NCBI RefSeq assembly: GCF_000337035.1
Contig: NZ_AOJL01000036.1
Coordinates: 7,574 to 71,573 of the forward strand
DNA length: 64,000 nucleotides
From: Halorubrum coriense DSM 10284
GTDB lineage: Archaea; Halobacteriota; Halobacteria; Halobacteriales; Haloferacaceae
Direction of reading: 5' to 3'
Shown here: positions 1 through 64,000 of the stretch, piece after piece
How the letters are laid out: each line of letters opens with the position of its first letter
Numbering within the stretch: the stretch's first letter is position 1
Program-made: the position numbers and the translations under genes
The notes under the pieces: model-generated
Told to the model about the DNA's origin: nothing
The model's database searches: none
What the model saw: only the letters and a program-made list of their open reading frames with translations

Positions 1-30
1 GGTCGTCCGTCGGAGCAGAACGGACCGGCA

Positions 31-609
31 GTGAGCATCTTTGAGGGATCCAGAGATGTCGATATCGGATTCGATGCGCTTAGTCGCGGGGGGGTCGCGG
101 CCGCGTTCCTCGACCGTCCCTTCGCTCTCGATCAGATTCGAACGGCCATCACCCTGCTCGCATCGGTGGGCGCTCCGCTTAATACTACCTTATCCGTGGC
201 TTCTGGGGCTGAACCCCCGTCTGTTCGGTTCGCGGGAAACGCATCGATGAGCGTGGTCCCACCGACAACACCCGTTATAGAGCTGGTCTTCGTCGAGTCG
301 AAGTCCGTATCGAGCCACGAACTCACTCTCGGCACGCCGATCACTCCCGCTTCGTGGGTCGGCGGGGAGTACAACGTTTCACCAGATTTTCTCGACAAGC
401 GGGCCCGACTCATCGGGTACGGTATATCCGCAACCCACGAGGTCACCTCCGAAGAGGTCGCCGGTGTTGCCGAAGAACCGGAGACCGTGCTCTTCCTGAA
501 CGGTGAACTCGTCCCACCGGGTGGAGATCTCACGGCCGAAGATGTTGAAATATCGGCACGGTCGGTGGATTCAAACGCCGAGCCACCCAATTTCAGACAC
601 TGCGAGTGA
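31..609 (+). CDS. hypothetical protein, possibly 5'-truncated by the window edge
   Basis: I do not recognise this 192-residue product. The frame is open back to base 1, so the GTG at 31 may be internal and the gene may begin outside the window. Third codon positions are mostly G/C but clearly less so than in the genes that follow, and the protein is mildly acidic, as expected for a haloarchaeal cytoplasmic protein. The reverse-strand frame over 132-590 is Ser/Thr-rich and looks like a shadow. No signal peptide, membrane segment or familiar motif is visible. The lower GC3 could mean an accessory gene or a decaying one. Confidence 0.45.
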   Translation: MSIFEGSRDVDIGFDALSRGGVAAAFLDRPFALDQIRTAITLLASVGAPLNTTLSVASGAEPPSVRFAGNASMSVVPPTTPVIELVFVESKSVSSHELTLGTPITPASWVGGEYNVSPDFLDKRARLIGYGISATHEVTSEEVAGVAEEPETVLFLNGELVPPGGDLTAEDVEISARSVDSNAEPPNFRHCE

Positions 610-674
610 GTTGCGCCACGAGACTGGATGCCGTTCTTCTGGACAGCCTAGAACGCGGCCTCGGTTGTAGCGGG

Positions 675-682
675 TATTTTAT
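675..682 (+). promoter_or_regulatory. TATA box of the small gene at 706
   Basis: TATTTTAT is centred about 27 bases before the ATG at 706, the spacing expected for a leaderless haloarchaeal transcript. Confidence 0.5.
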
Positions 683-705
683 CTCTCCGTTACGAACCAC
701 GATCC

Positions 706-855
706 ATGCCACAAGTCCACCTCGACGAGGAGACGGTCGAGCGGCTCGACGCACTCCGGATCGACGACGAGGAGTACGACGAGCTCGTGACCGAACTGAT
801 CAACATCTACGAGGCGGAAGAGCTCACGCTGTTCCGCGGCAGCGACGTGGAGTAG
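706..855 (+). CDS. small ribbon-helix-helix-like protein, 49 aa
   Basis: This ATG-initiated frame encodes a 49-residue, very acidic protein. It starts MPQVHLDEETVERLDALR and continues with a helix containing EYDELVTELINIYE. A short beta strand (PQVHLD) followed by two helices is the layout of ribbon-helix-helix DNA-binding or antitoxin-type proteins. Small proteins of this type are widespread in haloarchaea, usually without an assigned function. A TATA box sits 27 bases upstream, so translation is probably leaderless. No toxin-like partner is adjacent: the next gene, on the other strand, is a DUF5799 protein. Function is inferred from fold only. Confidence 0.7.
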   Translation: MPQVHLDEETVERLDALRIDDEEYDELVTELINIYEAEELTLFRGSDVE

Positions 856-892
856 TCGACCCGCCGAGCGCCCGCGACGCCGCAGCTCGACC

Positions 893-1345
893 CTACTCCT
901 GATATGCGACGCGGACCTGGTCCCACTTCCCGACCTCCTCTAGGTGGGCCTGTAGCTCGTCGGCGTACTCCTGGACCAGCCGCTCCGCCGCCTCCAGTTC
1001 CTCGTCCGAGGGACCGCCGCTTCCCCCGCCGAGCCCGAGCGCGCCCTTGATCGAGTCGACGACGCCGCCGCCCGACCCGCCGGCGTCGCCCCCGCCCGGC
1101 GCGCCTCCCATCCCCGCCATCTGCGACCGCAGGTTCTCCAGTTCGGGCATGATCGCGGGGAGGCTCGACGTGTCCGCGACGACGCGCGCGGCCTCGGCGT
1201 CGTCGGCGTTCTCGATCTCGAACTCGGCCGCCGTCATGATCAGTCCCCACTCCTGGCTGGAGAAGCGGGACGCGGCGACCCGCTCGTTGAACTGGTTGTC
1301 GACGGTCATTCGCTCGCCGACGATGGCGTCGGTCCACTCACTCAT
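893..1345 (-). CDS. DUF5799-like haloarchaeal conserved protein
   Basis: The product is 150 residues and starts MSEWTDAIVGERMTVDNQF. An N-terminal half with regular secondary structure leads into a Gly-rich linker at about residues 80-112, and a short helical C-terminal region ends in VRVAYQE. It matches the haloarchaeal family I know as DUF5799; its function is unknown. No signal peptide or membrane segment is visible. It stands alone, convergent with the small gene at 706 and divergent from the halocyanin gene at 1468. Confidence 0.75.
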   Translation of the reverse strand: MSEWTDAIVGERMTVDNQFNERVAASRFSSQEWGLIMTAAEFEIENADDAEAARVVADTSSLPAIMPELENLRSQMAGMGGAPGGGDAGGSGGGVVDSIKGALGLGGGSGGPSDEELEAAERLVQEYADELQAHLEEVGKWDQVRVAYQE

Positions 1346-1438
1346 ACGGCTCCGTTCGACGGTCGCGGTGAAAAGTCCGTTCCCCGCCGCCGGCCGCCGG
1401 CGGTCACGCGGTCGAGATCCCGCGGTGACGCGGAGGGG

Positions 1439-1444
1439 TTTATA
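1439..1444 (+). promoter_or_regulatory. TATA box of the halocyanin gene
   Basis: TTTATA is centred about 27 bases before the ATG at 1468, consistent with a leaderless mRNA. Confidence 0.55.
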
Positions 1445-1467
1445 CGGCGGAGCGCCTCAGTTCCGGT

Positions 1468-1899
1468 ATGAGAGACAGGAGTCGCCGCGCCCTCCTCGCC
1501 GCCGCCGGCACCGCGACTGCCGCCGCGCTCGCCGGGTGTGCCGGCGCGGTCCTCCCGGGCGCGGGGACGACCGGCGGAGGGACGACGGGCGACGAGCGGG
1601 TCGATCTGACCGGCCAAGCGACCGTCACCGTCGCCGTGGGCGTGGACGGTGGGTTCTCGTACGCGCCGGCGCACGTCCGGATCGATGCCGGGACGACGGT
1701 CGTCTGGGAGTGGACCGGGCGCGGCGGCGGCCACGATGTGTACGCCGTCGACGGCTCGTTCGCGTCGGACATCCTCGCCGGATCGAGCCACACCTTCGAG
1801 CGCACGTTCGACGAGCCGGGCGTCCGCGAGTACGTCTGTACGCCACACCAGACGCGAGGGATGCGCGGCAGCGTCGAGGTCGTCTCCGACGAGGCCTGA
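1468..1899 (+). CDS. halocyanin-domain blue copper lipoprotein
   Basis: This 143-residue type I copper protein should be attached to the outer face of the membrane and act as a mobile one-electron carrier, the archaeal counterpart of plastocyanin. The N-terminus has a Tat-like signal (RDRSRRALLAAAG) and a lipobox (L-A-G-C, Cys24), followed by a flexible Gly/Thr linker. The cupredoxin domain covers about residues 45-140. Copper ligands are visible: His in GGGHDV, then the cluster VCTPHQTRGM, which supplies Cys, His and Met. It is monocistronic with its own TATA box. Its neighbour is the menaquinone pathway, another part of electron transport, but on the opposite strand. Confidence 0.9.
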   Translation: MRDRSRRALLAAAGTATAAALAGCAGAVLPGAGTTGGGTTGDERVDLTGQATVTVAVGVDGGFSYAPAHVRIDAGTTVVWEWTGRGGGHDVYAVDGSFASDILAGSSHTFERTFDEPGVREYVCTPHQTRGMRGSVEVVSDEA

Positions 1900-1911
1900 G
1901 CCGCGGCCGCC

Positions 1912-3030
1912 TCACTCGCGCCGCAGACCGTCGAACGCGCCGCCCGCGAGTCCCGGCCCGGTCGGGACCGCGATCCGGCCGTCGTCGATCGGGCAGGGGT
2001 CGGGCGCGAGGTCCTCGTCGAGCAGCTTCCCCGTGGCGAGCCCGCAGGGCGACACCTCGGGGACCGCGGCCGCGACGTGGACGGCGGCGGTCCGCGCGAC
2101 GACCGCGTCGATGGTGGTGGTGACGACCGGATCGACGCCGGACGACCGCGCCCGCAGTGCGGCCGCCAGCGCGCGGTCGGGGCCGCCGAGCGCCATCGGT
2201 TTGAGGACGACCGCGTCGGCGGCGTCCGCCTCCAAGACCGCGTCGATCCCGCGGGCTGCCACCGATTCGTCGGCCGCGACGGGGACCCCCCCGCCGCGCG
2301 CCCCGCCCCGGAGCGCCGCCAGCCCGTCGAGGTCGTCCGCCGGAAGCGGCTGCTCGACGTACGCGAGGTCGAACGCGGCCAGCGCGTCGAGCGCGCGCCT
2401 CGCATCCTCTCGGTCCCACGCGCCGTTCGCGTCGGCGCGGAGCGAGACCGCGTCGCCGACCGCCTCGCGGACCGCGCGGACGCGCTCGACGTCCTCGTCG
2501 ACGTCGCGGACACCGACCTTCAGCTTGAGGCAGTCGAACCCCTCCTCGACGGCCCGCGTCGCCTCGGCGGCGGTCTCCGCCGACGGACCGTCTCCGACGG
2601 TGGCGTTGACCGGGACCGCGTCGGCGGGCGACGCGTCGACGTCGGCCTCGCTCGCGAGTCGCTCCGCGAGCGACCGCCCCGCGTCGCGGGCCGCGGCGTC
2701 GGCGAGCGCGAGCGAGACGCCGTGCCGGGCCGCGGGGGTCGACGCCGCGCGCAGCGCCTCGAGGGGCGCATCGGTTCCATCGCGGTCGCAGACCGCGTCG
2801 AGCGCCGCGTCGCAGGCCTCGGACGATTCCGTCCAGCCCGGTAACGGGGTCGCCTCGCCGACGCCGACCGCGTCCGATCCGTCGCCCGTGGGTTCGACCG
2901 CGATCAAGAACCCCTCTCGGCGGGTTATCTCGCCGCGTGCGGTGCCGAGCGGTCGGGTCAGGTCGAGCGCGAACGGCCGAGCGCGTATCGCCCGGACCTC
3001 GCCCGCTCCCGGGGAGTCGTCGTCGGTCAC
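1912..3030 (-). CDS. menC: o-succinylbenzoate synthase (MenC)
   Basis: An enolase-superfamily enzyme of 372 residues that dehydrates SHCHC to o-succinylbenzoate in menaquinone biosynthesis. The catalytic set is present: the KxK motif (Lys169/Lys171 in CLKLKVG), metal ligands Asp200 (RADANGAW), Glu226 (YVEQPL) and Asp254 (AADES), and Lys277 (VVLKPMALGG). The open frame runs much further upstream, but the start is set at the GTG at 3030, which overlaps the menA stop codon (GTGA). The two genes are therefore translationally coupled. Annotations of this family often confuse it with muconate cycloisomerases or epimerases; linkage to menA supports MenC. Confidence 0.9.
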   Translation of the reverse strand: MTDDDSPGAGEVRAIRARPFALDLTRPLGTARGEITRREGFLIAVEPTGDGSDAVGVGEATPLPGWTESSEACDAALDAVCDRDGTDAPLEALRAASTPAARHGVSLALADAAARDAGRSLAERLASEADVDASPADAVPVNATVGDGPSAETAAEATRAVEEGFDCLKLKVGVRDVDEDVERVRAVREAVGDAVSLRADANGAWDREDARRALDALAAFDLAYVEQPLPADDLDGLAALRGGARGGGVPVAADESVAARGIDAVLEADAADAVVLKPMALGGPDRALAAALRARSSGVDPVVTTTIDAVVARTAAVHVAAAVPEVSPCGLATGKLLDEDLAPDPCPIDDGRIAVPTGPGLAGGAFDGLRRE

Positions 3031-3956
3031 AGCGCCAGCCCGACCGCGAACGCGACGGCGTACGCCGCGAGCAGCTTGCCGGTCGACTCGAGCGCGGGGT
3101 TGAGCGCCTCGCCGGAGGTCTCGGTCAGCACCGTTCGCGCGACGGCCGCCGCGAGCGGGAGGGTGACGAGCGGGAGCAGCGTCGCGAGGCCGTCGCCGCG
3201 CGCGACGAACCACACGGGAACGAGGTAGGCGACAGCGAGCATCGCGAGGTACTCGGCGCGGGCGAACCGGTAGCCGAACCGAACGGCGAGCGTGCGCTTG
3301 CCGGTCGAGGCGTCCTCCTCGCGGTCGCGGAGGTTGTTGACGACGAGGATGTTCGTCGACAGCGCGGCGATCGGGAGGCTCGCGACGACCGCCGCGAGCG
3401 TGACGGTCCCGCTGGGGATCCCGACGGGGAACCAGCCGGAGAGCAGCGCGGCGGCCTGGACGTAGTACGTCCCGGTCACGGCGATCACGCCGAAGAAGAC
3501 GAACACGAAGAGGTCGCCGAGCCCGTGGTAGCCGAGCGGGTACGGGCCGCCCGTGTAGGCGATCCCGGCCGCCACGGAGGCGAGGCCGATCACGAGGATG
3601 GGGACGCCGCCGACCGCGACGAGGTACGTCCCGACGCCGATCGCGGCCGCGAAGGTGAGCCACATCGCCCGCTTCACCTCCGCCGGCTCGATGAGGCCGC
3701 TCGCGACGACGCGAGTGAACCCCTCGCGGTCGTCGGTGTCGGCCCCTTGGATCGCGTCGTAGTAGTCGTTCGCGAAGTTCGTGCCGACTTGGATCAGCGC
3801 CGCCCCGACGAGCGCGGCGAGCGCGGGCAGCGGGGCGAACACGCCGTCCGCGAACGCCAGTCCGACGCCGACGACCACCGGCGCGGCCGCCGCCGGGAGC
3901 GTCTGGGGCCGGGCGGCGATCACCCACGCCCGCCGCCGGGTCACCTCTGTACTCAT
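3027..3956 (-). CDS. menA: 1,4-dihydroxy-2-naphthoate polyprenyltransferase (MenA)
   Basis: A 309-residue membrane enzyme of the UbiA family that attaches the polyprenyl tail to dihydroxynaphthoate to give demethylmenaquinone. About eight or nine transmembrane helices are visible. The first Asp-rich prenyl-diphosphate/Mg site is NFANDYYDAIQGADTD near residues 60-75, and the second is near NNLRDREEDASTGKRTLAVR. The start is the ATG at 3956, about 30 bases downstream of a TATA-like AATTTAAGG on the minus strand. The gene leads a two-gene operon with menC. Menaquinone is the usual respiratory quinone of haloarchaea. Confidence 0.92.
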   Translation of the reverse strand: MSTEVTRRRAWVIAARPQTLPAAAAPVVVGVGLAFADGVFAPLPALAALVGAALIQVGTNFANDYYDAIQGADTDDREGFTRVVASGLIEPAEVKRAMWLTFAAAIGVGTYLVAVGGVPILVIGLASVAAGIAYTGGPYPLGYHGLGDLFVFVFFGVIAVTGTYYVQAAALLSGWFPVGIPSGTVTLAAVVASLPIAALSTNILVVNNLRDREEDASTGKRTLAVRFGYRFARAEYLAMLAVAYLVPVWFVARGDGLATLLPLVTLPLAAAVARTVLTETSGEALNPALESTGKLLAAYAVAFAVGLAL

Positions 3957-3982
3957 TACCCTCGGTTGGTGCGTGGCGTCCC

Positions 3983-3993
3983 TTAAATTTGCC
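3983..3993 (-). promoter_or_regulatory. promoter of menA-menC
   Basis: On the minus strand AAATTTAAGG lies about 30 bases upstream of the menA ATG, as a TATA box for a nearly leaderless transcript. Confidence 0.5.
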
Positions 3994-4083
3994 ATCGCGG
4001 ATCGCCGCGGGACGGTTCGGTCTCGATCCCGCGAGCGGTACCGGGGCACGTACACCTATGCCCTGCCGCCGCGAGCGACGCCC

Positions 4084-4626
4084 ATGGCCCGCGTTCCCTA
4101 CGCCGAGGCGTCGGACGTGCCGGACGAGTACGAGGACCTCTTGGAGTCGTCGCTCCAGGGGAAACCGCTCCGCGTGTACCAGTCGATCGGCAACAACCCC
4201 GAGGTGTTGGCGGGACTCCGGTCGTTCCTCGGGTCGCTGTGGACCGACAGCGGGCTCACCGACCGGGAGCGCGAACTCGTCATCCTGGCGGTCACGAGCG
4301 ATATCGGGAACCGGTACGAGTGGCACCAGCACGTCAACGTCGCCCGCGACGCCGGGGTCGACGACGACGAGATCGCGGCGCTCGGTGCGGGGGACCTCGC
4401 CCCCTTCGACGACGCGGAGACGACTCTCGTCGAGTACGCGCTGGCCGTCGTCCGGGGAGAGGTGGACGCGGTCGCCCACGACGAGACCGCGGCGCTGTAC
4501 GACGACAAGACGATGGTCGGCGTCGCAGCGGTCGCCCGCGGGTACGACGCGCTCGGCGGGATGATCGACGCGTTCGACCTCGAACTGGAGCCGGGGACCG
4601 AGTTCCACGGCTGGGATCCCCGATAG
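4084..4626 (+). CDS. carboxymuconolactone decarboxylase (AhpD-like) family protein
   Basis: A 180-residue all-helical protein of the CMD/AhpD superfamily. The conserved core is LTDRERELVILAVTSDIG followed by YEWHQHVNVARDAGV at about residues 78-96, supplying the typical E-x2-H-x-H pattern. The CxxC pair of true AhpD alkylhydroperoxidases is absent, so peroxidase activity through thiols is unlikely. Such proteins are commonly annotated as gamma-carboxymuconolactone decarboxylase subunits, but the substrate cannot be told from sequence. The start is the ATG at 4084, the first Met before the conserved region. It is divergent from menA. Confidence 0.85.
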   Translation: MARVPYAEASDVPDEYEDLLESSLQGKPLRVYQSIGNNPEVLAGLRSFLGSLWTDSGLTDRERELVILAVTSDIGNRYEWHQHVNVARDAGVDDDEIAALGAGDLAPFDDAETTLVEYALAVVRGEVDAVAHDETAALYDDKTMVGVAAVARGYDALGGMIDAFDLELEPGTEFHGWDPR

Positions 4627-4697
4627 CGGGGCGCGGACCGCCTCGGGCCCGCCTCGGCGACCGACAGGTTCGACAGGGATCGGCCCGTATCGCTTGT

Positions 4698-4976
4698 ATG
4701 ACCGACACGGAGGCCGCGTCGGCGAACGGTATCGATGCGAGGTACGAGGAGATCGACGGCGAGCGCCGGCTCACCTTCTCCCGCGACGGCGGCGAGGCGA
4801 CGGTCGCACAGAACGCCGACGGGTACGCCATGCTGAAGGTGCGCACCGGCCCGGACGGCGACGAACTGGAGCGCTACTACGGCTTCGACATGGCGCTCGA
4901 CCACGCCGCGGAGCTGCTCGGCGTCTCGGTCCCCGACCTCCCGGTGCCGGACGCCGCCGCCGACATGGGGATGTAG
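4698..4976 (+). CDS. small conserved haloarchaeal protein, 92 aa
   Basis: A 92-residue acidic protein of unknown function, starting MTDTEAASANGIDARYEEID. Alternating strands (RRLTFSRDGGEATVAQNADGY) are followed by a C-terminal helix (FDMALDHAAELLGV) and a Pro/Asp tail. It lacks membrane segments, Cys pairs and recognisable catalytic residues. Codon usage is typical of the neighbours, so it is a real gene. It lies 71 bases after the CMD gene on the same strand and may share its transcript. Confidence 0.7.
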   Translation: MTDTEAASANGIDARYEEIDGERRLTFSRDGGEATVAQNADGYAMLKVRTGPDGDELERYYGFDMALDHAAELLGVSVPDLPVPDAAADMGM

Positions 4977-5304
4977 CCCGGGAGGCGGTCTCGACTCGCC
5001 GCCGTCGGGAGAGCAGATCCCCGACTCGTCCCCGCCGAGACCCGTCTCGCGCCCGACCGCGCGAGTGACGTGAGAAACCGGCAACATACTCTGAAGTCCG
5101 GAACGCGAGACGGACCGATTCGTTAGTGTCCGGTCGCCGAGCGGAGACGCGCGTCCGGCCGTCTACGTCCGTGAAACGGTCGTCGAAACCCGTGCCAACT
5201 CGGCACAGTGCCCGAAAATGAATAACTATGGAGCATCATAGGTGTAGTTGAATATTCTCGATAGCCATATTCTCTTACGAGTGGCACCGGTACGGAGAGT
5301 CACG
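4977..5304. other. 328-bp intergenic region upstream of the ABC importer
   Basis: No protein-coding frame with haloarchaeal codon usage is seen. The last 90 bases are markedly AT-rich and hold the probable promoter of the importer operon (GAATAACTA at 5219-5227) and a 5+5 inverted repeat at 5226-5241. I looked for a TPP riboswitch because the importer resembles the NMT1/THI5 family, and found none of its core motifs. Confidence 0.6.
5226..5241 (+). promoter_or_regulatory. inverted repeat CTATG-N6-CATAG, possible operator of the importer operon
   Basis: CTATG (5226-5230) and CATAG (5237-5241) are exact reverse complements six bases apart and overlap a TATA-like GAATAACTA. The site is about 65 bases upstream of the substrate-binding protein start, where a repressor could block initiation. 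The arms are short, so chance is possible. Confidence 0.35.
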
Positions 5305-6282
5305 ATGGACCGAAGACAGTTCCTCCGCGGCACCGGCGCGGCGATCGGCGGCTCGCTGCTCGCCGGCTGCGCGGGCGACGGCGGCGGATCGGACACGGTG
5401 ACGGTCGACTACGCGTACTACAACCCGGTCAGCCTCGTGTTGCGCGAGAAGGGCTGGCTCGAAGCGGCGTTCGCCGACGCCGGCACCGACGTCGAGTGGG
5501 TGTTGAGCCTCGGGAGCAACCAGGCCAACGAGTACGCGCAGAGCGGCGAGGCCGACGTCTCCTCGACCGCCGGAATCGCGGCGCTGATGGCCCGCACCAA
5601 CGGCGTGCCGATCACGACGCCGTACGTCTACTCGGAGCCGGAGTGGACCGCGCTCGTCACGTTTCAAGAGACCGGCATCGAGTCGGTGGCGGACCTCGAA
5701 GGGAGCCGGGTCGCCGCCACCCGCGGGACCGACCCGTACTTCTTCCTGCTTCAGGCGCTCGACGACGCTGGGCTGAGCGAGGCGGACATCGAGGTCGTCA
5801 ACCTCCAGCACCCCGAGGGGCAGTCCGCCCTGGTCCGGGGCGAGGTCGACGCGTGGGCCGGGCTCGACCCCCACATGGCCGAGCTGGAGCTCGAACGCGA
5901 CGGCGCGGAGCTGTTCTTCCGCGAGCCGCGGTACAACACCTACGGCTTCCTGAACTTCCTCGACGGGTTCCTCGCGGACCGCACTGAGGACGCGCGCCGC
6001 GTGATCGAGGCGTACGAGCGCGGCCGCGAGTGGGCCGTCGAGAATCCGGAAGCGACCGCGGGGATCCTCGCCGACGCCTCCGAGATGTCCGAACCGGTGG
6101 CGGAGCGCGTGTTCACCCAGCGGAACGACCTCTCGGAGCCGATTCCGGGGGACGCACACCGCGAACTGCTGTCGACCCTCTCGCCGGTCCTCGAACGCGA
6201 GGGGCTCGTGACCGACGACGCCGACCCCGCCGGCGCCGTCGACGACCTGATCGACTCGGAGTTCGCGAGCGAGGTCGTCTGA
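5305..6282 (+). CDS. ABC importer substrate-binding lipoprotein (SsuA/TauA/NMT1-like)
   Basis: A 325-residue periplasmic-binding-type lipoprotein. It has a Tat-like signal (MDRRQFLRGTG) and a lipobox ending L-A-G-C at Cys22, so it is anchored outside the cell. The body resembles SsuA/TauA and NMT1/THI5-like proteins that bind sulfonates, nitrate-like anions or pyrimidine precursors: VDYAYYNPVSLVLREKGWL near the start, then GEADVSSTAGIAAL, VADLEGSRVAATRGTDPYFFL and LVRGEVDAWAGLDP. The ATG at 5305 is preferred to the upstream TTG at 5248 because it puts the twin Arg directly after the start. It is first in a three-gene operon with permease and ATPase. The substrate is unknown. Confidence 0.88.
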   Translation: MDRRQFLRGTGAAIGGSLLAGCAGDGGGSDTVTVDYAYYNPVSLVLREKGWLEAAFADAGTDVEWVLSLGSNQANEYAQSGEADVSSTAGIAALMARTNGVPITTPYVYSEPEWTALVTFQETGIESVADLEGSRVAATRGTDPYFFLLQALDDAGLSEADIEVVNLQHPEGQSALVRGEVDAWAGLDPHMAELELERDGAELFFREPRYNTYGFLNFLDGFLADRTEDARRVIEAYERGREWAVENPEATAGILADASEMSEPVAERVFTQRNDLSEPIPGDAHRELLSTLSPVLEREGLVTDDADPAGAVDDLIDSEFASEVV

Positions 6283-6283
6283 G

Positions 6284-7084
6284 ATGGCCGCCGACACGCG
6301 AACCGAGCCGCGAACGATCGGTCCGGTCGCGCTCCCCTCGGCGGAGCGCTTCCGACCGCTCCTCGGGCTGCTCGTTCCCGCCGCGCTCGTCGTCGTCTGG
6401 CACCTCGTCGTCGCGACCGGCACCGTCGCGGCGTACCAGCTTCCGACCCCGCTGCGGGTGGCGGAGACGCTCTCCGGGATGGCCGCCTCCGGCGAGCTGT
6501 GGGGCCACGTCGCCGTCACGCTCCGACGGGTGGCGCTGGGCGCGGGCCTCGGCATCGTCGCCGGCACCGCGTTCGGGACCGTCACCGGGCTCTCGCGGAC
6601 CGCGAGCGACCTCCTCGACCCGCTGCTCCAGAGCCTGAAGAACATCCCGTCGCTGGCGTGGGTGCCGCTGTTCCTCCTCTGGTTCGGCATCGGCGAGACC
6701 GCGAAGGTGCTGCTCATCGCCGTCGGCGCGTTCTTCCCGGTGTACCTCAACCTCTCGACCGGTATCGCCGCGGTCGACGAGGACCTCCTGGAGGTCGCTG
6801 AGGTGTACGACCTCGGGCGCGTCGAGTCGCTGCGCCGGGTCGTGTTCCCGGCCGCGCTCCCGGACCTGCTCGTCGGGATCCGCGGCGGGATCGGGCTGGC
6901 GTGGATGTTCGTCGTCGCCGCCGAGCTGATCGCGGCGAGCCAGGGGATCGGGTTCCTGCTGAGCGACGGGCGGACCCTCGCGCGACCCGACATCATCGTG
7001 GGGTCGATCCTGCTGTTCGCCTTCCTCGGCAACTGCTCGGACGTCGCGGCCAAGGGGGTGAGAGACCGTGTCGTCGGACGCTGA
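6284..7084 (+). CDS. ABC importer permease (SsuC/TauC-like)
   Basis: A 266-residue BPD-type permease with about six transmembrane helices. The EAA coupling motif is visible as EVAEVYDLGRVESLRRVVFPAALPD in the last third, and LLQSLKNIPSLAWVPLFLLWFG is typical of the SsuC/TauC/NrtB subfamily. The start lies one base after the stop of the binding-protein gene, and the 3' end overlaps the ATPase gene by 17 bases, so all three are co-transcribed and translationally coupled. Confidence 0.9.
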   Translation: MAADTRTEPRTIGPVALPSAERFRPLLGLLVPAALVVVWHLVVATGTVAAYQLPTPLRVAETLSGMAASGELWGHVAVTLRRVALGAGLGIVAGTAFGTVTGLSRTASDLLDPLLQSLKNIPSLAWVPLFLLWFGIGETAKVLLIAVGAFFPVYLNLSTGIAAVDEDLLEVAEVYDLGRVESLRRVVFPAALPDLLVGIRGGIGLAWMFVVAAELIAASQGIGFLLSDGRTLARPDIIVGSILLFAFLGNCSDVAAKGVRDRVVGR

Positions 7085-7820
7085 TCCCGTCCTGGCGGTC
7101 GACGACCTCCGGAAGCGGTACGGCGAGACGGTCGCGCTCGACGGCGTCGACCTCGCGGTCGCGGACGGCGAGTTCGTCGCGGTCGTCGGCCCCTCCGGGT
7201 GCGGGAAGTCGACGCTGCTCCGCGTCCTCTCGGGGCTCGAAGCGCAGTTCGACGGCCGCGTCGCCGTCGGCGGCACGGACGTCAGGGCGGGCGGCAGCGA
7301 CGACGTCGGGATGGTGTTCCAGGAGCCGCGGCTGCTCGGCTGGGCGGACGTGCGCGAGAACGTCGCCGTCGGGCTCCCGGCCGACGTCGACCCCGAGCGT
7401 CCGGCGGCCCGCGACCGCGTCGACGACCTGATCGAGACGGTCGGGCTCGACGGGTTCGCCGACAGCCGCCCGGACGAGCTCTCCGGCGGGATGGCCCAAC
7501 GCGTGTCGCTGGCGCGCGGGCTGGCGTACGACCCCGCCGTGCTGCTGCTCGACGAGCCGTTCTCGGCGCTCGACCGGCTGACGAAGGCCGACCAGCAGGA
7601 CCACCTGCTCGACGTGTGGGAACGGCGCGGGACGACGGTCGTCCTCGTCACCCACGACGTCGAGGAGGCCGTCTACCTCGCGGACCGCGTCGTCGTCCTC
7701 GACGGCCAGCCCGGGACGGTGGCGTCGGTCGTCGACGTCGACGTCGAGCGCCCCCGCGAGCGGGCGGACCCCGACCTCGTCGCGCTCCGGCGCGAGGTGA
7801 CGGACGCGCTCGGGCGGTAG
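7068..7820 (+). CDS. ABC importer ATP-binding protein (SsuB/TauB-like)
   Basis: A 250-residue ATPase that drives the importer. In order it has Walker A (GPSGCGKST, about residues 41-49), the Q-loop (VFQEPRLLGW), the ABC signature (LSGGMAQR), Walker B (VLLLDEPF) and the switch His (VTHD). The GTG at 7068 lies inside the permease gene and gives the usual N-terminus for the family. The signature LSGGMAQRVSLARGLAYDP is characteristic of the sulfonate/nitrate/taurine subfamily. Confidence 0.92.
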   Translation: MSSDADPVLAVDDLRKRYGETVALDGVDLAVADGEFVAVVGPSGCGKSTLLRVLSGLEAQFDGRVAVGGTDVRAGGSDDVGMVFQEPRLLGWADVRENVAVGLPADVDPERPAARDRVDDLIETVGLDGFADSRPDELSGGMAQRVSLARGLAYDPAVLLLDEPFSALDRLTKADQQDHLLDVWERRGTTVVLVTHDVEEAVYLADRVVVLDGQPGTVASVVDVDVERPRERADPDLVALRREVTDALGR

Positions 7821-8116
7821 CGCCGGGCCGATCCCGCCGACGCGATACGTCCCCGTTCCACCAGTGCGAATAGCCAGCACGCGTCGCGCGCCGGCAGGCT
7901 ACCGAACGAAACGAACGTCGATCCGGCTTATTAACCGGCTTCCGGATCGGAATACACGCCGGATCATCGGTGTGCGTATAACTTCCTTAAGGTGTATTGA
8001 CACCGGTGCCGTCATGCGGTTTTCTCGCAACCCGTCGAACACGTCCGAACTGCCGGTCCGCTCCGATTTTGCGATCGTCCAAACCGTTAAGTACCCGACC
8101 GTCTTGTCGTGAATCG
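7821..8116. other. intergenic region upstream of leuA
   Basis: This 296-bp stretch is lower in GC than the flanking genes. It contains several AT-rich boxes (TTATTAA near 7927, CTTAAG near 7986, GTTAAGTA at 8086) and short inverted motifs such as CACCGGTG near 8002. A 32-codon frame at 8014-8112 ends five bases before the leuA ATG, but its composition gives no reason to call it a gene. It probably holds the leuA regulatory region. Confidence 0.5.
8086..8093 (+). promoter_or_regulatory. probable TATA box of leuA
   Basis: GTTAAGTA is centred about 28 bases before the ATG at 8117, placing transcription start at or next to that ATG. This supports 8117 as the original leuA start, which matters because the frame from there is broken. 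Confidence 0.45.
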
Positions 8117-9338
<1,222 letters not shown>

Positions 9339-9433
9339 TGGCCGCCTCCCCGACCGGAACGCCCCCCGAGCGACCGCGCTCGCGGTCGCCGACGGCGACC
9401 GATCGCGGGCCGGCTCCGGACTCCCGACAGGGA

Positions 9434-9439
9434 TTTATA
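9434..9439 (+). promoter_or_regulatory. TATA box for the ilvB leader transcript
   Basis: TTTATA, in the context GGGATTTATACCCC, is centred 28 bases before the ATG at 9465. This is the best TATA element in the 376-bp leuA-ilvB gap and predicts a leaderless start for the short leader peptide and a roughly 250-base 5' leader on the ilvB mRNA. Confidence 0.6.
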
Positions 9440-9464
9440 CCCCGGATACGTTGCTTCGAGCGAG

Positions 9465-9539
9465 ATGCGACGGCACACCACGCTCGCGGAACGCGCCGCC
9501 GTTCCCGGAGCCGTCGCGCCGATCATCGTAGGGGTATAA
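9465..9539 (+). CDS. candidate ilv leader peptide, 24 aa, rich in Val/Ile at its end
   Basis: A short leaderless frame begins 28 bases after a strong TATA box and ends in TAA 175 bases before ilvB. It starts MRRHTTLAER, and residues 11-24 read AAVPGAVAPIIVGV. Six of the last twelve residues are Val or Ile, the amino acids made by the enzyme encoded next. Both closing Val codons are GTA, which is scarce in the surrounding G/C-ending genes. The stop codon lies in the loop of a perfect 7-bp hairpin (9528-9547). The arrangement recalls bacterial ilv leader peptides that sense charged tRNA by ribosome stalling. Function is inferred; the frame, composition and hairpin are directly visible. Confidence 0.5.
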   Translation: MRRHTTLAERAAVPGAVAPIIVGV

Positions 9540-9547
9540 CCCCCTAC
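9528..9547 (+). promoter_or_regulatory. hairpin over the leader-peptide stop codon
   Basis: GTAGGGG (9528-9534) and CCCCTAC (9541-9547) are perfect reverse complements around the six-base loop TATAAC, which contains the TAA stop of the leader frame. A pyrimidine-rich stretch with two short T runs (9548-9562) follows. A ribosome finishing the leader would melt the hairpin; one stalled at the preceding Ile/Val codons would sit on its 5' arm. It could serve as an attenuator or a pause site. Confidence 0.5.
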
Positions 9548-9714
9548 ACTACCCCTTCTTCACCGACGCGACGCACCGCCGAACGCCGGCGGCCGAGCCG
9601 TTCTCGCCCCGCGCAACCGCGATCACCGCGGGCGCGGCGCGGCCTCGTCCGTCCGGCGCTCGCAGCGACCGACACGACAACCCGCCAGATGCCACACCGC
9701 ACACCACCACGACA

Positions 9715-11520
9715 ATGAGCGACACAGCAGCACAGCCGCGATCCGACGGAGACGAGTCGGCCGACTCGTCGACCGCGACCGACGATCCGACCGACCCCGA
9801 CGAGAACCAGACCGCGGGACCCGTCTCGACCGGGGCCGAGTCGGTCGTCGCCGCCCTCGAAGCCGCGGGCGCGAAGACCGCCTTCGGCGTTCAGGGCGGC
9901 GCGATCATGCCCGTCTACGACGCGCTGTACGACTCGTCGATCCGGCACGTGACGATGGCCCACGAGCAGGGCGCGGCACACGCCGCCGACGCGTACGGCG
10001 TCGTCGCCGGCGAGCCGGGGCTCTGTATGGCCACTTCCGGACCGGGCGCGACCAACCTCGTCACGGGCATCGCCGACGCCGACATGGACTCGGACGCGAT
10101 GCTGGCGCTCACCGGGCAGGTCCCCACGGAGTTCGTCGGGAACGACGCGTTCCAGGAGACCGACACGGTCGGCGTCACGCGCCCCATCACGAAGCACAAC
10201 TACTTCGCCGGCGGAGCCGACACCGTCGGCGACACGGTCGGCGAGGCGTTCGAGCTGTCGCGGGCCGGACGGCCCGGGCCGACGCTGGTCGACCTCCCGA
10301 AGGACGTCACGCAGGACGAGACCGACCGGACGCCCGGCCCGGCGACGCCGCCGGCGGGGACCGACCCGGACCCGAACGCCGACCCGGAGGCGGTCGAGGA
10401 GGCGGCGCGCGCCATCGAGGCCGCCGAGCGCCCCGTCTGTCTGTTCGGCGGCGGCGTCATCAAGGCCGACGCGAGCGCCGAGGCGCGGACCTTCGCGCGG
10501 AGCTACGGCATCCCGGTGACGACGACGATGCCGGGGATCGGCTCGTTCCCCGAGGACGACGACCTCTGTCTGTCGTGGGGCGGCATGCACGGCACCGGCT
10601 ACGCGAACCTGGCGATCACGCACACCGACTGTCTGATCGCGGTCGGCACGCGGTTCGACGACCGCCTCACGGGCGGCATCGACACGTTCGCGCCCGAGGC
10701 CGAGGTGATCCACGTCGACATCGACCCCGCGGAGATCAGCAAGAACGTCCACGCCGACTACCCGCTCGTCGGCGACGCCGGACGCGTCTTGGACCAGCTG
10801 ACCGCCGCGGTCCGCGACGCGCCCGACGCCGAGGCGTGGCGCGACCGCTGTGAGGAGTGGAAGGAGACCTACCCGATGACGTACGCGACCCCGGACGACG
10901 AGCCGCTGAAACCCCAGTTCGTCGTCGAGGCGTTCGACGAGGCGACGGACGACGACACCGTCGTCACCACGGGCGTCGGCCAACACCAGATGTGGGCCTC
11001 GCAGTTCTGGACGTACACGGAGCCCCGAACGTGGGTCTCCTCGCACGGGCTCGGCACGATGGGGTACGGCGTGCCGGCCGCGGTCGGCGCGCGCGTCGCG
11101 GCCGACACGATGGGCGAGGAGGACCGCGACGTGGTGTGCTTCGACGGGGACGGCTCCTTCCTGATGACGATGCAGGAGCTGTCGGTCGCGGTCCGCGAGG
11201 AGTTGGACATCACGATCGCCGTGCTCAACAACGAGTACATCGGGATGGTCAGACAGTGGCAGGACGCGTTCTACGAGGGCCGACACATGGCCTCCGACTA
11301 CACGTGGATGCCCGAGTTCGACAAGCTCGCGGAGGCGTTCGGCGCGCTGGGGCTGCGGGTCGACGACTACGACGAGGTCGCGCCCGCGGTCGAGGAGGCG
11401 CTGGAGTACGAGGGCCCCGCCGTGATCGACTTCCACGTCGACCCCGAGGAGAACGTCCTGCCGATGGTGCCGAGCGGCGGCGCGAACGGGAAGTTCGCGG
11501 CCGCGGAGGACCAGCTATGA
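9715..11520 (+). CDS. ilvB: acetolactate synthase large subunit (IlvB)
   Basis: A 601-residue ThDP/FAD-dependent catalytic subunit that makes 2-acetolactate (valine/leucine) or 2-aceto-2-hydroxybutyrate (isoleucine). The catalytic Glu is Glu84 in AHEQGAAHAADAY. The central FAD/Rossmann domain contains CLFGGGVIKADA, and the C-terminal ThDP motif starts at GDG (about residue 477) and ends with the Asn pair near residue 505 (VLNNEYIGMVRQWQ). Residues 1-36 form an acidic low-complexity extension outside the catalytic fold. The stop overlaps the ilvN start (ATGA). Upstream lies the leader-peptide region. Confidence 0.95.
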   Translation: MSDTAAQPRSDGDESADSSTATDDPTDPDENQTAGPVSTGAESVVAALEAAGAKTAFGVQGGAIMPVYDALYDSSIRHVTMAHEQGAAHAADAYGVVAGEPGLCMATSGPGATNLVTGIADADMDSDAMLALTGQVPTEFVGNDAFQETDTVGVTRPITKHNYFAGGADTVGDTVGEAFELSRAGRPGPTLVDLPKDVTQDETDRTPGPATPPAGTDPDPNADPEAVEEAARAIEAAERPVCLFGGGVIKADASAEARTFARSYGIPVTTTMPGIGSFPEDDDLCLSWGGMHGTGYANLAITHTDCLIAVGTRFDDRLTGGIDTFAPEAEVIHVDIDPAEISKNVHADYPLVGDAGRVLDQLTAAVRDAPDAEAWRDRCEEWKETYPMTYATPDDEPLKPQFVVEAFDEATDDDTVVTTGVGQHQMWASQFWTYTEPRTWVSSHGLGTMGYGVPAAVGARVAADTMGEEDRDVVCFDGDGSFLMTMQELSVAVREELDITIAVLNNEYIGMVRQWQDAFYEGRHMASDYTWMPEFDKLAEAFGALGLRVDDYDEVAPAVEEALEYEGPAVIDFHVDPEENVLPMVPSGGANGKFAAAEDQL

Positions 11521-12215
11521 GCGGCGACGCCCCCGGCGTCGACGGCGAGTCGCGCACGACCCCCGAGGCGGACTCCCGACCGCTCCCCGGCGAGCAGCCC
11601 GGCCCCGAGGAGCGCGAGCACCCCGCGGGGCGGCGGAACCTCGAAGGGATCCGAATCGACCCCGTCGTCGAGGCGGAACAGGAGTCGCGGCGCGCCGTCA
11701 TCTCGGCGCTCGTGGAGGACGAACCGGGCGTGCTCGCGCGCGTCTCCGGGCTCGTCTCTCGACGACAGTTCAACATCGAGAGCCTGACGGTCGGGCCGAC
11801 GACCGTCGACGGGCACTCGCGGATCACGATGGTCGTCGAGGAGACGGACTCGGGCATCGACCAGATCGAGAAGCAGATGGCGAAGCTGAAGCCGGTCATC
11901 TCGGTCGGCGAGGTCGCCGGCGACGCGGTCACCTCGGAGCTCGTCCTGCTGAAGGTCGAGGCCGACGACCCCGCCGCGGTCCACGCCGTCTCCGAGATGT
12001 ACGACGGCCGGACGGTCGACGCCGGCCCGGAGACGATCACCGTCGAACTCACCGGCGACAAGCGCAGCATCGACGACGCGCTCGGGGCCTTCGACCGGTT
12101 CGGCATCGTCGAGATCGCGCGGACCGGGCCGACCGCCCTCGCCCGCGGCAACACGCCGACGGCCCCAGGAGAGAAACCCGGAACGGCCGGCGAACCGACC
12201 ACGCACGACGACTGA
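11517..12215 (+). CDS. ilvN: acetolactate synthase small (regulatory) subunit (IlvN)
   Basis: A 232-residue regulatory subunit that activates IlvB and confers feedback control by valine. An ACT domain lies at about residues 58-130 ([20 protein letters not shown], then [11 protein letters not shown]), and a second ferredoxin-like domain ([20 protein letters not shown]) follows to about residue 205. The N-terminal 50 residues and C-terminal 25 are Pro/Glu/Gly-rich and probably disordered. The start is set by the ATGA overlap with ilvB; the longer upstream frame is a shadow of ilvB. Confidence 0.93.
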
Positions 12216-12237
12216 CACGCGGATTTCCACCAAACAC

Positions 12238-13299
12238 ATGACCGAAGACGACACCCAGACGTTCGACTCGACAGTATACTACGACGCCGACGCCGACGAG
12301 GAGGCCATCGCCCACGAGACGGTGGCCGTCCTCGGCTACGGCTCGCAGGGCCACGCCCACGCGCAGAACCTCGCCGACAGCGGGGTCGACGTGATCGTCG
12401 GCCTCCGCGAGAGCAGTTCCTCGCGGGCCGCCGCGGAGGGCGACGGGCTCCGCGTCGAGACCCCCGCGGACGCGGTCGCCGAGGCGGACGTGGTGAGCGT
12501 CCTCGTCCCCGACACGGTCCAGCCGGACGTGTACGAGAACGCGATCGAACCGAACCTCGACGCCGGCGACACGCTCCAGTTCGCGCACGGGTTCAACATC
12601 CACTACAACCAGATCCAGCCGCCGGAAGACGTCGACGTGACGATGGTCGCGCCGAAGTCGCCGGGCCACCTCGTGCGCCGCAACTACGAGAACGACGAGG
12701 GGACCCCCGGGCTGCTGGCGGTGTATCAGGACGCGACCGGCGACGCCCACGACCAGGGGCTGGCGTACGCGGCCGCGATCGGCTGTACCCGCGCCGGCGT
12801 CGTCGAGACGTCGTTCCGCGAGGAGACCGAGACCGACCTGTTCGGCGAGCAGGCCGTCCTCTGTGGCGGCGTCACCTCGCTGGTGAAACAGGGCTACGAG
12901 ACGCTCGTCGACGCGGGCTACTCCCCCGAGATGGCGTACTTCGAGTGCCTCAACGAGCTCAAACTCATCGTCGACCTGATGTACGAGGACGGGCTCGGCG
13001 GCATGTGGGACTCGGTCTCCGACACCGCCGAGTACGGCGGGCTCACGCAGGGCGACGTGGTCGTCGACGAGCACGCCCGCGAGAACATGGAAGCGGTGCT
13101 TGAGAAGGTCCAGAACGGTCAGTTCGCCCGCGAGTGGATCGCGGAGAACCAGGCGGGACGGCCCTCGTACACCCAGCTCCGCGAGGCGGAGAAGAACCAC
13201 GAGATCGAGGCCGTCGGCGAGGAGCTCCGCGGCCTCTTCGCGTGGGAGGAGTCGAGCGAGAGCGACGAGGAAGAGGAGAGCGCCGAGGTGACCGCCTGA
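12238..13299 (+). CDS. ilvC: ketol-acid reductoisomerase (IlvC), class I
   Basis: A 353-residue NADPH-dependent, Mg-dependent isomeroreductase that converts acetolactate or acetohydroxybutyrate to the dihydroxy acid. The dinucleotide-binding motif [17 protein letters not shown] is near residue 30, followed by the KARI signature ([15 protein letters not shown]), and the metal-binding acidic residues lie in the C-terminal knotted domain ([30 protein letters not shown]). Length fits the short class I enzyme plus an acidic tail of about 20 residues. It starts 22 bases after ilvN, and its stop codon overlaps a 20-codon frame (TGATG). Confidence 0.95.
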
Positions 13300-13361
13300 T
13301 GGGCGTAGCGGTGGGCGGTCGGTCTTCAGACGGCGCGGCGGCCCGGGGTGACGCCCGATGA
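13299..13361 (+). CDS. 20-codon mini-ORF bridging ilvC and leuC
   Basis: An ATG overlaps the ilvC stop (TGATG), and the frame ends in a TGA that overlaps the leuC ATG (ATGA). It encodes [10 protein letters not shown] followed by [10 protein letters not shown]. The exact overlap at both ends suggests it passes terminating ribosomes from ilvC to leuC, keeping their translation coupled across a 58-base gap; the peptide itself may have no function. In GC-rich DNA an open frame this short can arise by chance, but both overlaps occurring together is less likely. Confidence 0.35.
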   Translation: MGVAVGGRSSDGAAARGDAR

Positions 13362-14818
13362 GCGAGGGGACGCTGTACGACAAGGTGTGGGAGCGCCACA
13401 AGGTGACGGAGCTCCCGAACGGACAGGACCAGCTGTTCATCGGGCTCCACCTCGTCCACGAGGTGACGAGCCCGCAGGCGTTCGGCATGCTCCGCGAGCG
13501 CGACCTCGACGTCGCGTACCCGGACCAGACGTTCGCGACCACCGACCACATCGCGCCGACGGAGGCCGACAAGCGCGAGCGCCCGCTGGCCGACGACCAG
13601 GCCGAGGAGATGCTGTCGGCGCTCGAACGCAACACGAGCGAGAGCGGGATCACCTTCTTCGGCTTCGACTCGGGCAAGCAGGGGATCACGCACGTCGTCG
13701 CGCCCGAACTGGGGCTCTCGCAGCCCGGGATGACGGTCGCGTGCGGCGACAGCCACACGGCGACCCACGGCGCGTTCGGCTCCATCGGCGTGGGAATCGG
13801 CACGAGCCAGATCCGCGACGTGCTCGCGACGGGCTGTATCGCGGCCGACAAGCAGAAAGTCCGCCGGATCGAGGTCGAGGGCGAACTCGGCGAGGGCGTC
13901 TACGCGAAGGACGTGATCATGAAAGTGATCAAGGACCTCGGTGTCGACGGCGGGGTCGGCCACGTGTACGAGTACGGTGGCCCCGCCATCGAGGCGCTCG
14001 ACATGGAGGGGCGGCTCGCCGTCTGTAACATGTCGATCGAGGGCGGCGCGCGCGCCGGGTACGTCAACCCCGACGAGACGACCTACGAGTACCTGCGGGG
14101 CCGCGAGTACGTCCCCGAGGGCGAGGCGTTCGAGGAGCGGAAGCGGTACTGGGAGTCGGTCGCCTCCGACGACGACGCCGAGTACGACGACGTGGTCACG
14201 GTCGACGCGGACGGGCTCGACCCGCTGGTCACGTGGGGGATCAACCCCGGACAGGTCGTCGAGATCGACGAGCCGGTGCCGCATCCGGACGACTTCGACG
14301 AGCGGACCGACCGGGAGGCCGCCGAGAAGGCGATCGACCACATGGAGGTCGATCCCGGGCAGTCGATGCTCGGCTACGACGTCGACGTGGCGTTCCTCGG
14401 CACCTGTACGAACGGGCGCCTCTCCGACTTCCGGGAGGCCGCGCGGATCCTGGAGAACCACAGCGTCGATGAGGACGTGCGCGCGCTCGCCGTGCCCGGC
14501 TCGGAGACGGTCCGCGCGCAGTGCGAGGCGGAGGGCATCGACCAGACGTTCATCGAGGCCGGCTTCCAGTGGCGGCGCGCCGGCTGCTCGATGTGTCTCG
14601 CGATGAACGACGACCGGCTCGACGCCGGCGAGGTGTGCGCCTCCTCGTCGAACCGCAACTTCGTCGGGCGGCAGGGCTCGAAGGACGGCCGGACCGTGCT
14701 GATGAGTCCCGCGATGGTCGCGGCCGCGGCCGTCGAGGGCGAGGTCGTCGACGCGCGCGACTACTTGGACGACGGGCCGACCGGCGGCGCGGGCGGCGTC
14801 GAGGAGGTGGCGGACTGA
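13358..14818 (+). CDS. leuC: 3-isopropylmalate dehydratase large subunit (LeuC)
   Basis: A 486-residue aconitase-family subunit that carries the 4Fe-4S cluster and, with LeuD, isomerises 2- to 3-isopropylmalate. The cluster Cys ligands are visible: [12 protein letters not shown] (about residue 350) and [10 protein letters not shown] (about 410 and 413). The substrate-binding region includes [24 protein letters not shown], the family signature. The start is the ATG at 13358, overlapping the mini-ORF stop; the 3' end overlaps leuD (TGATG). Confidence 0.95.
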
Positions 14819-15441
14819 TGGCCCCCGACGCCGACGCGAGCACGGATCAACACATCACCGAGGTCTCCGGTACGGGCGTCCCGATCCCGGGCGACGACGT
14901 CGACACCGACCAGATCCTGCCGGCGCAGTTCATGAAGGAGGTCACGTTCGACAACATGGCGGACTACCTCTTCTACGACGCCCGGCGCGACGAGGACGGG
15001 GAGTTCAACGACCACCCGCTCAACCGCTTCGAGGGCGCGTCGATCGCCGTCGTCAACTCCAACTTCGGTTGCGGCTCCTCCCGGGAACACGCGCCGCAGG
15101 CGATGATGCGGTGGGGCGTCGACGGCGTCGTCGGCGAGTCGTACGCGGAGATCTTCCGCGACAACTGCAAGTCGCTCGGCATCCCCGCGGTCACCGCGGA
15201 CCACGAGACCGTGGTGGAGCTACAGGAGTGGATCGAGGCGAACCCCGACGGCCACATCGACATCGACGTCGAAGGGGAGACGGTCACCTACGGCGACACC
15301 GTCATCGACGTCGACGTCGACGACGCGATGCGCGAGGCCTTGGTCGAGGGGATCTGGGACACGACCGCGCTGATGTACTCGAACCGGAGCAAGGTCGACG
15401 AGACGGTCGCCGACCTGCCGTACGTCGAGGGGGACGACTGA
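14818..15441 (+). CDS. leuD: 3-isopropylmalate dehydratase small subunit (LeuD)
   Basis: A 207-residue swivel-domain subunit that completes the LeuCD active site. Family motifs are [18 protein letters not shown] near residue 22 and [17 protein letters not shown] (about 80-96), which carries the substrate-binding loop. The start is set by the TGATG overlap with leuC. The N-terminal 15 residues are an acidic extension typical of halophiles. Confidence 0.94.
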
Positions 15442-15446
15442 GCCGG

Positions 15447-16445
15447 ATGACGGACGAGATAGTCGTCATCGAGGGCGACGGCATCGGCCGCGAGGTCGTG
15501 CCGGCCGCCGTCGACGTGTTGGAGTCGGTCGGCCCAGACTTCGAGTTCGTCGCCGCGGAGGCCGGGGACGCCACGAAGGACGCGACCGGCGAGGCGCTCC
15601 CCGACGAGACGTACGACCTGGTCGCCGACGCGGACGCGACGCTGTTCGGCGCGGCGGGCGAGACGGCCGCCGACGTGATCCTCCCGCTGCGCGAGGCGGT
15701 GGACTCGTTCGTCAACGTCCGGCCCGCGAAGGCGTTCCCCGGCGTCGACGCGCTCCGGCCGGAGACCGACGTGGTGTTCCTCCGCGAGAACACCGAGGGC
15801 GTCTACGCGGGCCACGAAGACCGGCTCAGCGGGGACCTCTCGACGCTGACGCGCGTCGTCACCTCGTCGGCCTCGCGCGAGTTGGCCGAGTACGCCTGCG
15901 ACTTCGTCGAGGACGGCCGCGGGCCCGCCGGGGACCCGGACGAGGGGTTCACGATCGCCCACAAGGCGAACGTGATGCGCGAGACGGACGGCCGGTTCCG
16001 CGACGCGGTCGCGGCGGTCGCCGACGAGCGCGGCGTCGACGCGGACGAGGAGCTGATGGACGCGTTCGCGACGAAGCTCCCGCTCGACCCGGGCCAGTAC
16101 GGCGTGATCGTCTGCCCGAACCTCGCGGGCGACGTGCTCTCCGACCTCGCGGCCGGGCTCGTCGGCGGGCTCGGCCTGCTCCCGTCGGCGAACGTCGGTC
16201 ACGACAACGGCCTGTTCGAGCCGGTCCACGGGACCGCGCCGGACATCGCGGGCGAGGGGGTCGCTAACCCGACCGCGGCGGTCCTCTCGGCGGCCATGCT
16301 GCTCGAACACCTCGGCCACGTCGAGGAGGGGCGACTGGTCCGCGACGCGGTCGAGGGCGTCCTCTCGGACGGCCCGCGCACCGGCGACCTCGGCGGCTCG
16401 GCGACGACCGACGAGGTCACCGCGGCGATCGTCGACCGCCTGTAG
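15447..16445 (+). CDS. leuB: 3-isopropylmalate dehydrogenase (LeuB)
   Basis: A 332-residue NAD-dependent beta-decarboxylating dehydrogenase that produces 2-oxoisocaproate, the last step before transamination to leucine. It shows the N-terminal motif [17 protein letters not shown], the catalytic region [14 protein letters not shown], the Lys of AHKANVMR, the NAD-binding stretch [19 protein letters not shown] and the metal-binding Asp of [16 protein letters not shown]. It begins five bases after leuD and closes the operon. Isocitrate or homoisocitrate dehydrogenases are paralogues; the context makes LeuB the clear choice. Confidence 0.93.
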
Positions 16446-16540
16446 GGGGCGTCTCGACCGCGGATCACCCTGCGGGGCCGCTCGTTTTCGACCGCGGCCA
16501 AATCACAAGACAAGAAACCCTGCGGCCCCTCCGACCGCGT

Positions 16541-16912
16541 ATGAGCAACTACGAAGTCGCGATGGAAGCCGCCTGGTTGGTCCGTGACGTCGAGGAGACC
16601 GACGACGCCATCGGCGTCGCGGTCAGCGAAGCCGGCAAGCGACTCAACGAGACGGACAAGCAGTACGTCGAGGTCGAGCCCGGCGTCACCGGCTGTCCGG
16701 CCTGCGGCGAGCCGTTCGACGCCGCGTTCCTCGCGGCGAACACGGCCCTCGTGGGGCTCCTCTTGGAGATCGACGTGTTCAACGCCGACAGCGAGGAGCA
16801 CGCCGAGCGGATCGCGAAGAGCGAGGTCGGCGGCGCGCTCCGCGACGTCCCCCTCGAAGTCATCGATGTCTTCGAGACCGACGCCGACGAGGACGAGGAG
16901 CCGGAGCGGTAA
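16541..16912 (+). CDS. DUF555/UPF0212-like protein
   Basis: A 123-residue protein of the archaeal family known as DUF555 or UPF0212. The sequence MSNYEVAMEAAWLVRDVEETDDAIGVAVSEAG is characteristic. One CxxC pair (GCPACGEPFDAAFLAAN) is centrally placed and may bind zinc or iron. Function is unknown. No membrane segments. It is separated from leuB by 95 bases with its own AT-rich upstream sequence, so it is probably monocistronic. Confidence 0.85.
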   Translation: MSNYEVAMEAAWLVRDVEETDDAIGVAVSEAGKRLNETDKQYVEVEPGVTGCPACGEPFDAAFLAANTALVGLLLEIDVFNADSEEHAERIAKSEVGGALRDVPLEVIDVFETDADEDEEPER

Positions 16913-17000
16913 GCCGGGGACGCGCCCGTCGCGGGGACGCCGGCGTCGAGACGACGCGCGTGCGGCCCGGGACCGCGGTCCCGGTCGGTGCCGAAAGCTT

Positions 17001-17023
17001 TTCTAATAACCCTAAGTAATTAG
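17001..17023 (+). promoter_or_regulatory. promoter and inverted repeat of the XRE-CBS gene
   Basis: TTCTAATAAC at 17001-17010 is centred about 24-27 bases before the ATG at 17029, as a TATA box. CTAAT (17003-17007) and ATTAG (17019-17023) form an inverted repeat spanning TATA to start site, where binding of the encoded XRE protein would repress its own gene. Confidence 0.45.
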
Positions 17024-17028
17024 CCGGT

Positions 17029-17568
17029 ATGGAACTGCCGACGCCACAGGACCTCCGCGAGCGACGGACCGCGCTGGACCTGACCCAGAGCGAGCTCGCC
17101 GACGCCGCGGACGTCTCCCAGCCCCTCATCGCGCGGATCGAGGGCGGCGACGTCGACCCGCGGCTCTCGACGCTGCGCCGCATCGTCAACGCCCTCCAGC
17201 AGGCGGAGGGCGAGGTCGTGCGCGCGAGCGACCTGATGAACGAGACCGTGATCAGCGTCGCGCCGGACGACGCCGTCAGCGGGGCCGTCGAGCTGATGGA
17301 GGCGGAGGCGTACTCGCAGCTCCCCGTCCTTCAAAAAGGTGTGCCCGTCGGCTCGATCAGCCAAGGGGACGTCGTCCACGCCGGCGAGAACGTCGGTGAC
17401 CACCCCGTCAGCGAGGTGATGAGTGAGTCGTTCCCAACGGTTGCGCCGTCGGCGACCGTCGACGAGGTCCGCAACCTCCTCGACCACTACAAGGCCGTGA
17501 TGGTCACCGACGGCGGCGAGACGGTCGGGATCATCACCGAGGCCGACATCGCGGCGCAGCTCTCCTGA
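17029..17568 (+). CDS. XRE-family HTH regulator with paired CBS domains
   Basis: A 179-residue regulator. Residues 8-60 form a Cro/XRE helix-turn-helix (LTQSELADAADVSQPLIARIEGGDVDPRLSTLRRIVNAL). Two CBS motifs follow at about 70-118 (MNETVISVAPDDAVSGAVELMEAEAYSQLPVL) and 125-178 (VMSESFPTVAPSATVDEVRNLL, ending in GIITEADI). CBS pairs bind adenine nucleotides, so it probably senses energy charge. The gene appears leaderless, and an inverted repeat overlaps its promoter, which fits autoregulation. Its targets are unknown. Confidence 0.88.
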   Translation: MELPTPQDLRERRTALDLTQSELADAADVSQPLIARIEGGDVDPRLSTLRRIVNALQQAEGEVVRASDLMNETVISVAPDDAVSGAVELMEAEAYSQLPVLQKGVPVGSISQGDVVHAGENVGDHPVSEVMSESFPTVAPSATVDEVRNLLDHYKAVMVTDGGETVGIITEADIAAQLS

Positions 17569-17587
17569 CCGGGCCGCGGACCGACGC

Positions 17588-17761
17588 TCACTCCTCCCGC
17601 CGCTCTGAGAGCCGCTCCCAAATCTCCGTACAGCCCGCCCCGTCGGGCACGTCGGCGACGTGCGCCGACTCGTCCGTGTCCTCCTCGCCGTCCCCTTCGG
17701 GGCCGTCGGCCTCGGCCTCGGCGTCGCGTTCCTCGTCCTCCGTCGCGGCCCCGTCTGTCAT
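17588..17761 (-). CDS. small acidic conserved protein, 57 aa
   Basis: The ATG at 17761 opens a 57-residue frame: an Asp/Glu/Ala-rich N-terminus of about 34 residues, then VADVPDGAGCTEIWERLSERREE. I recall similar short haloarchaeal proteins ending in a D-x-P-D-G-A-G-C-x-E-I-W segment, which argues against a chance frame; this should be checked by search. No function is known. It is convergent with the XRE-CBS gene, leaving only 19 bases between the two stops. Confidence 0.6.
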   Translation of the reverse strand: MTDGAATEDEERDAEAEADGPEGDGEEDTDESAHVADVPDGAGCTEIWERLSERREE

Positions 17762-17866
17762 TATCCAAACCTAGACCGCCGTCGGGCATAACGGGTCAGT
17801 CGACGGAACGGACCGCCGACACTCCGCGGCGGCAGCAACCCTCGCCGCTATCTCGGACGCGGTCGC

Positions 17867-18913
17867 CTACAGCTCTAGCCCGCGGATCGCGATGCTCGCC
17901 CCGCCGTCGGCTCCGGCGTCCGTCGCGCCCTCCTCGACGCGACCGATCACGCGGCCGTCGGTCGCGGTCGCCAGCGACTCGGCCGCGTCCGGGTCGACCG
18001 CGGCCACGAACCCGGTCCCCATGTTGAACGTGCGATACATCTCCTCGTCGGAGACGTTCCCTTCCGACTGAACGAACTCGAAGACTGACTGCGGGTCGAA
18101 CGCGTCCTCGACGACGTAGCGGCGGTCGCCGAGACGGTCGAGGTTCGTCCAGCCGCCGCCCGTCACGTGGGCCGCGCCGCGGACGCCGTGCTCGCGCATC
18201 GGGTCGAGCAGGTCGGTGTATATCGCGGTCGGTTCGAGCAGCGCGTCGCCGAGCGTCTCGTAGTCGCCGAACGGGCAGGGGTCCGCGTAGGCGTGGTCGC
18301 GCGTGACCGCCTCGCGCGCCAGCGTGAGCCCGTTGGAGTGGATCCCCGACGAGCGCCAGCCGACGAGCGCGTCGCCGGGCTCGGCGCGGCCGTCGAACAC
18401 GCCGTCCTTCGCGGCGAGGCCGGCGCAGGTCCCCGCGAGGTCGAGCCCGCGGACCACCTCCGGCATCACCGCCGTCTCGCCGCCGACGAGTTCGATGTCC
18501 GCCAGGTCGGCACCGCGGGCGAGCCCCTCGCCGACCTGCTCGGCGAACGCCTCGTCCGGCTCGTCGACGGCGAGGTAGTCGACGAACGCGACCGGGCGGA
18601 CCCCGGCCGCCACGAGGTCGTTGACGTTCATCGCGATACAGTCGATCCCCACCGTGGAGTAGTCGCCGAGCGCCTCCGCGACGAGGAGCTTCGTCCCGAC
18701 GCCGTCGGTCGCGAGCGCGAGGTAGCGGTCGCCGATGTCGAGGAGGCCGGCGTAGTCGCTCGCGTCGTCGTCCGCCTCCGGGTCCGAGCCGACCGCGCCG
18801 ATCAGCGCGGCGGTGGCGGCCTCGCTCGCGTCGATGTCGACGCCCGCGTCCGCGTAGGTGAGTTCGTCGTCGCCGTCCGGTGCCCCGTCGTCGCTCCCGT
18901 CGCCCTCGGACAT
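17867..18913 (-). CDS. purM: phosphoribosylformylglycinamidine cyclo-ligase (PurM, AIR synthase)
   Basis: A 348-residue ATP-dependent enzyme that closes the imidazole ring in purine synthesis (FGAM to AIR). Family signatures are DGVGTKLLVAEALGDYSTVGIDCIAMNVND, ELVGGETAVMPE, GWRSSGIHSNGLTLAR, HVTGGGWTNLDR and FNMGTGFVAAV. The ATG at 18913 is chosen over an upstream in-frame Met because the added residues are basic and look non-coding. An acidic 20-residue N-terminal extension precedes the conserved TYADAGVDIDA. No other purine gene is adjacent. Confidence 0.94.
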   Translation of the reverse strand: MSEGDGSDDGAPDGDDELTYADAGVDIDASEAATAALIGAVGSDPEADDDASDYAGLLDIGDRYLALATDGVGTKLLVAEALGDYSTVGIDCIAMNVNDLVAAGVRPVAFVDYLAVDEPDEAFAEQVGEGLARGADLADIELVGGETAVMPEVVRGLDLAGTCAGLAAKDGVFDGRAEPGDALVGWRSSGIHSNGLTLAREAVTRDHAYADPCPFGDYETLGDALLEPTAIYTDLLDPMREHGVRGAAHVTGGGWTNLDRLGDRRYVVEDAFDPQSVFEFVQSEGNVSDEEMYRTFNMGTGFVAAVDPDAAESLATATDGRVIGRVEEGATDAGADGGASIAIRGLEL

Positions 18914-18995
18914 GTGTGTGGAGCCACGCCGGCGGAGCAAAAACGCACCGTTCCGGGCGGGGCCGCCGGGCACGCGGCGGTCACCGGCTCGCGGC

Positions 18996-19670
18996 TCAGA
19001 ACGGGCCGCCGAAGCCGAGGCCGACGACGAAGACGAGTCCGACGGCGAGCAGCACGGACGGGACGAAGACGGCCGCCCAGACCGGCTTGCTCCACCCCAT
19101 CACCGTCTTCCCGTCGAGGGGGCCGTACGGGATCAGGTTGAACGCCGCGAGGAACGCGTTGATCGCGATGCCGCGCGCGCCGAGGACCGTGACGATCTGG
19201 CTGCCCAGGACGCCGCCGAGCGCGAACAGCGGGAGGAAAACCGCCATCAGCCCGAGGTTCACGACGGGGCCGCCGAGCGCGATGTGCCCGTGTTCGCGCG
19301 GCGTCAGCCGGCCGCGGTGGTGAACCGCCCCCGGCGCGGCGAAGATGAATCCGAGGAGCGAGCTCATCACGGCCAGAAACAGCATGCTGTTGTCCGCGCG
19401 GAACTCCGCGACCTGATCGTAGTGGACCGCGACGACCTTGTGTGCCACCTCGTGGAGGAGGAAGCCGACCCCGGCGGTGGCGAGCGCGACGAACAGGGGC
19501 GGGAACACGCCGGCGGCGACGATCCGGCCGATTCCCCCCGAGCCGCCGACGAAGAACAGGGTGAACGCCACGCCGAGCGCGAGCCACGCGACGAGCAGGT
19601 CGCGGAGCTCGGCCCCGCTGAAGTAGAGCCCGCCGATCCGGCGTCCGGAGAAGGTCGCGCCGCCGCTCAT
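18996..19670 (-). CDS. site-2 protease family (M50) metalloprotease
   Basis: A 224-residue intramembrane zinc protease with about five or six hydrophobic segments. The zinc-binding HExxH lies in FLLHEVAHKVVAVHYD (about residue 74), and the third ligand is in NLIPYGPLDGKTVMG, the NP/DG-type motif of site-2 proteases. It is a short form without PDZ domains. Its ATG overlaps the stop of the upstream TraB gene (ATGA), so the two are translated together and probably act together at the membrane. The substrate is unknown. Confidence 0.88.
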   Translation of the reverse strand: MSGGATFSGRRIGGLYFSGAELRDLLVAWLALGVAFTLFFVGGSGGIGRIVAAGVFPPLFVALATAGVGFLLHEVAHKVVAVHYDQVAEFRADNSMLFLAVMSSLLGFIFAAPGAVHHRGRLTPREHGHIALGGPVVNLGLMAVFLPLFALGGVLGSQIVTVLGARGIAINAFLAAFNLIPYGPLDGKTVMGWSKPVWAAVFVPSVLLAVGLVFVVGLGFGGPF

Positions 19671-21439
19671 GCGAGTCCCCCCACGGCCCCGCGGACGAGG
19701 TCAGCGCCGTTGAGCGCGCCCTCGACGAGCAGTCGGCCGACCTCGTCGACGCCGCCGACCTCGGCCCCGAACATCGCCGGGATCACGTACGCCGCGAAGA
19801 GGAAGCTCGCGACGATGCTGCCGACGTTCGTCATCGCGACGACGACGATGAGCCGGAACAGCGGGACGTCGAGCATCGCGGACACCAGATCCGTCACCGA
19901 CCGCGTCTCGTCGCCGAGCAGGTCGTTGAGCGCGCCGATGTCGGCCACGTTGACCGTGAGGCTCCGGAGTTCGACGTAGCCGGTGAACCAGCCGGGCGCG
20001 AGCAGCGGGTTGATCGAGGTCATCCACGCGACCGCCCCGCCGACGCCCGCGGAGAGCCAGCGCGCCCCCGCCACCTTCGCGAAGGCGAACGCGAAGACGC
20101 CGTTGATCACGAACCACGCGCCGAACAGTCGCAGCAGGAACGCGTTGCCGGCGCCGCCCAGCGCCAAGAGGAGGAAGAAGCCGACGAAGCCGACCGTGAT
20201 CGCGTAGCCGATCGCCTTCTTCCACGGGAGTCCCCGGCCGGACTCCTCGCCGACAAGGGTCTCCATCGGCGGGAGCGTCGTCGGACGGGCGAGGTAGCCC
20301 TCGATCCCGGCCCGGTGGCCGGCCCCGACGACGGCGACCACGTCGTGTCCGGCCTCGCGGAGCGCGACGAGTCGGTGGGCGATGAACGCGTCGCGCTCGT
20401 CGATGAGCGCCTCCGCGCCGCCCGGGGAGAACTGCCGGAACTCCTCCATCATCATCGACACCACGTCGGTGTCGGTGAGGTCGGCCTCGTCGAGCTCCGC
20501 GATCCCGCCGGCCTCGGTCTCCGGCTCGCCGCCGGCGAGCGCGCCGACCGCGACCGCGAGGACCGCGCCGACGACCAGTCCGAGCCCGATACCGATCCCG
20601 AAGCCGCCGATCGCCGCCACCGGGAAGCCGCCGAGGTACGTCGACACGGGCCCGTTCGCGACCCCGGTGATCCCGGCGGCGATGCCGGCGGCGAGCCCGG
20701 TGCCGACCCCGGCGTAGAGTCGCTGGTCCGGCGAGAGCGCGAGCGCGCTGACCTGGTCGACGACGATGCCGACGACGAGCGCGACGAGGACTCCCGCGGC
20801 GACGCTCGTCAGCACGGCGTCGGTGATCCCGACCGCGCCGCCGAAGAGGCCGATCGCCGGGCCGGCGAGGATCCCGACGATGAGCCCGCCGACCACGCCG
20901 GCGACCCGCGGGTCGCTGACGCCGAACGCGAGCCCGCCGACGAGCCTGAGCTTCTCCGTGACCGTCATGCGGGCCCAGAAGCGCTGGATCGTGGTCTGGA
21001 TGTCGCGGTCGACGAGGGCGACGTCGATGCCGAGCGACTCGGCGAGGTCGACGGCGGCTTTCATGTCCGCCCCCGGCTCGATGTCGAAGCGCTCGCCGAG
21101 CTGCGTCTGGACGTACGAGAGCATCCAGTACGCCAGGAACTGGAACACGGTGTTCCCCCTGAGCAGGTCGCCGGCGTCGAGGTCGTCGGGCGTCTCGCCG
21201 TTCATCTGGCGGTAGCGGCCCTCGTCGAGTTCGACGGCGACGACGTCGGGGCGCTCCCGCTCGATCGTCTCCTCGACCTCGTCGACGGAGCGCTCCGACA
21301 CGTGTGCGGTCCCGACGACCGTGACGCTCCCCTCGCCGGCGGCGGCGCGCGGCTCCCGGTCGAGGTCGCCGCCGTCGGTCCGCGAGGGTCCGTCGGTCGA
21401 CGGGGACGCCTCGTCGCGCCCCCGTGACGTCTCTGTCAT
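19667..21439 (-). CDS. TraB family protein (TIKI/TraB domain plus membrane domain)
   Basis: A 590-residue protein. The soluble TraB domain spans about residues 30-200 and again near 330-360, with SVTVVGTAHVSERSVDEV, VVAVELDEGRYRQM and VVAVVGAGHRAGIEGYL holding the conserved Gly-His and Glu residues of this metalloprotease-like fold. Two groups of hydrophobic segments (roughly 200-310 and 390-590) give about ten or more membrane helices. The ATG at 21439 is preferred to an upstream Met in a basic, non-coding-looking stretch. The name comes from the enterococcal pheromone shutdown protein; the archaeal role is unknown. It is the first gene of a pair with the M50 protease. Confidence 0.85.
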   Translation of the reverse strand: MTETSRGRDEASPSTDGPSRTDGGDLDREPRAAAGEGSVTVVGTAHVSERSVDEVEETIERERPDVVAVELDEGRYRQMNGETPDDLDAGDLLRGNTVFQFLAYWMLSYVQTQLGERFDIEPGADMKAAVDLAESLGIDVALVDRDIQTTIQRFWARMTVTEKLRLVGGLAFGVSDPRVAGVVGGLIVGILAGPAIGLFGGAVGITDAVLTSVAAGVLVALVVGIVVDQVSALALSPDQRLYAGVGTGLAAGIAAGITGVANGPVSTYLGGFPVAAIGGFGIGIGLGLVVGAVLAVAVGALAGGEPETEAGGIAELDEADLTDTDVVSMMMEEFRQFSPGGAEALIDERDAFIAHRLVALREAGHDVVAVVGAGHRAGIEGYLARPTTLPPMETLVGEESGRGLPWKKAIGYAITVGFVGFFLLLALGGAGNAFLLRLFGAWFVINGVFAFAFAKVAGARWLSAGVGGAVAWMTSINPLLAPGWFTGYVELRSLTVNVADIGALNDLLGDETRSVTDLVSAMLDVPLFRLIVVVAMTNVGSIVASFLFAAYVIPAMFGAEVGGVDEVGRLLVEGALNGADLVRGAVGGLA

Positions 21440-21562
21440 CACCCGTCGTACTCGGCCACCGCGTTTAGGGTTTGTGCGTCGGTCCCGGCTCCCTCCCGCG
21501 GGGCGACGAACCGTCCCCAACGATCCAACAGGTTTGTATCCTCACGCTTCACACGGTACCGT

Positions 21563-22243
21563 ATGTCCCGGCTGTTGCCCTCCTTGCCGGACGCGTCCCC
21601 CGAGGAGCGCGAGCCGCGGGTCGTCGGCGTGGACGACGACGAGGCCGACGACCTCATCGCCGCCCTCGGCTCGGAGACCGCGCGGACGATCCTCTCGACG
21701 CTCCACGACCGACCGGCCACCAAGTCGGAACTCGCCGAGGAGGTCGACACCTCGCTCCAGAACGTCCAGTATCACCTCTCGCGGCTCGACGAGGCCGACC
21801 TCGTCGACGTCGTCGACACCGCCTACTCCGAGAAGGGCCGCGAGATGGACGTGTACGCCGCCGCGGACGAGCCGCTCGTGCTGTTCTCGGGCGGCTCCGA
21901 GGAGCCGACCGGACTCAAGACGGCGCTCATGCGTCTGCTCGGCGGCTACGGGCTGATCGGCCTCGCGGCGGTCGCGGCGCAACGCCTCCTCGCGGTCGGC
22001 TCGCTCGCCGACCCGCGCTCCGGCGGCGGCGACGCGGGGACGGCCACCACCGACGGGCCGACGATAGAGAGCGCCCCGGACCAGAACGCCGCCGCCGACG
22101 GCGCGGACGGGGCGGTCGAACTCGTCGGCGACCCGCTCGCTGAGTACGCCGTCTCGCTCGTCGAACCGGGCGTCGTCTTCTTCGTCGCCGCCGCGCTCGT
22201 GTTCACGCTGGCGTGGGCGTACTGGTACCGCGCGTCGAACTAG
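21563..22243 (+). CDS. membrane-anchored ArsR-type winged-helix regulator
   Basis: A 226-residue protein with an N-terminal winged helix (about residues 28-105: IAALGSETARTILSTLHDRPATKSELAEEVDTSLQNVQYHLSRLDEADLV), then a Gly-rich linker and two hydrophobic segments at about 118-135 and 200-222 (VEPGVVFFVAAALVFTLAWAYWY). A DNA-binding domain tied to the membrane could respond to envelope conditions. It is divergent from traB-M50, so it may control that pair; this is inference from position. The start is the ATG at 21563, preceded by a pyrimidine-rich leader. Confidence 0.82.
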   Translation: MSRLLPSLPDASPEEREPRVVGVDDDEADDLIAALGSETARTILSTLHDRPATKSELAEEVDTSLQNVQYHLSRLDEADLVDVVDTAYSEKGREMDVYAAADEPLVLFSGGSEEPTGLKTALMRLLGGYGLIGLAAVAAQRLLAVGSLADPRSGGGDAGTATTDGPTIESAPDQNAAADGADGAVELVGDPLAEYAVSLVEPGVVFFVAAALVFTLAWAYWYRASN

Positions 22244-22329
22244 CAAGCGCCGGGGGGGGGCGGGCGCGACCCGAGCGGAACGGCCCGCGCGTGGGACAGC
22301 TATTCAAGCCGCCGTCACCACGTTCACGT

Positions 22330-22788
22330 ATGGAACACGAGGCCGAGGTCGTCGGGGTCGGGGCGGGCTCTGCGCCGAGCGGCGACGTCCCGGCGGTGAT
22401 CCTGTCCGCGCGCGGCGAGTACGTGCCGATCTTCGTCAGCGGCGACCAGGCCCGTTCGATCGGGATGGCGCTGGAGGGCGAACCGTTCGACCGACCGCTC
22501 ACCCACGACCTGCTCGTGAGTATCCTCACCGAGTTCGGCGGGGCCATCGACCGCGTCCGCGTCGACGACCTCCACGACGGCACCTTCTACGCCAAGGTCG
22601 ACGCCGAGCGCTACGACGACGGCGAGCCGGAGGGATTCGTCTTCGACGCCCGCCCCTCGGACGCGCTCGCGCTCGCGGTGCGCGTCGACTGCCCGATCGT
22701 CGTCACCGACGAGGTGGTCGACGAGGCGGGCCGACCGCCGGACTCCGTCCGGTTCGGCGAAGACGACGACCGGTCCGGAGGGCGCTGA
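22330..22788 (+). CDS. bifunctional nuclease family protein (DUF151)
   Basis: A 152-residue protein of the BFN/DUF151 family, named for a plant protein with RNase and DNase activity. The family core is clear: VILSARGEYVPIFVSGDQARSIGMAL, then LTHDLLVSILTEFGG and FDARPSDALALAVRVDCPIVVTDEVVDEA. The start is the ATG at 22330. The molecular role in archaea is uncertain. It is separated from the upstream regulator by 86 bases that include a run of nine G. Confidence 0.88.
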   Translation: MEHEAEVVGVGAGSAPSGDVPAVILSARGEYVPIFVSGDQARSIGMALEGEPFDRPLTHDLLVSILTEFGGAIDRVRVDDLHDGTFYAKVDAERYDDGEPEGFVFDARPSDALALAVRVDCPIVVTDEVVDEAGRPPDSVRFGEDDDRSGGR

Positions 22789-22875
22789 GGCCGCTCCGCG
22801 CCGGCGGCGACAGCTCCGTCCCCCGCGCCGCCGACGAAGCCCGCCGTTCAAGTCGTCGCACCTCTCACGACGGGC

Positions 22876-23358
22876 ATGGACGAGACGGCCACGCTCGCCT
22901 CCTCGCACACCGAGATGACGGAGATGTTGCTGCCGAACGATACGAACAACCTCGGTCGCGCGCTCGGGGGTGCCGTGTTACACTGGATGGACATCTGCGG
23001 CGCGATCGCCGGCATGCGGTTCTCGAACCGACAGGTGGTCACCGCCTCGATGGACCACGTCGACTTCATCGCGCCGATCGAGATGGGCGAGGTCGCCATC
23101 ATCGAGGGGTACGTGTTCAACACCGGGCGGACGAGCGTCGACGTGAAGGTCGACGTGCGCGCGGAGAACCCCCGCACGGACGAGACGCGCCGGACGACGA
23201 CCTCTTACTTCACCTTCGTCGCGCTCGACGACGCCGGTCGCCCGACGCCGGTCCCCGACCTGGAGTGCCCGACCGAGGACGAGGCGGCGCTCCGCGACGA
23301 CGCCATGGAGGGACGGGAGGAACAGCTGCGGCAGGTCGTCGACCGCTACGACCTCTGA
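22876..23358 (+). CDS. acyl-CoA thioesterase (hotdog fold)
   Basis: A 160-residue single-hotdog thioesterase of the YciA/BACH type that hydrolyses acyl-CoA. It has the family opening EMLLPNDTNNLGRALGGAVLHWMD with the catalytic Asp at its end (about residue 38), the CoA-binding strand VTASMDHVDFIAPIEMGEVAIIEGYV, and FTFVALDDAGRPTPVP. Acyl chain specificity cannot be read from sequence. Monocistronic by position. Confidence 0.9.
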   Translation: MDETATLASSHTEMTEMLLPNDTNNLGRALGGAVLHWMDICGAIAGMRFSNRQVVTASMDHVDFIAPIEMGEVAIIEGYVFNTGRTSVDVKVDVRAENPRTDETRRTTTSYFTFVALDDAGRPTPVPDLECPTEDEAALRDDAMEGREEQLRQVVDRYDL

Positions 23359-23374
23359 GCGGAGCGTCGGCGAC

Positions 23375-23878
23375 TCACCCGTCGGACCCGGAGACGACCT
23401 CGACGACGGCGTCCCGGTCGCCCGACGCCGCGACCGCCGCCTCGTGCGCCGCCAGCGCGCGCTCCGCGAGCGAGGTGAGCGCGTCGTCGGGGTCGCCGTC
23501 GCCCCCGTACCGGCCCCCGCCTGCGAGGTGGCTCGGGCAGTCGCAGTCGGACGCGCCGAACCGGTCGACCGGCCCCGCGGGCAGGCGCTGTGCGACCTGA
23601 CACTCGACGTCGACGCCCGCGCTCCGCACGACGCGATCGATCCGCGCCGCCGGGTGGCCGAGCAGGGAGTCGACGTGCCAGTGGCGGACGTCGTGGTCGC
23701 CGCGCGCGGTCCGGCGGTGTCTGTCGACCCGGGCGAAGCCGCCCGCGCCCAGCGCACTCCCCGTGTACGCGTACGCGCCGGCCGGGAGGCGGTGCTCGCC
23801 GAGCGCGCCGGCCGACAGCGTCGCGTCGGCCGCGAGGTCGACGACGAGGGTGTAGCTGCCGCCGACGGCGTCGCTCAT
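23375..23878 (-). CDS. DUF123 GIY-YIG family protein
   Basis: A 167-residue protein with the GIY-YIG-like DUF123 domain, seen elsewhere alone or fused to endonuclease III. Visible landmarks are YTLVVDLAADATLSAG, LPAGAYAYTGSALGAGGFARVDRH, RHWHVDSLLGHP and ASDCDCPSHL. The last could bind a metal with the nearby Cys. A nucleic-acid role is inferred from the fold; no reaction is established here. It is 37 bases upstream of the stop of the DCC gene on the same strand. Confidence 0.82.
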   Translation of the reverse strand: MSDAVGGSYTLVVDLAADATLSAGALGEHRLPAGAYAYTGSALGAGGFARVDRHRRTARGDHDVRHWHVDSLLGHPAARIDRVVRSAGVDVECQVAQRLPAGPVDRFGASDCDCPSHLAGGGRYGGDGDPDDALTSLAERALAAHEAAVAASGDRDAVVEVVSGSDG

Positions 23879-23915
23879 CGATCGACCCCGCAGACGGAGT
23901 CTGCGGCGACCTCGA

Positions 23916-24365
23916 TCACGACAGCGCGGTCGGCGCTTCGGCGGCGGCCGACCGGAGCGAGCCGACCAAGTCGCCGGCGTCGTCGTCGAGCCGGTAGGTG
24001 TCGTGGACGTCCGCCGGGTCGCGGCCGCGGCCCGACAGCGCCCCGACGACGTCGGCGATCCGGTCGTAGTTGTCGCGGACGAGCCCGCCGACGATCCCGG
24101 GCGTCCCGGCGCGGTTCGCCAGCTCTTCGGCGGCCGACCGCCCGGCGTACACCCGCCGCTCGGCGGGATCGACGAGCACCATCGCGAACGGGCGCGAGCC
24201 GAACTGGGCGTCGAGGAACGGGCCGACCGGGTCGGCCTCCCACGGGACCGCGACGACGCCGTCGAGCCGCCGGAGCGCGACCGCCGCGACCGAGCAGTAC
24301 GGGCAGTCGCCGTCGAAGATCAACACCGGAGCCGCCGCGCCGTCCGGATCGGTAGACATAGCCAT
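23916..24365 (-). CDS. DCC family thiol-disulfide oxidoreductase-like protein (DUF393)
   Basis: A 149-residue thioredoxin-fold protein. The DxxCxxC signature lies at the N-terminus (LIFDGDCPYCSVAAVALRR, about residues 16-33), giving a redox-active Cys pair. Two Met codons are possible: 24365 (MAMST) and 24359 (MST); the second sits about 27 bases from a CTTAAG box and may be the leaderless start. Partner and substrate are unknown. The DUF123 gene follows on the same strand. Confidence 0.85.
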   Translation of the reverse strand: MAMSTDPDGAAAPVLIFDGDCPYCSVAAVALRRLDGVVAVPWEADPVGPFLDAQFGSRPFAMVLVDPAERRVYAGRSAAEELANRAGTPGIVGGLVRDNYDRIADVVGALSGRGRDPADVHDTYRLDDDAGDLVGSLRSAAAEAPTALS

Positions 24366-24437
24366 AGATACGAACTCGACCGGCTTAAGCGGCCGGCCGA
24401 ACGGGCCGAATCGGTGGACGCGACGGGGCGAGCCCGC

Positions 24438-24722
24438 TCAGTGCGAGTGGCCGAGCGCGTCTTCGAGCGACTGCCCGAACCGCTCCTCGAACAGCTCCGC
24501 GGCCGTCTCGTTCATCTCCGCGATGTCCTCGGGCACGTCGCCCTCGCTGTGGTGGACGATCACGTGCGCCTGCTGGGCCATCGCCTGGACGACGACGTCG
24601 GAGACGACGGCGGTCGCGGGCTCGCCCTGCTCGCTGAGCACGTCGACGAGGCCGGCGGGCAGTTCGAACGACTCTTCGTCACCGTCGGGGCCGGTGACCG
24701 TGTAGGTCTCGGTGTCTCCCAT
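24438..24722 (-). CDS. small conserved haloarchaeal protein, 94 aa (DUF7545-like)
   Basis: A 94-residue acidic protein, starting MGDTETYTVTGPDGDEESFELPAGLVD, with a helical middle (VVVQAMAQQAHVIVHHSEGD) and the tail EERFGQSLEDALGHSH. I believe it matches a haloarchaeal unknown-function family near DUF7545, but am not certain of the number. The ATG at 24722 is preferred to an in-frame Met eight codons upstream with a basic prefix. The His residues and closeness to the zinc importer are noted, but no metal role is shown. Confidence 0.7.
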   Translation of the reverse strand: MGDTETYTVTGPDGDEESFELPAGLVDVLSEQGEPATAVVSDVVVQAMAQQAHVIVHHSEGDVPEDIAEMNETAAELFEERFGQSLEDALGHSH

Positions 24723-24806
24723 AGCGGTCAGTCGCGGCCGCGACATAAGGGTCTGTGGAAACCGGACGCGAGCCGGGCCACGAGCCGGAACGCGCAGCGG
24801 CTCGGC

Positions 24807-25883
24807 TCACCCGTGCGCCGAGATGGCCTTTATCGAGGAGCCGGAGCCGACGATGGTCGCGAGGTACACCGCGATGGCCGTGACGACGATCGAGCCCCCG
24901 GACGGGAGGCCGAGTCCGATCGAGACGGCGAAGCCGCCGATCACCGACAGCTGGCCGAAGATCACCGCGAGGTACATCGTCTCGCGGAAGCTCCGCGCGA
25001 CCTGCGAGGCGGCCGCGACGGGGACGACCAGCATCGCGGCGACGAGGATGACGCCGAGGACCTGCATCGCGCCGACGACGACGACCGCGGTCAACACCAC
25101 GAGCAGGGTGTTGTAGCCGGTGACGTTCAGCTGCGCGACCCGCGCGGCCTGCTCGTCGAAGGTGATGAAGAGGAGCTGCTTGTACGTCAGCGCCACGGCC
25201 GCGACGACGACGATCGACAGCGCTCCCATCAGGCGCGCGCCGTCCGGCGTGACCACCGCGAGGTTGCCGAACAGGTACCCCTGAATGTTGACGCCGGTGA
25301 GCCCGTCGCCGTAGCTGATGATCAGGGTCCCGACCGCGAAGCTCCCGCTGAGCATGATCGCGATGGGGACGTCGCCGTAGGCGTCGGTCCGCTCCGTGAG
25401 CCACTGGACCCCGAGCGCCCCGAGGATGCCGACCGCGAGCGCCACGAGCAGCAGCGAGCCGTTCCACCCCGTCGAGGAGGTGACGAGGATGCCGACCGCC
25501 ACCCCGGCGAACGCGGTGTGGGCGAGCGTCTCGCCGATCAGCGCCATCTCGCGGTGAACGAGGAAGGAGCCGACGAGCGGCGCGACCACGCCGACGAGCA
25601 CGCCCACCGCCATCGACTGCCACATGATCGGGTGTCGGAAGACGTTCGTCCCGAACGCGGCGTCCATCGCGCGCCCGACCGAGCGGAACGCGGCGTACAG
25701 CTCGCTCGCCACCGGGAGGTCCTGCGCCCAGTAGAGGAGGAGGAACGAGAGCATGACCGCCGCGACGACGCCGGTGAGGCCGATCCCGGCGAGCTCCGCG
25801 GTCCGGCGGAGCCCGCGCCCCCGGCCGACGCGGTCCGAGCGCGGGCGGCCCCTGTCGTCGTCGGTCGGGGTGTCTCCGCTCAT
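24807..25883 (-). CDS. metal ABC importer permease (ZnuB/MntB type)
   Basis: A 358-residue permease of the ABC-3 family for Zn, Mn or Fe with about eight or nine membrane helices. Typical stretches are FLVHREMALIGETLAHTAFAGVAVG, IQGYLFGNLAVVT and ILVAAMLVVPVAAASQVARSF. It carries an unusual acidic/basic cytoplasmic N-terminus of about 30 residues. Its ATG overlaps the last base of the ATPase stop (TGATG). The context with a His-rich binding protein favours zinc. Confidence 0.9.
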   Translation of the reverse strand: MSGDTPTDDDRGRPRSDRVGRGRGLRRTAELAGIGLTGVVAAVMLSFLLLYWAQDLPVASELYAAFRSVGRAMDAAFGTNVFRHPIMWQSMAVGVLVGVVAPLVGSFLVHREMALIGETLAHTAFAGVAVGILVTSSTGWNGSLLLVALAVGILGALGVQWLTERTDAYGDVPIAIMLSGSFAVGTLIISYGDGLTGVNIQGYLFGNLAVVTPDGARLMGALSIVVVAAVALTYKQLLFITFDEQAARVAQLNVTGYNTLLVVLTAVVVVGAMQVLGVILVAAMLVVPVAAASQVARSFRETMYLAVIFGQLSVIGGFAVSIGLGLPSGGSIVVTAIAVYLATIVGSGSSIKAISAHG

Positions 25884-26623
25884 CAGTGGTGGTGGTGGAC
25901 GACCTGTCCGGTCGCGCCGTACGCCTCCCCGAGGGCGTCGCTCTCGACGAACGACTCCGTGTCCCCGTGGTGGTACAGCTCCGTGTTGATACAGGCGATG
26001 CGGTTCGCGCGGTCGGTGACGACGCCGATGTCGTGTTCGATGAGGATGACCGTGATCCCGTCGTCGTTGAGCTCGTCGAGGAGCGCGTAGAACGCGTCGC
26101 GGGACTCGGCGTCGACGCCGACCGTCGGCTCGTCGAGCGCCAGCAGGTCCGCGTCGCTCGCGAGGGCTCGCGCGATGTACGCCCGCTGTTTCTGTCCGCC
26201 CGACAGCTCCGAGACGAGGCGGTCGGCGAGGTCGCCGATCCCGACGGTCTCGACGGCGTCGGCGACGGCGGCGCGGTCGGCCTCGGAGAGCCGTCCCCGC
26301 CCGGCGTGCGCGAACCGGCCCATCGTGACGCACTCGCGGACGGTGACGGGCATCGCGCCGCCGCGGCTCGTCGCCTTCTGCGAGACGTAGCCGATCCGCC
26401 CGCCGTCGTCGAACTCGTCGACCGGCCGGCCGAACAGCTCGACGGAGCCCGCGTCGGGCTCGTGGAGGCCGAGCATGAGGTGGAGCAGCGTGGTCTTCCC
26501 GGAGCCGTTCGGTCCGACGAGCCCGAGGAAGTCCCCTTCCTCGACCGTGAGAGAGACGTCGCTCACGGCGACGGTGTCGCCGTAGGAGAACGTCACGCCG
26601 TCGAGGTCGACGATTGCGGTCAC
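25883..26623 (-). CDS. metal ABC importer ATP-binding protein (ZnuC type)
   Basis: A 246-residue ATPase with Walker A (GPNGSGKTT), the Q-loop (YVSQKAT), signature LSGGQKQR, Walker B (LLALDEPT) and switch His (LIEHD). The last four residues are HHHH after QVV, which may bind the transported metal. The start is the GTG at 26623; TATA-like AGCTAAACG on the minus strand about 30 bases upstream suggests a second promoter inside the operon, since 100 bases separate this gene from the binding-protein gene. Confidence 0.92.
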   Translation of the reverse strand: MTAIVDLDGVTFSYGDTVAVSDVSLTVEEGDFLGLVGPNGSGKTTLLHLMLGLHEPDAGSVELFGRPVDEFDDGGRIGYVSQKATSRGGAMPVTVRECVTMGRFAHAGRGRLSEADRAAVADAVETVGIGDLADRLVSELSGGQKQRAYIARALASDADLLALDEPTVGVDAESRDAFYALLDELNDDGITVILIEHDIGVVTDRANRIACINTELYHHGDTESFVESDALGEAYGATGQVVHHHH

Positions 26624-26723
26624 TGCGTGTGCCTCACTTGGACCGGCCGCACGTTTAGCTCTTTTACTCCGCCGTCGCGCCGACGCTCCCCCGCCCCGGC
26701 GGGCGGTGCGGTGGCCGACGCCG

Positions 26724-27770
26724 TCACTGTGCGTCGAACGCGCGCTCGAAGGCGGGGACGTTGACCTCGGTCATCTGCTCGAGGTAGCCGTAGCCGGCGT
26801 CGTTCCACTCGCGGGTCGTCCCCCCGGCCGGCGAGACGGGGACCGCCTCCGTCGCGCCGCTGTTATCGACGATCGACTCGGCGAGCCGCGGCGACTGGAA
26901 GCGGTCGTACAGCACGACATCGATCCCCTCCGAGTCGACGAGGTCGATCGTGTCGGCGATCTCCGACTGCGTCGGCTCGTTCTGCGGGGAGACGCCGACC
27001 GGCGAGTGGAGCCGGAAGCCGTAGCGCGCCTCCAGGTACTGGAAGGAGTTGTGACCCGCCAGCACCGCCACGTCGCGCGCGGCGTCCTCGGCGATCGACC
27101 GGAAGGCGTCGTCGATCGCTCCCAACTCCTCGACGTACGAGTCGGCGTTGGCCGCGTACGCCTCGGCGTTGTCCGGGTCCGCCTCGCCCAACCCGGTCGC
27201 GATCGTGTCGACCATCTCGCCCGCGAGGACCGGGTCCGTCCAGACGTGGGGGTCGTACCGGGTCCCGTCGTCGTGGTTCTCGCCGTCGTGACTCCCACCG
27301 TCGTGCGTCTCGTCGTCGTGGTCCTCGCCGTCGTGCGTCTCGCCGTCGTGGCTCTCCTCGCCGTGAGCGTGGTTCCATTCGAGCAGATCGCCTTCGAGCC
27401 CGGCGAGCACGTCGACCGTCGCGACCGTGTCGTAGTCGCTCTCGAGGGTCGCGGCCAAGTCCTGCGCCCACGAGAACTCCGGGCTGTCGAGGTAGACGAA
27501 CGCGTCCGTCGCCGCGACGTCGGCCGCGAGGGTCCCGTCCGGCGTCCACCCGTGGCCGAGCTGGCCCACGTCGACCGGGTCCTCGAAGCTCGCGTTCTCG
27601 CCCGCGACCGCGTTGGCCCAGTCGTTGAGCGTGAAGAACGCGGCGTACCCGGAGTCGAACCCCTCGGAACCGCCGCCACCGTCCCCGGCACACCCCGCCA
27701 GCGACGCCGCCGCTCCCGCGACCGCGAGTCCGGCACCGCGCCGCAGCACCGACCGCCGTGAGTGAGTCAT
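26724..27770 (-). CDS. zinc-type ABC importer substrate-binding lipoprotein (ZnuA-like)
   Basis: A 348-residue cluster A-I binding protein. The N-terminus has a Tat-like signal (THSRRSVLRRGAG) and a lipobox (L-A-G-C at Cys27). The family's metal ligands are visible as His in QLGHGWTPD, His in YDPHVWTDP, His in LAGHNSFQYLEARYG and Asp in VLYDRFQSP. A charged loop of about 45 residues (roughly 133-176) consists of repeated H-D-G-E/D units, the His-rich loop that marks zinc importers. It leads znuA-znuC-znuB. An AT-rich operator-like repeat lies upstream. Confidence 0.92.
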   Translation of the reverse strand: MTHSRRSVLRRGAGLAVAGAAASLAGCAGDGGGGSEGFDSGYAAFFTLNDWANAVAGENASFEDPVDVGQLGHGWTPDGTLAADVAATDAFVYLDSPEFSWAQDLAATLESDYDTVATVDVLAGLEGDLLEWNHAHGEESHDGETHDGEDHDDETHDGGSHDGENHDDGTRYDPHVWTDPVLAGEMVDTIATGLGEADPDNAEAYAANADSYVEELGAIDDAFRSIAEDAARDVAVLAGHNSFQYLEARYGFRLHSPVGVSPQNEPTQSEIADTIDLVDSEGIDVVLYDRFQSPRLAESIVDNSGATEAVPVSPAGGTTREWNDAGYGYLEQMTEVNVPAFERAFDAQ

Positions 27771-27803
27771 ACCGATCGCTACGACGGGTTACCAGAAAAG
27801 AGT

Positions 27804-27831
27804 TATTATTTTACAACCCTATGTTAATAAT
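27804..27831 (-). promoter_or_regulatory. promoter and operator-like repeat of the zinc importer
   Basis: On the minus strand TAAAATAATAA lies about 40 bases before the znuA ATG and can serve as a TATA box. It falls within an imperfect inverted repeat (ATTATTTTACA, six-base spacer, TGTTAATAAT). A metal-responsive repressor bound here would cover the promoter. Arms are imperfect by one base. Confidence 0.4.
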
Positions 27832-27903
27832 CTAGGCGTCGCGACCGACAGTCGGTTAACAACGTCGAACGCGGTGCGTCGTCGGGTCCGAAGCGTCGCC
27901 GGC

Positions 27904-28389
27904 TCACTCGGTGAGGTCGACGACCGCGGCGTCCGCGAGGTCGGCGAGCCTCTCCGGGTCGACCGCGAACACCGCGCTCGGGGTTCCGGCGGCGCCGTAG
28001 ACGGTGTCGTACTCGGTGAGCGTCGGGTCGAACGCCGTCGGGAGCGCGGCATCGTGAGCGATCGGCGGCACGCCGCCGATGCTCCAGCCGACGACCTCGC
28101 GGATGCGCTCCGGGTCGCCCATCTCGGCGTCGTCGGCGTCGAAGCGGTCGGCGACGGCGTCGAGGTCGAGCCGGTTCGCGCCGCTCGTGATCGCGGCGAC
28201 GAGCGCTCCGTCGCGCGGGCCGCCCGAGAGCGAGACGACGATAGTCGACGCGATCGCGCCCGTCTCGCAGCCGAGCGCCTCGGCCGCGGCGGCCGCCGTC
28301 TCCGTCCCGGCCTCGAACTCGAGCACGTCGACGTCGACGCCGTACCGGTCCCCCGCCCGCTCCGCGAACTCCGCCGCGCGTGGATGCAT
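27904..28389 (-). CDS. YbaK/EbsC family aminoacyl-tRNA deacylase-like protein
   Basis: A 161-residue protein of the YbaK/EbsC family, whose members edit mischarged tRNAs (for example Cys-tRNA-Pro). Landmarks are ETGAIASTIVVSLSGGPRDGALVAAITSGANRLDL, WSIGGVPPIAHD and YDTVYGAAGTPSAVFAVDPERLADL. The conserved Lys of bacterial YbaK (in IVKTL) is replaced here by S in IASTIV, so the specificity or activity may differ. Stand-alone gene, divergent from nothing nearby on its own strand. Confidence 0.85.
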   Translation of the reverse strand: MHPRAAEFAERAGDRYGVDVDVLEFEAGTETAAAAAEALGCETGAIASTIVVSLSGGPRDGALVAAITSGANRLDLDAVADRFDADDAEMGDPERIREVVGWSIGGVPPIAHDAALPTAFDPTLTEYDTVYGAAGTPSAVFAVDPERLADLADAAVVDLTE

Positions 28390-28514
28390 GCGATACGAGG
28401 CCGCGCCTAGCCGACATCAACCTCCCGGAGGCGGTGAAACTGCGGGGCGCGGTCCCGGCTCTGATCACTCTCGGGTTGCGGTCGCGGACGCCGTCGCCCG
28501 GCCGTCCGGCCTCG

Positions 28515-29240
28515 CTACCGGGTCCGGAGCTCGTCTTTGTCCTTGATGACGCGGGCGTCGCCCTCGCCCGAGGTGACCTCGTTGACGAGGTCGTAGAGGT
28601 CGTTTTGGAGCCCGGCCGGGAAGGTGAGCACGCCGACCCACCCGCCGTCGTTCTGCCACTCCTCGCGCTCCAAGTCGCCGAACTCCCGGATCTGCGCCTG
28701 CCCGGACCCCGCGTAGTCGGCCGGGAGTTGGACCGCCATCGTCACCTCTTCGAATCGGATCGGGATCACCGGCCGGAGCGCGTCGAGCGCGTCGTCGACC
28801 TGGTTCTCCACCGGCTCCATCGGATCGATCTGGAACCCGGCCTCCTCCAGCGCGCGCTCGATCCGCTCGGGCGGGTGTGGCGAGTCGTCCATCTGCGGGT
28901 TGACCGCGTTGCGCGTGATGGTGGTCACCAGCTGGTTGTGCTTCCGCTCTTGCATCTCCGCGCGCTGCTCGGCGGTGATCTGGATCTCCCCGCGCTCGAC
29001 GACCTCCGGGATGATCGAGAGCGGGTCCGTCGTGCCGAAGACGGTCTCTAGGTCCTCCTCAGCCGGGCGATCGCCCCGCGAGGCGTTCTCGAAGACGTCC
29101 TCGGCCGCGATGACGTCCTCCAGCTCTCCGTCGAACTCGCCGCGCTTGATCGCGAGCGCGGCGTCGGGGTCGATCAGGACCTCGAAGCGCTCCCCGTGTG
29201 ACTCCAGTCGGGCCGTCACGGCCTCGTCGAGCGATATCAT
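28515..29240 (-). CDS. ribosome assembly factor SBDS
   Basis: A 241-residue orthologue of the Shwachman-Bodian-Diamond syndrome protein, which with an EF-2-like GTPase releases the anti-association factor aIF6 from the 50S subunit. The N-terminal SBDS domain (about 1-90) has FEVLIDPDAALAIKRGEFDGELEDVIAAEDVFENASRGD. The middle helical domain has AEQRAEMQERKHNQLVTTITRNAVNPQ, and the C-terminal ferredoxin-like domain has LRPVIPIRFEEVTMAVQLPADYAG. The ATG at 29240 is the conserved MISLDEAV start. Confidence 0.95.
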   Translation of the reverse strand: MISLDEAVTARLESHGERFEVLIDPDAALAIKRGEFDGELEDVIAAEDVFENASRGDRPAEEDLETVFGTTDPLSIIPEVVERGEIQITAEQRAEMQERKHNQLVTTITRNAVNPQMDDSPHPPERIERALEEAGFQIDPMEPVENQVDDALDALRPVIPIRFEEVTMAVQLPADYAGSGQAQIREFGDLEREEWQNDGGWVGVLTFPAGLQNDLYDLVNEVTSGEGDARVIKDKDELRTR

Positions 29241-29324
29241 ACAGGACGCTACCACCCCCGCGGGCAAAAAGCCTCCCGCCGCCGAGCCTTCCTCGCGCTG
29301 ACCCGGCTATCCGTTCGCCGACGG

Positions 29325-29507
29325 TCACTCGTCGTCCCACTCCTCGCGACACGACTCCGAGCAGAAGTGTCGGTGGACGGCGCCGCCGCCGTCGACCCAC
29401 GTGATCGTTCGACGACCGTTCCCCAGCGCCGGTTCGCCGCACGTCGCGCACCCGGGCGCGGACTCCTCGTCGACGTCCTCCTCGAGGTCCGAGGTCGGAT
29501 CCACCAT
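29325..29507 (-). CDS. small zinc-finger protein, 60 aa (DUF7576-like)
   Basis: A 60-residue protein with two Cys pairs: CATCGEPALGN near residue 19 and HFCSESCREEW near residue 48, spaced as in treble-clef or zinc-ribbon proteins. The rest is acidic. I believe it belongs to the haloarchaeal family DUF7576, with moderate certainty. The start MVDPTSDLEED is preferred over an in-frame Met eight codons upstream. Such small zinc proteins may bind nucleic acid or protein; no target is known. Confidence 0.75.
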   Translation of the reverse strand: MVDPTSDLEEDVDEESAPGCATCGEPALGNGRRTITWVDGGGAVHRHFCSESCREEWDDE

Positions 29508-29598
29508 ACCTCCCCGTACGCCCGGGGGCACTTGAACCCGCGAAGGGCGGCAGTTCTGGCCACGGCGACGCCCCGCCCCCGCCGGACGCCCCCGGCGG

Positions 29599-31005
29599 CT
29601 ATCGCCTCGTCCGCGCGTCGCGGTCCGTCGCCCTCCGAGACGGGTGCTTGACGGTGATCTCCCGGTCGGGGCTCGGGCCGACGACGGTCCGCTCGCGGCC
29701 GTCCGGCCACCGCACGTCCACGCGCAGCGGCTTCTCGCCGCCCAGTCCGAAGTGCGCGACCGGCTCCGTCTGACAGAGGCAGCCGCCCCCCGCGTCGATC
29801 GTCCGTCGTTGAACGCCGTCGGCGGTCTCCAGCGTGACGACCGCGCCGCGCGCCGGCGCGCCCTGCCGCGTCGTCGGGCGCACGCGGAGCCAGCCGGCGT
29901 CGGCCGCGTCCGGGTCGCCGTAGACCGTCACCGGCTGCGCGGCGACCTCGCCGTGGACGACGAGGAGTTCGAGGACACCGTCGCCGTCGACGTCGGTCGC
30001 GACTGCGCCGGTGCCGAACCCGTCCGGCTCCGCGGCCGCCCCGAGCGGGACGGGCTCCCACCCCGGCGGTTCGCCCGAGCGGTCCACGCGCTCGAACAGC
30101 CGGTTCTCCGCGCCGCAGACGTTGAAGAAGAGCTCCTCGCGCCCGTCGTTGTCGAAGTCGGCGGCGACGACCGTCCGGACCGCGCCCACCTCGCGGAGCG
30201 GGGCGGGGGCCACGTCGTCGTAGCCGCCCGGCGGCGAACAGCGCAGGAGGCGGCTCGGCGCGGCCTCGTTGCCGACCGCGAGCGCGAACGTCCCGCCCTC
30301 GTCGACGACCGCCGCGCCGCGGGTGTCACCACCCGGGTCGGAGAGGGCGGGGCCGCCGTCCGTGGGGTCGTAGTGGCCGTCGCAGTTGCTGAACAGCCGG
30401 TTCGGTCCGCCCTCGACGCCCGCGAACAGGTCGCCCTCGCGGGAGCGGTACGGGACCGCGAGCAGCGACCGACAGCCGCCGTCGACCTCCAGCCCGACCG
30501 CCTCGGCCATGTCGGTTACCTCGCCGTCGTCGCCGAGTTCGTAGAACGCGAGCGGGGCGGCGTAGCCGGAGACCGCGACGCCGTACCGACCGGTCCCCAG
30601 CCGGTCGAGCGCCGCGACCGACCGGCCCGCGCGGACGTCGAGGCGGTCGGCGTTCACCTCGCGGGCGAACACGTCGGTCCAGCGGTACCGGTCGGCCTCC
30701 AGCCGGCTCAAGAGGAGGTCCGGGTCGCCGCCGTCCACGCCGCGCGCGCAGTTGTGGACGTACACCTCCTCGCAGCCGTCGGCGTCGAGGTCGGCCGCGC
30801 ATACGCCCATCCCGTGGCGCGTCCCGTCGGCGACGATGCCGCAGGCGGTGTCGACGTACCGGCCGTCCTCCCGGGCGTACAGCCGGTTCGGCTCGCCGTA
30901 GCCGGCGACGAAGACGAGCGGTCCGTCGCGGCCGGGCGTCACCGCGACCCCGTAGCCGCGCATCGGGCGTCCGTCGTCGAGGAGACCGGACCGCTCCGTG
31001 AACAT
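29599..31005 (-). CDS. FG-GAP/VCBS repeat protein with ASPIC/UnbV domain (CRTAC1-like)
   Basis: A 468-residue predicted beta-propeller. Repeats of the form A-D-F-D-N-D-G-x-x-E-L recur: GVCAADLDADGCEEVYVHNC, VVAADFDNDGREELFFNVCG and VATDVDGDGVLELLVV; their Asp residues usually bind calcium. The C-terminus (about 380-450) is an ASPIC/UnbV domain: WLRVRPTTRQGAPARGAVVTLET, CLCQTEPVAHFGLG and VDVRWPDGRERTV. Relatives are nearly always exported, yet this one starts MFTERSGLLDDGRPMRGYG with no signal peptide or membrane anchor. Function is unknown; the next gene encodes a DICT sensor on the same strand. Confidence 0.85.
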   Translation of the reverse strand: MFTERSGLLDDGRPMRGYGVAVTPGRDGPLVFVAGYGEPNRLYAREDGRYVDTACGIVADGTRHGMGVCAADLDADGCEEVYVHNCARGVDGGDPDLLLSRLEADRYRWTDVFAREVNADRLDVRAGRSVAALDRLGTGRYGVAVSGYAAPLAFYELGDDGEVTDMAEAVGLEVDGGCRSLLAVPYRSREGDLFAGVEGGPNRLFSNCDGHYDPTDGGPALSDPGGDTRGAAVVDEGGTFALAVGNEAAPSRLLRCSPPGGYDDVAPAPLREVGAVRTVVAADFDNDGREELFFNVCGAENRLFERVDRSGEPPGWEPVPLGAAAEPDGFGTGAVATDVDGDGVLELLVVHGEVAAQPVTVYGDPDAADAGWLRVRPTTRQGAPARGAVVTLETADGVQRRTIDAGGGCLCQTEPVAHFGLGGEKPLRVDVRWPDGRERTVVGPSPDREITVKHPSRRATDRDARTRR

Positions 31006-31085
31006 GGCCGCCCGTCACCGCTCCGAGAATATGAACGCACGGGTTGGATACGACCGGCGGCCGCCGGGAGAAATCCTAGCCGAGG

Positions 31086-32105
31086 TTACAGGTTCCGCTC
31101 GATGTAGCGGTTCACCCGCGATATCCGGTCCGCGTCGAACGTCCACAGCCCGCGCCAGACCCGGGGCTCCGTCTCGACCGCGAGGAGCCCGACCCCGCCC
31201 TCGACTCCGCGTTCGAGGTCTGTATCCGGGTCGCTCTGGGCCGGGTGCGGTCCCTCCGGGGGCCGGAACACCACGAACCAGCTGTCGGTGAAGTCCGGGT
31301 CGTTCCCGGCGTGGACCACCGCGTCGAGGTCCGCCGGGAGCCTGTCCGGCACCCCGTAGAGGTGCGTGTCGACGCCGGTGCCGGAGACGCGGTCGTACAC
31401 CTCCCGCGTGCCGACCTCGTCGTCGATGCGCGAGAGCCGCTGGAACGACGAGCGAAGGGTCCCGTCACCGGCCATCCACGCCACCCGCTCGATGAACCGA
31501 GAAATGGTGATGAGAAGCAGCTTCTGCCGGTTCGACTCGGGGTATCCGCGGAGCGTGAACGTGGCGTCGTTGAGGCCGCTTATCACCGACGGGAGGTCGA
31601 CGTCGCCGAGCGACCGACTGCCGGTGACGTACAGGTCCGAGTTGACGAAGAGCACCGCGTCGCCGAGCTCGGCGAGCGTCGAGCCGGCGACCACCTCGTC
31701 GTCCTCCATGAGCAACACGAGGTTCTCGATCTCGTCGGGGTCGCCGCCGTCGAACGGAACGTCCTCGTGGCGGCGGAGCACCTCGACGTCGAGCGACGGG
31801 ACGGCCTCGCCGTTCCCGTCGACGACGCCGGTCGTCGCCAGTTCTCGGGCGGTGAGAGCGGGGGCCCGGTCGCCGCCCGCGGCTCCGGCGGTCCCCGCGC
31901 CGTCGGTGACGCGTCGATCGCGCAGACCGGCGGTCACGCGGCCGTCGACCACCCGTACTGCGTCGTCGCCGAACGTGTCCACGAGCATGTTCAGCACGGG
32001 GTCCGGGTCGGTCCGGTTGACGATGACCACGGAGCGCTCGAGGCCATCGAAGCGATCGAGAAACTGTTCGAGAGTCACGTGTACCGGTGTGAGCGAGTCC
32101 GCCAC
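31086..32105 (-). CDS. DICT-domain sensory protein
   Basis: A 339-residue protein with the DICT sensor domain that occurs in diguanylate cyclases and two-component proteins. Typical regions are LERSVVIVNRTDPDPVLNML, LGDAVLFVNSDLYVTGSRSLGD, YPESNRQKLLLITISRFIERVAWMAGDGTLRSSFQRLSRIDDEVGTREVYDRV and SWFVVFRPPEG. The segment at about residues 60-130 is a variable Ala/Gly-rich insert. There is no output domain, so it probably signals through a partner. It lies 80 bases upstream of the CRTAC1-like gene in the same direction and may share its transcript. Confidence 0.8.
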   Translation of the reverse strand: MADSLTPVHVTLEQFLDRFDGLERSVVIVNRTDPDPVLNMLVDTFGDDAVRVVDGRVTAGLRDRRVTDGAGTAGAAGGDRAPALTARELATTGVVDGNGEAVPSLDVEVLRRHEDVPFDGGDPDEIENLVLLMEDDEVVAGSTLAELGDAVLFVNSDLYVTGSRSLGDVDLPSVISGLNDATFTLRGYPESNRQKLLLITISRFIERVAWMAGDGTLRSSFQRLSRIDDEVGTREVYDRVSGTGVDTHLYGVPDRLPADLDAVVHAGNDPDFTDSWFVVFRPPEGPHPAQSDPDTDLERGVEGGVGLLAVETEPRVWRGLWTFDADRISRVNRYIERNL

Positions 32106-32212
32106 ATAAGATTTCGCGGAGAATTATTCGATGTGAGAATCAGCGAGCGAGCGGGAACGAGGGGCCCCGGAGCGGCTCGGCCGCGAGGGCAGCGCCGCGA
32201 GCGACGAGGGCG

Positions 32213-33763
32213 TTACGCGCTCAGCGCGTCCTCCAACAGCTGGAGCGGGTGCTCGATCTCGTAGCCCGTTCCGTGTTCCATCTGCATCGCGCAGGTCGGG
32301 CACTCCGTCATCCCGACCTCGCCCTCGGCGTCCTCCATGTGGTCGAACATCTCCGCGCCGATCTCCATCGACTTCTCGTACTTCTCCTCCTTCCAGCCGT
32401 AGGTCCCGGAGATGCCGGAACAGGAGTCGCCGACGTCCTCCATGGTCACCCCGTCGACGTCGCGGAACGTCTCGACGGCCTGCCGGGAGAGACCCTGATT
32501 GCGGGCGTGACACGGCGCGTGGTACGCGAACGCGCGCTCGTCGTCGAGCCCGCCGGCGGCGTCGAGCTCGCCCTCCAAGTCCTCGTGGATCCGGAGGTAC
32601 TCCAGCGCCTCGAACGTGTGTTCCGCGAGGTCCTCGATCCCGTGGAGGTCGAACAGCTCGGGGTACTCCTGACGCAGCGACATCGAACAGGAGGTACAGG
32701 AGGCGATCACGTCCGCGCCCTCGCCGATGGCCTCGACGAGGTTCTCGACGTTCGTCTCCGCGTGGCGGCGGGCGTCCTCCAGCATCCCGTTCGCGAACAT
32801 CGGCGTGCCCGAGCACTTCTGAGGCGGGACCATCACCTCGTAGCCGAAGTGCTCGTAGACGCGGACCATCGCCTTGCCGACCTCGGGCGTGTTGTAGTTG
32901 GAGTAGCAGCCGTGGAAGTACGCCACCCGCTTGTCGGGGTTCTCCACCTGCGCGCCGCCGCGCGCCTTCCACCACTCGCGGAACGTCTCCGTGGCGAACT
33001 CGGGGAAGTCGCGCTCCTTGGGGATCCCCATCACCTTCTCCATCGCCCACCGCGCCGGCCCGAAGTTCATCGCGAACGAGGCGGTCCGCGGGAACATGCT
33101 CGCGAGGCTCGCCGACGTGCGGTAGTTGGCCAAGATCCGGTTCCGGACGTACTTGACCGAGAACTTCTCCATCTGGCGCTCGACGAACTGCCCGCGCGCC
33201 TCGTTGTGCATCTGCGAGAGCGGCACGGAGGAGGGACAGGCGTCGTCACAGCGCATACAGTTCGAACAGGAGGTGATCGACTCGTCGATGTCGTGGTCGT
33301 CCTTGCGCTTGAGCCGCCACTGCTCCGGGCCCTGGAACTTCGGTCCGGGGAACTCGTCGTCGACCTCGGCCACCGGACAGGAGGTGTCACAGCTCGTACA
33401 CTTGTAACAGGAGTCGGCCCCCTCGCGGAGGTCGAGGTCGCCGCCGGGGAAGACGTCGACCGGGTCGTACGCGTCGGGGTCGAGCTCCGCCGAGTCGGTC
33501 CCGCCGGTCGCGCTCTCGGTCCCGGCCGAGGCGCTCTCGACGCCGCCGTCGGTGGCGGCGCGGTCACCGGCCGCGTCGCCCTCCGGAACACCGCCCCCGT
33601 CCGGGAGGAACACCGGCGGCTGCTCGTCGCGACCGGCGTCCGGGACGCCCGGGGCCGGTCCTCCGCAGCCGCACCCGCCGCGGTCGCCGTCGGCGCGGCC
33701 GCCGCTCGGTTCGGTCGTCTCGTTCGAGTCCCCCGCGTCGTCGTCCTCCGTGTGTCGTGTCAT
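32213..33763 (-). CDS. glpC: anaerobic glycerol-3-phosphate dehydrogenase subunit C (GlpC)
   Basis: A 516-residue iron-sulfur subunit that links GlpAB to the quinone pool. Two 4Fe-4S motifs are present: CYKCTSCDTSCPV (about residue 117) and CSNCMRCDDACPS (about 165). Two CCG heterodisulfide-reductase-type domains follow (HGCYSNYNTPE with CTSCSMSL; HAPCHARNQG with CPTCAMQME). Residues 1-105 are an acidic, Gly-rich extension containing the short CGCGGP motif, absent from the bacterial protein. The ATG at 33763 overlaps the glpB stop (ATGA). It is last of the glpABC operon. Confidence 0.92.
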   Translation of the reverse strand: MTRHTEDDDAGDSNETTEPSGGRADGDRGGCGCGGPAPGVPDAGRDEQPPVFLPDGGGVPEGDAAGDRAATDGGVESASAGTESATGGTDSAELDPDAYDPVDVFPGGDLDLREGADSCYKCTSCDTSCPVAEVDDEFPGPKFQGPEQWRLKRKDDHDIDESITSCSNCMRCDDACPSSVPLSQMHNEARGQFVERQMEKFSVKYVRNRILANYRTSASLASMFPRTASFAMNFGPARWAMEKVMGIPKERDFPEFATETFREWWKARGGAQVENPDKRVAYFHGCYSNYNTPEVGKAMVRVYEHFGYEVMVPPQKCSGTPMFANGMLEDARRHAETNVENLVEAIGEGADVIASCTSCSMSLRQEYPELFDLHGIEDLAEHTFEALEYLRIHEDLEGELDAAGGLDDERAFAYHAPCHARNQGLSRQAVETFRDVDGVTMEDVGDSCSGISGTYGWKEEKYEKSMEIGAEMFDHMEDAEGEVGMTECPTCAMQMEHGTGYEIEHPLQLLEDALSA

Positions 33764-35139
33764 TGGCTCGCCTCCGTCGCCGCCTGCCGCCCGGCCACGA
33801 GGCCGGTCGCGAGCGACACCCCGCTCGCGGACTTCTCCCTCGCCGCGTCCGCGCCGCCGACGACGCCGCCGGCCGCGAACACGTTCTCGTACTGTACCGC
33901 GCCGTCGCCGTCCGTCGGCCGACACCGCTCGTCGGGCCGGACCCCGAACCGCGCGTACGGCTGGTCGCCGAACGCGTCGTCGACGAACCACTCGTACCGG
34001 TCGTCCGGCTGGTCGACGTGGAGGTCGAAGACGGGCTCTCTGACGCCCTCGCGGTCCGAGTCGAGGCCCTTCCCGACCAGCCCGCCGGTCGCCAGCACGA
34101 ACGCGTCCGCGCCGTACGGGGCCGTCCGCCCCTTCCGATCGACCGCGACGGTCTCCACCCGCCCGTCGGTCGCGGACTCGACGCCGACGACGGGGTTCCC
34201 GGTCTCGAACCGGACGCCCTCAGCGTCGAGCGCGTCGAACAACTGGTCCTCCAGTCGCAGCCCGGGGAGGCTCGGCGGCCCCATCGGGATCTCGAAGACG
34301 TCGGCACCGAGGCGGTCCGCGAGCTCGTCTCGGACTTCCTCGCCGCGGTCGTCGCCGAGGAACGCGGGGAAGCCGACGCGCTCGACGCGGTCGACGCCGC
34401 CCTTCTCGTCGACCACGTCGTGGAGGTGCGGGGCGACCGCCTTCGCGAGCGCCTCGCGGGCGGGGACGCCGTCGATCGCCTCGTCGTGGTCGAGCGCCTT
34501 CGCGAGCCGGGTGATCTTCGCGTCGGCGCGGAACGCCTCCGCGAACTCGACCTCCGCGCCGGCGACGTCGAACGGCACGCCCGCGGCCTCCAGCCGCCCC
34601 GCGAAGGCCCGCGCGTCGTACTCCGTGAGCGACCGGAACCCGACGACCAGCATCGGGCGGTCGTCGCTCGCGAGCCCGGCCTCGGCGGCCGCGGGGTAGC
34701 GCGCCGTCGGCTTCACCGCGCCGCCGAAGGTGGGCACGAGGGCGTTGCGGTCGGTGTGGCCGCCGCGGTACGCGTCGCCGGCGAGGTCGTCGAACAGGGT
34801 CAGCCCCTCGCGGAGCGCGTCGCCGCCGACGACCCGGTACGGGTGGGACTCGGGGAGCCGGTCAAGCCCCTCGAACGGGTCGGCGAGCGGGCCCTCCGGA
34901 TCGGGCCACTCGTCGGGGTCGAGCTCCCGGCCCGCGGTCGGCGGTCCGTCGCGCAGGGGCTTCGCGGGCTCGGTCGCCGGGACGTAGCCGAGCGCGTCGA
35001 TCAGCCCGGAGGCCTGCCGCAGCGTGCTCGCCTTGTGCGAGACGAGGCGCACGTCCGCCCCCTCGCGGGACGCCGACACCGCCGCCGTGACCGCGGCGAG
35101 GCCCCCGCCGATCACGAGGACGTCGCTGTTGATCGCCAT
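33760..35139 (-). CDS. glpB: anaerobic glycerol-3-phosphate dehydrogenase subunit B (GlpB)
   Basis: A 459-residue flavoprotein subunit. The N-terminal dinucleotide motif is DVLVIGGGLAAVTAAVSASREGADVRLV, and the C-terminal FAD motif is YENVFAAGGVVGGADAAREKSASGVSLATGLVAG. The remaining length shows the diverged GlpB pattern (TFGGAVKPTARYP). It is coupled by overlaps to glpA upstream (TGATG) and glpC downstream (ATGA), so the three subunits are made together. Confidence 0.92.
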   Translation of the reverse strand: MAINSDVLVIGGGLAAVTAAVSASREGADVRLVSHKASTLRQASGLIDALGYVPATEPAKPLRDGPPTAGRELDPDEWPDPEGPLADPFEGLDRLPESHPYRVVGGDALREGLTLFDDLAGDAYRGGHTDRNALVPTFGGAVKPTARYPAAAEAGLASDDRPMLVVGFRSLTEYDARAFAGRLEAAGVPFDVAGAEVEFAEAFRADAKITRLAKALDHDEAIDGVPAREALAKAVAPHLHDVVDEKGGVDRVERVGFPAFLGDDRGEEVRDELADRLGADVFEIPMGPPSLPGLRLEDQLFDALDAEGVRFETGNPVVGVESATDGRVETVAVDRKGRTAPYGADAFVLATGGLVGKGLDSDREGVREPVFDLHVDQPDDRYEWFVDDAFGDQPYARFGVRPDERCRPTDGDGAVQYENVFAAGGVVGGADAAREKSASGVSLATGLVAGRQAATEASQ

Positions 35140-36923
35140 CAGCGCCCTCCGTCGTTCGCGCGGCCCCGATCGGTGGCCGCGTCGTCGCTTGCGCGGCCAC
35201 CATCTGCGGCCGCGGTCCCGGCCTCGCCCCCGGAGCCGCCGGGGCCGGGCGCTCCCGCGCCGGCGTCGAACGCGCCGAAGTCGACCGTCTCGTCGAGGTT
35301 CGCGGGGTCGCCGTCGCGGTTCATCGTCGTCGCGTGGAGCATGTGGTTGAGCATCGCCTGCGAGAGCTGCTCGCCCCACAGCGCGTGGCGCTGCCCCTTC
35401 CAGCGCTCCTGGTACAGCTCGTCTTCGGCGTCGCGGACGACCGGCTCGGGGTACTCCTCGGCGAGCTCCGACGCGATGCGGTGCGTACAGAAGCCGCCCT
35501 GACAGTTCCCCATCGAGGCGCGGGTCCGCAGGCGGACCGCGTTGAGGTCGGAGCCGGCCTCGCCGACCGCGTCCTGGATCTCGGCGCGGGTCACGCTCTC
35601 GCAGTTACAGACGATCGGGTTCGGGTCGTACTCGTCGAGCACGTCGTCGGCGCGCGACCCGAGCCGCTGGCCAGAGCGCCGAGCGACGGGCGAGCGCAGC
35701 CCGAACTCGTCCATCAGCTCCTCCATGCGCGCCGGGTTCTCGGAGCCCGGCAGCGGCGCGTCCGCGGTGTCGCAGGTCGCCTCGTAGTCGAGCGCGTCGC
35801 AGACGTGGTCGCTGATGGACTCGGCCATCATGCGGTAGGTGGTGAGCTTCCCGCCGACGATGGTCGTCATGCCCGGCAGGCCGTCGCGGTCGCCGTGGTC
35901 GAGGAGGAAGTAGTCGCGCGTGATGTCCGTCGGGTCCTCCGTGCCCGTCCCCGGCGGCTCGTAGAGGGGGCGGACGCCCCAGAAGGAGCGGAGCGTCCGC
36001 GCGTCTTCGAGCGCCGGGACGAGCTCCGAGAGGGTCTCGATCATCAGGTCGACCTCCCAGTCCTCCTCGGGGTAGTCCTCGGGGTCGTCGACCTCCTCGT
36101 CGGTCGTGCCGAGGATACAGGCAGTCTCGTGGGGGACGATGATGTCGGCGTCGCCCTTCGGGCGACACCGGTTGATCACGGTGTCGACCTGCCGGGTGTT
36201 CATCACCGTCATCACGCCCTTCGAGGGGCGGACCTCCACGTCGACGCCGGCCATCTCGCCGACGTTACCCGCCCACGCGCCGGTCGCGTTGACCACGTGG
36301 CGCGCGCGGATCTCCTCGGTCGTCCCCGGATCGCGGTGGACGCGCTTGCCCGGCCCCGTCTCGTGTTCGATCTCGACGCCGACGACCTCGCCGTCCTCGA
36401 CGAGCACGTCGGTCACCGGCGCGTGCGTCTCGACGCGCGCGCCGTGTTCGCGGGCGTCGGCCGCGTTCGAGACGCAGAGCCGGAAGGGGTCGACCGCGCC
36501 GTCGGGCAAGGCGATTGCCTTCTCGACGTCGCGCGCGAGGTACGGCTCCCGGCGGCGCGCCTCCTCGCCGTCGATCACTTCGACGGGGATGTCGCACGCG
36601 CGGCAGCCCTCCAGCTTCTCTTGGAAGTACTCCTCCGAGTCCTCCGGCCGCTTGACGAACAGGCCGCCGGTCTCCTCGACGCAGTGCCCGGCGATGTCGC
36701 GGAGCACCATGTTCTCCTCGATACACTCCTTCGCGCTCTTCTGGTCCGAGACCGCGTAGCGGCCCCCGCTGTGGAGGAGGCCGTGCATCCGGCCGGTCGT
36801 GCCGTGCGTCAGGTTCCCCTTCTCGACGAGAACGGTGTCGAGCCCCCGCCGCGCCAGGTCCCTGACGACGCCGCATCCGGTCGACCCCCCACCGACGACC
36901 ACGACGTCTACTTGTCTGTCCAT
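35139..36923 (-). CDS. glpA: anaerobic glycerol-3-phosphate dehydrogenase subunit A (GlpA)
   Basis: A 594-residue catalytic subunit that oxidises sn-glycerol-3-phosphate to dihydroxyacetone phosphate. The FAD motif is [23 protein letters not shown], followed by [22 protein letters not shown]-like 2Fe-2S domain lies near residues 440-485 ([11 protein letters not shown], then [12 protein letters not shown]). The last 60 residues are an acidic Gly/Ala-rich tail. The ATG at 36923 gives the expected N-terminus. It heads glpABC and faces glpK across a shared regulatory region. Confidence 0.94.
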
Positions 36924-37297
36924 GCGAGGCCCTTGGACCACGCCCACTTTACTTTACCTCCCGACGCGCCCCACGCATAACTATCAGGGTCATTCAAGTA
37001 GTGTAATCGCCGTCGTTGCCGATGTGTTTATATACGGACGTTTTTCACTCGCGCCGATGTCCGGATTTTAACAGGAAGATTATTATGGTAGTACATTATG
37101 TTCACGACCGGCGTGGTAGCTTCCGTGAAAATATGTCGTGGCGGCGTCGATACGCCTCGCGGCCGTCTCTGCCCGGCTCTGAACGGGTCTGACGGAGCGG
37201 ACGCGCGACGCGACAGCGGACGCGGCACCGGAGTCGCCGTCGACGGCGACCCGGCCACCGCCGCACACGGACCAGCGCCACAGGAGGGATCCACAAC
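36924..37297. other. 374-bp divergent regulatory region between glpA and glpK
   Basis: The central 150 bases are AT-rich and contain TTTATATA at 37025-37033, an ATTTTAAC box near 37064 and a direct repeat ATTATG-N7-ATTATG near 37080-37100. On the minus strand AAAGTAAAGT around 36945-36955 lies about 27 bases before the glpA ATG. Bases 37098-37301 are an open frame of 67 codons whose TGA overlaps the glpK ATG. A purine-rich GGAGGG at about 37283 sits upstream of glpK as a ribosome-binding site. No regulator gene is in this gap. Confidence 0.6.
37025..37033 (+). promoter_or_regulatory. TATA box, probable glpK promoter
   Basis: TTTATATA is the strongest TATA element in the glpA-glpK gap. Reading right, it predicts a start near 37055 and a leader of about 240 bases before glpK. 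Read on the minus strand it could equally serve glpA with a 70-base leader. Confidence 0.45.
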
Positions 37298-38836
37298 ATG
37301 ACACAGTATGTCGGTGCGATAGACCAGGGGACGACCGGAACCCGATTCATGGTGTTCGACCATGAGGGCCAGGTCGTCGCGAACGCCTACGAACAGCACG
37401 AACAGATCTATCCGAACCCGGGCTGGGTCGAACACGACCCGCTCGAGATCTGGGAGAACACCAAGCAGGTCGTCCTCGACGGCCTCGCCGACGCCGACCT
37501 CGAGGCGAGTCAGCTCGAGGCGCTCGGCATCACCAACCAGCGCGAGACGACGATCGTCTGGGACAAAGACTCCGGGAAGCCGGTCCACAACGCCCTCGTG
37601 TGGCAGGACCGGCGGACGACGGACCGCGTCGAGGAGATCCAGGAGGCCGGCAAGGTCGAGGAGATCCGCGAGAAGACCGGTTTGGAGTGCGACGCGTACT
37701 TCTCCGCGACAAAGACCGAGTGGATCCTCGACAACGCGGAGCCGCTCAAGATGCAGAGCTCCCGCGGCGGCGACCTCCGTGAGCGCGCTCGCGAGGGCGA
37801 GCTCATCATGGGGACCATCGACACGTGGCTCATCCACAACCTGACGGGGAACCACATCACGGACGTCACCAACGCGTCCCGGACGATGCTGTACAACATC
37901 CGGGAGATGGAGTGGGACGACGAGCTCCTCGAGGAGTTCGACGTGCCGAAGGAGATGGTGCCGGAGGTACGCCCCTCCTCCGACGAGGACTACTACGGCC
38001 ACACGGACGCCGACGGCTTCCTCGGCGAGGAGATCCCGGTCGCGGGCGCCCTCGGCGATCAGCAGGCTGCGCTGTTCGGCCAGACCTGCTTCGACAAGGG
38101 CGACGCGAAGAACACCTACGGAACCGGCGCGTTCTACCTGATGAACACCGGCGAAGAGGCCGTCGCGTCCGACAACGGCCTGCTCACGACGGTCGGGTTC
38201 CAGATGTCGGGCGAGCCGGTCCAGTACGCGCTCGAAGGGTCGATCTTCATCGCCGGCGCGGCGATCGAGTTCCTCGAGGACATCGACCTCATCAACAACG
38301 CGGCCCAGACCGCCGAACTCGCCCGGTCGGTCGACTCGACCGACGGGGTCTACATGGTGCCGGCGTTCACCGGGCTCGGTGCGCCGCACTGGGACGGTCG
38401 CGCCCGCGGGACCATCGTCGGGATGACCCGCGGAACGACCAAGGAGCACATCGTCCGCGCGACGCTCGAGAGCATCGCGTACCAGACCCGCGACCTCGCC
38501 GAGGCCATGGAGGCCGACTCCGGCGTCGAGATGACGAGCCTCCGGGTCGACGGCGGCGCGGTCAAGAACAACTTCCTCTGTCAGCTCCAGTCTGACATCA
38601 TCCAGACGGACATCGTCCGTCCGGAGGTCGACGAGACCACCGCGCTCGGCTCGGCGTACGCCGCCGGCCTCGCCGTCGGCTACTGGGACAACGTCGACGA
38701 ACTCCGCGACAACTGGCAGATCGATCGCGACTTCAGCCCCGAGAAGGACCAAGCGGAGGTAGACAAGCTCTACAGCCGCTGGGACGACGCGATCGATCGC
38801 TCGAAGAACTGGGCGCTGGACGAGGAGGACGAATAA
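37298..38836 (+). CDS. glpK: glycerol kinase (GlpK)
   Basis: A 512-residue FGGY-family kinase that phosphorylates glycerol with ATP, giving the substrate of GlpABC. Signatures are YVGAIDQGTTGTRFMVFDHEG (phosphate-binding loop), ITNQRETTIVWDKDSGKPVHNALVWQDRRT, LTGNHITDVTNASRTMLYNI and FTGLGAPHWDGRARGTIVGMTRGTTKEHI. It is preceded by a purine-rich ribosome-binding site, unusual among the mostly leaderless genes here. Glycerol from Dunaliella-type algae is a major carbon source for haloarchaea, and this kinase route is their main entry. Confidence 0.96.
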   Translation: MTQYVGAIDQGTTGTRFMVFDHEGQVVANAYEQHEQIYPNPGWVEHDPLEIWENTKQVVLDGLADADLEASQLEALGITNQRETTIVWDKDSGKPVHNALVWQDRRTTDRVEEIQEAGKVEEIREKTGLECDAYFSATKTEWILDNAEPLKMQSSRGGDLRERAREGELIMGTIDTWLIHNLTGNHITDVTNASRTMLYNIREMEWDDELLEEFDVPKEMVPEVRPSSDEDYYGHTDADGFLGEEIPVAGALGDQQAALFGQTCFDKGDAKNTYGTGAFYLMNTGEEAVASDNGLLTTVGFQMSGEPVQYALEGSIFIAGAAIEFLEDIDLINNAAQTAELARSVDSTDGVYMVPAFTGLGAPHWDGRARGTIVGMTRGTTKEHIVRATLESIAYQTRDLAEAMEADSGVEMTSLRVDGGAVKNNFLCQLQSDIIQTDIVRPEVDETTALGSAYAAGLAVGYWDNVDELRDNWQIDRDFSPEKDQAEVDKLYSRWDDAIDRSKNWALDEEDE

Positions 38837-40003
38837 ATGGGCGTCGAACTGTTCCCGGAACTGGCCGTCGCGGCCGACGCCGTGCTACAGGTCGGGTACG
38901 AGCCCGGCGCACCGACGGACGTGATCCAGAGTCTGACCAACCCGACGATCCTCCTCGGAGCGCTCGCGGGCGGCGCGTTCGGGGCGGCGCTCGGCGCGCT
39001 GCCGGCGTTCATCTTCACGGGCTTCCTCGTCATCGGCGGGTCGCTCGGCGGCGGCGGCTTCGGCGTCGACGTCGGGTTCGGTCCGGTGTTCGGGCCGCAC
39101 ATCTCCTTCGCGGGAGGTGCCGCGGCCGCCGCGTACGCGGCCGACCGGGGATACATGGAGTCCGGATTCGACTACCACAACGCGAAGGACATCGGCTTCG
39201 CGCTGGGGAGTAAGCCGGACATCCTCGCCGTGGGTGCCGTCTTCGGCGTCTTCGGCGTCCTGATCGAGCAGCTCTCTCGACAGCTCGCCATACCGGTCGA
39301 CCCGATCCCGGTGAGCATCGTCATCAGCGCGCTCGTGGTTCGGGCCGTCTTCGGGTACAGTATCGTCGGCGAAGTGAGCGACAAGGCGAGCGGCTACTTC
39401 GACATGGGGCCGTTCGAGCGCGAGGAGATGCGCGAACCCGGCGAGGTCAAGGGCGACGGCGGGAAGGCCAGCGAGGACCGCCTCGCCGTCGAACCGTGGC
39501 TCCCGAACATGTACAAGTGGTCGCACGTCGCGGCGATCGGCTTCTTCGCCGGTCTCGCCTCCGGCGTCATCACGTACAACATGGTCAGCAGCGGGCACGG
39601 CCTCATCGCCGTGTTCGCCGGCTTCGGGATCAGCGCCGGGTCGCTGCTGTTCCTGAACCTCGGCGTCGACCGGATCCCGGTCACCCACCACATGACACTG
39701 GCGGGGTCGACAGCCTTCCTCTCCGTGTGGCAGGGGGGCATCACGACGCTCACGGACCTCTCGGCGGCCGACCTGACCGCGCCGCTGGCGTTCGGTGCCG
39801 CGCCCGCGCTGCTGTTCGGCGCGGCGTTCGGCGTGTTCGCCGCGGTCGTCGGTGAGGCGTCGCAGCGCGTGTTCTACGCGCACTCCGACACGCACCTCGA
39901 CCCGCCGGCGGCCGCCATCGTGGTCTGGTCGCTGACGCTCGGGCTGCTCGTCATCGCCGGACTGCTCAACTGGGCCGTGTGGATCCCCGGCACGGGGATC
40001 TAA
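38837..40003 (+). CDS. membrane protein of the glp cluster, possible glycerol transporter
   Basis: A 388-residue integral membrane protein with roughly eight or nine hydrophobic segments and a charged cytoplasmic loop at about residues 188-222. It starts with the base right after the glpK stop, so the two are co-transcribed. In Haloferax volcanii the gene after glpK, called glpX, is a membrane protein proposed as a glycerol facilitator; this gene occupies the same place. It does not resemble MIP/GlpF aquaglyceroporins, as it lacks the paired NPA motifs, so transport is a hypothesis from context. The ptsH2 gene that follows in Haloferax is not present here. Confidence 0.75.
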   Translation: MGVELFPELAVAADAVLQVGYEPGAPTDVIQSLTNPTILLGALAGGAFGAALGALPAFIFTGFLVIGGSLGGGGFGVDVGFGPVFGPHISFAGGAAAAAYAADRGYMESGFDYHNAKDIGFALGSKPDILAVGAVFGVFGVLIEQLSRQLAIPVDPIPVSIVISALVVRAVFGYSIVGEVSDKASGYFDMGPFEREEMREPGEVKGDGGKASEDRLAVEPWLPNMYKWSHVAAIGFFAGLASGVITYNMVSSGHGLIAVFAGFGISAGSLLFLNLGVDRIPVTHHMTLAGSTAFLSVWQGGITTLTDLSAADLTAPLAFGAAPALLFGAAFGVFAAVVGEASQRVFYAHSDTHLDPPAAAIVVWSLTLGLLVIAGLLNWAVWIPGTGI

Positions 40004-40116
40004 CGCGTCCCCGCTCTCGGCAGGATCTTTTTATCATGGCACATCGCTTATCCGCGGTCGATCGGAATCGCCCGGACAGCGACCGGTGTCTCGGTGACCC
40101 CGACCGCGAGCGGCCG

Positions 40117-40515
40117 TCACTCGGGGAGCAGCACGGAGAGAACGAGGAACGCGACGACGGCGGCCGCGACGGCGGCGACCGCGACCGTCGACACCGCGCC
40201 GCCGAGGGAGCGGGCGACCAGCGCGAGGCCGCCGGCCGCCGCGAGCGCGACTCCGACCGCCCCGTGGTGGAACCCGCCGGCGGTCGGCTGCTCCGTCACG
40301 GACGCTGCGTCGCGGTCGACGAAGACGCGCGCGCCCCACCACACCGATCCGAATCGGACGCCGACGCCGACCGCGGCCGCGGCGATCGAGACGAACTCGA
40401 TGTCGCCGACGGCGAGCATCCCGGCCCCGAAGGCGGCCGCCGTCGCCAGGACGGCGACGACCTTGCTCCGGTTGTCGACGGTGTGCAGCGTCTTCACGGC
40501 CGGATCGTTCGACAT
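40117..40515 (-). CDS. small membrane protein, 132 aa
   Basis: A 132-residue protein with an N-terminal soluble segment (SNDPAVKTLHTVDNRSKV) followed by about four hydrophobic segments covering residues 20-130. It lacks catalytic motifs and I do not recognise a family. The ATG at 40515 is preferred because upstream in-frame codons include a second Met in atypical sequence. Convergent with the glpK-associated membrane gene. Confidence 0.65.
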   Translation of the reverse strand: MSNDPAVKTLHTVDNRSKVVAVLATAAAFGAGMLAVGDIEFVSIAAAAVGVGVRFGSVWWGARVFVDRDAASVTEQPTAGGFHHGAVGVALAAAGGLALVARSLGGAVSTVAVAAVAAAVVAFLVLSVLLPE

Positions 40516-40669
40516 ACCCGTCGTAGTTCGTCCGACGGTCCTATAGGTTTCCATCGGGGCGACCCCGGCCGTCCGCCCGGAGCGAGGCCGTCGCCGCCCG
40601 CCCGGTCCGCGGCCATCGGTCGCGAGGCGAACGCGGGGCGTTTAACTTCCCCGACCGGGATGACGCGGT

Positions 40670-40873
40670 ATGTTGGATCGGATCGGACTGGACCGGACGG
40701 ATCGACGGAACCTCCTCGTCGTGATGGGGGTCGTGGGAGCCGTGACGGCGGTGGTGTCGGAGGGGACGCTCGGCGTCCGACTCCCGGTCGGGCTGATAGC
40801 CGGCCTCATCAGCGGGGCCGTCTTCGTGGTGTCGACGGTCGTCATCAACCGGTACAAGCCGGCCCACTGGTAG
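40670..40873 (+). CDS. small membrane protein, 67 aa
   Basis: A 67-residue protein with a charged N-terminus (MLDRIGLDRTDRRN) and two hydrophobic segments at about 15-30 and 38-60, ending NRYKPAHW. Codon usage is typical of the genome and an AT-rich box (TTTAACTTCC near 40640) lies about 30 bases upstream. No family is recognised. Confidence 0.65.
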   Translation: MLDRIGLDRTDRRNLLVVMGVVGAVTAVVSEGTLGVRLPVGLIAGLISGAVFVVSTVVINRYKPAHW

Positions 40874-40967
40874 GCGCCGTCTCGGGCGGGCGGATCCGCC
40901 CGACTCGGCGGCCGTCGCCCCGTCGCGATCCGGGGGGGTTTAGTTCGGCTGTCACGGAGGGCCGGCC

Positions 40968-42140
40968 GTGAACATCGACGACCGGATCGAGCGACGGCTC
41001 GGCTACGACGCGGCGATGAGCGTCCTCGCCGACTTCGAAGCCGTGTCGCCGGTCACGCACGTCGACTCGCCGGTCGGCCGCGGCCCGGCCATCGAGCGGC
41101 TCCTCGACGTGTTCGAGCCCGCGTTCACGGGGTCGCTCCCGCCGAGCGTCTACGTGTACGGCCCGAAGGGGAGCGGGAAGTCGGCGGTCGTCTCGGCGCT
41201 GGTCGACCGGCTCGCGAGCCACAGCGGCCCGCGACGCGCCATCCAGACGACTACGCGCGCGGTGGAGCCGACGATCCCCGGCTTCGTCTACGTCGACGCC
41301 CGGCGCGCGTCGACCCGCTTCCGACTGTACCACGCGATGCTGGCCGCGATGAGCGACGACCCCGTCCCCGACCACGGGATCGGGACCGACGAGCTGGCCG
41401 AGTCGCTGCGCGACGCGATGCGCACGGGCCCGGATCTCGTCGTCGCCGTCGACCACACCAACGAGACGGAGACGCCCGCGGCGGCGACGCTCGTCGACTG
41501 GCTGGCCGACGTCGGCGAGCGGCTCACGCCGGCGTTCCTCGGCCGCGACCCGCCGGACTCGATCGACTGGGAGCCGGAGGCCACCGTCGAGTTCGCGAAG
41601 TACCGCCGGCACATGCTCGTCGAACTGCTGACGAGCCGGTGTTCGACCGGGCTCGGCCGCGACGCGCTCACCCACGACCAGATCCGCGAGATCGTCGAGT
41701 GGGCCGCGGGCGACGCCCACGACGCGCTCGCCGCCGTGATGGGCGCGGCGGTCCACGCGGAGCGGGCGGGCGCGTCGACGGTCCGCGCGGGCGACGTCGA
41801 CGCCGGCATCGACGGCGTGCCCCGGCCCTGCGTCGCGCTGGGTCGCGTGCTCGCGCTCCCGGAGAGCCGGCAGCGGCTCCTCTACGAACTCGCCGGGCTG
41901 TCGGAGGACGAGCGGTCGACCGTCGGAGTGGCGACGGAGGCCATCGCGGCGCGGCCGGGGGTCGACCTCTCGGCGTCGACCGTGCGCCGCGTGCTCTACG
42001 AGCTGGCCGACGGCGGACTGCTCGAACGCGTCACCGTCCACCGGAGCGACGGCAAGGGCCGGCCGCCGAGCCGACTCGTGCCGCTCTTCCCGACGCTCGT
42101 CTTCCGCGAGCTGTTCGACCGCCGCGCCCGGACCGCATAG
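40968..42140 (+). CDS. Orc1/Cdc6 family AAA+ ATPase paralogue
   Basis: A 390-residue replication-initiator-like ATPase. Walker A is intact (VYGPKGSGKSAVV, about residues 62-74). Where the DE of Walker B is expected it reads LVVAVDHTNET, so the catalytic Glu is His. The AAA+ lid and a C-terminal winged helix (about 310-385: RRVLYELADGGLLERV) complete the family layout. The GTG at 40968 is about 27 bases after a TTTAGT box. I see no origin recognition boxes or AT-rich origin around it. It may bind but not hydrolyse ATP; it could be a regulatory paralogue of the true initiator. Confidence 0.82.
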   Translation: MNIDDRIERRLGYDAAMSVLADFEAVSPVTHVDSPVGRGPAIERLLDVFEPAFTGSLPPSVYVYGPKGSGKSAVVSALVDRLASHSGPRRAIQTTTRAVEPTIPGFVYVDARRASTRFRLYHAMLAAMSDDPVPDHGIGTDELAESLRDAMRTGPDLVVAVDHTNETETPAAATLVDWLADVGERLTPAFLGRDPPDSIDWEPEATVEFAKYRRHMLVELLTSRCSTGLGRDALTHDQIREIVEWAAGDAHDALAAVMGAAVHAERAGASTVRAGDVDAGIDGVPRPCVALGRVLALPESRQRLLYELAGLSEDERSTVGVATEAIAARPGVDLSASTVRRVLYELADGGLLERVTVHRSDGKGRPPSRLVPLFPTLVFRELFDRRARTA

Positions 42141-42210
42141 CCCCGGCGCGGGCGGTCACCGTCACCTTCTCGAACGGAAGACAGTTGACGCGGAGTCCCC
42201 GACTCGGCGT

Positions 42211-42891
42211 ATGGTTCCGCCCCTCGCGCTCGACATCGACGGCACCCTGACGACGCCGACCGGTCGGATCGATCCGCGAGTCTTCGAGCTGTTGCCCGCG
42301 TGGGACGCGCCGGTGGTGTTCGCCACCGGGAAGGCGTTCCCGTACCCCGTCGCGCTCGCGAACTTCCTCGGCCGCGAGGAGACGGTGATCGCGGAGAACG
42401 GCGGCGTCGCGTACGTCGGCGGCGAGACGACCGTCGTCGGCGACCCGGACGCCGCCTGGGCCGTCGTCGAGGCGTTCCGCGAGCGCGGCGGCGCGGTCGG
42501 GTGGGGCGACGGCGATACCGTGAACCGCTGGCGCGAGACGGAGGTCGCGGTCTCGCCCGACGCCGACGAGGCGCTCCTCCGCGAGGTTGCCGCGACCGTC
42601 GAGGACGTGGAGGTCGTCGACACCGGCTACGCCTTCCACGTCAAGTCGACGGGCGTGAGCAAGGGTCGGGCGCTTGAACGCGTCGCCGAGGCGCTCGACC
42701 TCGATCCCGCCGCGTTCGTCGCGGTCGGCGACAGCGAGAACGACGCCTCGACCTTCCGCGTCGCCGGCGAGTCGTACGCGGTCGCCAACGCGGACGCCGT
42801 GGCCCGCGAGGCGGCCGACGAGGTGGTCGCGGAGGAGTTCATGGACGGGACGGTCTCGGTGCTCGCCGAGCTCCGCGAGCGCGTCGAGTAG
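42211..42891 (+). CDS. phosphoglycolate phosphatase, archaeal HAD type
   Basis: A 226-residue HAD-superfamily phosphatase (Cof/PGP subtype) that removes phosphate from 2-phosphoglycolate. The motif I nucleophile is in LALDIDGTLTTP; motif II is in PVVFATGK, motif III in the Lys of VSKGRAL, and motif IV in VAVGDSENDAST. The C2-type cap occupies about residues 75-150. Length and motifs match TIGR01487-like archaeal proteins. Stand-alone gene. Confidence 0.9.
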   Translation: MVPPLALDIDGTLTTPTGRIDPRVFELLPAWDAPVVFATGKAFPYPVALANFLGREETVIAENGGVAYVGGETTVVGDPDAAWAVVEAFRERGGAVGWGDGDTVNRWRETEVAVSPDADEALLREVAATVEDVEVVDTGYAFHVKSTGVSKGRALERVAEALDLDPAAFVAVGDSENDASTFRVAGESYAVANADAVAREAADEVVAEEFMDGTVSVLAELRERVE

Positions 42892-42912
42892 TTCCGAGCC
42901 GCACCGCCGCGG

Positions 42913-43197
42913 TTACTTCTCGCCGTAGGGGTACCGCGCCGTCGCCCCGCACTCGGTACAGCGGACGACCACGCGCCCGGGCCGCGTCCGGACGCGACTC
43001 GTCTTCCCGGGCCGGAGGTAGACGCCGCAGTCGTCGCAGGCGCGCCTGGAGAGCGCCGCGGGGACGCCACAGCGGTTGCGCTCGGCGACTCGACGGGCGC
43101 GGGCGACGTACTCGCGGGCGCGGTCGTACTCGTCGTCGACGACCGCTTCGCGAGCGAGGACGAACAGCCGCTCGATTCGCTCCGCCGGGATGCCCAT
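42913..43197 (-). CDS. rnp4: ribonuclease P protein component 4 (Rpp21/Rpr2)
   Basis: A 94-residue subunit of archaeal RNase P that helps the RNA enzyme cleave tRNA 5' leaders. The N-terminal helices are IERLFVLAREAVVDDEYDRAREYVARARRVAER. The zinc ribbon follows, with Cys pairs in CDDCGVYLRPG and CTECGATARYP. The ATG at 43197 (MGIPAERIERL) gives the usual family start. Convergent with the phosphatase gene. Confidence 0.92.
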   Translation of the reverse strand: MGIPAERIERLFVLAREAVVDDEYDRAREYVARARRVAERNRCGVPAALSRRACDDCGVYLRPGKTSRVRTRPGRVVVRCTECGATARYPYGEK

Positions 43198-43291
43198 GCT
43201 CCCGGATGGCGAGCGCGTCGGCAAAAGGGGTTGTTATCCGACGCGGCCGCGACCCGCACGCTTTTTTATCGGTCCAACCCAACCGAGCGGT

Positions 43292-43486
43292 ATGAAGGAA
43301 TCCCTGATGGACGTGATCTGCTGTCCGCTCGACAAGTCGACCCTCGAACTCGACGTCGACGAGGCGGACGACGAGGAGGTCCTCGCCGGGACGCTCACCT
43401 GTACGGAGTGCGGCGAGACGTACCCCATCGAAGACGGGATCCCGAACCTCCTGCCGCCGGACATGCGCGAGGAGGCGGCCGCGTAA
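43292..43486 (+). CDS. Trm112-like methyltransferase-activating zinc protein
   Basis: A 64-residue protein of the Trm112/YcaR family, starting MKESLMDVICCPLDKSTLEL and holding a Cys pair in LTCTECGETYPIEDGIPNLLPPDMR. Trm112 binds and stabilises RNA and protein methyltransferases in archaea and eukaryotes. A TATA box (TTTTTTAT near 43262) is 27 bases upstream, predicting a leaderless mRNA. Confidence 0.88.
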   Translation: MKESLMDVICCPLDKSTLELDVDEADDEEVLAGTLTCTECGETYPIEDGIPNLLPPDMREEAAA

Positions 43487-43557
43487 ACGCCGACACACCG
43501 CCCGGAGACCCCTCGCCCGTGTGAATCTTTTTTTAGTACGGGGTCGTGGTCTCCACC

Positions 43558-44139
43558 GTGCCGACACTCGACGTCGAACTGAACGGGGAGGCGGTCCACG
43601 ACATCGACGCGCCGGACGCGTTCGCCACCGACGGGCCGTTTCCGGTCGTGCTCGAGAACACCGGGCGCTCGACGCACGTCCACCTCCACTTCGACGACGA
43701 CCTCGACCGGGTGACCGCGGTCGACGAGGTCAACCACTTCGTCGCCGACGAGGCCACCCGCCACGTCCACGTGTCGACGGCCGACGTCGACGAGCGCGTC
43801 CGCGGCAAGCTGAAGATCGTCACCGGTTACGGGTCGAACACGAGCTACGTCGACGTGCGGCTCGACCCCTCCACCGACACCCCCGAGGAGCCGGTCGCGG
43901 TCGACGAGACCTTCTCCGCGCCCCCGGAGCGTCCCCCCGACGTGCCGCCCGGCCGGCAAGCGGTGAACGCGCTCGACCGGCTCGTCAGGCGCGGCGGGAC
44001 CGCGGGCGCGGTCTTCGGGTTCCTCGCCGTCGCCGCCGCGGTCGCGGTCGCGCTCGCCGTCGACAGCGCCGTCGTGTGGCTCGCGGTGGGGATCGCGCTG
44101 ATGATCGCGTTCGGCGCGGTGCTGCTCGCGGTGACGTGA
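43558..44139 (+). CDS. conserved membrane-anchored protein, 193 aa
   Basis: A protein with a beta-rich N-terminal domain (about 1-115: PTLDVELNGEAVHDI, FPVVLENTGRSTHVHLHFDDDLDRV, GKLKIVTGYGSNTSYVDVRL) resembling an immunoglobulin-like or CARDB-type fold, a Pro-rich linker, and two adjacent C-terminal membrane helices (about 150-192). I know it only as a haloarchaeal family of unknown function. GTG at 43558 is chosen because TATA (TTTTTTTAG, centre about 43531) is 27 bases upstream; GTG at 43546 is the alternative. Confidence 0.72.
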   Translation: MPTLDVELNGEAVHDIDAPDAFATDGPFPVVLENTGRSTHVHLHFDDDLDRVTAVDEVNHFVADEATRHVHVSTADVDERVRGKLKIVTGYGSNTSYVDVRLDPSTDTPEEPVAVDETFSAPPERPPDVPPGRQAVNALDRLVRRGGTAGAVFGFLAVAAAVAVALAVDSAVVWLAVGIALMIAFGAVLLAVT

Positions 44140-44218
44140 GCCGACGCCCGCCCGTCCGGACCCCCTCGTCTCGGTCGGGATCCGCGCGCTTTTAACCGTC
44201 CCGGCGGAACGAGACGTC

Positions 44219-44407
44219 ATGAGCTTCGAGAAGGAAGACGAGGTCGTGCTCCACGACAAACACAGCGAGTACGACGGCGAGTCGGGCACGATCACGCAGG
44301 TGATGGAGACCATGTTCGGCGACGCGACGTACACGGTCAGCTTCGAGGACGGTCAGGAGACGGGCGTCCCAGAGGACGCGCTCGACGCCGTCGAGAGCGA
44401 GGAGTAA
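44219..44407 (+). CDS. small SH3/KOW-like protein, 62 aa
   Basis: A 62-residue acidic protein, MSFEKEDEVVLHDKHSEYDGESGTITQV onward, with alternating strands and a closing VSFEDGQETGVPEDALDAV. The pattern (strand, G-x-I/T-x-x-V turn, strand, D/E-G-Q) is that of KOW or DUF1918-like SH3 barrels, which bind nucleic acid or protein. The TATA box CTTTTAAC lies about 28 bases upstream. The RNA-binding gene that follows is 21 bases away, so they are probably co-transcribed. Confidence 0.75.
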   Translation: MSFEKEDEVVLHDKHSEYDGESGTITQVMETMFGDATYTVSFEDGQETGVPEDALDAVESEE

Positions 44408-44428
44408 CGCCGCACCCACTCGTTTCGC

Positions 44429-44866
44429 ATGCCGAAAGTCCCCTTCCACTACGTCGACCTCCGCGCGTTCTCGTACGCCACGGAGGACGTCAAGCGGGTC
44501 GAGCAGTCGCTGCGAACCCTCCTCCCCGAGGACGTCGAACTCGACCGCGTGGAGAACGTGGGGCATCACGGCGACCGGATCGTCGTCCTCTCGGCGCGCG
44601 TCGAGACCGCCGACGAGATGCGACACGTGCTGGACCGCCTGTCCGAACTGGACGACCTCGACCGCGTCCTCGACGAACTCGACGAGCGGGTCGACGACAA
44701 CTGCGCGCTGTTCCTCCGGCTCGACAAGCAGGCGGCCTTCCGGGGCGACGTCCGCCTCGGCCCCGGGATCACCGTCCGAACGAAGGTCGAGGCGTACCCG
44801 GCGAAGAAGGAGAAGGCCGTCGCGAACGCCCGCGAGACGCTCTCGCGGCTGGCCGACGACGACTGA
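44429..44866 (+). CDS. RNA-binding protein, PF01877-like
   Basis: A 145-residue archaeal protein of the family often annotated as exosome-associated or coaE-linked RNA-binding protein. Typical stretches are FHYVDLRAFSYATEDVKRVEQSLRTLLP, HHGDRIVVLSARVETADEMRHVLDRL and ALFLRLDKQAAFRGDVRLG. The fold is related to L5-like RNA-binding domains. It lies directly after the small KOW-like gene. A role in RNA processing is inferred from the family. Confidence 0.85.
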   Translation: MPKVPFHYVDLRAFSYATEDVKRVEQSLRTLLPEDVELDRVENVGHHGDRIVVLSARVETADEMRHVLDRLSELDDLDRVLDELDERVDDNCALFLRLDKQAAFRGDVRLGPGITVRTKVEAYPAKKEKAVANARETLSRLADDD

Positions 44867-44976
44867 GCGACGGCGACTGAGCCGCCGTTGCTTCCGGCGG
44901 TTAGGGCCCCGACCGGTCGCGTGCCCCGGCCGCACCCGCGGCGTGACTTTTTCACCCGCCCCGTCGATGTCCCGTC

Positions 44977-46425
44977 ATGAGCGATCCGTTCGTGGTCGTC
45001 GGGGCCGACGCGGCGGGGTTGAGCGCGGCTAGCAAGTTCCGTCGCGAAGCGCCGGACCGCGAGGTCGTCGTCTTCGAGAAGGGCCGGTGGATCTCGTACG
45101 CCTACTGCGGCATGCCGTACTTCATCGCCGGCTACGTCGACCGCCTGTCCGACCTCCTGTCGCTGTCGCCGAGCGAGGTCGCCGAGCGGGGGATCGACCT
45201 CCGGCGCGGCCGCGAAGTGATCGCGGTCGACCCCGACGCGAAGCGCGTCACGGTCGAGACGGCCGAGGGCGACCGGTTCGAGCGGGCGTACGGCGACCTG
45301 CTCGTCGCCACCGGCGCGCGCGCCGACCCGGGTCCCTTCGACGTGCGCGGCCTCGACGGCGCGTTCACGCTTCACAACATGGACGCCGCGGCCGCGATCG
45401 ACGCGTACGTCGCGGAGCCCGAGGCCTACGACCCCGACCGCGCCGACGTGAGCGCGGTCGACCGCGACAGGACCGAGCGCAACGCGGCGATGCCCGCCCC
45501 CGAGACCGCCGCGGTCGTCGGCGGCGGGTACGTCGGCGTCGAGGTCGCCGAGGCGCTCGCGGAGCGCGGGCTGGAGGTCCGCGTCTTCCACCGGTCCGGC
45601 CACCTCCTCTCGCCGTTCGGCGAGGCGGTCGGCAGCCGCGTCGAGGCCGCGCTCGAAGCGGAGGGCGTCGCGGTCCACACGGACGCGCCGGTCGACGCGC
45701 TCGTCGGCGACGACCGGATCGAGGCGGTCGAGGTCGGCAGCGGGGGCGGCGGCGCGTCCCCCGAGCGGATCCCGGTCGACATGGCGGTCGTCGGGGTCGG
45801 GATCCGCCCGAACACGGAGCTGCTCGACGGCACCGGGTTCGACCGCGGCCCGGGCGACGCGATCCGGGTCGACGACCGCGGCCGCACCAGCCTCCCGGAC
45901 GTGTACGCCGCCGGCGACTGCGCGACCGCGCGCCACGCGGTGACCGGCGAGCCGGACTGGACGCCGCTCGGCCTCACCGCGAACCGCGCCGGGCGCGCCA
46001 TCGGGGCGACGGTCGCGGGCGACCCGACGCCGGTCGGCGACATCGCGGGGACCGCCGCGGTGAAGGCGTTCGACACCGAGGCCGCCCGCGTCGGGATCCT
46101 CGACCCGGACGCGGCCGAGGCGGCCGGGTTCGACCCGGTCCGCGAGACGGTGACCGCGGGGTCGCGCTCCGGCTACTACCCCGGCGCGGCCGAGACCGAC
46201 GTGACCCTCGTCGCCGACCGCGACACCCGCGGACTCCTCGGCGGGAGCGTCGTCGGCACCGACCGCGCGGCGATCCGGATCGACACGCTCGCGACCGCGA
46301 TCGAGGCGGACATGACCGTGCCCGAGGTGGAGCGACTGGACCTCGCGTACGCGCCGCCGTTCAGTCCGGTGTGGGACCCGATCCTGGTCGCGGCGAAGGT
46401 GCTGAACGGGAAGATCGACGGCTGA
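44977..46425 (+). CDS. FAD-dependent oxidoreductase, CoA-disulfide reductase type
   Basis: A 482-residue flavoprotein of the pyridine nucleotide-disulfide oxidoreductase family. FAD binds at VVVGADAAGLSAASKFRREAPDREVVVFEKG. The single redox Cys is in SYAYCGMPYFIAG (about residue 45), as in CoA-disulfide reductases and NADH oxidases. NAD(P)H binds at AAVVGGGYVGVEVAEALAERG, and the C-terminus (LDLAYAPPFSPVWDPILVAAKV) is characteristic of the group. Two Gly-rich inserts are lineage-specific. It reduces CoA disulfide, a low-molecular thiol or oxygen; the natural substrate is not determined. Confidence 0.85.
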   Translation: MSDPFVVVGADAAGLSAASKFRREAPDREVVVFEKGRWISYAYCGMPYFIAGYVDRLSDLLSLSPSEVAERGIDLRRGREVIAVDPDAKRVTVETAEGDRFERAYGDLLVATGARADPGPFDVRGLDGAFTLHNMDAAAAIDAYVAEPEAYDPDRADVSAVDRDRTERNAAMPAPETAAVVGGGYVGVEVAEALAERGLEVRVFHRSGHLLSPFGEAVGSRVEAALEAEGVAVHTDAPVDALVGDDRIEAVEVGSGGGGASPERIPVDMAVVGVGIRPNTELLDGTGFDRGPGDAIRVDDRGRTSLPDVYAAGDCATARHAVTGEPDWTPLGLTANRAGRAIGATVAGDPTPVGDIAGTAAVKAFDTEAARVGILDPDAAEAAGFDPVRETVTAGSRSGYYPGAAETDVTLVADRDTRGLLGGSVVGTDRAAIRIDTLATAIEADMTVPEVERLDLAYAPPFSPVWDPILVAAKVLNGKIDG

Positions 46426-46470
46426 GCGGACGGTGAGTCGGGGAGGACGCTGCCGACTCCCGCGGCCCGC

Positions 46471-46923
46471 TCACCCCCGTATCCGACCGACGAGGAACCC
46501 GACCACGGCCGCCGCGAAGCCGACGGCGACGGCGACCGCGGCGGCGAGAGCGAGGGGCGCGGTGACGGCGGCGAGGGGAGGGCCGCCGGGGCCGCCCGGG
46601 AGCGCGTACGGCGTCGGGCCGAGCGCGCGGAGCAGCGTGCCCGCGAAGGGGCCGTACGCGAGCAGGGCCGTCGGGAGGGCTCCGCCGCCGGTCGCGGCGA
46701 AGGCGACCGCGCCGACCGCGGCGACCGCGGCGAGTCCGCCGGCCGTCGCCGCGGGACCGACGCCCGCCGCGGCGGTCGCGTCGAAGGCGACGTACGTCAG
46801 CGCGCACCCGACCGCGCTCCACACCGTCGCCCGCTCGAAGCCGGTCTCGCCGAGGGCGATCCGGAGCAGCGCCGCGCGCCGGGACGCGGCCGCGCTCCCC
46901 TCGGTCGCGTTCGCGTCGGTCAT
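46471..46923 (-). CDS. membrane protein coupled to coaD, 150 aa
   Basis: A 150-residue protein with a charged N-terminus (about 1-30) and roughly four Ala/Gly/Val-rich membrane segments over residues 35-148, ending VGFLVGRIRG. I do not recognise the family. Its ATG overlaps the coaD stop (ATGA), so it is translated with CoaD. The composition is almost entirely small hydrophobic residues, and no functional site is visible. Confidence 0.7.
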   Translation of the reverse strand: MTDANATEGSAAASRRAALLRIALGETGFERATVWSAVGCALTYVAFDATAAAGVGPAATAGGLAAVAAVGAVAFAATGGGALPTALLAYGPFAGTLLRALGPTPYALPGGPGGPPLAAVTAPLALAAAVAVAVGFAAAVVGFLVGRIRG

Positions 46924-47414
46924 TCCGGGCGCGTCGCGCCCCGCCCCTCGCGGTCGGGGGTGAGGTTACCGTGCTCGTCGATCTCGCCCGCGACGATCCG
47001 CGTCGAGGAGATCCGCTCGCCGTCCTCGGCCGCCACGTGGTCGACGACGACGAGATCCAGCGGGTCGCGCCCGTGCTCGGCGCGGATCTCGTTTATCCGC
47101 TCGCCGCCGCCCTTCGTCTCGGGCGAGACGATCAGCGCGTCGAACTCCGGTTCGACCGCGATGCCGGTCGGCTCCGTCAGCTCGCGGACCGCGAACTCGC
47201 GGCCGTGCGCCGCGGCCAGGGGTGCCAACTCCGCCTCCAGGTCGCGCTCGCGCCGGTCGTAGGGGCGGACGTACCGCTCGACGTGCCGGGTCTTCGGCGC
47301 GAGCTCGTCGGAGGTGAGCCCGACGGTGACGTCACCCAGCTCGAACGCCCGTTCGAACAGCTTCCGGTGGCCGTCGTGAACGGGATCGAACGTACCCCCA
47401 AGCGCGACGTTCAT
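46920..47414 (-). CDS. coaD: phosphopantetheine adenylyltransferase (CoaD, archaeal type)
   Basis: A 164-residue nucleotidyltransferase that adenylates 4'-phosphopantetheine to dephospho-CoA. The HxGH-type motif is in GGTFDPVHDGHRKLFERAF (about residues 6-24), and ISSTRIVAGEID carries the second nucleotide-binding signature. Length and motifs match the archaeal/eukaryotic PPAT type. Upstream on the other strand is a CoA-disulfide-reductase-like gene, a loose thematic link. First of two coupled genes. Confidence 0.92.
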   Translation of the reverse strand: MNVALGGTFDPVHDGHRKLFERAFELGDVTVGLTSDELAPKTRHVERYVRPYDRRERDLEAELAPLAAAHGREFAVRELTEPTGIAVEPEFDALIVSPETKGGGERINEIRAEHGRDPLDLVVVDHVAAEDGERISSTRIVAGEIDEHGNLTPDREGRGATRPE

Positions 47415-47482
47415 GCCTCTCCGTTGCGCGGGTCGACCTTAAAACGTCCCGAACCGCGACCGTCGCCGGACCGCGCCGCCGC

Positions 47483-48109
47483 TCAGTTGGTGGGCTCGGC
47501 TTCGTCGCCCTCGCCCGCGTCGGCCGCGCCCCCGTCCGCACCCTCCGCGTCCCCTTCGCTCGCGTCGCCCGCCGCGTCGATCTCCGTACCGACCGCGTCG
47601 TCCTGCCCGTCGACGGATATCTGGACGGGCTCGGTGTCGCCGTCGGGCGACTCGCCGCCGAGCCGCCGGTCGAGGTTGAACACGGCGTTCAGCTCCGCCT
47701 GGACGTCGCCGACGACGCCGCGGACCAGGTCGCTCGGCGCGATGGCCTCGTACTCGTAGGGGTTGTTGCCCGCGCCCTCGGCCTTGCGCTTGTCGCGTTC
47801 GACGGTCCCCTCGTCGTGGAGTTCGGCGAGCGCCTCGCGGACGGTGCTGGGGTACAGCCCGGTCCCGTCGGCGACCTCGTCGCTGGTGCTGTGGGGGTTG
47901 TCTCGGAGGTAGACGTAGATGCGGGCGCGGGTCTCCGTGTCGAGCAGCCACGCGAGCAGGTCGACGACGTTGTCGTCGAACCCCTTCACCGCCCTGTCGG
48001 CCCCCTCGCCGAGCCGCTCCCTCGTCTTCCGAAGCTCCTCGCGGGTCCGCTCGGTCGGCGACTCCTCCGGATCGTCCCCCGGCTCCGACGCTGAATCGTC
48101 CGTGGTCAT
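47483..48109 (-). CDS. winged-helix transcriptional regulator
   Basis: A 208-residue protein. A charged N-terminus (1-40) precedes a winged helix at about 45-110 (FDDNVVDLLAWLLDTETRARIYVYLRDNPHSTSDEVADGTGLYPSTVREALAELHDEGTV), then a short sensor region (PSDLVRGVVGDVQAELNAVFNLDRRL) and an acidic low-complexity tail of about 55 residues. The sequence is of a type common in haloarchaea with unknown targets. TATA-like CCTTTTGCC lies about 27 bases upstream on the minus strand. Divergent from nothing adjacent; gshA is upstream in the same direction. Confidence 0.82.
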   Translation of the reverse strand: MTTDDSASEPGDDPEESPTERTREELRKTRERLGEGADRAVKGFDDNVVDLLAWLLDTETRARIYVYLRDNPHSTSDEVADGTGLYPSTVREALAELHDEGTVERDKRKAEGAGNNPYEYEAIAPSDLVRGVVGDVQAELNAVFNLDRRLGGESPDGDTEPVQISVDGQDDAVGTEIDAAGDASEGDAEGADGGAADAGEGDEAEPTN

Positions 48110-48234
48110 GACGGAAAGTGGGGGCTACGCGGGCAAAAGGGTTTCTCGTCGCTTTCGTTCCGACGAAACGTCGGCGGGAGACGCGCCCCGCGGAGTCGTC
48201 GTCCGGTCGCACTCCCCGAACTCGGTCCCGGCGT

Positions 48235-49314
48235 TCAGGCGTTCAAGAGGAGGTCCTCGCGCAGCGCGTCCGGGCCCGACTCCTCGCGGATCCGGCGCTG
48301 GCGCGCCGCGCCGCTCTCCGCATCGTACACCTCGCGGACCCCCGAGATCCCGAGCCGGTCGCACTCGGCGTCGACGACCTCGCCGAGCGGGGTCGTCCCC
48401 TCGCCGTCGCGGTCGACGAACGCGGCGTCGTGCCCGTGCCGGATCGCGCGCCACTTGTTCTCGTCGAGGAGTTCGCGGCGCAGCGAGGGGAGCGACTCGC
48501 CGTCCTCGTACCGCTCGGCGTAGTCGACCACCAGCGCGCGGACGTACTCGGCGAGCGCGAGCGTCACGTCGGGGTCGCGCTGCGCGTCGGGCGCGCGGAC
48601 CTCCACGGTGCCGTGGCCGGTGTGGGGGCGCACGTCGAACCACAGCTCGCCGCGGTCGGCGATGGAGTCGGTCTCGACCATCCGTCGTTCGTATCGCTGG
48701 AACGCGTCGAAGTCCTCGAACGCCGAGGGGATCCCGGTGTTCGGGAGGTTCTCGAACACCTTCGCCCGGGCCGACGCGAGCCCGGTGTCGAACCCGTTCC
48801 AGAACGGGGAGTTCGCCGACAGCGCGAGCAGCACCGAGCAGTGCCACCGCAGTCGGTTCGCGACCCACACGGCCTTGTCCGCGTCGTCGACGCCGACGTG
48901 GACGTGGAGCCCGGCGGTCGTGTTCCGGTGTTGCGGGTACTGGATGCAGTCCAGCTGCGCCCGATACCGCGGCTTCTGAACGTGGTCGAGCTCGCGCCAC
49001 TTCGCCGCCGGGTGGAGGCCCGCGGCCGCGACCCGATAGCCGTCGACGGCGGCGTGGTCGACGAGCGCCTCGCGGACCGTCGCGAGCGCGTCGCCGGCGT
49101 CGTCGCCGTCCTCGATCAGCTCCGTCTGCGCCTCGATCGTACACTCGAACAGCTCGTGGTCGAATCCCTCCGGCACGGCCGCGGGCGGGTCGCGGCCGTA
49201 CACGAGGTCGTCGGTCCCGGACGTCGGGCGGCCGTCGGCATCGACGATATAGAACTCCTCCTCGATGCCGAGCGTCCCCATCCGGGAGAACGCCTCCCGC
49301 GAACCGAGTTCCAT
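48235..49314 (-). CDS. gshA: glutamate--cysteine ligase, GCS2 type (GshA)
   Basis: A 359-residue ligase that makes gamma-glutamylcysteine, the main low-molecular thiol of haloarchaea (which lack glutathione). The GCS2 fold is recognised by [70 protein letters not shown] and [14 protein letters not shown]. The start is the ATG at 49314, about 27 bases after a strong TATA box. The YbdK family of similar enzymes is an alternative, but the haloarchaeal GshA assignment is established for close homologues. Confidence 0.9.
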
Positions 49315-49338
49315 TACAGCCTCGTACCGGTCGCTCGC

Positions 49339-49349
49339 TCTTATAAGGA
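49339..49349 (-). promoter_or_regulatory. promoter of gshA
   Basis: On the minus strand CCTTATAAG, preceded by the AT/purine element TTTCAAT as a BRE, is centred about 29 bases before the ATG at 49314. Confidence 0.6.
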
Positions 49350-49451
49350 TTGAAACCCGAAACCGGCGCGCTCGGCGGACGCGCCCCCGGCTCCGTTTCC
49401 CGGGCGCTCAGTCGAGACGTCACGCGTGGCCCGTCTCGACGGGCGACTTCG

Positions 49452-50024
49452 TCAGTTCTCCGGGAGGATGTCGCCGATCGACGCCCCGATGCTCATCGCG
49501 ATGGCGACCAGCAGCGTCTGTCCGCCGGCGACCATCGGATCGCTCCACGACACCCGCCCCCACCCTGTCATCAGCGCGACGGCCAGCCCGCCCGCGATGG
49601 CGACGATAGCGAGGGGGCGAAGCGGAACGACGCCGAACATCCGGTCTTCCACGACTCGCTCGAACTCGCCCGCACGCAGTATCCCGACGACGACCGCCCC
49701 GCCGAACAGGAGCGTGAGGAGGAACGCCGGCGGCCGTTCCGCGATGAACCGACCGATCTCCAGCGCGCCGCCCTCGACGATCATGGGCAGTCCGAAGACG
49801 AAGCTCCCCACCAGCGCCTCGCCGGCGTCGCGCGAGCCGAACTGCGTCCGGAATCGGCCGATGACCCCCTCCGGCCTGACCTGCCGCGCGGTTCGCATGG
49901 CCTCTCGGACCTGCCGTCGCTCCTCCTCCCCGTCGACCAGCTCTTCGAGTTCGTCCAGCTCCGTCAACACGTCGTCGATGTCCGGGCTTCGGGCGGCGTC
50001 GTCCGAGTCAGTGTCGGTCATCAT
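49452..50024 (-). CDS. DUF2391 family membrane protein
   Basis: A 190-residue protein with a charged N-terminal coiled-coil-like region (about 14-50: IDDVLTELDELEELVDGEEERRQVREAMRTAR) followed by a membrane domain with about five segments (VGSFVFGLPMIVEGG, PAFLLTLLFGGAVVVGIL, LAIVAIAGGLAVALM, LLVAIAMSIGASIGDIL). This matches the DUF2391/TIGR02587 proteins of unknown function. Two adjacent Met codons (50024, 50021) are possible starts. TATA-like ATCATAAGC lies upstream. Confidence 0.8.
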   Translation of the reverse strand: MMTDTDSDDAARSPDIDDVLTELDELEELVDGEEERRQVREAMRTARQVRPEGVIGRFRTQFGSRDAGEALVGSFVFGLPMIVEGGALEIGRFIAERPPAFLLTLLFGGAVVVGILRAGEFERVVEDRMFGVVPLRPLAIVAIAGGLAVALMTGWGRVSWSDPMVAGGQTLLVAIAMSIGASIGDILPEN

Positions 50025-50179
50025 CTCGTACTGACCGGCTCGCGGCTTATGATCCCACCCGTTGCTCGGGTTCGATTCCGCCGAAACGGTCGCAGAACAG
50101 AGAACGGTTCGAGTGACGGACCGAAAACGAGCCGGCAGCGGGCGGTTGCGCCTCCGTCACCGCCGCGAGGGGCGTCGGT

Positions 50180-50737
50180 TCAGCCGAGGACGTACCGGAG
50201 CGCCGGGACCCTCTCGACGAGCGCCTGCCCGCCGACCTGGATCTGCTCGATGTAGGCGTCGAGGCCGAGGACGCGGCCCGCGCCGAACGCGGCGACCGTG
50301 AGGAACACGACCGCGTACACCAGCGTCGAGTCGAACAGGGCGAGGAAGTCGCCGCTCCACCCGCCGAGGTAGAACAGCGTCATCTGCATCGCCCCGCCCA
50401 GCGCGGCCAGCCGGACGAACGCGCCGGTGATGAGCGCCGCGCCGATGAGCAGTTGCGTCGCGGGCACGAACACGTTCGCGAACTCGACGAACCACGGCGT
50501 CGACCCCATCGCGGCGTACAGCCCGCTGACCGGACTCGCCGCGGCGGGGGCGTGGACGAGGTAGCCGCTGGCGTCGAACGCCTCGCCGGTCACCTTCCCG
50601 AGGCCCGCGAACAGGATCATCCCGCCGATCGTCGCCCGGAGCAGGACGATGAACAGCGCCGACAGCGAGTGCGCCTTCCCCAGTAGCGTGATTCCGCCGA
50701 ACTCGCCGCCGAACTCGTTTGTGGTCTTCGTGGACAT
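50180..50737 (-). CDS. DoxX family membrane protein
   Basis: A 185-residue DoxX/DoxD-type protein with four predicted membrane helices (IVLLRATIGGMILFAGLGKV, FVPATQLLIGAALITGAFVRLAALGG, FDSTLVYAVVFLTVAAFGAG and adjacent). Family members are linked with quinol oxidases or thiosulfate oxidation, but many are uncharacterised. The start (MSTKTTNEFGG) is preceded by GGAGAGACACA, a ribosome-binding site, and by an excellent BRE/TATA. It is one of the few genes here with a clear Shine-Dalgarno sequence. Confidence 0.85.
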   Translation of the reverse strand: MSTKTTNEFGGEFGGITLLGKAHSLSALFIVLLRATIGGMILFAGLGKVTGEAFDASGYLVHAPAAASPVSGLYAAMGSTPWFVEFANVFVPATQLLIGAALITGAFVRLAALGGAMQMTLFYLGGWSGDFLALFDSTLVYAVVFLTVAAFGAGRVLGLDAYIEQIQVGGQALVERVPALRYVLG

Positions 50738-50771
50738 TGTGTCTCTCCTCACTTGCGGATACGCCGGATGA

Positions 50772-50789
50772 ATATATAAACCGAAAAGC
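50772..50789 (-). promoter_or_regulatory. strong promoter of the doxX gene
   Basis: On the minus strand CTTTTCGG is followed by TTTATATATT, close to an ideal haloarchaeal BRE/TATA. It predicts a start near 50748 and a 5' leader of about 10 bases with a purine-rich ribosome-binding site. Confidence 0.6.
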
Positions 50790-50889
50790 GAGTTCCCCCT
50801 CGGCGAGACGAGTTCGACCGGGTCCCCGCATCTGCGGGGTCTTTAAATATAGCTCCCGAACGCTATCGGGTCAGACCGGTTCTCCGGCC

Positions 50890-51573
50890 TCACCACGCCT
50901 CGCCGCTGGCGAGGTCGACCGCGGCGTCCCCCTTCTCCGAGGGGCAGAGGTCGGCGAGGGCGCAGTCGTCGCAGTCGGGGTTGATCGCGGTACACGTCGC
51001 CCGGCCGTGGTCGATCATGAGGTGTGTGAACTGCTGCCAGTCGCTCTCGGGGACGACGTCCAGCAGGTCCTGCTCTATCGCCTCTGGCCGCTCTTCTTCC
51101 GTGATCCCGAGCCGCCGCGTGAGCCGCTGGACGTGGGTGTCGACGACGATCCCCTCGACCACGTCGTGGCCGTGTTGGAGGACGACGTTCGCGGTCTTGC
51201 GACCGACGCCCGCGAGGTCCGTCAGCTCGGACATCGTGTCCGGCACCTCGCCGTCGTGCTCCTCCGCGATGTCCGCGCACGCGGAGCGGATGTACTTCGC
51301 CTTGTTGTTGTAGTAGGTGATCGAGTTTATCTCCTCGGCCATCTCCTCTTGTGGCGCGTCCGCGTACTCCTCGGGCGTCTCGTACGTCTCGAACAGGTCC
51401 GCGCACACCTCGTTCACGCGCTCGTCCGTACACTGCGCGGAGAGGATCACCGCGATGAGCAGCTCCAGCCGGTTCGAGTAGTTGAGCGAGATGGTCGAGT
51501 CGGGGTACTCCTCGTACAGCCGGTCGAGGACCTCGGCGACCTGCTCCGCCCGCGGATCGAGTGGCGTTCCCAT
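50890..51573 (-). CDS. nth: endonuclease III (Nth)
   Basis: A 227-residue DNA glycosylase/AP lyase for oxidised pyrimidines. The helix-hairpin-helix and catalytic Lys are in LTDLAGVGRKTANVVLQHG; the catalytic Asp is in VVDTHVQRLTRRLG. The 4Fe-4S cluster ligands are C-x6-C-x2-C-x5-C in TCTAINPDCDDCALADLC. The ATG at 51573 gives the family length; the longer upstream frame is non-coding. Monocistronic. Confidence 0.95.
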   Translation of the reverse strand: MGTPLDPRAEQVAEVLDRLYEEYPDSTISLNYSNRLELLIAVILSAQCTDERVNEVCADLFETYETPEEYADAPQEEMAEEINSITYYNNKAKYIRSACADIAEEHDGEVPDTMSELTDLAGVGRKTANVVLQHGHDVVEGIVVDTHVQRLTRRLGITEEERPEAIEQDLLDVVPESDWQQFTHLMIDHGRATCTAINPDCDDCALADLCPSEKGDAAVDLASGEAW

Positions 51574-51752
51574 ACCAGTCCCTCCGTCCGGGCGACATTG
51601 AACGATCCGACTGCGAGCCCCCTCGCCGACGGTCGGGCCGGCGCTCGACCGCGCGGCGGACCGACGGAGTGACCGAGCGGGCACCGCCGAACGCAGCGCC
51701 TCGGACGGACGCGGCCGAGACGGCCGGTCGCCGAGTCGCACGAGTCGGCCAC

Positions 51753-52130
51753 CTACGTCGAATTTCGGAGGACGTGGACGGCCGCGCCGGTGACGGCGGC
51801 GGCGATGAAACAGCCGAACCCGTAGACGAACGCGATCGAGAAGAACGGTCCGATGCCCTGTGTCAGCGCCTCCGGACTTCTCAAGAAGATCGCGGCGCGC
51901 ACGCCCGTACCGAGCCCGAAGACCGCCGCGAACACGACGGCGGCGAGCACGCCGGCCTTCGAGCTCTCGATTATCGACTCCGCGAGATCGGTGCTTCCCG
52001 AGCCGACGGCACCTCCCGCCGCCGCCCCCCCGAGCGCCCACCCGTCCGGGCCGACGAGCACTCCGCCGATCAGTCCGACGGCCGAGCCGACGGCGACGCC
52101 CGCGGCGACGGTTTTGCTGAAAAATCGCAT
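51753..52130 (-). CDS. small membrane protein, 125 aa
   Basis: A 125-residue protein with Gly/Ala-rich hydrophobic segments at about 7-30, 60-82 and 92-118. The central loop (GSTDLAESIIESSKAG) is polar. No family is recognised. A good TATA box (GAATATAAGG on the minus strand, 52153-52162) is 25-30 bases upstream, supporting expression from the ATG at 52130. Confidence 0.68.
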   Translation of the reverse strand: MRFFSKTVAAGVAVGSAVGLIGGVLVGPDGWALGGAAAGGAVGSGSTDLAESIIESSKAGVLAAVVFAAVFGLGTGVRAAIFLRSPEALTQGIGPFFSIAFVYGFGCFIAAAVTGAAVHVLRNST

Positions 52131-52152
52131 ACCGTGATATGAGGCTGTTCTT

Positions 52153-52162
52153 CCTTATATTC
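52153..52162 (-). promoter_or_regulatory. promoter of the small membrane protein gene
   Basis: GAATATAAGG on the minus strand lies about 27 bases before the ATG at 52130 and stands out from the GC-rich surroundings. Confidence 0.5.
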
Positions 52163-52318
52163 TAGTGACATATCCGGCTCAGAATCGGAGAGAAACGCCG
52201 ACTGAAGCCCACGAGTCAACTACGCTGACGGTATCCGAACGGAGCGCGTCGTCCGCTGCGGATCTCGACGGAGCCACCGAGTAGTAAGACAGTTACCACG
52301 CGGCGCGCTGGTGAGCGT

Positions 52319-53602
52319 ATGGACGTACTCGACGTCGCGGCGCGCGCGACCGAGACCGGGCCGGTGTGCGACGCCTGTCTCGGCCGGCTCGTCGCCGACC
52401 GGAGCTTCGGGCTGTCGAACGCCGACCGCGGCTCGGCGCTCCGGGTGTCGCTCGCGCTGCGCGACGACGAGGACCACGAGCCGGTCGACACCGCGGACTG
52501 CTGGGTGTGCGAGGGGCGCTGCGCCGCCTTCGACGAGTGGGCCGACCGCGCCGCCGACGCGGCCGAGGGCGTCGAGTTCGCCACGTACAACGTCGGCACG
52601 CGCCCCCCGCCGCTGATCGAGGAGAACGAGGCGCTGCTCCGCGCGGACGCCGGCCTCGACGAGGACGCGGGCGAGCCGTTCAAATCGGAGTTCAACCGCG
52701 AGGTCGGCAAGCGGTTCGGGCGGCTCACGGGCGCGGAGGTCTCCTTCGACCGACCCGACGTCCAGTTCACGATCGACCTGGCCGAAGACGAGATCGACGC
52801 GAAGATCAACTCCACGTTCGTCTACGGCCGATACAGGAAGCTGGAGCGCGACATCCCCCAGACGGAGTGGCCCTGCCGCGAGTGTAAGGGCTCCGGGCGG
52901 CAGGGGGCCGACCCCTGCGACCACTGCGGCGGCTCCGGCTACCTCTACGACGACAGCGTCGAGGAGTACACCGCGCCGGTCGTCGAGGACGTGATGGACG
53001 GGACGGAGGCGACGTTCCACGGCGCGGGCCGCGAGGACGTCGACGCGCTCATGCTCGGCACCGGACGCCCGTTCGTGGTCGAGGTCGAGGAGCCGCGTCG
53101 GCGCCGGGTCGACACCGACCGCCTCCAGTCGGACATCAACGCCTTCGCCGACGGCGCGGTCGAGGTCGAGGGGCTCCGGCTCGCGACCTACGAGATGGTC
53201 GAGCGAGTGAAGGGACACGACGCGGCCAAGCGCTACCGCGCCGCGGTGACGTTCGACGCCGACGTCGACGCCGACGCGCTCGCGGACGCGGTCGCCGCGC
53301 TGGAGGGAGCGACCGTCGAGCAGTACACGCCGAACCGGGTGGACCACCGCCGCGCGAGCATGACCCGCGAGCGCGACGTGTACGAGGTGACCGCCGAACT
53401 CGACGACCGGCGTCACGCGACCGTCGAGATCCGCGGCGAGGGCGGCCTCTACATCAAGGAGCTGATCTCCGGCGACGAGGGGCGGACCGAGCCGAGCCTC
53501 GCGGGGCTGCTCGGTGTCGGGGCCGAGGTCACCGCGCTCGACGTCCTCGCGGTGGAGGGCGAGGCGGAGCCGTTCGAGCGCGACGAGTTCTTCCGGGAGT
53601 GA
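52319..53602 (+). CDS. tRNA pseudouridine(54/55) synthase Pus10
   Basis: A 427-residue enzyme that makes pseudouridine at tRNA positions 54 and 55 in archaea. An N-terminal THUMP-containing region carries Cys pairs (VCDACLGR; CWVCEGRC), and a DnaJ-type zinc insert (CRECKGSGRQGADPCDHCGGSG) lies at about residues 184-206. The catalytic Asp is in GREDVDALMLGTGRPFVVEV (about 238-257). The C-terminal domain ends with YIKELISGDEGRTEPSLAGLLG. The zinc insert is larger than in methanogen homologues as I recall them. Codon usage is typical. Confidence 0.93.
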   Translation: MDVLDVAARATETGPVCDACLGRLVADRSFGLSNADRGSALRVSLALRDDEDHEPVDTADCWVCEGRCAAFDEWADRAADAAEGVEFATYNVGTRPPPLIEENEALLRADAGLDEDAGEPFKSEFNREVGKRFGRLTGAEVSFDRPDVQFTIDLAEDEIDAKINSTFVYGRYRKLERDIPQTEWPCRECKGSGRQGADPCDHCGGSGYLYDDSVEEYTAPVVEDVMDGTEATFHGAGREDVDALMLGTGRPFVVEVEEPRRRRVDTDRLQSDINAFADGAVEVEGLRLATYEMVERVKGHDAAKRYRAAVTFDADVDADALADAVAALEGATVEQYTPNRVDHRRASMTRERDVYEVTAELDDRRHATVEIRGEGGLYIKELISGDEGRTEPSLAGLLGVGAEVTALDVLAVEGEAEPFERDEFFRE

Positions 53603-53678
53603 CGCCGCGCGCGCCCTCTACCGGGGCCTCACCGCGTCATGCCGACCCGACCGCGGCCGCGGAACCAACGGGATTTAT

Positions 53679-53692
53679 CTGACGAGCGTCAG
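53679..53692 (+). promoter_or_regulatory. 6+6 inverted repeat CTGACG-AG-CGTCAG directly after the UspA TATA box
   Basis: The arms CTGACG and CGTCAG are perfect reverse complements two bases apart. They follow directly on ATTTAT (53673-53678), the TATA box centred about 27 bases before the ATG at 53703. Located between TATA box and start site, a bound dimer would block transcription. Confidence 0.5.
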
Positions 53693-53702
53693 ACGTTCAC
53701 GC

Positions 53703-54392
53703 ATGGATGGGAGCGACGTCGACGGTGGAAACGCCCGAGAGGGCGGCACCCGAAACGGCGGCGCGCGCGGCGAATCGGGCGGCGCGACCGCCGCCGGTCA
53801 CGCGGGATCGCCCGCGGTCGGCGACCCGGTCATCCGGCCCGCGGTCGACGACGCGAGCGGCGTCCCGGCCGCGGCCGACGTGTCGCTGAACGGTGCCGAC
53901 CGCGCGGAACGACCCGATCGGGTCTCCTCGGTCCTCGTCGCCGTCGGTCCCGGGCCGCACTCCGGGGCCACCGTCGACGTCGCGCGCGAGATCGCGGCGG
54001 CGACGGGCGCCTGGCTCGAACTGTTCCACGTCGTTCCCTCGGACGCGGCGCTCGCCGACGCGCCCCCCGACGCCGACGCCTCCGGGACGGTCGCCCCCGC
54101 CGGCGCGGCCGACACCGACTACGCCGCGGCCGGGGAACGGCTCCTCGACGCGGCCGCGGACCGGCTCGGCGAGTTCGACCGCGCCGACCGGTGGCTCGTC
54201 GAGGACCGGACCGCCGCCGGCGCGATCGTCGAGCAGTCGGCGTACTACGACCTGGTCGTCGTGGGCGCGCCGACGACGGGGACCGTCGGGCGGTTCGTCT
54301 TCGGGTCGACGACCGACACGGTGGTGGGCGACGCCGAGGTCCCGGTGGTCGTCGTCGAGGCCGACGGGTCGACCGCGCTCGACGCGGCGTAG
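53703..54392 (+). CDS. universal stress protein (UspA) domain protein with long N-terminal extension
   Basis: A 229-residue protein. The UspA domain spans about residues 78-225: RVSSVLVAVGPGPHSGATVDVAREIAAATGAWLELFHVVP, then DRTAAGAIVEQSAYYDLVVVGAPTTGTVGRFVFGSTTDTVV with the G-x2-G-x9-G-(S/T) ATP-binding motif, and AEVPVVVVEADG. The first 70 residues are Gly/Ala/Asp-rich and probably disordered. A leaderless start at 53703 follows a TATA box and a palindrome. Similar Usp-like domains occur as accessory parts of cation antiporters, but no transporter is adjacent. Confidence 0.85.
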   Translation: MDGSDVDGGNAREGGTRNGGARGESGGATAAGHAGSPAVGDPVIRPAVDDASGVPAAADVSLNGADRAERPDRVSSVLVAVGPGPHSGATVDVAREIAAATGAWLELFHVVPSDAALADAPPDADASGTVAPAGAADTDYAAAGERLLDAAADRLGEFDRADRWLVEDRTAAGAIVEQSAYYDLVVVGAPTTGTVGRFVFGSTTDTVVGDAEVPVVVVEADGSTALDAA

Positions 54393-54510
54393 AGTCGGTC
54401 GCTCCCGCTCTCCCCCTCCGCTTCCGTACCGCCTCGGTCCCGCCTTCCGTTCGCCACCGTTCCGTCCGCGTTCTCGCCGTCTGCTACCGTTCCGCACCTC
54501 GGCGACAGCG

Positions 54511-54535
54511 TTAAAACAGTGTACACACTTGTACA
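54511..54535 (+). promoter_or_regulatory. trp operon promoter with two TGTACA boxes
   Basis: TTAAAA (54511-54516) is the TATA box. TGTACA at 54520-54525 and again at 54530-54535 lie ten bases apart, start to start, one helical turn, between TATA and the expected start near 54540. TGTACA is the consensus of the TRP box bound by TrpY in Methanothermobacter, where it controls trp genes. The gene 33 bases on is trpD, so the site fits a tryptophan-responsive operator. Confidence 0.6.
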
Positions 54536-54567
54536 TCACAACGCGGAATACTACATCGGTGGACACA

Positions 54568-55617
54568 ATGAATCTCAACGACACGGTCGAGCGCGTGACG
54601 GACGGAGAGGATCTGACCGTAGAGGAGGCGCGCGAGGCCGCGCGGCTCGTCTTCGAGGACGCGACCGAGGCGCAGATCGGGGCGCTGCTGGCCGCGCTCC
54701 GGACGAAGGGCGAGACCGAGGCCGAGATCGCCGGCTTCGCGCAGGGGATGCGAGACGCGGCCCGCACGATCGAGCCCGACCGCGAGCCGCTCGTCGACAC
54801 CTGCGGCACCGGCGGCGACGACTACGACACGATCAACGTGTCGACGACCGCGGCCGTCGTCGCCGCGGGCGCGGGCGTGCCGATCGCCAAGCACGGCAAC
54901 TACTCCGTCTCCTCCTCCTCGGGGAGCGCGGACGTGCTGGAGGTCGCGGGGGCCGACGTCGAGGCCGAGCCGCCGGCCGTCGAGGAGGCGATCGAGCGGG
55001 ACGGGATCGGCTTCATGCTCGCGCCCGTCTTCCACCCGGCGATGAAGGCCGTCATCGGCCCGCGCAAGGAGCTCGGCATGCGGACCATCTTCAACGTCCT
55101 CGGCCCGCTCACCAACCCCGCCGGCGCGGACGCGCAGGTGCTCGGCGTGTACGACCCCGACCTCGTGCCGGTCATCGCGCGGTCGCTGGCGCACATGCCC
55201 GTCGAGCGCGCGCTCGTCGTCCACGGCGCGGGCATGGACGAGATCGGGATCCACGACGAGACGGTCGCGGCCGAGGTCGACGGCGACGACGTGACGGAGT
55301 TCACCATCTCGCCCGCGGACCTGGGCCTCGACCGCGCGCCGATCGAGGCGGTCGCGGGCGGCACGCCCGAGGAGAACGCCGCGGACCTGCGCGGGATCGT
55401 CGACGGCTCCGTGACGGGCGCGAAGCGCGACCTGATCCTCGCGAACGCGGGTGCCGCCGTCTACGTCGCCGGCGAGGCCGACACGCTCGCGGCCGGCGTC
55501 GAGCGCGCGGCCGCGGCGATCGACTCCGGCGCGGCCGCCGAGAAGTTCGCGGCGCTCTGCGGCGACGAGGCGCCCGCGGAGGGTGCGGGGGCGGCGACCG
55601 CGGAGGACGACGACTGA
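54568..55617 (+). CDS. trpD: anthranilate phosphoribosyltransferase (TrpD)
   Basis: A 349-residue enzyme that joins anthranilate to PRPP, the second step of tryptophan synthesis. PRPP/Mg motifs are CGTGGDDYDTINVSTTAAVV (about 72-91), KHGNYSVSSSSGSADVLE and the DE pair in GAGMDEIGIHDET. The anthranilate site includes FMLAPVFHPAMKAV and GPLTNPAGAD. In KHGN(R)SVSSKSG the usual Arg and Lys are Tyr and Ser here; this may be the haloarchaeal form but should be compared. The start at 54568 is preceded by GGTGG as a weak ribosome-binding site. First gene of trpDFEG. Confidence 0.94.
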   Translation: MNLNDTVERVTDGEDLTVEEAREAARLVFEDATEAQIGALLAALRTKGETEAEIAGFAQGMRDAARTIEPDREPLVDTCGTGGDDYDTINVSTTAAVVAAGAGVPIAKHGNYSVSSSSGSADVLEVAGADVEAEPPAVEEAIERDGIGFMLAPVFHPAMKAVIGPRKELGMRTIFNVLGPLTNPAGADAQVLGVYDPDLVPVIARSLAHMPVERALVVHGAGMDEIGIHDETVAAEVDGDDVTEFTISPADLGLDRAPIEAVAGGTPEENAADLRGIVDGSVTGAKRDLILANAGAAVYVAGEADTLAAGVERAAAAIDSGAAAEKFAALCGDEAPAEGAGAATAEDDD

Positions 55618-56261
55618 TGGCGCGGGTGAAGATCTGCGGGATCACCCGGGAGGCCGACCTGCGCGCCGCGGTCGACGCCGGCGCGGACGCGATCGGTGTG
55701 ATATCGGAGGTGCCGGTCGACTCCCCGCGCGAGGTCGACCCGGCCGAGGCGGCGGCACTGCTCGCCGACGTGCCCGCGTTCGTCACCGCGACGCTCGTGA
55801 CGATGCCCGACTCCGCCGAGCACGCGGTCGAACTCGTCCGCACGACCGCCCCCGACGCGATCCAGCTCCACGGCGAGTGGACCGCGGACGAACTCCGCTA
55901 CATCCGGGCGGAGACGGAGCGCAAGGTGCTGCTCACGGTCGACGCCGACGACCCGGCCCGAGCCGAGGAGTTCGACGGCGCGGTCGACGCGTTCGTCGTC
56001 GACTCCACCGACGACGACGGCGCGGGCGGCACCGGCGAGACGCACGACTGGCGCGCCACCGGTGACCTCGCCGCCCGCCTCACCACGCCGGTCGTGCTGG
56101 CGGGCGGGCTCACGGCCAACAACGTCGCCGAGGCGGTCCGCGTCGCCGACCCCTTCGCGGTCGACGTCGCCTCGGGCGTCGAGATCGAGGGCGGGCGGAA
56201 GGACCACAACGCCGTGGCCCGGTTCGTCGCCAACGCGGGCCGGGAGATGGAGCTGCTATGA
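55617..56261 (+). CDS. trpF: phosphoribosylanthranilate isomerase (TrpF)
   Basis: A 214-residue TIM-barrel enzyme for the Amadori rearrangement of PRA to CdRP. The catalytic Cys is in VKICGITREADLRAAV (about residue 7) and the catalytic Asp in LLTVDADDPARAEEF region; phosphate-binding loops are PVVLAGGLTANNVAEAV and VDVASGVEIEGGRKD. It is longer than many bacterial homologues by an acidic insert near residue 130 (DSTDDDGAGGTGETHDW). Overlaps trpD (TGATG) and trpE (ATGA). Confidence 0.94.
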   Translation: MARVKICGITREADLRAAVDAGADAIGVISEVPVDSPREVDPAEAAALLADVPAFVTATLVTMPDSAEHAVELVRTTAPDAIQLHGEWTADELRYIRAETERKVLLTVDADDPARAEEFDGAVDAFVVDSTDDDGAGGTGETHDWRATGDLAARLTTPVVLAGGLTANNVAEAVRVADPFAVDVASGVEIEGGRKDHNAVARFVANAGREMELL

Positions 56262-57934
56262 GCGACGCGGGCCCCCCGCTCGACCGCTCGAAGGCCGCGT
56301 TCGTCGACCTCGCGGCCGACGCCGGGAAGCCGGTGGTCGTCCGCGCGTCGGCCTCGCTCGACGTCGACGTCACCCCGCTCGGCGCGTACGCGACCCTCGT
56401 CGGCGACAGTCCCTACGGATTCCTGCTCGAATCCGGCGAGAAGGTCGCCTCCAGCGACCCCGACGGCGCGTTCACCTCTGGCGGGAAGGCGGACCGCCAC
56501 GCCCGCTACTCGTTCGTCGGCTACGACCCGGAAGCGATCGTCTCGGTCCATCCGGACCGCACCGAGGTGACCGAGCTCGGCCCGGCGGCCGAGTTCGTCG
56601 GCGACGGGAGCGACGGCTCCGCCGATGACCCGAAGGGCGCGACCGGTCTGGGCCCCGACGCCGGCGACGCGGTCGACCGCATCCGCGCCGCGTTCCCCGA
56701 CGTGCGCCTGCGCGGGTTCCCCGACACCGACCGGCAGATACTCTCGGGCGGGTTCGTCGGCTTCCTCGCGTACGAGGCGGTCTACGACCTCTGGCTGGAC
56801 GAGGTCGGCGTCGACCGCCCCGAGACCGAGTTCCCCGACGCCGAGTTCGCGCTCACGACCCGGACCGTCGTCTTCGACGAGAAGGAGGGGAGCGTCGAGC
56901 TCGTGTTCACGCCGGTGATCGGCGCGGACGACGACCCCGCCGCGGTGTACGACGATCTCGCCGCGGAGGCGGAGCGCGTCGCCGCCGAACTGCGCGCGGC
57001 CGCGCCGCCCGACCCCGACGGCGTGCGCGTCCGCGAGGAGTCCGCCGATCCGCGCGAGGAGTACGAGGAGGCCGTCCGGGCCGCCAAGCGGCACGTCCTC
57101 GACGGCGACATCTACCAGGGCGTGATCTCGCGCAGCCGCGAGCTCCGCGGCGAGGTCGACTCGCTCGGCCTGTACGCGGCCCTCCGCGACGTAAACCCCT
57201 CGCCGTACATGTACGTGTTGCGCCACGACGACCGGACCGTCGTCGGCGCGAGCCCGGAGACGCTCGTCTCAGTCCAGGGCGACCGCGTCGTCTCCAACCC
57301 GATCGCGGGCACCTGTCCGCGCGGGACCAGCCCGGTCGAGGACCGCCGGCTCGCGGGCGAGATGCTCGCCGACGGGAAGGAGCGCGCCGAGCACACGATG
57401 CTCGTCGACCTCGCGCGCAACGACGTGCGGCGCGTCTCGGAGCCCGGCTCCGTCCGCGTCGAGGAGTTCATGAACGTCCTGAAGTACAGCCACGTCCAAC
57501 ACATCGAGTCGACCGTGACCGGGACGCTCGCGGGCGACGCGGACGCCTTCGACGCGACGCGCGCGACGTTCCCGGCGGGGACGCTCACCGGCGCGCCGAA
57601 GGTGCGCGCGATGGAGATCATCGACGACCTCGAGACGACGCCGCGGGAGGCGTACGGCGGCGGCGTCGGCTACTACTCGTGGACCGGCGACGCCGACTTC
57701 GCGATCGTGATCCGCACCGCGACCCTCGACGAGTCCGGCGACGAGTCGGTCGTCGGCGTCCGGGCGGGGGCGGGGCTCGTCGCCGACTCCGACCCGGCCG
57801 CGGAGTACGAGGAGACGGAACAGAAGATGGACGGCGTGTTGACCGCGATCGACCGGATCCGCGAGGGCGACAAGAGCGATGCGGAAGGCGACGACGCCGA
57901 TCCGATCGCCACCGGCTCGGAGGCGGAGCGATGA
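56258..57934 (+). CDS. trpE: anthranilate synthase component I (TrpE)
   Basis: A 558-residue chorismate-using subunit. The feedback-inhibition LLES motif is present (YGFLLESGEK, about residue 50). The catalytic region carries GDIYQGVISRSRE, NPSPYMYVL, GASPETLVSV, PIAGTCPRGTSP, EHTMLVDLARNDVRRVSEPG, FPAGTLTGAPKVRAMEIIDDLE and YGGGVGYYSWTGDADFAIVIRT. A stretch at about 95-130 is a Gly/Asp-rich insert. The C-terminal 25 residues are an acidic tail. Works with TrpG, which overlaps it by four bases. Confidence 0.95.
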   Translation: MSDAGPPLDRSKAAFVDLAADAGKPVVVRASASLDVDVTPLGAYATLVGDSPYGFLLESGEKVASSDPDGAFTSGGKADRHARYSFVGYDPEAIVSVHPDRTEVTELGPAAEFVGDGSDGSADDPKGATGLGPDAGDAVDRIRAAFPDVRLRGFPDTDRQILSGGFVGFLAYEAVYDLWLDEVGVDRPETEFPDAEFALTTRTVVFDEKEGSVELVFTPVIGADDDPAAVYDDLAAEAERVAAELRAAAPPDPDGVRVREESADPREEYEEAVRAAKRHVLDGDIYQGVISRSRELRGEVDSLGLYAALRDVNPSPYMYVLRHDDRTVVGASPETLVSVQGDRVVSNPIAGTCPRGTSPVEDRRLAGEMLADGKERAEHTMLVDLARNDVRRVSEPGSVRVEEFMNVLKYSHVQHIESTVTGTLAGDADAFDATRATFPAGTLTGAPKVRAMEIIDDLETTPREAYGGGVGYYSWTGDADFAIVIRTATLDESGDESVVGVRAGAGLVADSDPAAEYEETEQKMDGVLTAIDRIREGDKSDAEGDDADPIATGSEAER

Positions 57935-58524
57935 ACGTCGTCGTCGTCGACAACTTCGACTCGTTCACCTACAACCTCGTCGAGTACGTCTCCGACCAGA
58001 CGATCGACGGCGAGCCGGTCGGCGTCGACGTGTTCAAGAACACCGCCTCGCTCGACGACGTCGAGGGCGCGGAGCCGGACGCGGTGATCATCAGTCCCGG
58101 GCCGGGCCACCCGAAGAACGACCGCGACGTGGGCGTGACGATGCCGGTGTTGCGTGACCTCTCGCCGACGGTGCCGACGCTGGGGGTGTGCCTCGGCTTG
58201 GAGGCCGCCGTCCACGAGTACGGCGGGACCGTCGGCCACGCGCCCGAACCGGTACACGGTAAGGCGTTCCCGGTCGACCACGACGGGAAGGGGGTGTTCC
58301 GCGGGCTCGAACAGGGGTTCCGGGCCGGCCGCTACCACTCGCTCGCGGCGACCCAGATTCCGGACGCGTTCGCGGTGTCGGCCACCACGGACCACGACGG
58401 CGAGTCGATCGCGATGGGGATCCGCCACCGCGAGCACCCGATCGAGGCGGTCCAGTTCCACCCGGAGAGCGTGCTCACCGGGTCGGGACACGACCTCATC
58501 CGGAACTTCCTCACCGGGGTCTGA
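57931..58524 (+). CDS. trpG: anthranilate synthase component II (TrpG), glutamine amidotransferase
   Basis: A 197-residue class I glutamine amidotransferase that feeds ammonia to TrpE. The nucleophile Cys is in LGVCLGLEAAVHEYGG (about residue 87), and the catalytic His-Glu in VQFHPESVLTG. The usual CLGHQ after the Cys is CLGLE here. The N-terminal VVVVDNFDSFTYNLVEYV and ISPGPGHP are canonical. The start is set by ATGA overlap with trpE; the stop is the end of the trpDFEG operon. Could also serve PabA in folate synthesis, but the operon favours tryptophan. Confidence 0.93.
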   Translation: MNVVVVDNFDSFTYNLVEYVSDQTIDGEPVGVDVFKNTASLDDVEGAEPDAVIISPGPGHPKNDRDVGVTMPVLRDLSPTVPTLGVCLGLEAAVHEYGGTVGHAPEPVHGKAFPVDHDGKGVFRGLEQGFRAGRYHSLAATQIPDAFAVSATTDHDGESIAMGIRHREHPIEAVQFHPESVLTGSGHDLIRNFLTGV

Positions 58525-58582
58525 GACGCGGCGTTTCGGGCCTCCCTGTCCCGCCGTCCGTCGTCGCCTGCTCCGTCCCCGA

Positions 58583-59188
58583 CTATTTCTCGCCCTCGGC
58601 TTCCTCCCCGTCCTCGGCTTCGTCCCCGTCGTCGAGCCCGCGCGCGGCGAGCCCGGCGAGGTGGCCGACCTCGGAGAGGATTATTTCGTCCACGCCGAGC
58701 CGCACCGCGTTCTCGGAACCCGGGAGACAGAACACCGGCGTGGCCGAGACGACCCCGGCCGTCGCGCGCGAGCCGATGGTCCGCGTGCCGACCTCCTCGT
58801 AGGAGAGCCGGCGGAACAGTTCGCCGAACCCGGGGAGCCGCTTCGCGAGGAGCCCCCGGACTGCCTCCGGCGTGACGTCGTCCGGCGTGACGCCCGTCCC
58901 GCCGGTCGTCACCACGACGTCGGTGTCCTTCCGCCGAGCGAGGCGGTCGACGGTCCCTTGGACGCTGTCGTAGTCGTCGTCGATCAGTTCGCGGACGGCG
59001 ACCTCGTGGCCCGCCTCCTCGAACGCGGCCGCGACGTAGTCGCCGGCGGGGTCTTCGTCCGCGGTCCGCGACGAGGACACGGTGACGATCGCGGCCGCGA
59101 CCGACTCGGCGTCGTGGTGGTGGTGGTCGTCGTGGTCGTCGTGCCCGTGGTCGTGGCCGCCGTGCTGGTGGTCGTCGTGGTCGCTCAT
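58583..59188 (-). CDS. MoaB/Mog-type molybdopterin biosynthesis protein with His-rich N-terminus
   Basis: A 201-residue MoCF_biosynth-domain protein (adenylylation of molybdopterin before metal insertion). The active-site motif is VVTTGGTGVTPDDVTPEAV, with GSRATAGVV and FCLPGSENAVRLG. The first 26 residues are nearly all His and Asp: SDHDDHQHGGHDHGHDDHD followed by DHHHHD, an unusual metal-binding or metal-storage extension. TATA-like TGTTTTCAC lies about 27 bases upstream. Next to trpG, convergent. Confidence 0.88.
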   Translation of the reverse strand: MSDHDDHQHGGHDHGHDDHDDHHHHDAESVAAAIVTVSSSRTADEDPAGDYVAAAFEEAGHEVAVRELIDDDYDSVQGTVDRLARRKDTDVVVTTGGTGVTPDDVTPEAVRGLLAKRLPGFGELFRRLSYEEVGTRTIGSRATAGVVSATPVFCLPGSENAVRLGVDEIILSEVGHLAGLAARGLDDGDEAEDGEEAEGEK

Positions 59189-59300
59189 GGACCGACGTTC
59201 GGCGCCCGCGTGAAAACATCTCCCGGTCGGCGGAGCCGCGCGCGGCGTTCACCGGAGACCGGCGCGAGCGCAGGATCCCGCCCGGAGCCCCCGTCTCCGC

Positions 59301-59717
59301 TTAGGGCCAGTCGTCGCGGGTCTGCTCGTCGGGCGCTTCGTCGACCGCCTCGCCGGTCGCGAGCGTCCAGCCGGCGGCCTCGGCGGCGTCCTCGACGTGG
59401 AGGAACTCCCAGTCGGTCGCGTCGGCGATCGCCTCGTCCGCCTCGTCCACCCCCACGAAGACGTGGCGGTCCGTGTCGAACTGCCCGCTGATGTTCTCTA
59501 AGCTCTCCTCGACGCCGCGCGGACCCGAGAAGAAGTCCTGTCGCACGCGGTGTTTCCGCGTGAAGTTCGTGACGACGTAGGTCGGCTTCTCGCTGACGAC
59601 CCCGACGTACTCGGTCCACTGCCGGGCGTTGTTGAACACCGCGTTTGGGTCCGCGAGCGCTTTCAGCGCCTCCAACTCGAACGCCAGCGTCATGTCTGTA
59701 GATCCGCCGCTGTCCAT
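59301..59717 (-). CDS. conserved haloarchaeal protein, 138 aa (DUF7124-like)
   Basis: A 138-residue acidic protein: TLAFELEALKALADPNAVFNNARQWTEYVGVVSEKPTYVVTNFTRKHRVRQDFFSG, then VFVGVDEADEAIADATDWEFLHVEDAAEAAGWTL. The regular alpha/beta pattern with a Rossmann-like end suggests a nucleotide-related fold, but I cannot name it; I think it is DUF7124, unsure of the number. ATG at 59717 is preferred over GTG at 59723. Confidence 0.72.
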   Translation of the reverse strand: MDSGGSTDMTLAFELEALKALADPNAVFNNARQWTEYVGVVSEKPTYVVTNFTRKHRVRQDFFSGPRGVEESLENISGQFDTDRHVFVGVDEADEAIADATDWEFLHVEDAAEAAGWTLATGEAVDEAPDEQTRDDWP

Positions 59718-59798
59718 GCGCACCGCTTACCCCCGACCGGCGAAAACAACTTCGCTTCCGCGGAGACGCCGCGGCCGCTCGCGGCGACCCGACGACCC

Positions 59799-60014
59799 TC
59801 ACCGCGAGCGGATCTGGTAGTAGTCGGTGAACTTCACCACGTCGCCGTCGTCGAGGTCCCCGATCTCCGGTGCCGTCCACGGCTCCCCCGCCAACTCTCG
59901 GACGACGCTCTGTTCCTCCTCGTCCAGTTCGTCGTAGTGGCGCACCCGCGCGTCGGATGGGATACGGCCCGTGCGGCGGAGCCGCAGTCGTCGCCCGGTG
60001 TCTCTCAGTGACAT
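59799..60014 (-). CDS. small conserved protein, 71 aa
   Basis: A 71-residue protein: basic N-terminal third (SLRDTGRRLRLRRTGRIP) and acidic remainder (HYDELDEEEQSVVRELAGEPWTAPEIGDLDDGDVVKFTDYYQIR). An ideal leaderless promoter precedes the ATG at 60014, which argues that it is expressed. Family unknown to me. The charge split may mean binding to nucleic acid or to a negatively charged partner. Confidence 0.68.
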   Translation of the reverse strand: MSLRDTGRRLRLRRTGRIPSDARVRHYDELDEEEQSVVRELAGEPWTAPEIGDLDDGDVVKFTDYYQIRSR

Positions 60015-60034
60015 GTGGTATCGTATAACACGAT

Positions 60035-60051
60035 TAATCATAAACGTTTCG
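60035..60051 (-). promoter_or_regulatory. promoter of the 71-aa protein gene
   Basis: On the minus strand GCGAAAC (BRE) is followed by GTTTATGATT (TATA), centred about 27 bases before the ATG at 60014. Confidence 0.6.
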
Positions 60052-60114
60052 CGCCGATCGGCGTCTCAGTCCGTCTCGCGCCCCGGAGCGGGGACGACCG
60101 AGGGGGCGTGAGGT

Positions 60115-62307
60115 TCAGCCGTCGGACCGGGGGAGCGTGAGCGTGACGACGGTGCCGCGCGGGTCCGCGTCCGCGACCGCCGCCGAGCCGCCCGACTGCT
60201 GGACGACCCAGTAGACGAGCCACAGCCCGAGGCCGCTGCCGTGGTACAGCGCGTCGACGGCCGTTCCGTCGACGAGCACGTCCCGGTTCATCCCCGCCAG
60301 TCCCGGCCCGTCGTCGGCGACGCGGACCCGCACCGCGTCGGCGTCCGACTCGACCGACACCTCGACCGCGGGTCGGTCCCGGTCGCTGTGGAGGACCGCG
60401 TTTCGGACCAGCTCGTCCACCGCCCGCGAGAGCCACGTGGTCGCCGACGCCGTCGCGACCCCCTCCTCCGGCACGGACGCCTCGACCGTCGCGTCCGGGA
60501 ACTCCTCGCTCGCCCCGTCGACGACGTGCCGCGCCACTCTCCCGGCGTCGATCGGCTCGGTCTCCGGCGCGTCGCCCAGTATCTCGGTGATGTGGTGGGC
60601 CTTCTCGCTCGTCTCCAACAGGTCGTCGGCCCGCGAGACGATGTACTCGGCGTCGGCGGGGTCGGCGTCGCCCGCCGTGATCTGCTCCGCCCGCCCCCGA
60701 ACGACCGTCAGTGCGTTCCGGAGGTTGTGCTGGAGCACGCGGTCGACGACCCGGAGCTGTCGCGCCCGGTGTTCGCTGTCGGTCACGTCCCGGAGCACGC
60801 CGACGACGCCGTCGGGGTTCTCCCCCGCCGGGCTCTCGAGCGGGTAGTACCGGACGTCGAACGTCCGCCTGCCGCGCGTCGGATGCGTCCGCGTCGTCCG
60901 GTACTCCACCGTCTCGCCGCGGAGCGCGCGCTCGACCTGTCGCTCGACGGTCTCGTAGCCGCCCTCCGGAACGACGTCGTCGAGAGCGAGGTCCGTCACG
61001 TCGTCGCTCCCCAGCCCGTGGTACTCCCGGTACTGCGGGTTCGCGAACAGGAGCCGACCGTCCCGGTCGACCGCGGCGATGAGGTCGGTCGCCCCGTTGA
61101 TCGCGCGCTCGTACCGCTCCAGGTCGCGCTCGCGTTCCTTCCGGTCGGTGACGTTCCGGCAGATGGCGAACGTGCCCGCGAGGTCGCCGTCGGCGTCGTA
61201 GTAGGGGTACCGCTGCGTGCTGAACGTCGCCTCGCGGCCGCTCTCCGGAAACGTCGGCGAGATCTCGTACTCGGCCATCTCCTCGGTCTCGAACACCGCC
61301 GTCCGCCGCTCGTCGACCGCCGCCGCCGTCTCCGGGTCCATGAACGCGAACTCGTCGGTCCCGTACAGCACCTCGCGGTCGACCCCGGCGAACTCGCTCA
61401 CCGCCTCGTTCAACAGTTCGAACTCCCCGTCGCGGTTCTGGAGGAGGACGGGATCGTCGAGCCGTTCGACGATGGCGCGGTACTGCTTCAGCCGCCCCAT
61501 CGCGGCCTTGCGATCGGTGATGTCCGTCTGGATGGCGACGAACCGCGATATCTCCCCGTCGTCGTCCGCGACGGGGGCGATCGTCTGATGGGCGTGGTAC
61601 AGTTCGCCGTCGTGCCGCCGGTCGACGATCTCCTCTTCCCACACCTCGCCGGCCTGGAGCGTCGACCACAGCGCGTCGAAGTACTCGTCGGGCATCCGGC
61701 CGGAGTTGAGGATCGCCGGCGTCTCCCCGAGCGCCTCGTCGACGTCGTACCCGGTGTGATCGGTGAACGCCGGGTTGACGTACTCGATCGTCCCGTCGAC
61801 GTCGGTGACGTAGATGGCGTGGCCGGCGTGTTCGACGAGGTTACGGAACGTCTCCGTCACCGCGCCGCCCACCTCCTCGACGCCGTCGCGGAAGACGCCG
61901 GTGTAGACGGCGTCGAGACCGTCCCCCGCAGCCTCGGGATCGTCGCCCCCGTCGCTCCCCTCGGTCTCGCCGCCGGGGGCGTGTTCGTGGAACCGGACGG
62001 AGAACGTCACCGTGTGCCCGTCGGCGTGCCGGATCGGGACCGAGACGCTCCCGCGGTCGGGGAGCCCCTCGACCCGCGAGAGCCGCTCGCGGACCGACCG
62101 CGTCCGCCCGTCCGCCGTCTCGGACGCGACGAGGGAGGCGAGCGTGCGACCGCGGAGGTCGACCGGCTCGTAGCCGAGCGCCGCCTCGGCGGCGGGGTTC
62201 GCGTACACGATCGTCCCCTCGTCGTCGAGCGAGACGACCGGGTCGACACACTCCTCGACGAAGGAGGCGAAGAAGTCGTCGGGAGGTCGCGGCGATCCCA
62301 GAGGCAT
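60115..62307 (-). CDS. PAS-domain sensor histidine kinase (four PAS)
   Basis: A 730-residue soluble kinase. Four PAS/PAC units lie at about 10-110, 160-272, 280-390 and 400-512 (for example VSLDDEGTIVYANPAAEAALGY; IYVTDVDGTIEYVNPAFTDHTGYDVDEAL). The dimerisation helix carries phospho-acceptor His527 in LQHNLRNALTVVRGRAEQI, and the ATPase domain has N-box 631-641 (DELVRNAVLHS), DDGPG at 666-670 and GSGLGL at 691-696. No membrane segment is found, so it senses a cytoplasmic signal (redox, light or ligand; which one is not shown). There is no adjacent response regulator. TATA CCTTTTTAGG (62331-62340) precedes it. Confidence 0.92.
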   Translation of the reverse strand: MPLGSPRPPDDFFASFVEECVDPVVSLDDEGTIVYANPAAEAALGYEPVDLRGRTLASLVASETADGRTRSVRERLSRVEGLPDRGSVSVPIRHADGHTVTFSVRFHEHAPGGETEGSDGGDDPEAAGDGLDAVYTGVFRDGVEEVGGAVTETFRNLVEHAGHAIYVTDVDGTIEYVNPAFTDHTGYDVDEALGETPAILNSGRMPDEYFDALWSTLQAGEVWEEEIVDRRHDGELYHAHQTIAPVADDDGEISRFVAIQTDITDRKAAMGRLKQYRAIVERLDDPVLLQNRDGEFELLNEAVSEFAGVDREVLYGTDEFAFMDPETAAAVDERRTAVFETEEMAEYEISPTFPESGREATFSTQRYPYYDADGDLAGTFAICRNVTDRKERERDLERYERAINGATDLIAAVDRDGRLLFANPQYREYHGLGSDDVTDLALDDVVPEGGYETVERQVERALRGETVEYRTTRTHPTRGRRTFDVRYYPLESPAGENPDGVVGVLRDVTDSEHRARQLRVVDRVLQHNLRNALTVVRGRAEQITAGDADPADAEYIVSRADDLLETSEKAHHITEILGDAPETEPIDAGRVARHVVDGASEEFPDATVEASVPEEGVATASATTWLSRAVDELVRNAVLHSDRDRPAVEVSVESDADAVRVRVADDGPGLAGMNRDVLVDGTAVDALYHGSGLGLWLVYWVVQQSGGSAAVADADPRGTVVTLTLPRSDG

Positions 62308-62330
62308 CTGGACAGTAGTAGCGCGCAGAG

Positions 62331-62340
62331 CCTAAAAAGG
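62331..62340 (-). promoter_or_regulatory. promoter of the histidine kinase gene
   Basis: CCTTTTTAGG on the minus strand is about 28 bases before the ATG at 62307. Confidence 0.5.
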
Positions 62341-62401
62341 GACCTGAACCGCCGCTCCGGTCGGACCGACGCGAACTCGCTCCCGACCCGCCGGTCCGCC
62401 G

Positions 62402-63640
62402 CTACTGTTCGGTGGGGGCCGCGAGGTCGTCGACCGAGAAGCCGGGCTCCATGAGGCGGTCCGTCTGTCCGCTGACGTCGCGCCCCTCGCGCATCAGCTG
62501 TTTGAACGCGGACTGCGGCGAGAGGTCGCCGATGAGCACGCCGCCGACCACCTTTCCGTCCTTCAGCGCGACGCGCCGCCACTCGCCCTCGGCGGTGGTC
62601 GCCTCCGCGTAGTCGTCGCCGAGCGTCGGGTGGCCGAACGAGAGGAACGGGAAGTCGAAGTGCGTGATCGAGTACGAGGAGACCCACCTGAACTCCTCGC
62701 TGGCGTAGTCGATCATGTTCCGGGCGGCAATCGTCCCCTGCTCTTTGGCCGACCCCCACGAGCCGTTCTTCGCCCGCTCGCCGAGGATGAGGTCGTTGAA
62801 CGTGGTGATGTCGCCCGCGGCGAACACGTTGTCGACGTTCGTGCGCATGAACTCGTCGACGACGATGCCGTCGTCGAGCTCCAGCGGCGTGTCCCGGACG
62901 AGTTCGGTGTTGAAGTCGAGACCGATGGCGACGCCCGCGAAGTCGCACTCGTAGCGCTCGCCGTTCGGGTCGACCGCGGCCTCGACGTGGCCGTCGTCGT
63001 CGACCTCGAAGTGGTCCACGCCCGAGCCGAAGACCGGCTCGACACCGCGCTCGCGCATCGCCTCGTGCATGATCTCCGCGCCCTCCGCGGAGAGCGCGTA
63101 GCGCCACCAGTTGTCGCCGCGCATGAGGTACTTCGCCTCGACGTCCTGCGCCCCGCAGATGGCCGCGAAGTCGATGCCGAGGAGGCCGGCACCGACGATG
63201 ACCGCCCGCTCGGCGTCCTCGACGCTCTCTTTGATCCGGCGGGCGTCCTGGAACGTCCAGAAGTGGTGGATCCCCTCGGCGTCGGCGTTCTCGACCGGGA
63301 GCTGCTGGGGCGTGCCGCCGATCGCGAGCAGGAGGGAGTCGTACGCGAACGTCTCCCCCTCGTGGGTGTGGACCGCGTCGCCCTCGACGTCGATGTCGTC
63401 GACGATCGTGTTGAGCCGGAGGTCGACGTCGTGTTCGTCGTACCAGTCCTCCTGGTGGATCGAGATCGGGGCCTCGGGCAGTTTCCCCTTCGCGTACTCC
63501 TTGATCAGAATCCGGTTGTAGAGGGACTCTCCCTCGTCCGTGAGAACCGTGATCTCGGCGTCGGGCGCTTCCTCGCGGAGCGTCTCGGCCGCGGACGCCC
63601 CCGCGATACCGTCACCGACGATCACGTACGAATCGCTCAT
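62402..63640 (-). CDS. NAD(P)/FAD-dependent oxidoreductase, nitrite-reductase-NirB-like/rubredoxin-reductase type
   Basis: A 412-residue flavoprotein with the FAD motif YVIVGDGIAGASAAETLREEAPDAEITVLTDEG (about 3-36), the NAD(P) motif AVIVGAGLLGIDFAAICG (about 150) and the second FAD motif VDNVFAAGDITTFND. Sequence around LYNRILIKEYAKGKLP resembles NirB and rubredoxin reductase N-terminal halves. The C-terminal third (YSITHFDFPFLSFGHPTLGD) is its own. The acceptor protein is unknown. TATA-like ATTAACC lies about 27 bases before the ATG at 63640. Confidence 0.85.
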   Translation of the reverse strand: MSDSYVIVGDGIAGASAAETLREEAPDAEITVLTDEGESLYNRILIKEYAKGKLPEAPISIHQEDWYDEHDVDLRLNTIVDDIDVEGDAVHTHEGETFAYDSLLLAIGGTPQQLPVENADAEGIHHFWTFQDARRIKESVEDAERAVIVGAGLLGIDFAAICGAQDVEAKYLMRGDNWWRYALSAEGAEIMHEAMRERGVEPVFGSGVDHFEVDDDGHVEAAVDPNGERYECDFAGVAIGLDFNTELVRDTPLELDDGIVVDEFMRTNVDNVFAAGDITTFNDLILGERAKNGSWGSAKEQGTIAARNMIDYASEEFRWVSSYSITHFDFPFLSFGHPTLGDDYAEATTAEGEWRRVALKDGKVVGGVLIGDLSPQSAFKQLMREGRDVSGQTDRLMEPGFSVDDLAAPTEQ

Positions 63641-63764
63641 AGCCGGCCGTTCGGATTCATGGTTAATGTGGGTTGTCATCCGCGTCTCGGATCGTGGGAA
63701 TCACTCGCACTCGCGGGAAAGAAGCGGTCCTGAGCCGCCTTTCGCGGCCGATCCGTCCGCGCGG

Positions 63765-64000
63765 TCAGTGGTCCGCGCCGGCCGGCTCCGCGGGGAAGTC
63801 CTTCTCGCCGGCCGCGATCGCGACGTCGAGCCAGTTCTCCGTCGGGACGAGCGGGCACTCGTACGCGTGGTTGTACGCGCAGGTCGGATTGTACGCGTTG
63901 TTGAAGTCGACCACCCACTCGCCGTCGACGCGGTCGCGGTCGGGCTCCAAGTCGAGGTAGCGACCCGCTCCGTACGTCTCGTCGCCGCTGGTGGCGTCGC
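63765..64000 (-). CDS. DUF1684 family protein, C-terminal part (truncated by window end)
   Basis: Only the last 77 residues are in the window; the gene continues beyond base 64000. The visible part is SGDETYGAGRYLDLEPDRDR, VDFNNAYNPTCAYNHAYECP and LVPTENWLDVAIAAGEKDFP, the hallmark C-terminus of DUF1684. The Cys pair and His in this block are conserved in the family, whose function is unknown. Convergent with nothing in view; the oxidoreductase gene follows on the same strand. Confidence 0.85.
   Translation of the reverse strand, partial: DATSGDETYGAGRYLDLEPDRDRVDGEWVVDFNNAYNPTCAYNHAYECPLVPTENWLDVAIAAGEKDFPAEPAGADH

Follow-up and report, generated by a model that had tools for sequence, protein, structure and literature searches.

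Bacteria provide the textbook example of amino-acid sensing by a ribosome stalled on a leader peptide, a mechanism that requires the ribosome to follow RNA polymerase. For archaea, we know of little direct evidence for such coupling of transcription and translation. Coupling has been reported in H. volcanii (PMC8576121). The closest described systems are the bacterial ilv attenuators, namely ilvL and ivbL of E. coli and the uORF or ilvB-II motif of Corynebacterium ilvBNC (PMC10272879, PMC11857589), in which a short ORF precedes ilvB, branched-chain codons stand at its end, and an RNA hairpin adjoins them. The haloarchaeal locus described here shares these traits, as well as the match between codons and gene function. 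No published case of an archaeal leader-peptide attenuator was found in the open-access literature. Comparison of upstream regions suggests that salt-loving archaea probably sense amino-acid shortage via a stalling ribosome.

Leader ORF and putative sensing codons upstream of ilvB

In the window, a 64,000-nucleotide stretch of Halorubrum coriense DSM 10284 DNA, the leader adjoins leuA on its upstream side and the ilvB-ilvN-ilvC-leuC-leuD-leuB cluster on its downstream side. The first gene of this cluster, ilvB (9715-11520, forward strand), encodes the 601-aa large subunit of acetolactate synthase, and its start at 9715 agrees with the sequence-only reading, which had acetolactate synthase come next. 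The leader ORF (MRRHTTLAERAAVPGAVAPIIVGV, then a stop; 9465-9539, forward strand) has 24 codons and opens with an ATG at 9465, as that reading had proposed, and the six Val/Ile that it had counted among the last twelve residues are present. GTA, described as uncommon around the leader, makes up 0.8% of the Val codons of six neighbouring genes and stands in the leader at 9528-9530 and 9534-9536. In the same six genes, ATT accounts for 1.3% of the Ile codons.

The DNA upstream of ilvB was sampled from 80 named haloarchaeal genomes and from 69 loci spread over ten families, which gave 148 loci with upstream sequence. The motif is present in 146 of them, and an ATG-initiated short ORF that ends at GTAGGG with a nearby stop was found in 143, from ten haloarchaeal families; since the ilvB loci are related, these counts are not independent events. 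The exceptions are two leaders with a GTG start (L145 and L172), one that reads VVVGAA and whose start is not pinned (L137), one degenerate leader (L169), and one locus that lacks the leader (L122). The leader was not found in any of 20 regions upstream of ilvB that came from outside Halobacteria, in other families of the phylum. The 143 ORFs range from 16 to 62 codons and have a conserved end, Ile-Val(GTA)-Gly-Ala/Val, followed by TAG (95 loci), TAA (26) or TGA (22). In 134 loci, a single ATG unambiguously has the best TATA spacing, and it is in frame with the motif in every case (134/134).

An alignment of ilvB upstream regions had been named beforehand as a comparison that could overturn the leader-peptide reading; the frame, the stop, the Ile/Val codons and the hairpin turned out to be kept across the class. 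With the same ORF end and hairpin at 143 of the 148 loci, the leader and hairpin of the window exceed chance by this comparison, and their frame, stop, codon and hairpin features taken jointly are hard to explain without translation. It is very likely that the leader ORF is genuinely translated and acts in cis as a regulatory element of some kind.

The putative sensing codons of the window are ATC ATC GTA GGG GTA (Ile Ile Val Gly Val; 9522-9536, forward strand). An attenuator is expected to have a short leader ORF before an amino-acid gene and, near its hairpin, a cluster of codons for the pathway's own amino acids. The ORF is present as described above, and the cluster was also found: GTA GGG is fixed in the 143 leaders, which places Val just before the hairpin in 143/143, and the codon 5' of GTA is ATT in 102 leaders, ATC in 40 and GTA in one, i.e., Ile in 142/143. 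The codon 3' of GGG encodes Ala in 102 leaders and Val in 39 (141/143), and every third base is used. The share of Ile, Leu and Val rises from approximately 10% of residues early in the leader to approximately 50% and then to 100% at the hairpin, and ATT, GTA and GTT, codons of about 1% genomic usage, are strongly over-represented just before it. GTA is invariant even though its stem pairs are broken in 25-48% of the loci, which indicates selection on the codon itself, independent of the stem.

These data bear on whether the peptide itself could act as an arrest peptide. In that case, the nascent Ile-Val-Gly-Ala/Val, perhaps together with free valine or another metabolite, would halt the ribosome at the stop in a TnaC-like manner. 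The end of the peptide is indeed far more conserved than the remainder, and the residue after Gly is only Ala or Val with a free third base, both of which would suit such an arrest. However, selection is seen on rare codons and not on residues alone, and the residue before Val depends on the gene, being Ile at ilvB but one of Phe, Arg and Val at valS. Conserved tunnel residues would mark an arrest peptide; here, conservation is confined to the last four residues, with GTA held constant at the codon level, and the upstream residues are loose, unlike those of TnaC-type arrest peptides. We consider an arrest peptide improbable.

Hairpin, promoter and downstream parts

The hairpin GTAGGGG-TATAAC-CCCCTAC (9528-9547, forward strand) is perfect over 7 bp and holds the leader stop TAA (9537-9539) in its loop, exactly as first described; its minimum free energy is -12.6 kcal/mol, with a shuffle z of -2.86. 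A GGGG/CCCC stem of 5-11 bp with a loop of 3-9 nt is possible in 143/143 loci. The leader stop lies wholly in the loop in 62 loci and across the loop and 3' arm in 75 (137/143 for the two positions together), and it lies beyond the hairpin in 6. Covariation is limited, with a nearly invariant GGGG/CCCC core and one compensated pair (L167), so the main argument for the hairpin is that it occurs at every locus although the loops vary. A mutually exclusive antiterminator at ilvB was not recognised by eye or in single-strand folds. A known Rfam element was rejected because 9300-9800 gave no Rfam match above chance, and no T-box was recognised there by covariance model.

In Halorubrum, an additional stem spans the leader body: the leader start GCGACGGC (9466-9473) pairs perfectly with GCCGTCGC (9510-9517), just 5' of the Ile codons. 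This stem was not seen in Haloferax.

The perfect inverted repeat occurs as a single copy in the Halorubrum genome, where the remaining matches all require 2 mismatches; a search of the same genome for further copies of the ilvB motif gave no fit except the ilvB site. In Halorubrum, this repeat is a perfect palindrome that contains TATAA, and it could in principle be a DNA operator or an internal promoter (GGGTATAACCCC), to which the ORF would be incidental. Across the class, on the other hand, the spacing of the arms varies from 3 to 9 nt, and the TATAA of the loop is not conserved; only a stop codon is kept there, in all three forms. In addition, the frame is maintained through many length changes, and the outer pairs decay while GTA stays. 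With spacing and loop sequence variable and frame and stop kept, an operator or internal promoter at the palindrome is very improbable and was rejected.

The leader promoter (9425-9439, forward strand) consists of a BRE-like stretch and a TATA box, the latter being the TTTATA at 9434-9439 that had already been noticed in the sequence. In the position profile of the 143 loci, the BRE lies at -40 to -36 and the TATA box at -32 to -27 relative to the leader ATG. An A/T-rich 6-mer (5-6 of 6) occupies the TATA position of the leader ATG in 141/143 loci, versus 5/143 for the ilvB start; no BRE/TATA pair is conserved other than that with the spacing for the leader ATG, and no such signal precedes ilvB. 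This spacing is that expected for a leaderless transcript, which should start at or a few bases from the leader ATG.

Upstream of this promoter, 40 of the 143 ilvB loci have a palindrome, GCAA-N3-TTGC, at one of three fixed distances from the leader ATG (-57, -60 or -66; for example L060, L063 and L069). It was found in none of the control stretches and is absent in Halorubrum. The palindrome is likely an operator for a DNA-binding regulator.

Downstream of the hairpin there is a G-free tract (9545-9564, forward strand) with the pyrimidine run CCCCTTCTTC (9552-9561), a candidate pause or termination site approximately 12 nt past the hairpin core. In the profile of the 143 loci, G is mostly at 1-10% from +1 to +17 after the hairpin, and pyrimidines reach 85-94% from +11 to +16. 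The leader is thus followed by a hairpin and a pyrimidine tract at a fixed distance, yet four or more T in a row are rare near the hairpin. The U-tracts to which archaeal aCPSF1 binds must contain about four U in succession (PMC8716108), so a terminator there would be weak. In H. volcanii, termination occurs at T stretches that end in C, and a hairpin tested in one case terminated transcription with an efficiency of 59% (PMC7237163). A T-rich site further downstream, TTCTC (9601-9605, forward strand), resembles this T-stretch motif (PMC7237163) and is a candidate T-stretch terminator, although the assignment is weak; T4C or TTCTC is similarly placed in many species, with TTTTC at +33 to +45 after the hairpin.

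A second short ORF, MPHRTPPRQ (9689-9718, forward strand), ends in a TGA that overlaps the ATG of ilvB (ATGA). Such a stop-start overlap was found in 112/142 loci, compared to 22.5 expected from shuffling and to 8 and 5 in two control frames. Ile, Leu and Val together form only 2.3% of its residues, whereas this DNA read in its two remaining frames gives 10% and 7%.

This second ORF also bears on a post-transcriptional explanation, in which the leader would still sense charged tRNA while the position of the ribosome would set the folding, cleavage or stability of the mRNA, or reinitiation at the second uORF or ilvB, without premature termination. The frequent overlap and the weak terminator signals both favour it, and strict ATGA stop-start overlaps are known to couple translation in H. 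volcanii (PMC6728339). However, stalling upstream would lower reinitiation downstream, which is the wrong direction for a starvation response, and a pyrimidine tract conserved at a fixed distance from the hairpin fits a polymerase better. Taken together, we regard this explanation as unlikely, though it is the strongest competitor of the attenuator.

Related leaders at synthetase genes and the leuA start

A pattern search located the same element upstream of the valyl-tRNA synthetase gene (valS) in several families. In its strict form, the element has 49 matches in 59 genomes, of which 34 lie before ilvB, 13 before valS, and 2 are due to chance; L363 and L366 were rejected as genuine matches, being a chance match in one coding locus. 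In 16 valS leaders of this type, GTA is preceded by Phe, Arg or Val, and by Ile in 0/16, compared to 142/143 at ilvB. The match between codon and gene function therefore holds at a second gene, valS. By eye, the valS loci of the L307 type have a short ORF, MDDSQLHSRTTYRRRPRRAVRA, whose TGA overlaps the ATG at the valS start, and eleven other valS loci (L293-L303) have leaders of 9-11 codons with GTA GTA CG(T/C), i.e., Val Val Arg, near the end; 7 of these eleven also have a pyrimidine tract (TTTCTC or TTCTC, for example) after the stop. The valS genes of Halorubrum and Haloferax have no leader.

At the second trpS gene, leaders rich in Trp, with WRWW or WRW, were found in four genera. A comparable leader is absent before ileS (20 loci), leuS (11 loci), pheS, the main trpS and trpC. 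These absences argue against the result being a by-product of short ORFs that turn up at any gene, and the lack of a leader at ileS means that the system does not span every obvious gene. The valS and trpS2 relatives, like the pyrimidine tract and the second uORF, go beyond the features listed in the sequence-only reading.

The Trp-cluster leaders on the 5' side of the second tryptophanyl-tRNA synthetase gene (L231-L234) include MNAAPWRWWSPASGADSPAVVVAAA. By eye, most of them have GCTCCC before and GGGAGC after the Trp codons, and an extra downstream TCCC could pair instead. Single folds of the trpS2 leaders did not beat shuffles. In H. volcanii, a 23-aa uORF lies in the mapped 5'-UTR of a trp-tRNA ligase gene (HVO_A0127), according to the uORF table of PMC4983044; this may or may not be the gene that has the Trp-rich leaders. 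On the 5' side of leuS (L372-L382), many loci share ATGGAAAG-N-TATA, located approximately 40-60 nt upstream of the start codon, which may be a common promoter or leader element.

A separate observation concerns the leuA start. In 78/78 haloarchaeal loci, a short frame near this start begins at a TATA-spaced ATG (8117-8188 in the window, MTDITEASSDTPADRVLPGHDSF), and in every case it is offset by one base from the leuA body (...RRIEFFQGTIASN...FDTTLRDGEQ; leuA start region 8159-8167). In 63 of the 78 loci, the leuA frame itself has no ATG, GTG or TTG within 40 codons upstream. Near the leuA start, CGA GTT CTT is invariant. This pattern suggests that, throughout the class, leuA uses either a +1 programmed frameshift or a non-canonical start near CGA GTT CTT; since CTT is rare (1.2% of Leu codons), such a frameshift might answer to leucine.

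A candidate attenuation mechanism and its relation to known systems

Comparison across loci establishes the ORF and its frame, the codon bias, the hairpin, the tract, the second uORF, the promoter, and the Val-only version at valS as sequence features. The conservation of frame, stop, codons and hairpin across the class, together with the codon match at valS, supports the leader-peptide reading originally put forward for ilvB, with stalling, termination and the starvation response as its putative steps. We consider it likely, with some room for doubt, that the element is a ribosome-mediated transcription attenuator that senses charged tRNA-Ile and tRNA-Val, the haloarchaeal counterpart of the bacterial ilv leaders. 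Premature transcription termination is the probable output. What we infer from this pattern is that the leader is translated, that the ribosome stalls on it, that termination is the output, and in which direction the response runs.

In the proposed mechanism, a leaderless transcript would begin at approximately 9462-9465, and a ribosome would translate the 24-codon leader close behind RNA polymerase. Once charged Ile-tRNA and Val-tRNA are available, the ribosome would reach the stop in the hairpin loop and depart; the GGGG/CCCC hairpin would then form with the polymerase on the pyrimidine tract approximately 12 nt on, and pausing or termination would leave a leader RNA of roughly 100 nt. It is known from footprints that the leading edge of a ribosome extends about 12 nt ahead. 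When Ile or Val is scarce, the ribosome would stall on ATY-GTA, and its leading edge would cover the 5' arm (GGGG). Consequently, the hairpin would be blocked and the polymerase would read through, so that the stalled ribosome itself could replace an antiterminator. Finally, ribosomes that terminate on the second uORF, where Ile, Leu and Val are almost absent, would reinitiate and translate ilvB.

The points against an attenuator are the weak terminator signals, the lack of a recognised antiterminator, the six stops beyond the hairpin, the relatedness of the loci, and ileS without a leader. With somewhat less confidence than for attenuation as such, we lean toward a minimal attenuation system of the haloarchaea's own, made up of a leaderless mini-ORF, rare cognate codons, a stop in a single hairpin, an archaeal T-tract terminator and a second uORF poor in branched-chain amino acids, which would control ilvB, valS and the second trpS and would have arisen independently of bacteria. 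If true, an attenuator present throughout this archaeal class would report functionally on coupling, in a way that is testable in Haloferax. It would also point to an independent origin of the mechanism with a eukaryote-like polymerase, and would account for the way in which halophiles adjust branched-chain amino-acid synthesis jointly with valyl-tRNA synthetase.

Among known systems, the uORFs in long 5'-UTRs of H. volcanii, as given in Table 2 of PMC4983044, resemble the present element in being short (15-31 aa); they lie on experimentally mapped transcripts, one of them before a trp-tRNA ligase gene; that table does not include ilvB or valS, and in this context codon logic or attenuation is not proposed. 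The T-box riboswitches of Gram-positive bacteria likewise let tRNA charging control both biosynthesis and aminoacyl-tRNA synthetase genes, but they bind tRNA directly without translation, whereas the haloarchaeal element is a conserved ORF with no Rfam match. Compared to the bacterial ilv leaders, the haloarchaeal leader has an archaeal promoter, a leaderless start, a stop inside one hairpin and rare ATT/GTA codons; no antiterminator or long U-run was found, and a second uORF is probably coupled to ilvB. The likeness is one of design, and no sequence relation is claimed. With TnaC, the leader of the tna operon, the haloarchaeal leader shares the principle that a ribosome at the leader end would hide a stretch of RNA on which termination depends. 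The signal for TnaC is free tryptophan, sensed via the nascent chain; in the haloarchaeal leaders, on the other hand, the codons change with the gene, an indication that tRNA charging is the signal.

Follow-up and report, generated by a model that had tools for sequence, protein, structure and literature searches.

The trpDFEG operon of Halorubrum coriense DSM 10284 is preceded by two copies of the hexamer TGTACA, placed 10 bp apart (start to start) between the sequence TTAAAA and the trpD start codon ATG (54568-54570). The question raised by this locus is whether the two hexamers constitute an operator for the control of tryptophan synthesis and, if so, which protein binds to it. All coordinates refer to the window, namely the whole stretch of 64,000 nucleotides analysed here, the G+C content of which is 71%. 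A first-pass annotation, made from the letters of the window, had described the pair between the TATA box and the trpD start and had proposed a compact tandem operator of the TRP-box type, which may serve a TrpY-like regulator. The pair was confirmed in the sequence, and the operator reading was supported by the retention of the boxes and their spacing across Halobacteria, as described below.

TGTACA is the sequence of the TRP box of Methanothermobacter thermautotrophicus. In this organism, according to the accessible part of a published account, TrpY represses the trp operon via TRP boxes, and the trpY and trpE promoters overlap (PMC6737238). The same part of that account reports that the trp operon of T. 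kodakarensis is not controlled by the TrpY homologue of this species. Haloarchaeal homologues are said there to exist on a branch apart from the TrpY of M. thermautotrophicus but to be unexamined, with a function that, according to the authors, cannot be estimated (PMC6737238). For the haloarchaea, excerpts of an expression study on H. salinarum describe the induction of both trp operons without aromatic amino acids as a joint response (PMC4162585), and excerpts of a study on Har. hispanica call for additional factors at its TrmB-dependent trp operons (PMC10817205). No description of a haloarchaeal TRP box was found in the literature searched.

Chance expectation and conservation of the boxes at the trpD promoter

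The features of the operon and its promoter are collected in Table 1. TrpF was given its top score by phosphoribosylanthranilate isomerase models, yet the score stays under their curated cut-offs.

Table 1. Coordinates of the trpDFEG genes and of the elements of the trpD promoter in the window
Feature	Position	Strand	Evidence and conservation
BRE-like element GACAGCG	54504..54510	+	5' of the TATA-like box; consensus GACA-GC kept in 35 genera; putative function
TATA-like box TTAAAA	54511..54516	+	Sequence; consensus at this place CTTAAG in 35 genera
Operator box 1, offset 0, TGTACA	54520..54525	+	Exact; mean match 5.1/6 over 35 genera
Operator box 2, offset +10, TGTACA	54530..54535	+	Exact; mean match 5.6/6 over 35 genera
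AACGCG in the +20 slot, not a box	54540..54545	+	AA-NCG kept in 35 genera
Weak operator box, offset +30, ACTACA	54550..54555	+	Mean match 4.5/6 over 35 genera
Shine-Dalgarno-like GGTGG	54558..54562	+	Overlaps the +40 box; GGTG kept 5' of the start codon; putative role
Weak operator box, offset +40, TGGACA	54560..54565	+	Mean match 3.7/6 over 35 genera
trpD, anthranilate phosphoribosyltransferase	54568..55617	+	TIGR01245, 409.7 bits
trpF, phosphoribosylanthranilate isomerase	55617..56261	+	NCBIfam PRK01222 models, 164.6 bits, below the curated cut-off
trpE, anthranilate synthase component I	56258..57934	+	TIGR01820, 584.2 bits
trpG, anthranilate synthase component II	57931..58524	+	NF041322, 347.7 bits

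As a single hexamer, TGTACA is unremarkable in the window, where it occurs four times, a number reached by 9 of 100 shuffles; the remaining two copies (at 37890 and 39510) are each solitary and unpaired. Two exact copies spaced by 10 bp were found at a single place in the 3.65-Mb genome, and the number of such pairs expected by chance was estimated at about 3e-5 in 64 kb and 0.002 in the genome.

For the comparison of trpD upstream regions, trpD was detected in 390 of 391 Halobacteria genomes, and 90 promoters were taken, 30 from the host genus and 60 picked among the best-scoring listed matches in other genera, so that distant families are under-represented. All 90 promoters fit one ungapped consensus (at least 32 of 45 fixed letters), in which the TATA box CTTAAG is followed by TGTAC[GTA] and then, at +10 bp, by TGTACA. 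Both main boxes and their spacing were retained across Halobacteria, with at least five of six letters in both boxes for 80 of the 90 promoters and 30 of the 35 genera. A looser trpD pattern was matched in 114 of 116 Halobacteria genomes (G001 and G007 being those without a match), a tally to be taken as an upper bound because the reversed control of the same pattern is matched too.

When each of the 35 genera is represented by a single promoter, peaks of the mean match to TGTACA are seen solely at offsets 0, +10, +30 and +40, and two weaker boxes were thereby recognized in the window, starting at 54550 and 54560, respectively. The most frequent form of the +30 box across the genera is CGTACA, and one clade of the host genus has TGTACA without a mismatch as its +40 box. 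The +20 slot is occupied by conserved AACGCG or AAGACG and, judged by its distance from the TATA box, would be the expected region of the transcription start, which is predicted near 54537-54545. The array is thus longer than the tandem pair of the first-pass annotation and keeps the same 10-bp register throughout.

Drifted boxes were observed in a few lineages, namely in the L067 and L093-type trpD promoters and in genus g9 (L062, L065, L099). In genus g9 the boxes read, for example, TGCACA and CGTACA, and the scores of the TrpY family are lower as well, for which co-evolution is a possible explanation.

The trpCBA promoter and the TrpY-family protein of the genome

The second tryptophan operon of the host genome, trpCBA, is located on contig C42, and its promoter contains the array TGAACA-GATA-AGTACA-TTAG-TGTATA, directly 3' of the TATA box and 3 nt 5' of the trpC ATG. 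A set of 50 trpC promoters was obtained from 50 of the 59 genomes searched. In nearly all of them the boxes stand at 0, +10 and +20, and both outer boxes keep at least five of six letters in 48 of the 50 promoters. The exceptions are L158, one box of which is slightly weaker, and L134 (genome G021), with the array near the trpC-trpB junction. When the three-box pattern was searched in the whole host genome with up to three mismatches, the trpD and trpC promoters were the only places matched (reversed control 0), which leaves the promoter of the second tryptophan operon as the sole other place with a similar array. A similar three-box pattern with two mismatches was matched in 103 of 116 Halobacteria genomes; among the 30 haloarchaeal loci returned, 25 were trpC and five were not. 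For genome G021, the locus in this search is L206, where the three-box array lies near the trpC-trpB junction and not 5' of trpC.

The first-pass annotation had noted that a TrpY-like regulator was lacking in the window, and tblastn of the window gave none. The host genome has one TrpY-family protein, the gene of which is found outside the window, at locus L038 on contig C51 (TrpY_fam, NCBIfam NF053754; 231.8 bits versus a cut-off of 180). Among 391 Halobacteria genomes, 390 contain the family, 389 of them with a score above the cut-off and nearly all with one match only; in the phylum, it was present in 281 of the 294 genomes sampled. Since TrpY is nearly universal in the phylum, its phylogenetic profile is not discriminating, and the co-occurrence of TrpY and boxes is weak evidence. 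The identity of the host protein with family members from other classes is 43-55% (49% with that of Methanolobus), and a DRRVVD segment is near-invariant in the family. Its score for Pfam ACT (26.2 bits) lies just below the cut-off of 27, and a C-terminal ACT domain was assigned on the basis of the modelled ACT fold of the 49%-identical Methanolobus relative (Z 9.4). The N-terminus of the Methanolobus model shows an HTH-like arrangement, for which the fold search returned no match at E ≤ 0.001.

In the host genome and at 19 other loci of the phylum, no trp gene lay closer than about 5 kb to trpY, and paired boxes 5' of trpY were found in none of 30 haloarchaeal loci and none of 77 other loci. 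The idea that trpY is autoregulated by way of such boxes was accordingly rejected. Three genomes deviate in the search for the two genes: G381 (88% complete) has trpD and no TrpY match, and G388 (81% complete) has TrpY and no trpD match, for both of which an assembly gap may be responsible; in G270, the TrpY match is split into two parts below the cut-off, which may point to a disrupted gene or to an error in the sequence.

Proposed tryptophan-dependent repression and other explanations

The two TGTACA boxes of the window probably form the half of the trpDFEG tryptophan operator that is nearer to the promoter, with the single TrpY of the genome as the most likely binder and tryptophan-dependent repression as the mode of control. 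As proposed, trpDFEG would be served by several TGTACA-type boxes that follow the TATA box, precede the start codon, are spaced by multiples of 10 bp and share one helical face, and the same type of array would control trpCBA and, in relatives, further aromatic amino-acid genes. Plentiful tryptophan would be sensed by the ACT domain of TrpY, and the tryptophan-loaded protein, in the form of dimers each placed on one palindromic box, would bind cooperatively to adjacent boxes and block the start site; scarce tryptophan would release both trp operons. Repression is the natural reading because a protein on the boxes would cover the start site and block the polymerase. The 10-bp steps would bring all boxes onto one helical face, which fits the cooperative binding of TrpY dimers, and the ACT domain fits tryptophan as the ligand. 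Sequence comparison shows the boxes, their spacing and conservation, their use at both trp operons and the presence of the regulator gene. The location of trpY apart from the trp genes and its own promoter without paired boxes, both unlike the arrangement in M. thermautotrophicus, count against TrpY as the binder, as do the T. kodakarensis homologue without effect on trp, the separate branch of the haloarchaeal homologues and the 14 non-haloarchaeal exact pairs, out of 34, that lack such a gene directly downstream. The reading of the boxes as an operator is much better supported than the naming of TrpY, a candidate, as its regulator.

If the array is a real tryptophan operator, it might be bound by another regulator, for example LrpA2, a protein of the Lrp type, or a homologue of TrmB comparable to HAH_0923 from Har. 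hispanica, which we consider rather unlikely. In the accessible parts of the sources, LrpA2, and not TrpY, is proposed as the regulator of trp in H. salinarum, where it is induced 14.9-fold without aromatic amino acids (PMC4162585), and the trp operons of Har. hispanica are TrmB-dependent with no TrmB site nearby and with HAH_0923 as the candidate (PMC10817205). The published support for these two proteins is, however, expression evidence only. In favour of TrpY instead, TGTACA is the hexamer of the TRP box itself, and the array accompanies the trp genes across the phylum, nearly all sampled members of which have TrpY. It has also to be asked whether the boxes are coding sequence, that is, the start of a leader peptide or regulatory uORF (ATGTAC...) by which tryptophan would be sensed during translation. 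A short frame does run from box 1 towards trpD in several species (with a GTG start in the window), but it meets a stop at codon 3 in several genera (e.g. L055, L064, L071, L076, L079, L092) or soon after, begins upstream of the expected transcription start and contains no run of tryptophan codons in the promoters inspected; moreover, the boxes are spaced in 10-bp steps and not in codons, and arrays also stand at genes with other leaders. Due to the early stops and the position of the boxes 5' of the expected start, this explanation was rejected as very improbable.

Nor does coincidence, by chance or by composition within an A+T-rich promoter, offer an explanation that deserves credit. The number of hits alone is not beyond chance, as the three-box pattern with three mismatches gave about 1.4 strand hits per simulated genome and the looser trpD pattern is also matched by reversed controls; the weight was thus placed on the location and conservation of the hits and not on their count. 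On the other side, the two three-box places of the genome are the two trp promoters, the spacing of the boxes is retained in 35 genera, trp genes of further families within the phylum have such arrays as well, and the trpY promoters, used as a control, stay at background (mean 6.4/12 versus 6.4 in random stretches of the window). By location and conservation in the sequences compared, the chance reading is already contradicted.

The TrpY operator proposed here resembles the system of M. thermautotrophicus in the combination of TGTACA-type boxes at a trp promoter with a TrpY-family regulator in the genome. It appears to differ in the strict 10-bp arrays at two separate trp operons, and it differs in that the haloarchaeal trpY is unlinked to the trp genes and without boxes of its own. 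Tar (TK0271) of T. kodakarensis is likewise described, in the accessible text, as a single archaeal regulator of aromatic amino-acid operons; it is, however, an activator of another kind, in an organism whose TrpY homologue does not act on trp (PMC6737238). For H. salinarum and Haloarcula hispanica, joint regulation was measured for the same operons, trpCBA and trpDFEG, and the portions of the two reports consulted identify no cis-element or direct binder (PMC4162585, PMC10817205). In Haloferax, the trpCBA promoter is called "not tightly regulated" in the accessible part of a 2026 paper citing earlier work (PMC13147458), which speaks against a strong switch there.

To what is described of haloarchaeal tryptophan control, the present analysis adds a cis-element and a candidate regulator found in nearly every haloarchaeon. 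The geometry of the operator can be tested through shifts of the boxes by half a helical turn, and promoters under the control of tryptophan, for use in haloarchaeal genetics, might be built on the arrays.

Arrays in other Halobacteriota

Beyond the scope of the first-pass annotation, the putative regulon reaches other Halobacteriota. The exact pair was present in 7 of 36 other genomes of the phylum and in 43 of 100 genomes of one methanogen family. Directly downstream of the 34 non-haloarchaeal exact pairs inspected, trpD, trpC, trpB2 or the gene of ADH synthase, the first enzyme of the archaeal aromatic pathway, was found in 20 cases, and no tryptophan or aromatic gene stood immediately downstream in 14; L326, with an ADH-synthase match about 350 nt from the pair, was excluded from the 20. 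The three-box search gave matches in 45 of 80 genomes of other families, together with some matches of the reversed control. From the strongest rows of this search, 20 arrays were picked by hand (not at random), and 12 of them stand 5' of trpC, trpE, trpD or trpB2. The other eight all belong to family f19, with phenylacetate-CoA-ligase-like genes (three), ECF transporter ATPase genes (two), genes of an unannotated membrane protein (two) and a lactate-permease-like gene (one) downstream. At L382, five boxes follow each other in exact 10-bp steps.

In M. thermautotrophicus, trpB2 is under the control of TrpY, and in methanogen relatives trpB2 is among the genes with arrays. The best reading of these data is a TrpY/TRP-box regulon across the phylum with phased multi-box operators. 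On balance, we favour the view that such a regulon, with two to five boxes in strict 10-bp steps, was ancestral to Halobacteriota and that an ECF-type transporter, a membrane protein (perhaps a tryptophan carrier) and an aryl-CoA ligase were added to it in f19. It would be a clean case of a regulator and its operator preserved across an archaeal phylum, and TrpY would then be among the few archaeal transcription factors with a binding code traceable from methanogens to haloarchaea.

Several single loci of these searches are recorded here. The membrane proteins of f19 (L382:2072-2803 and L389:2059-2604), without a Pfam or NCBIfam match, are encoded behind four to five TGTACA-type boxes, and the ECF transporter ATPase genes of the same genomes (L384 and L386) have arrays too; the membrane protein may provide substrate binding in an ECF transporter for tryptophan. 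The phenylacetate-CoA-ligase-like genes of f19 behind TGTACA-type arrays lie in L380, L383 and L387, and a neighbouring gene in L383 resembles, by eye, that of an indolepyruvate oxidoreductase beta subunit, which suggests that the salvage of aromatic acids is under the same control in this family. In members of a methanogen family, ADH synthase genes start at a TGTACA pair at L240, L338 and L339, with a TIGR01949 match in L240.
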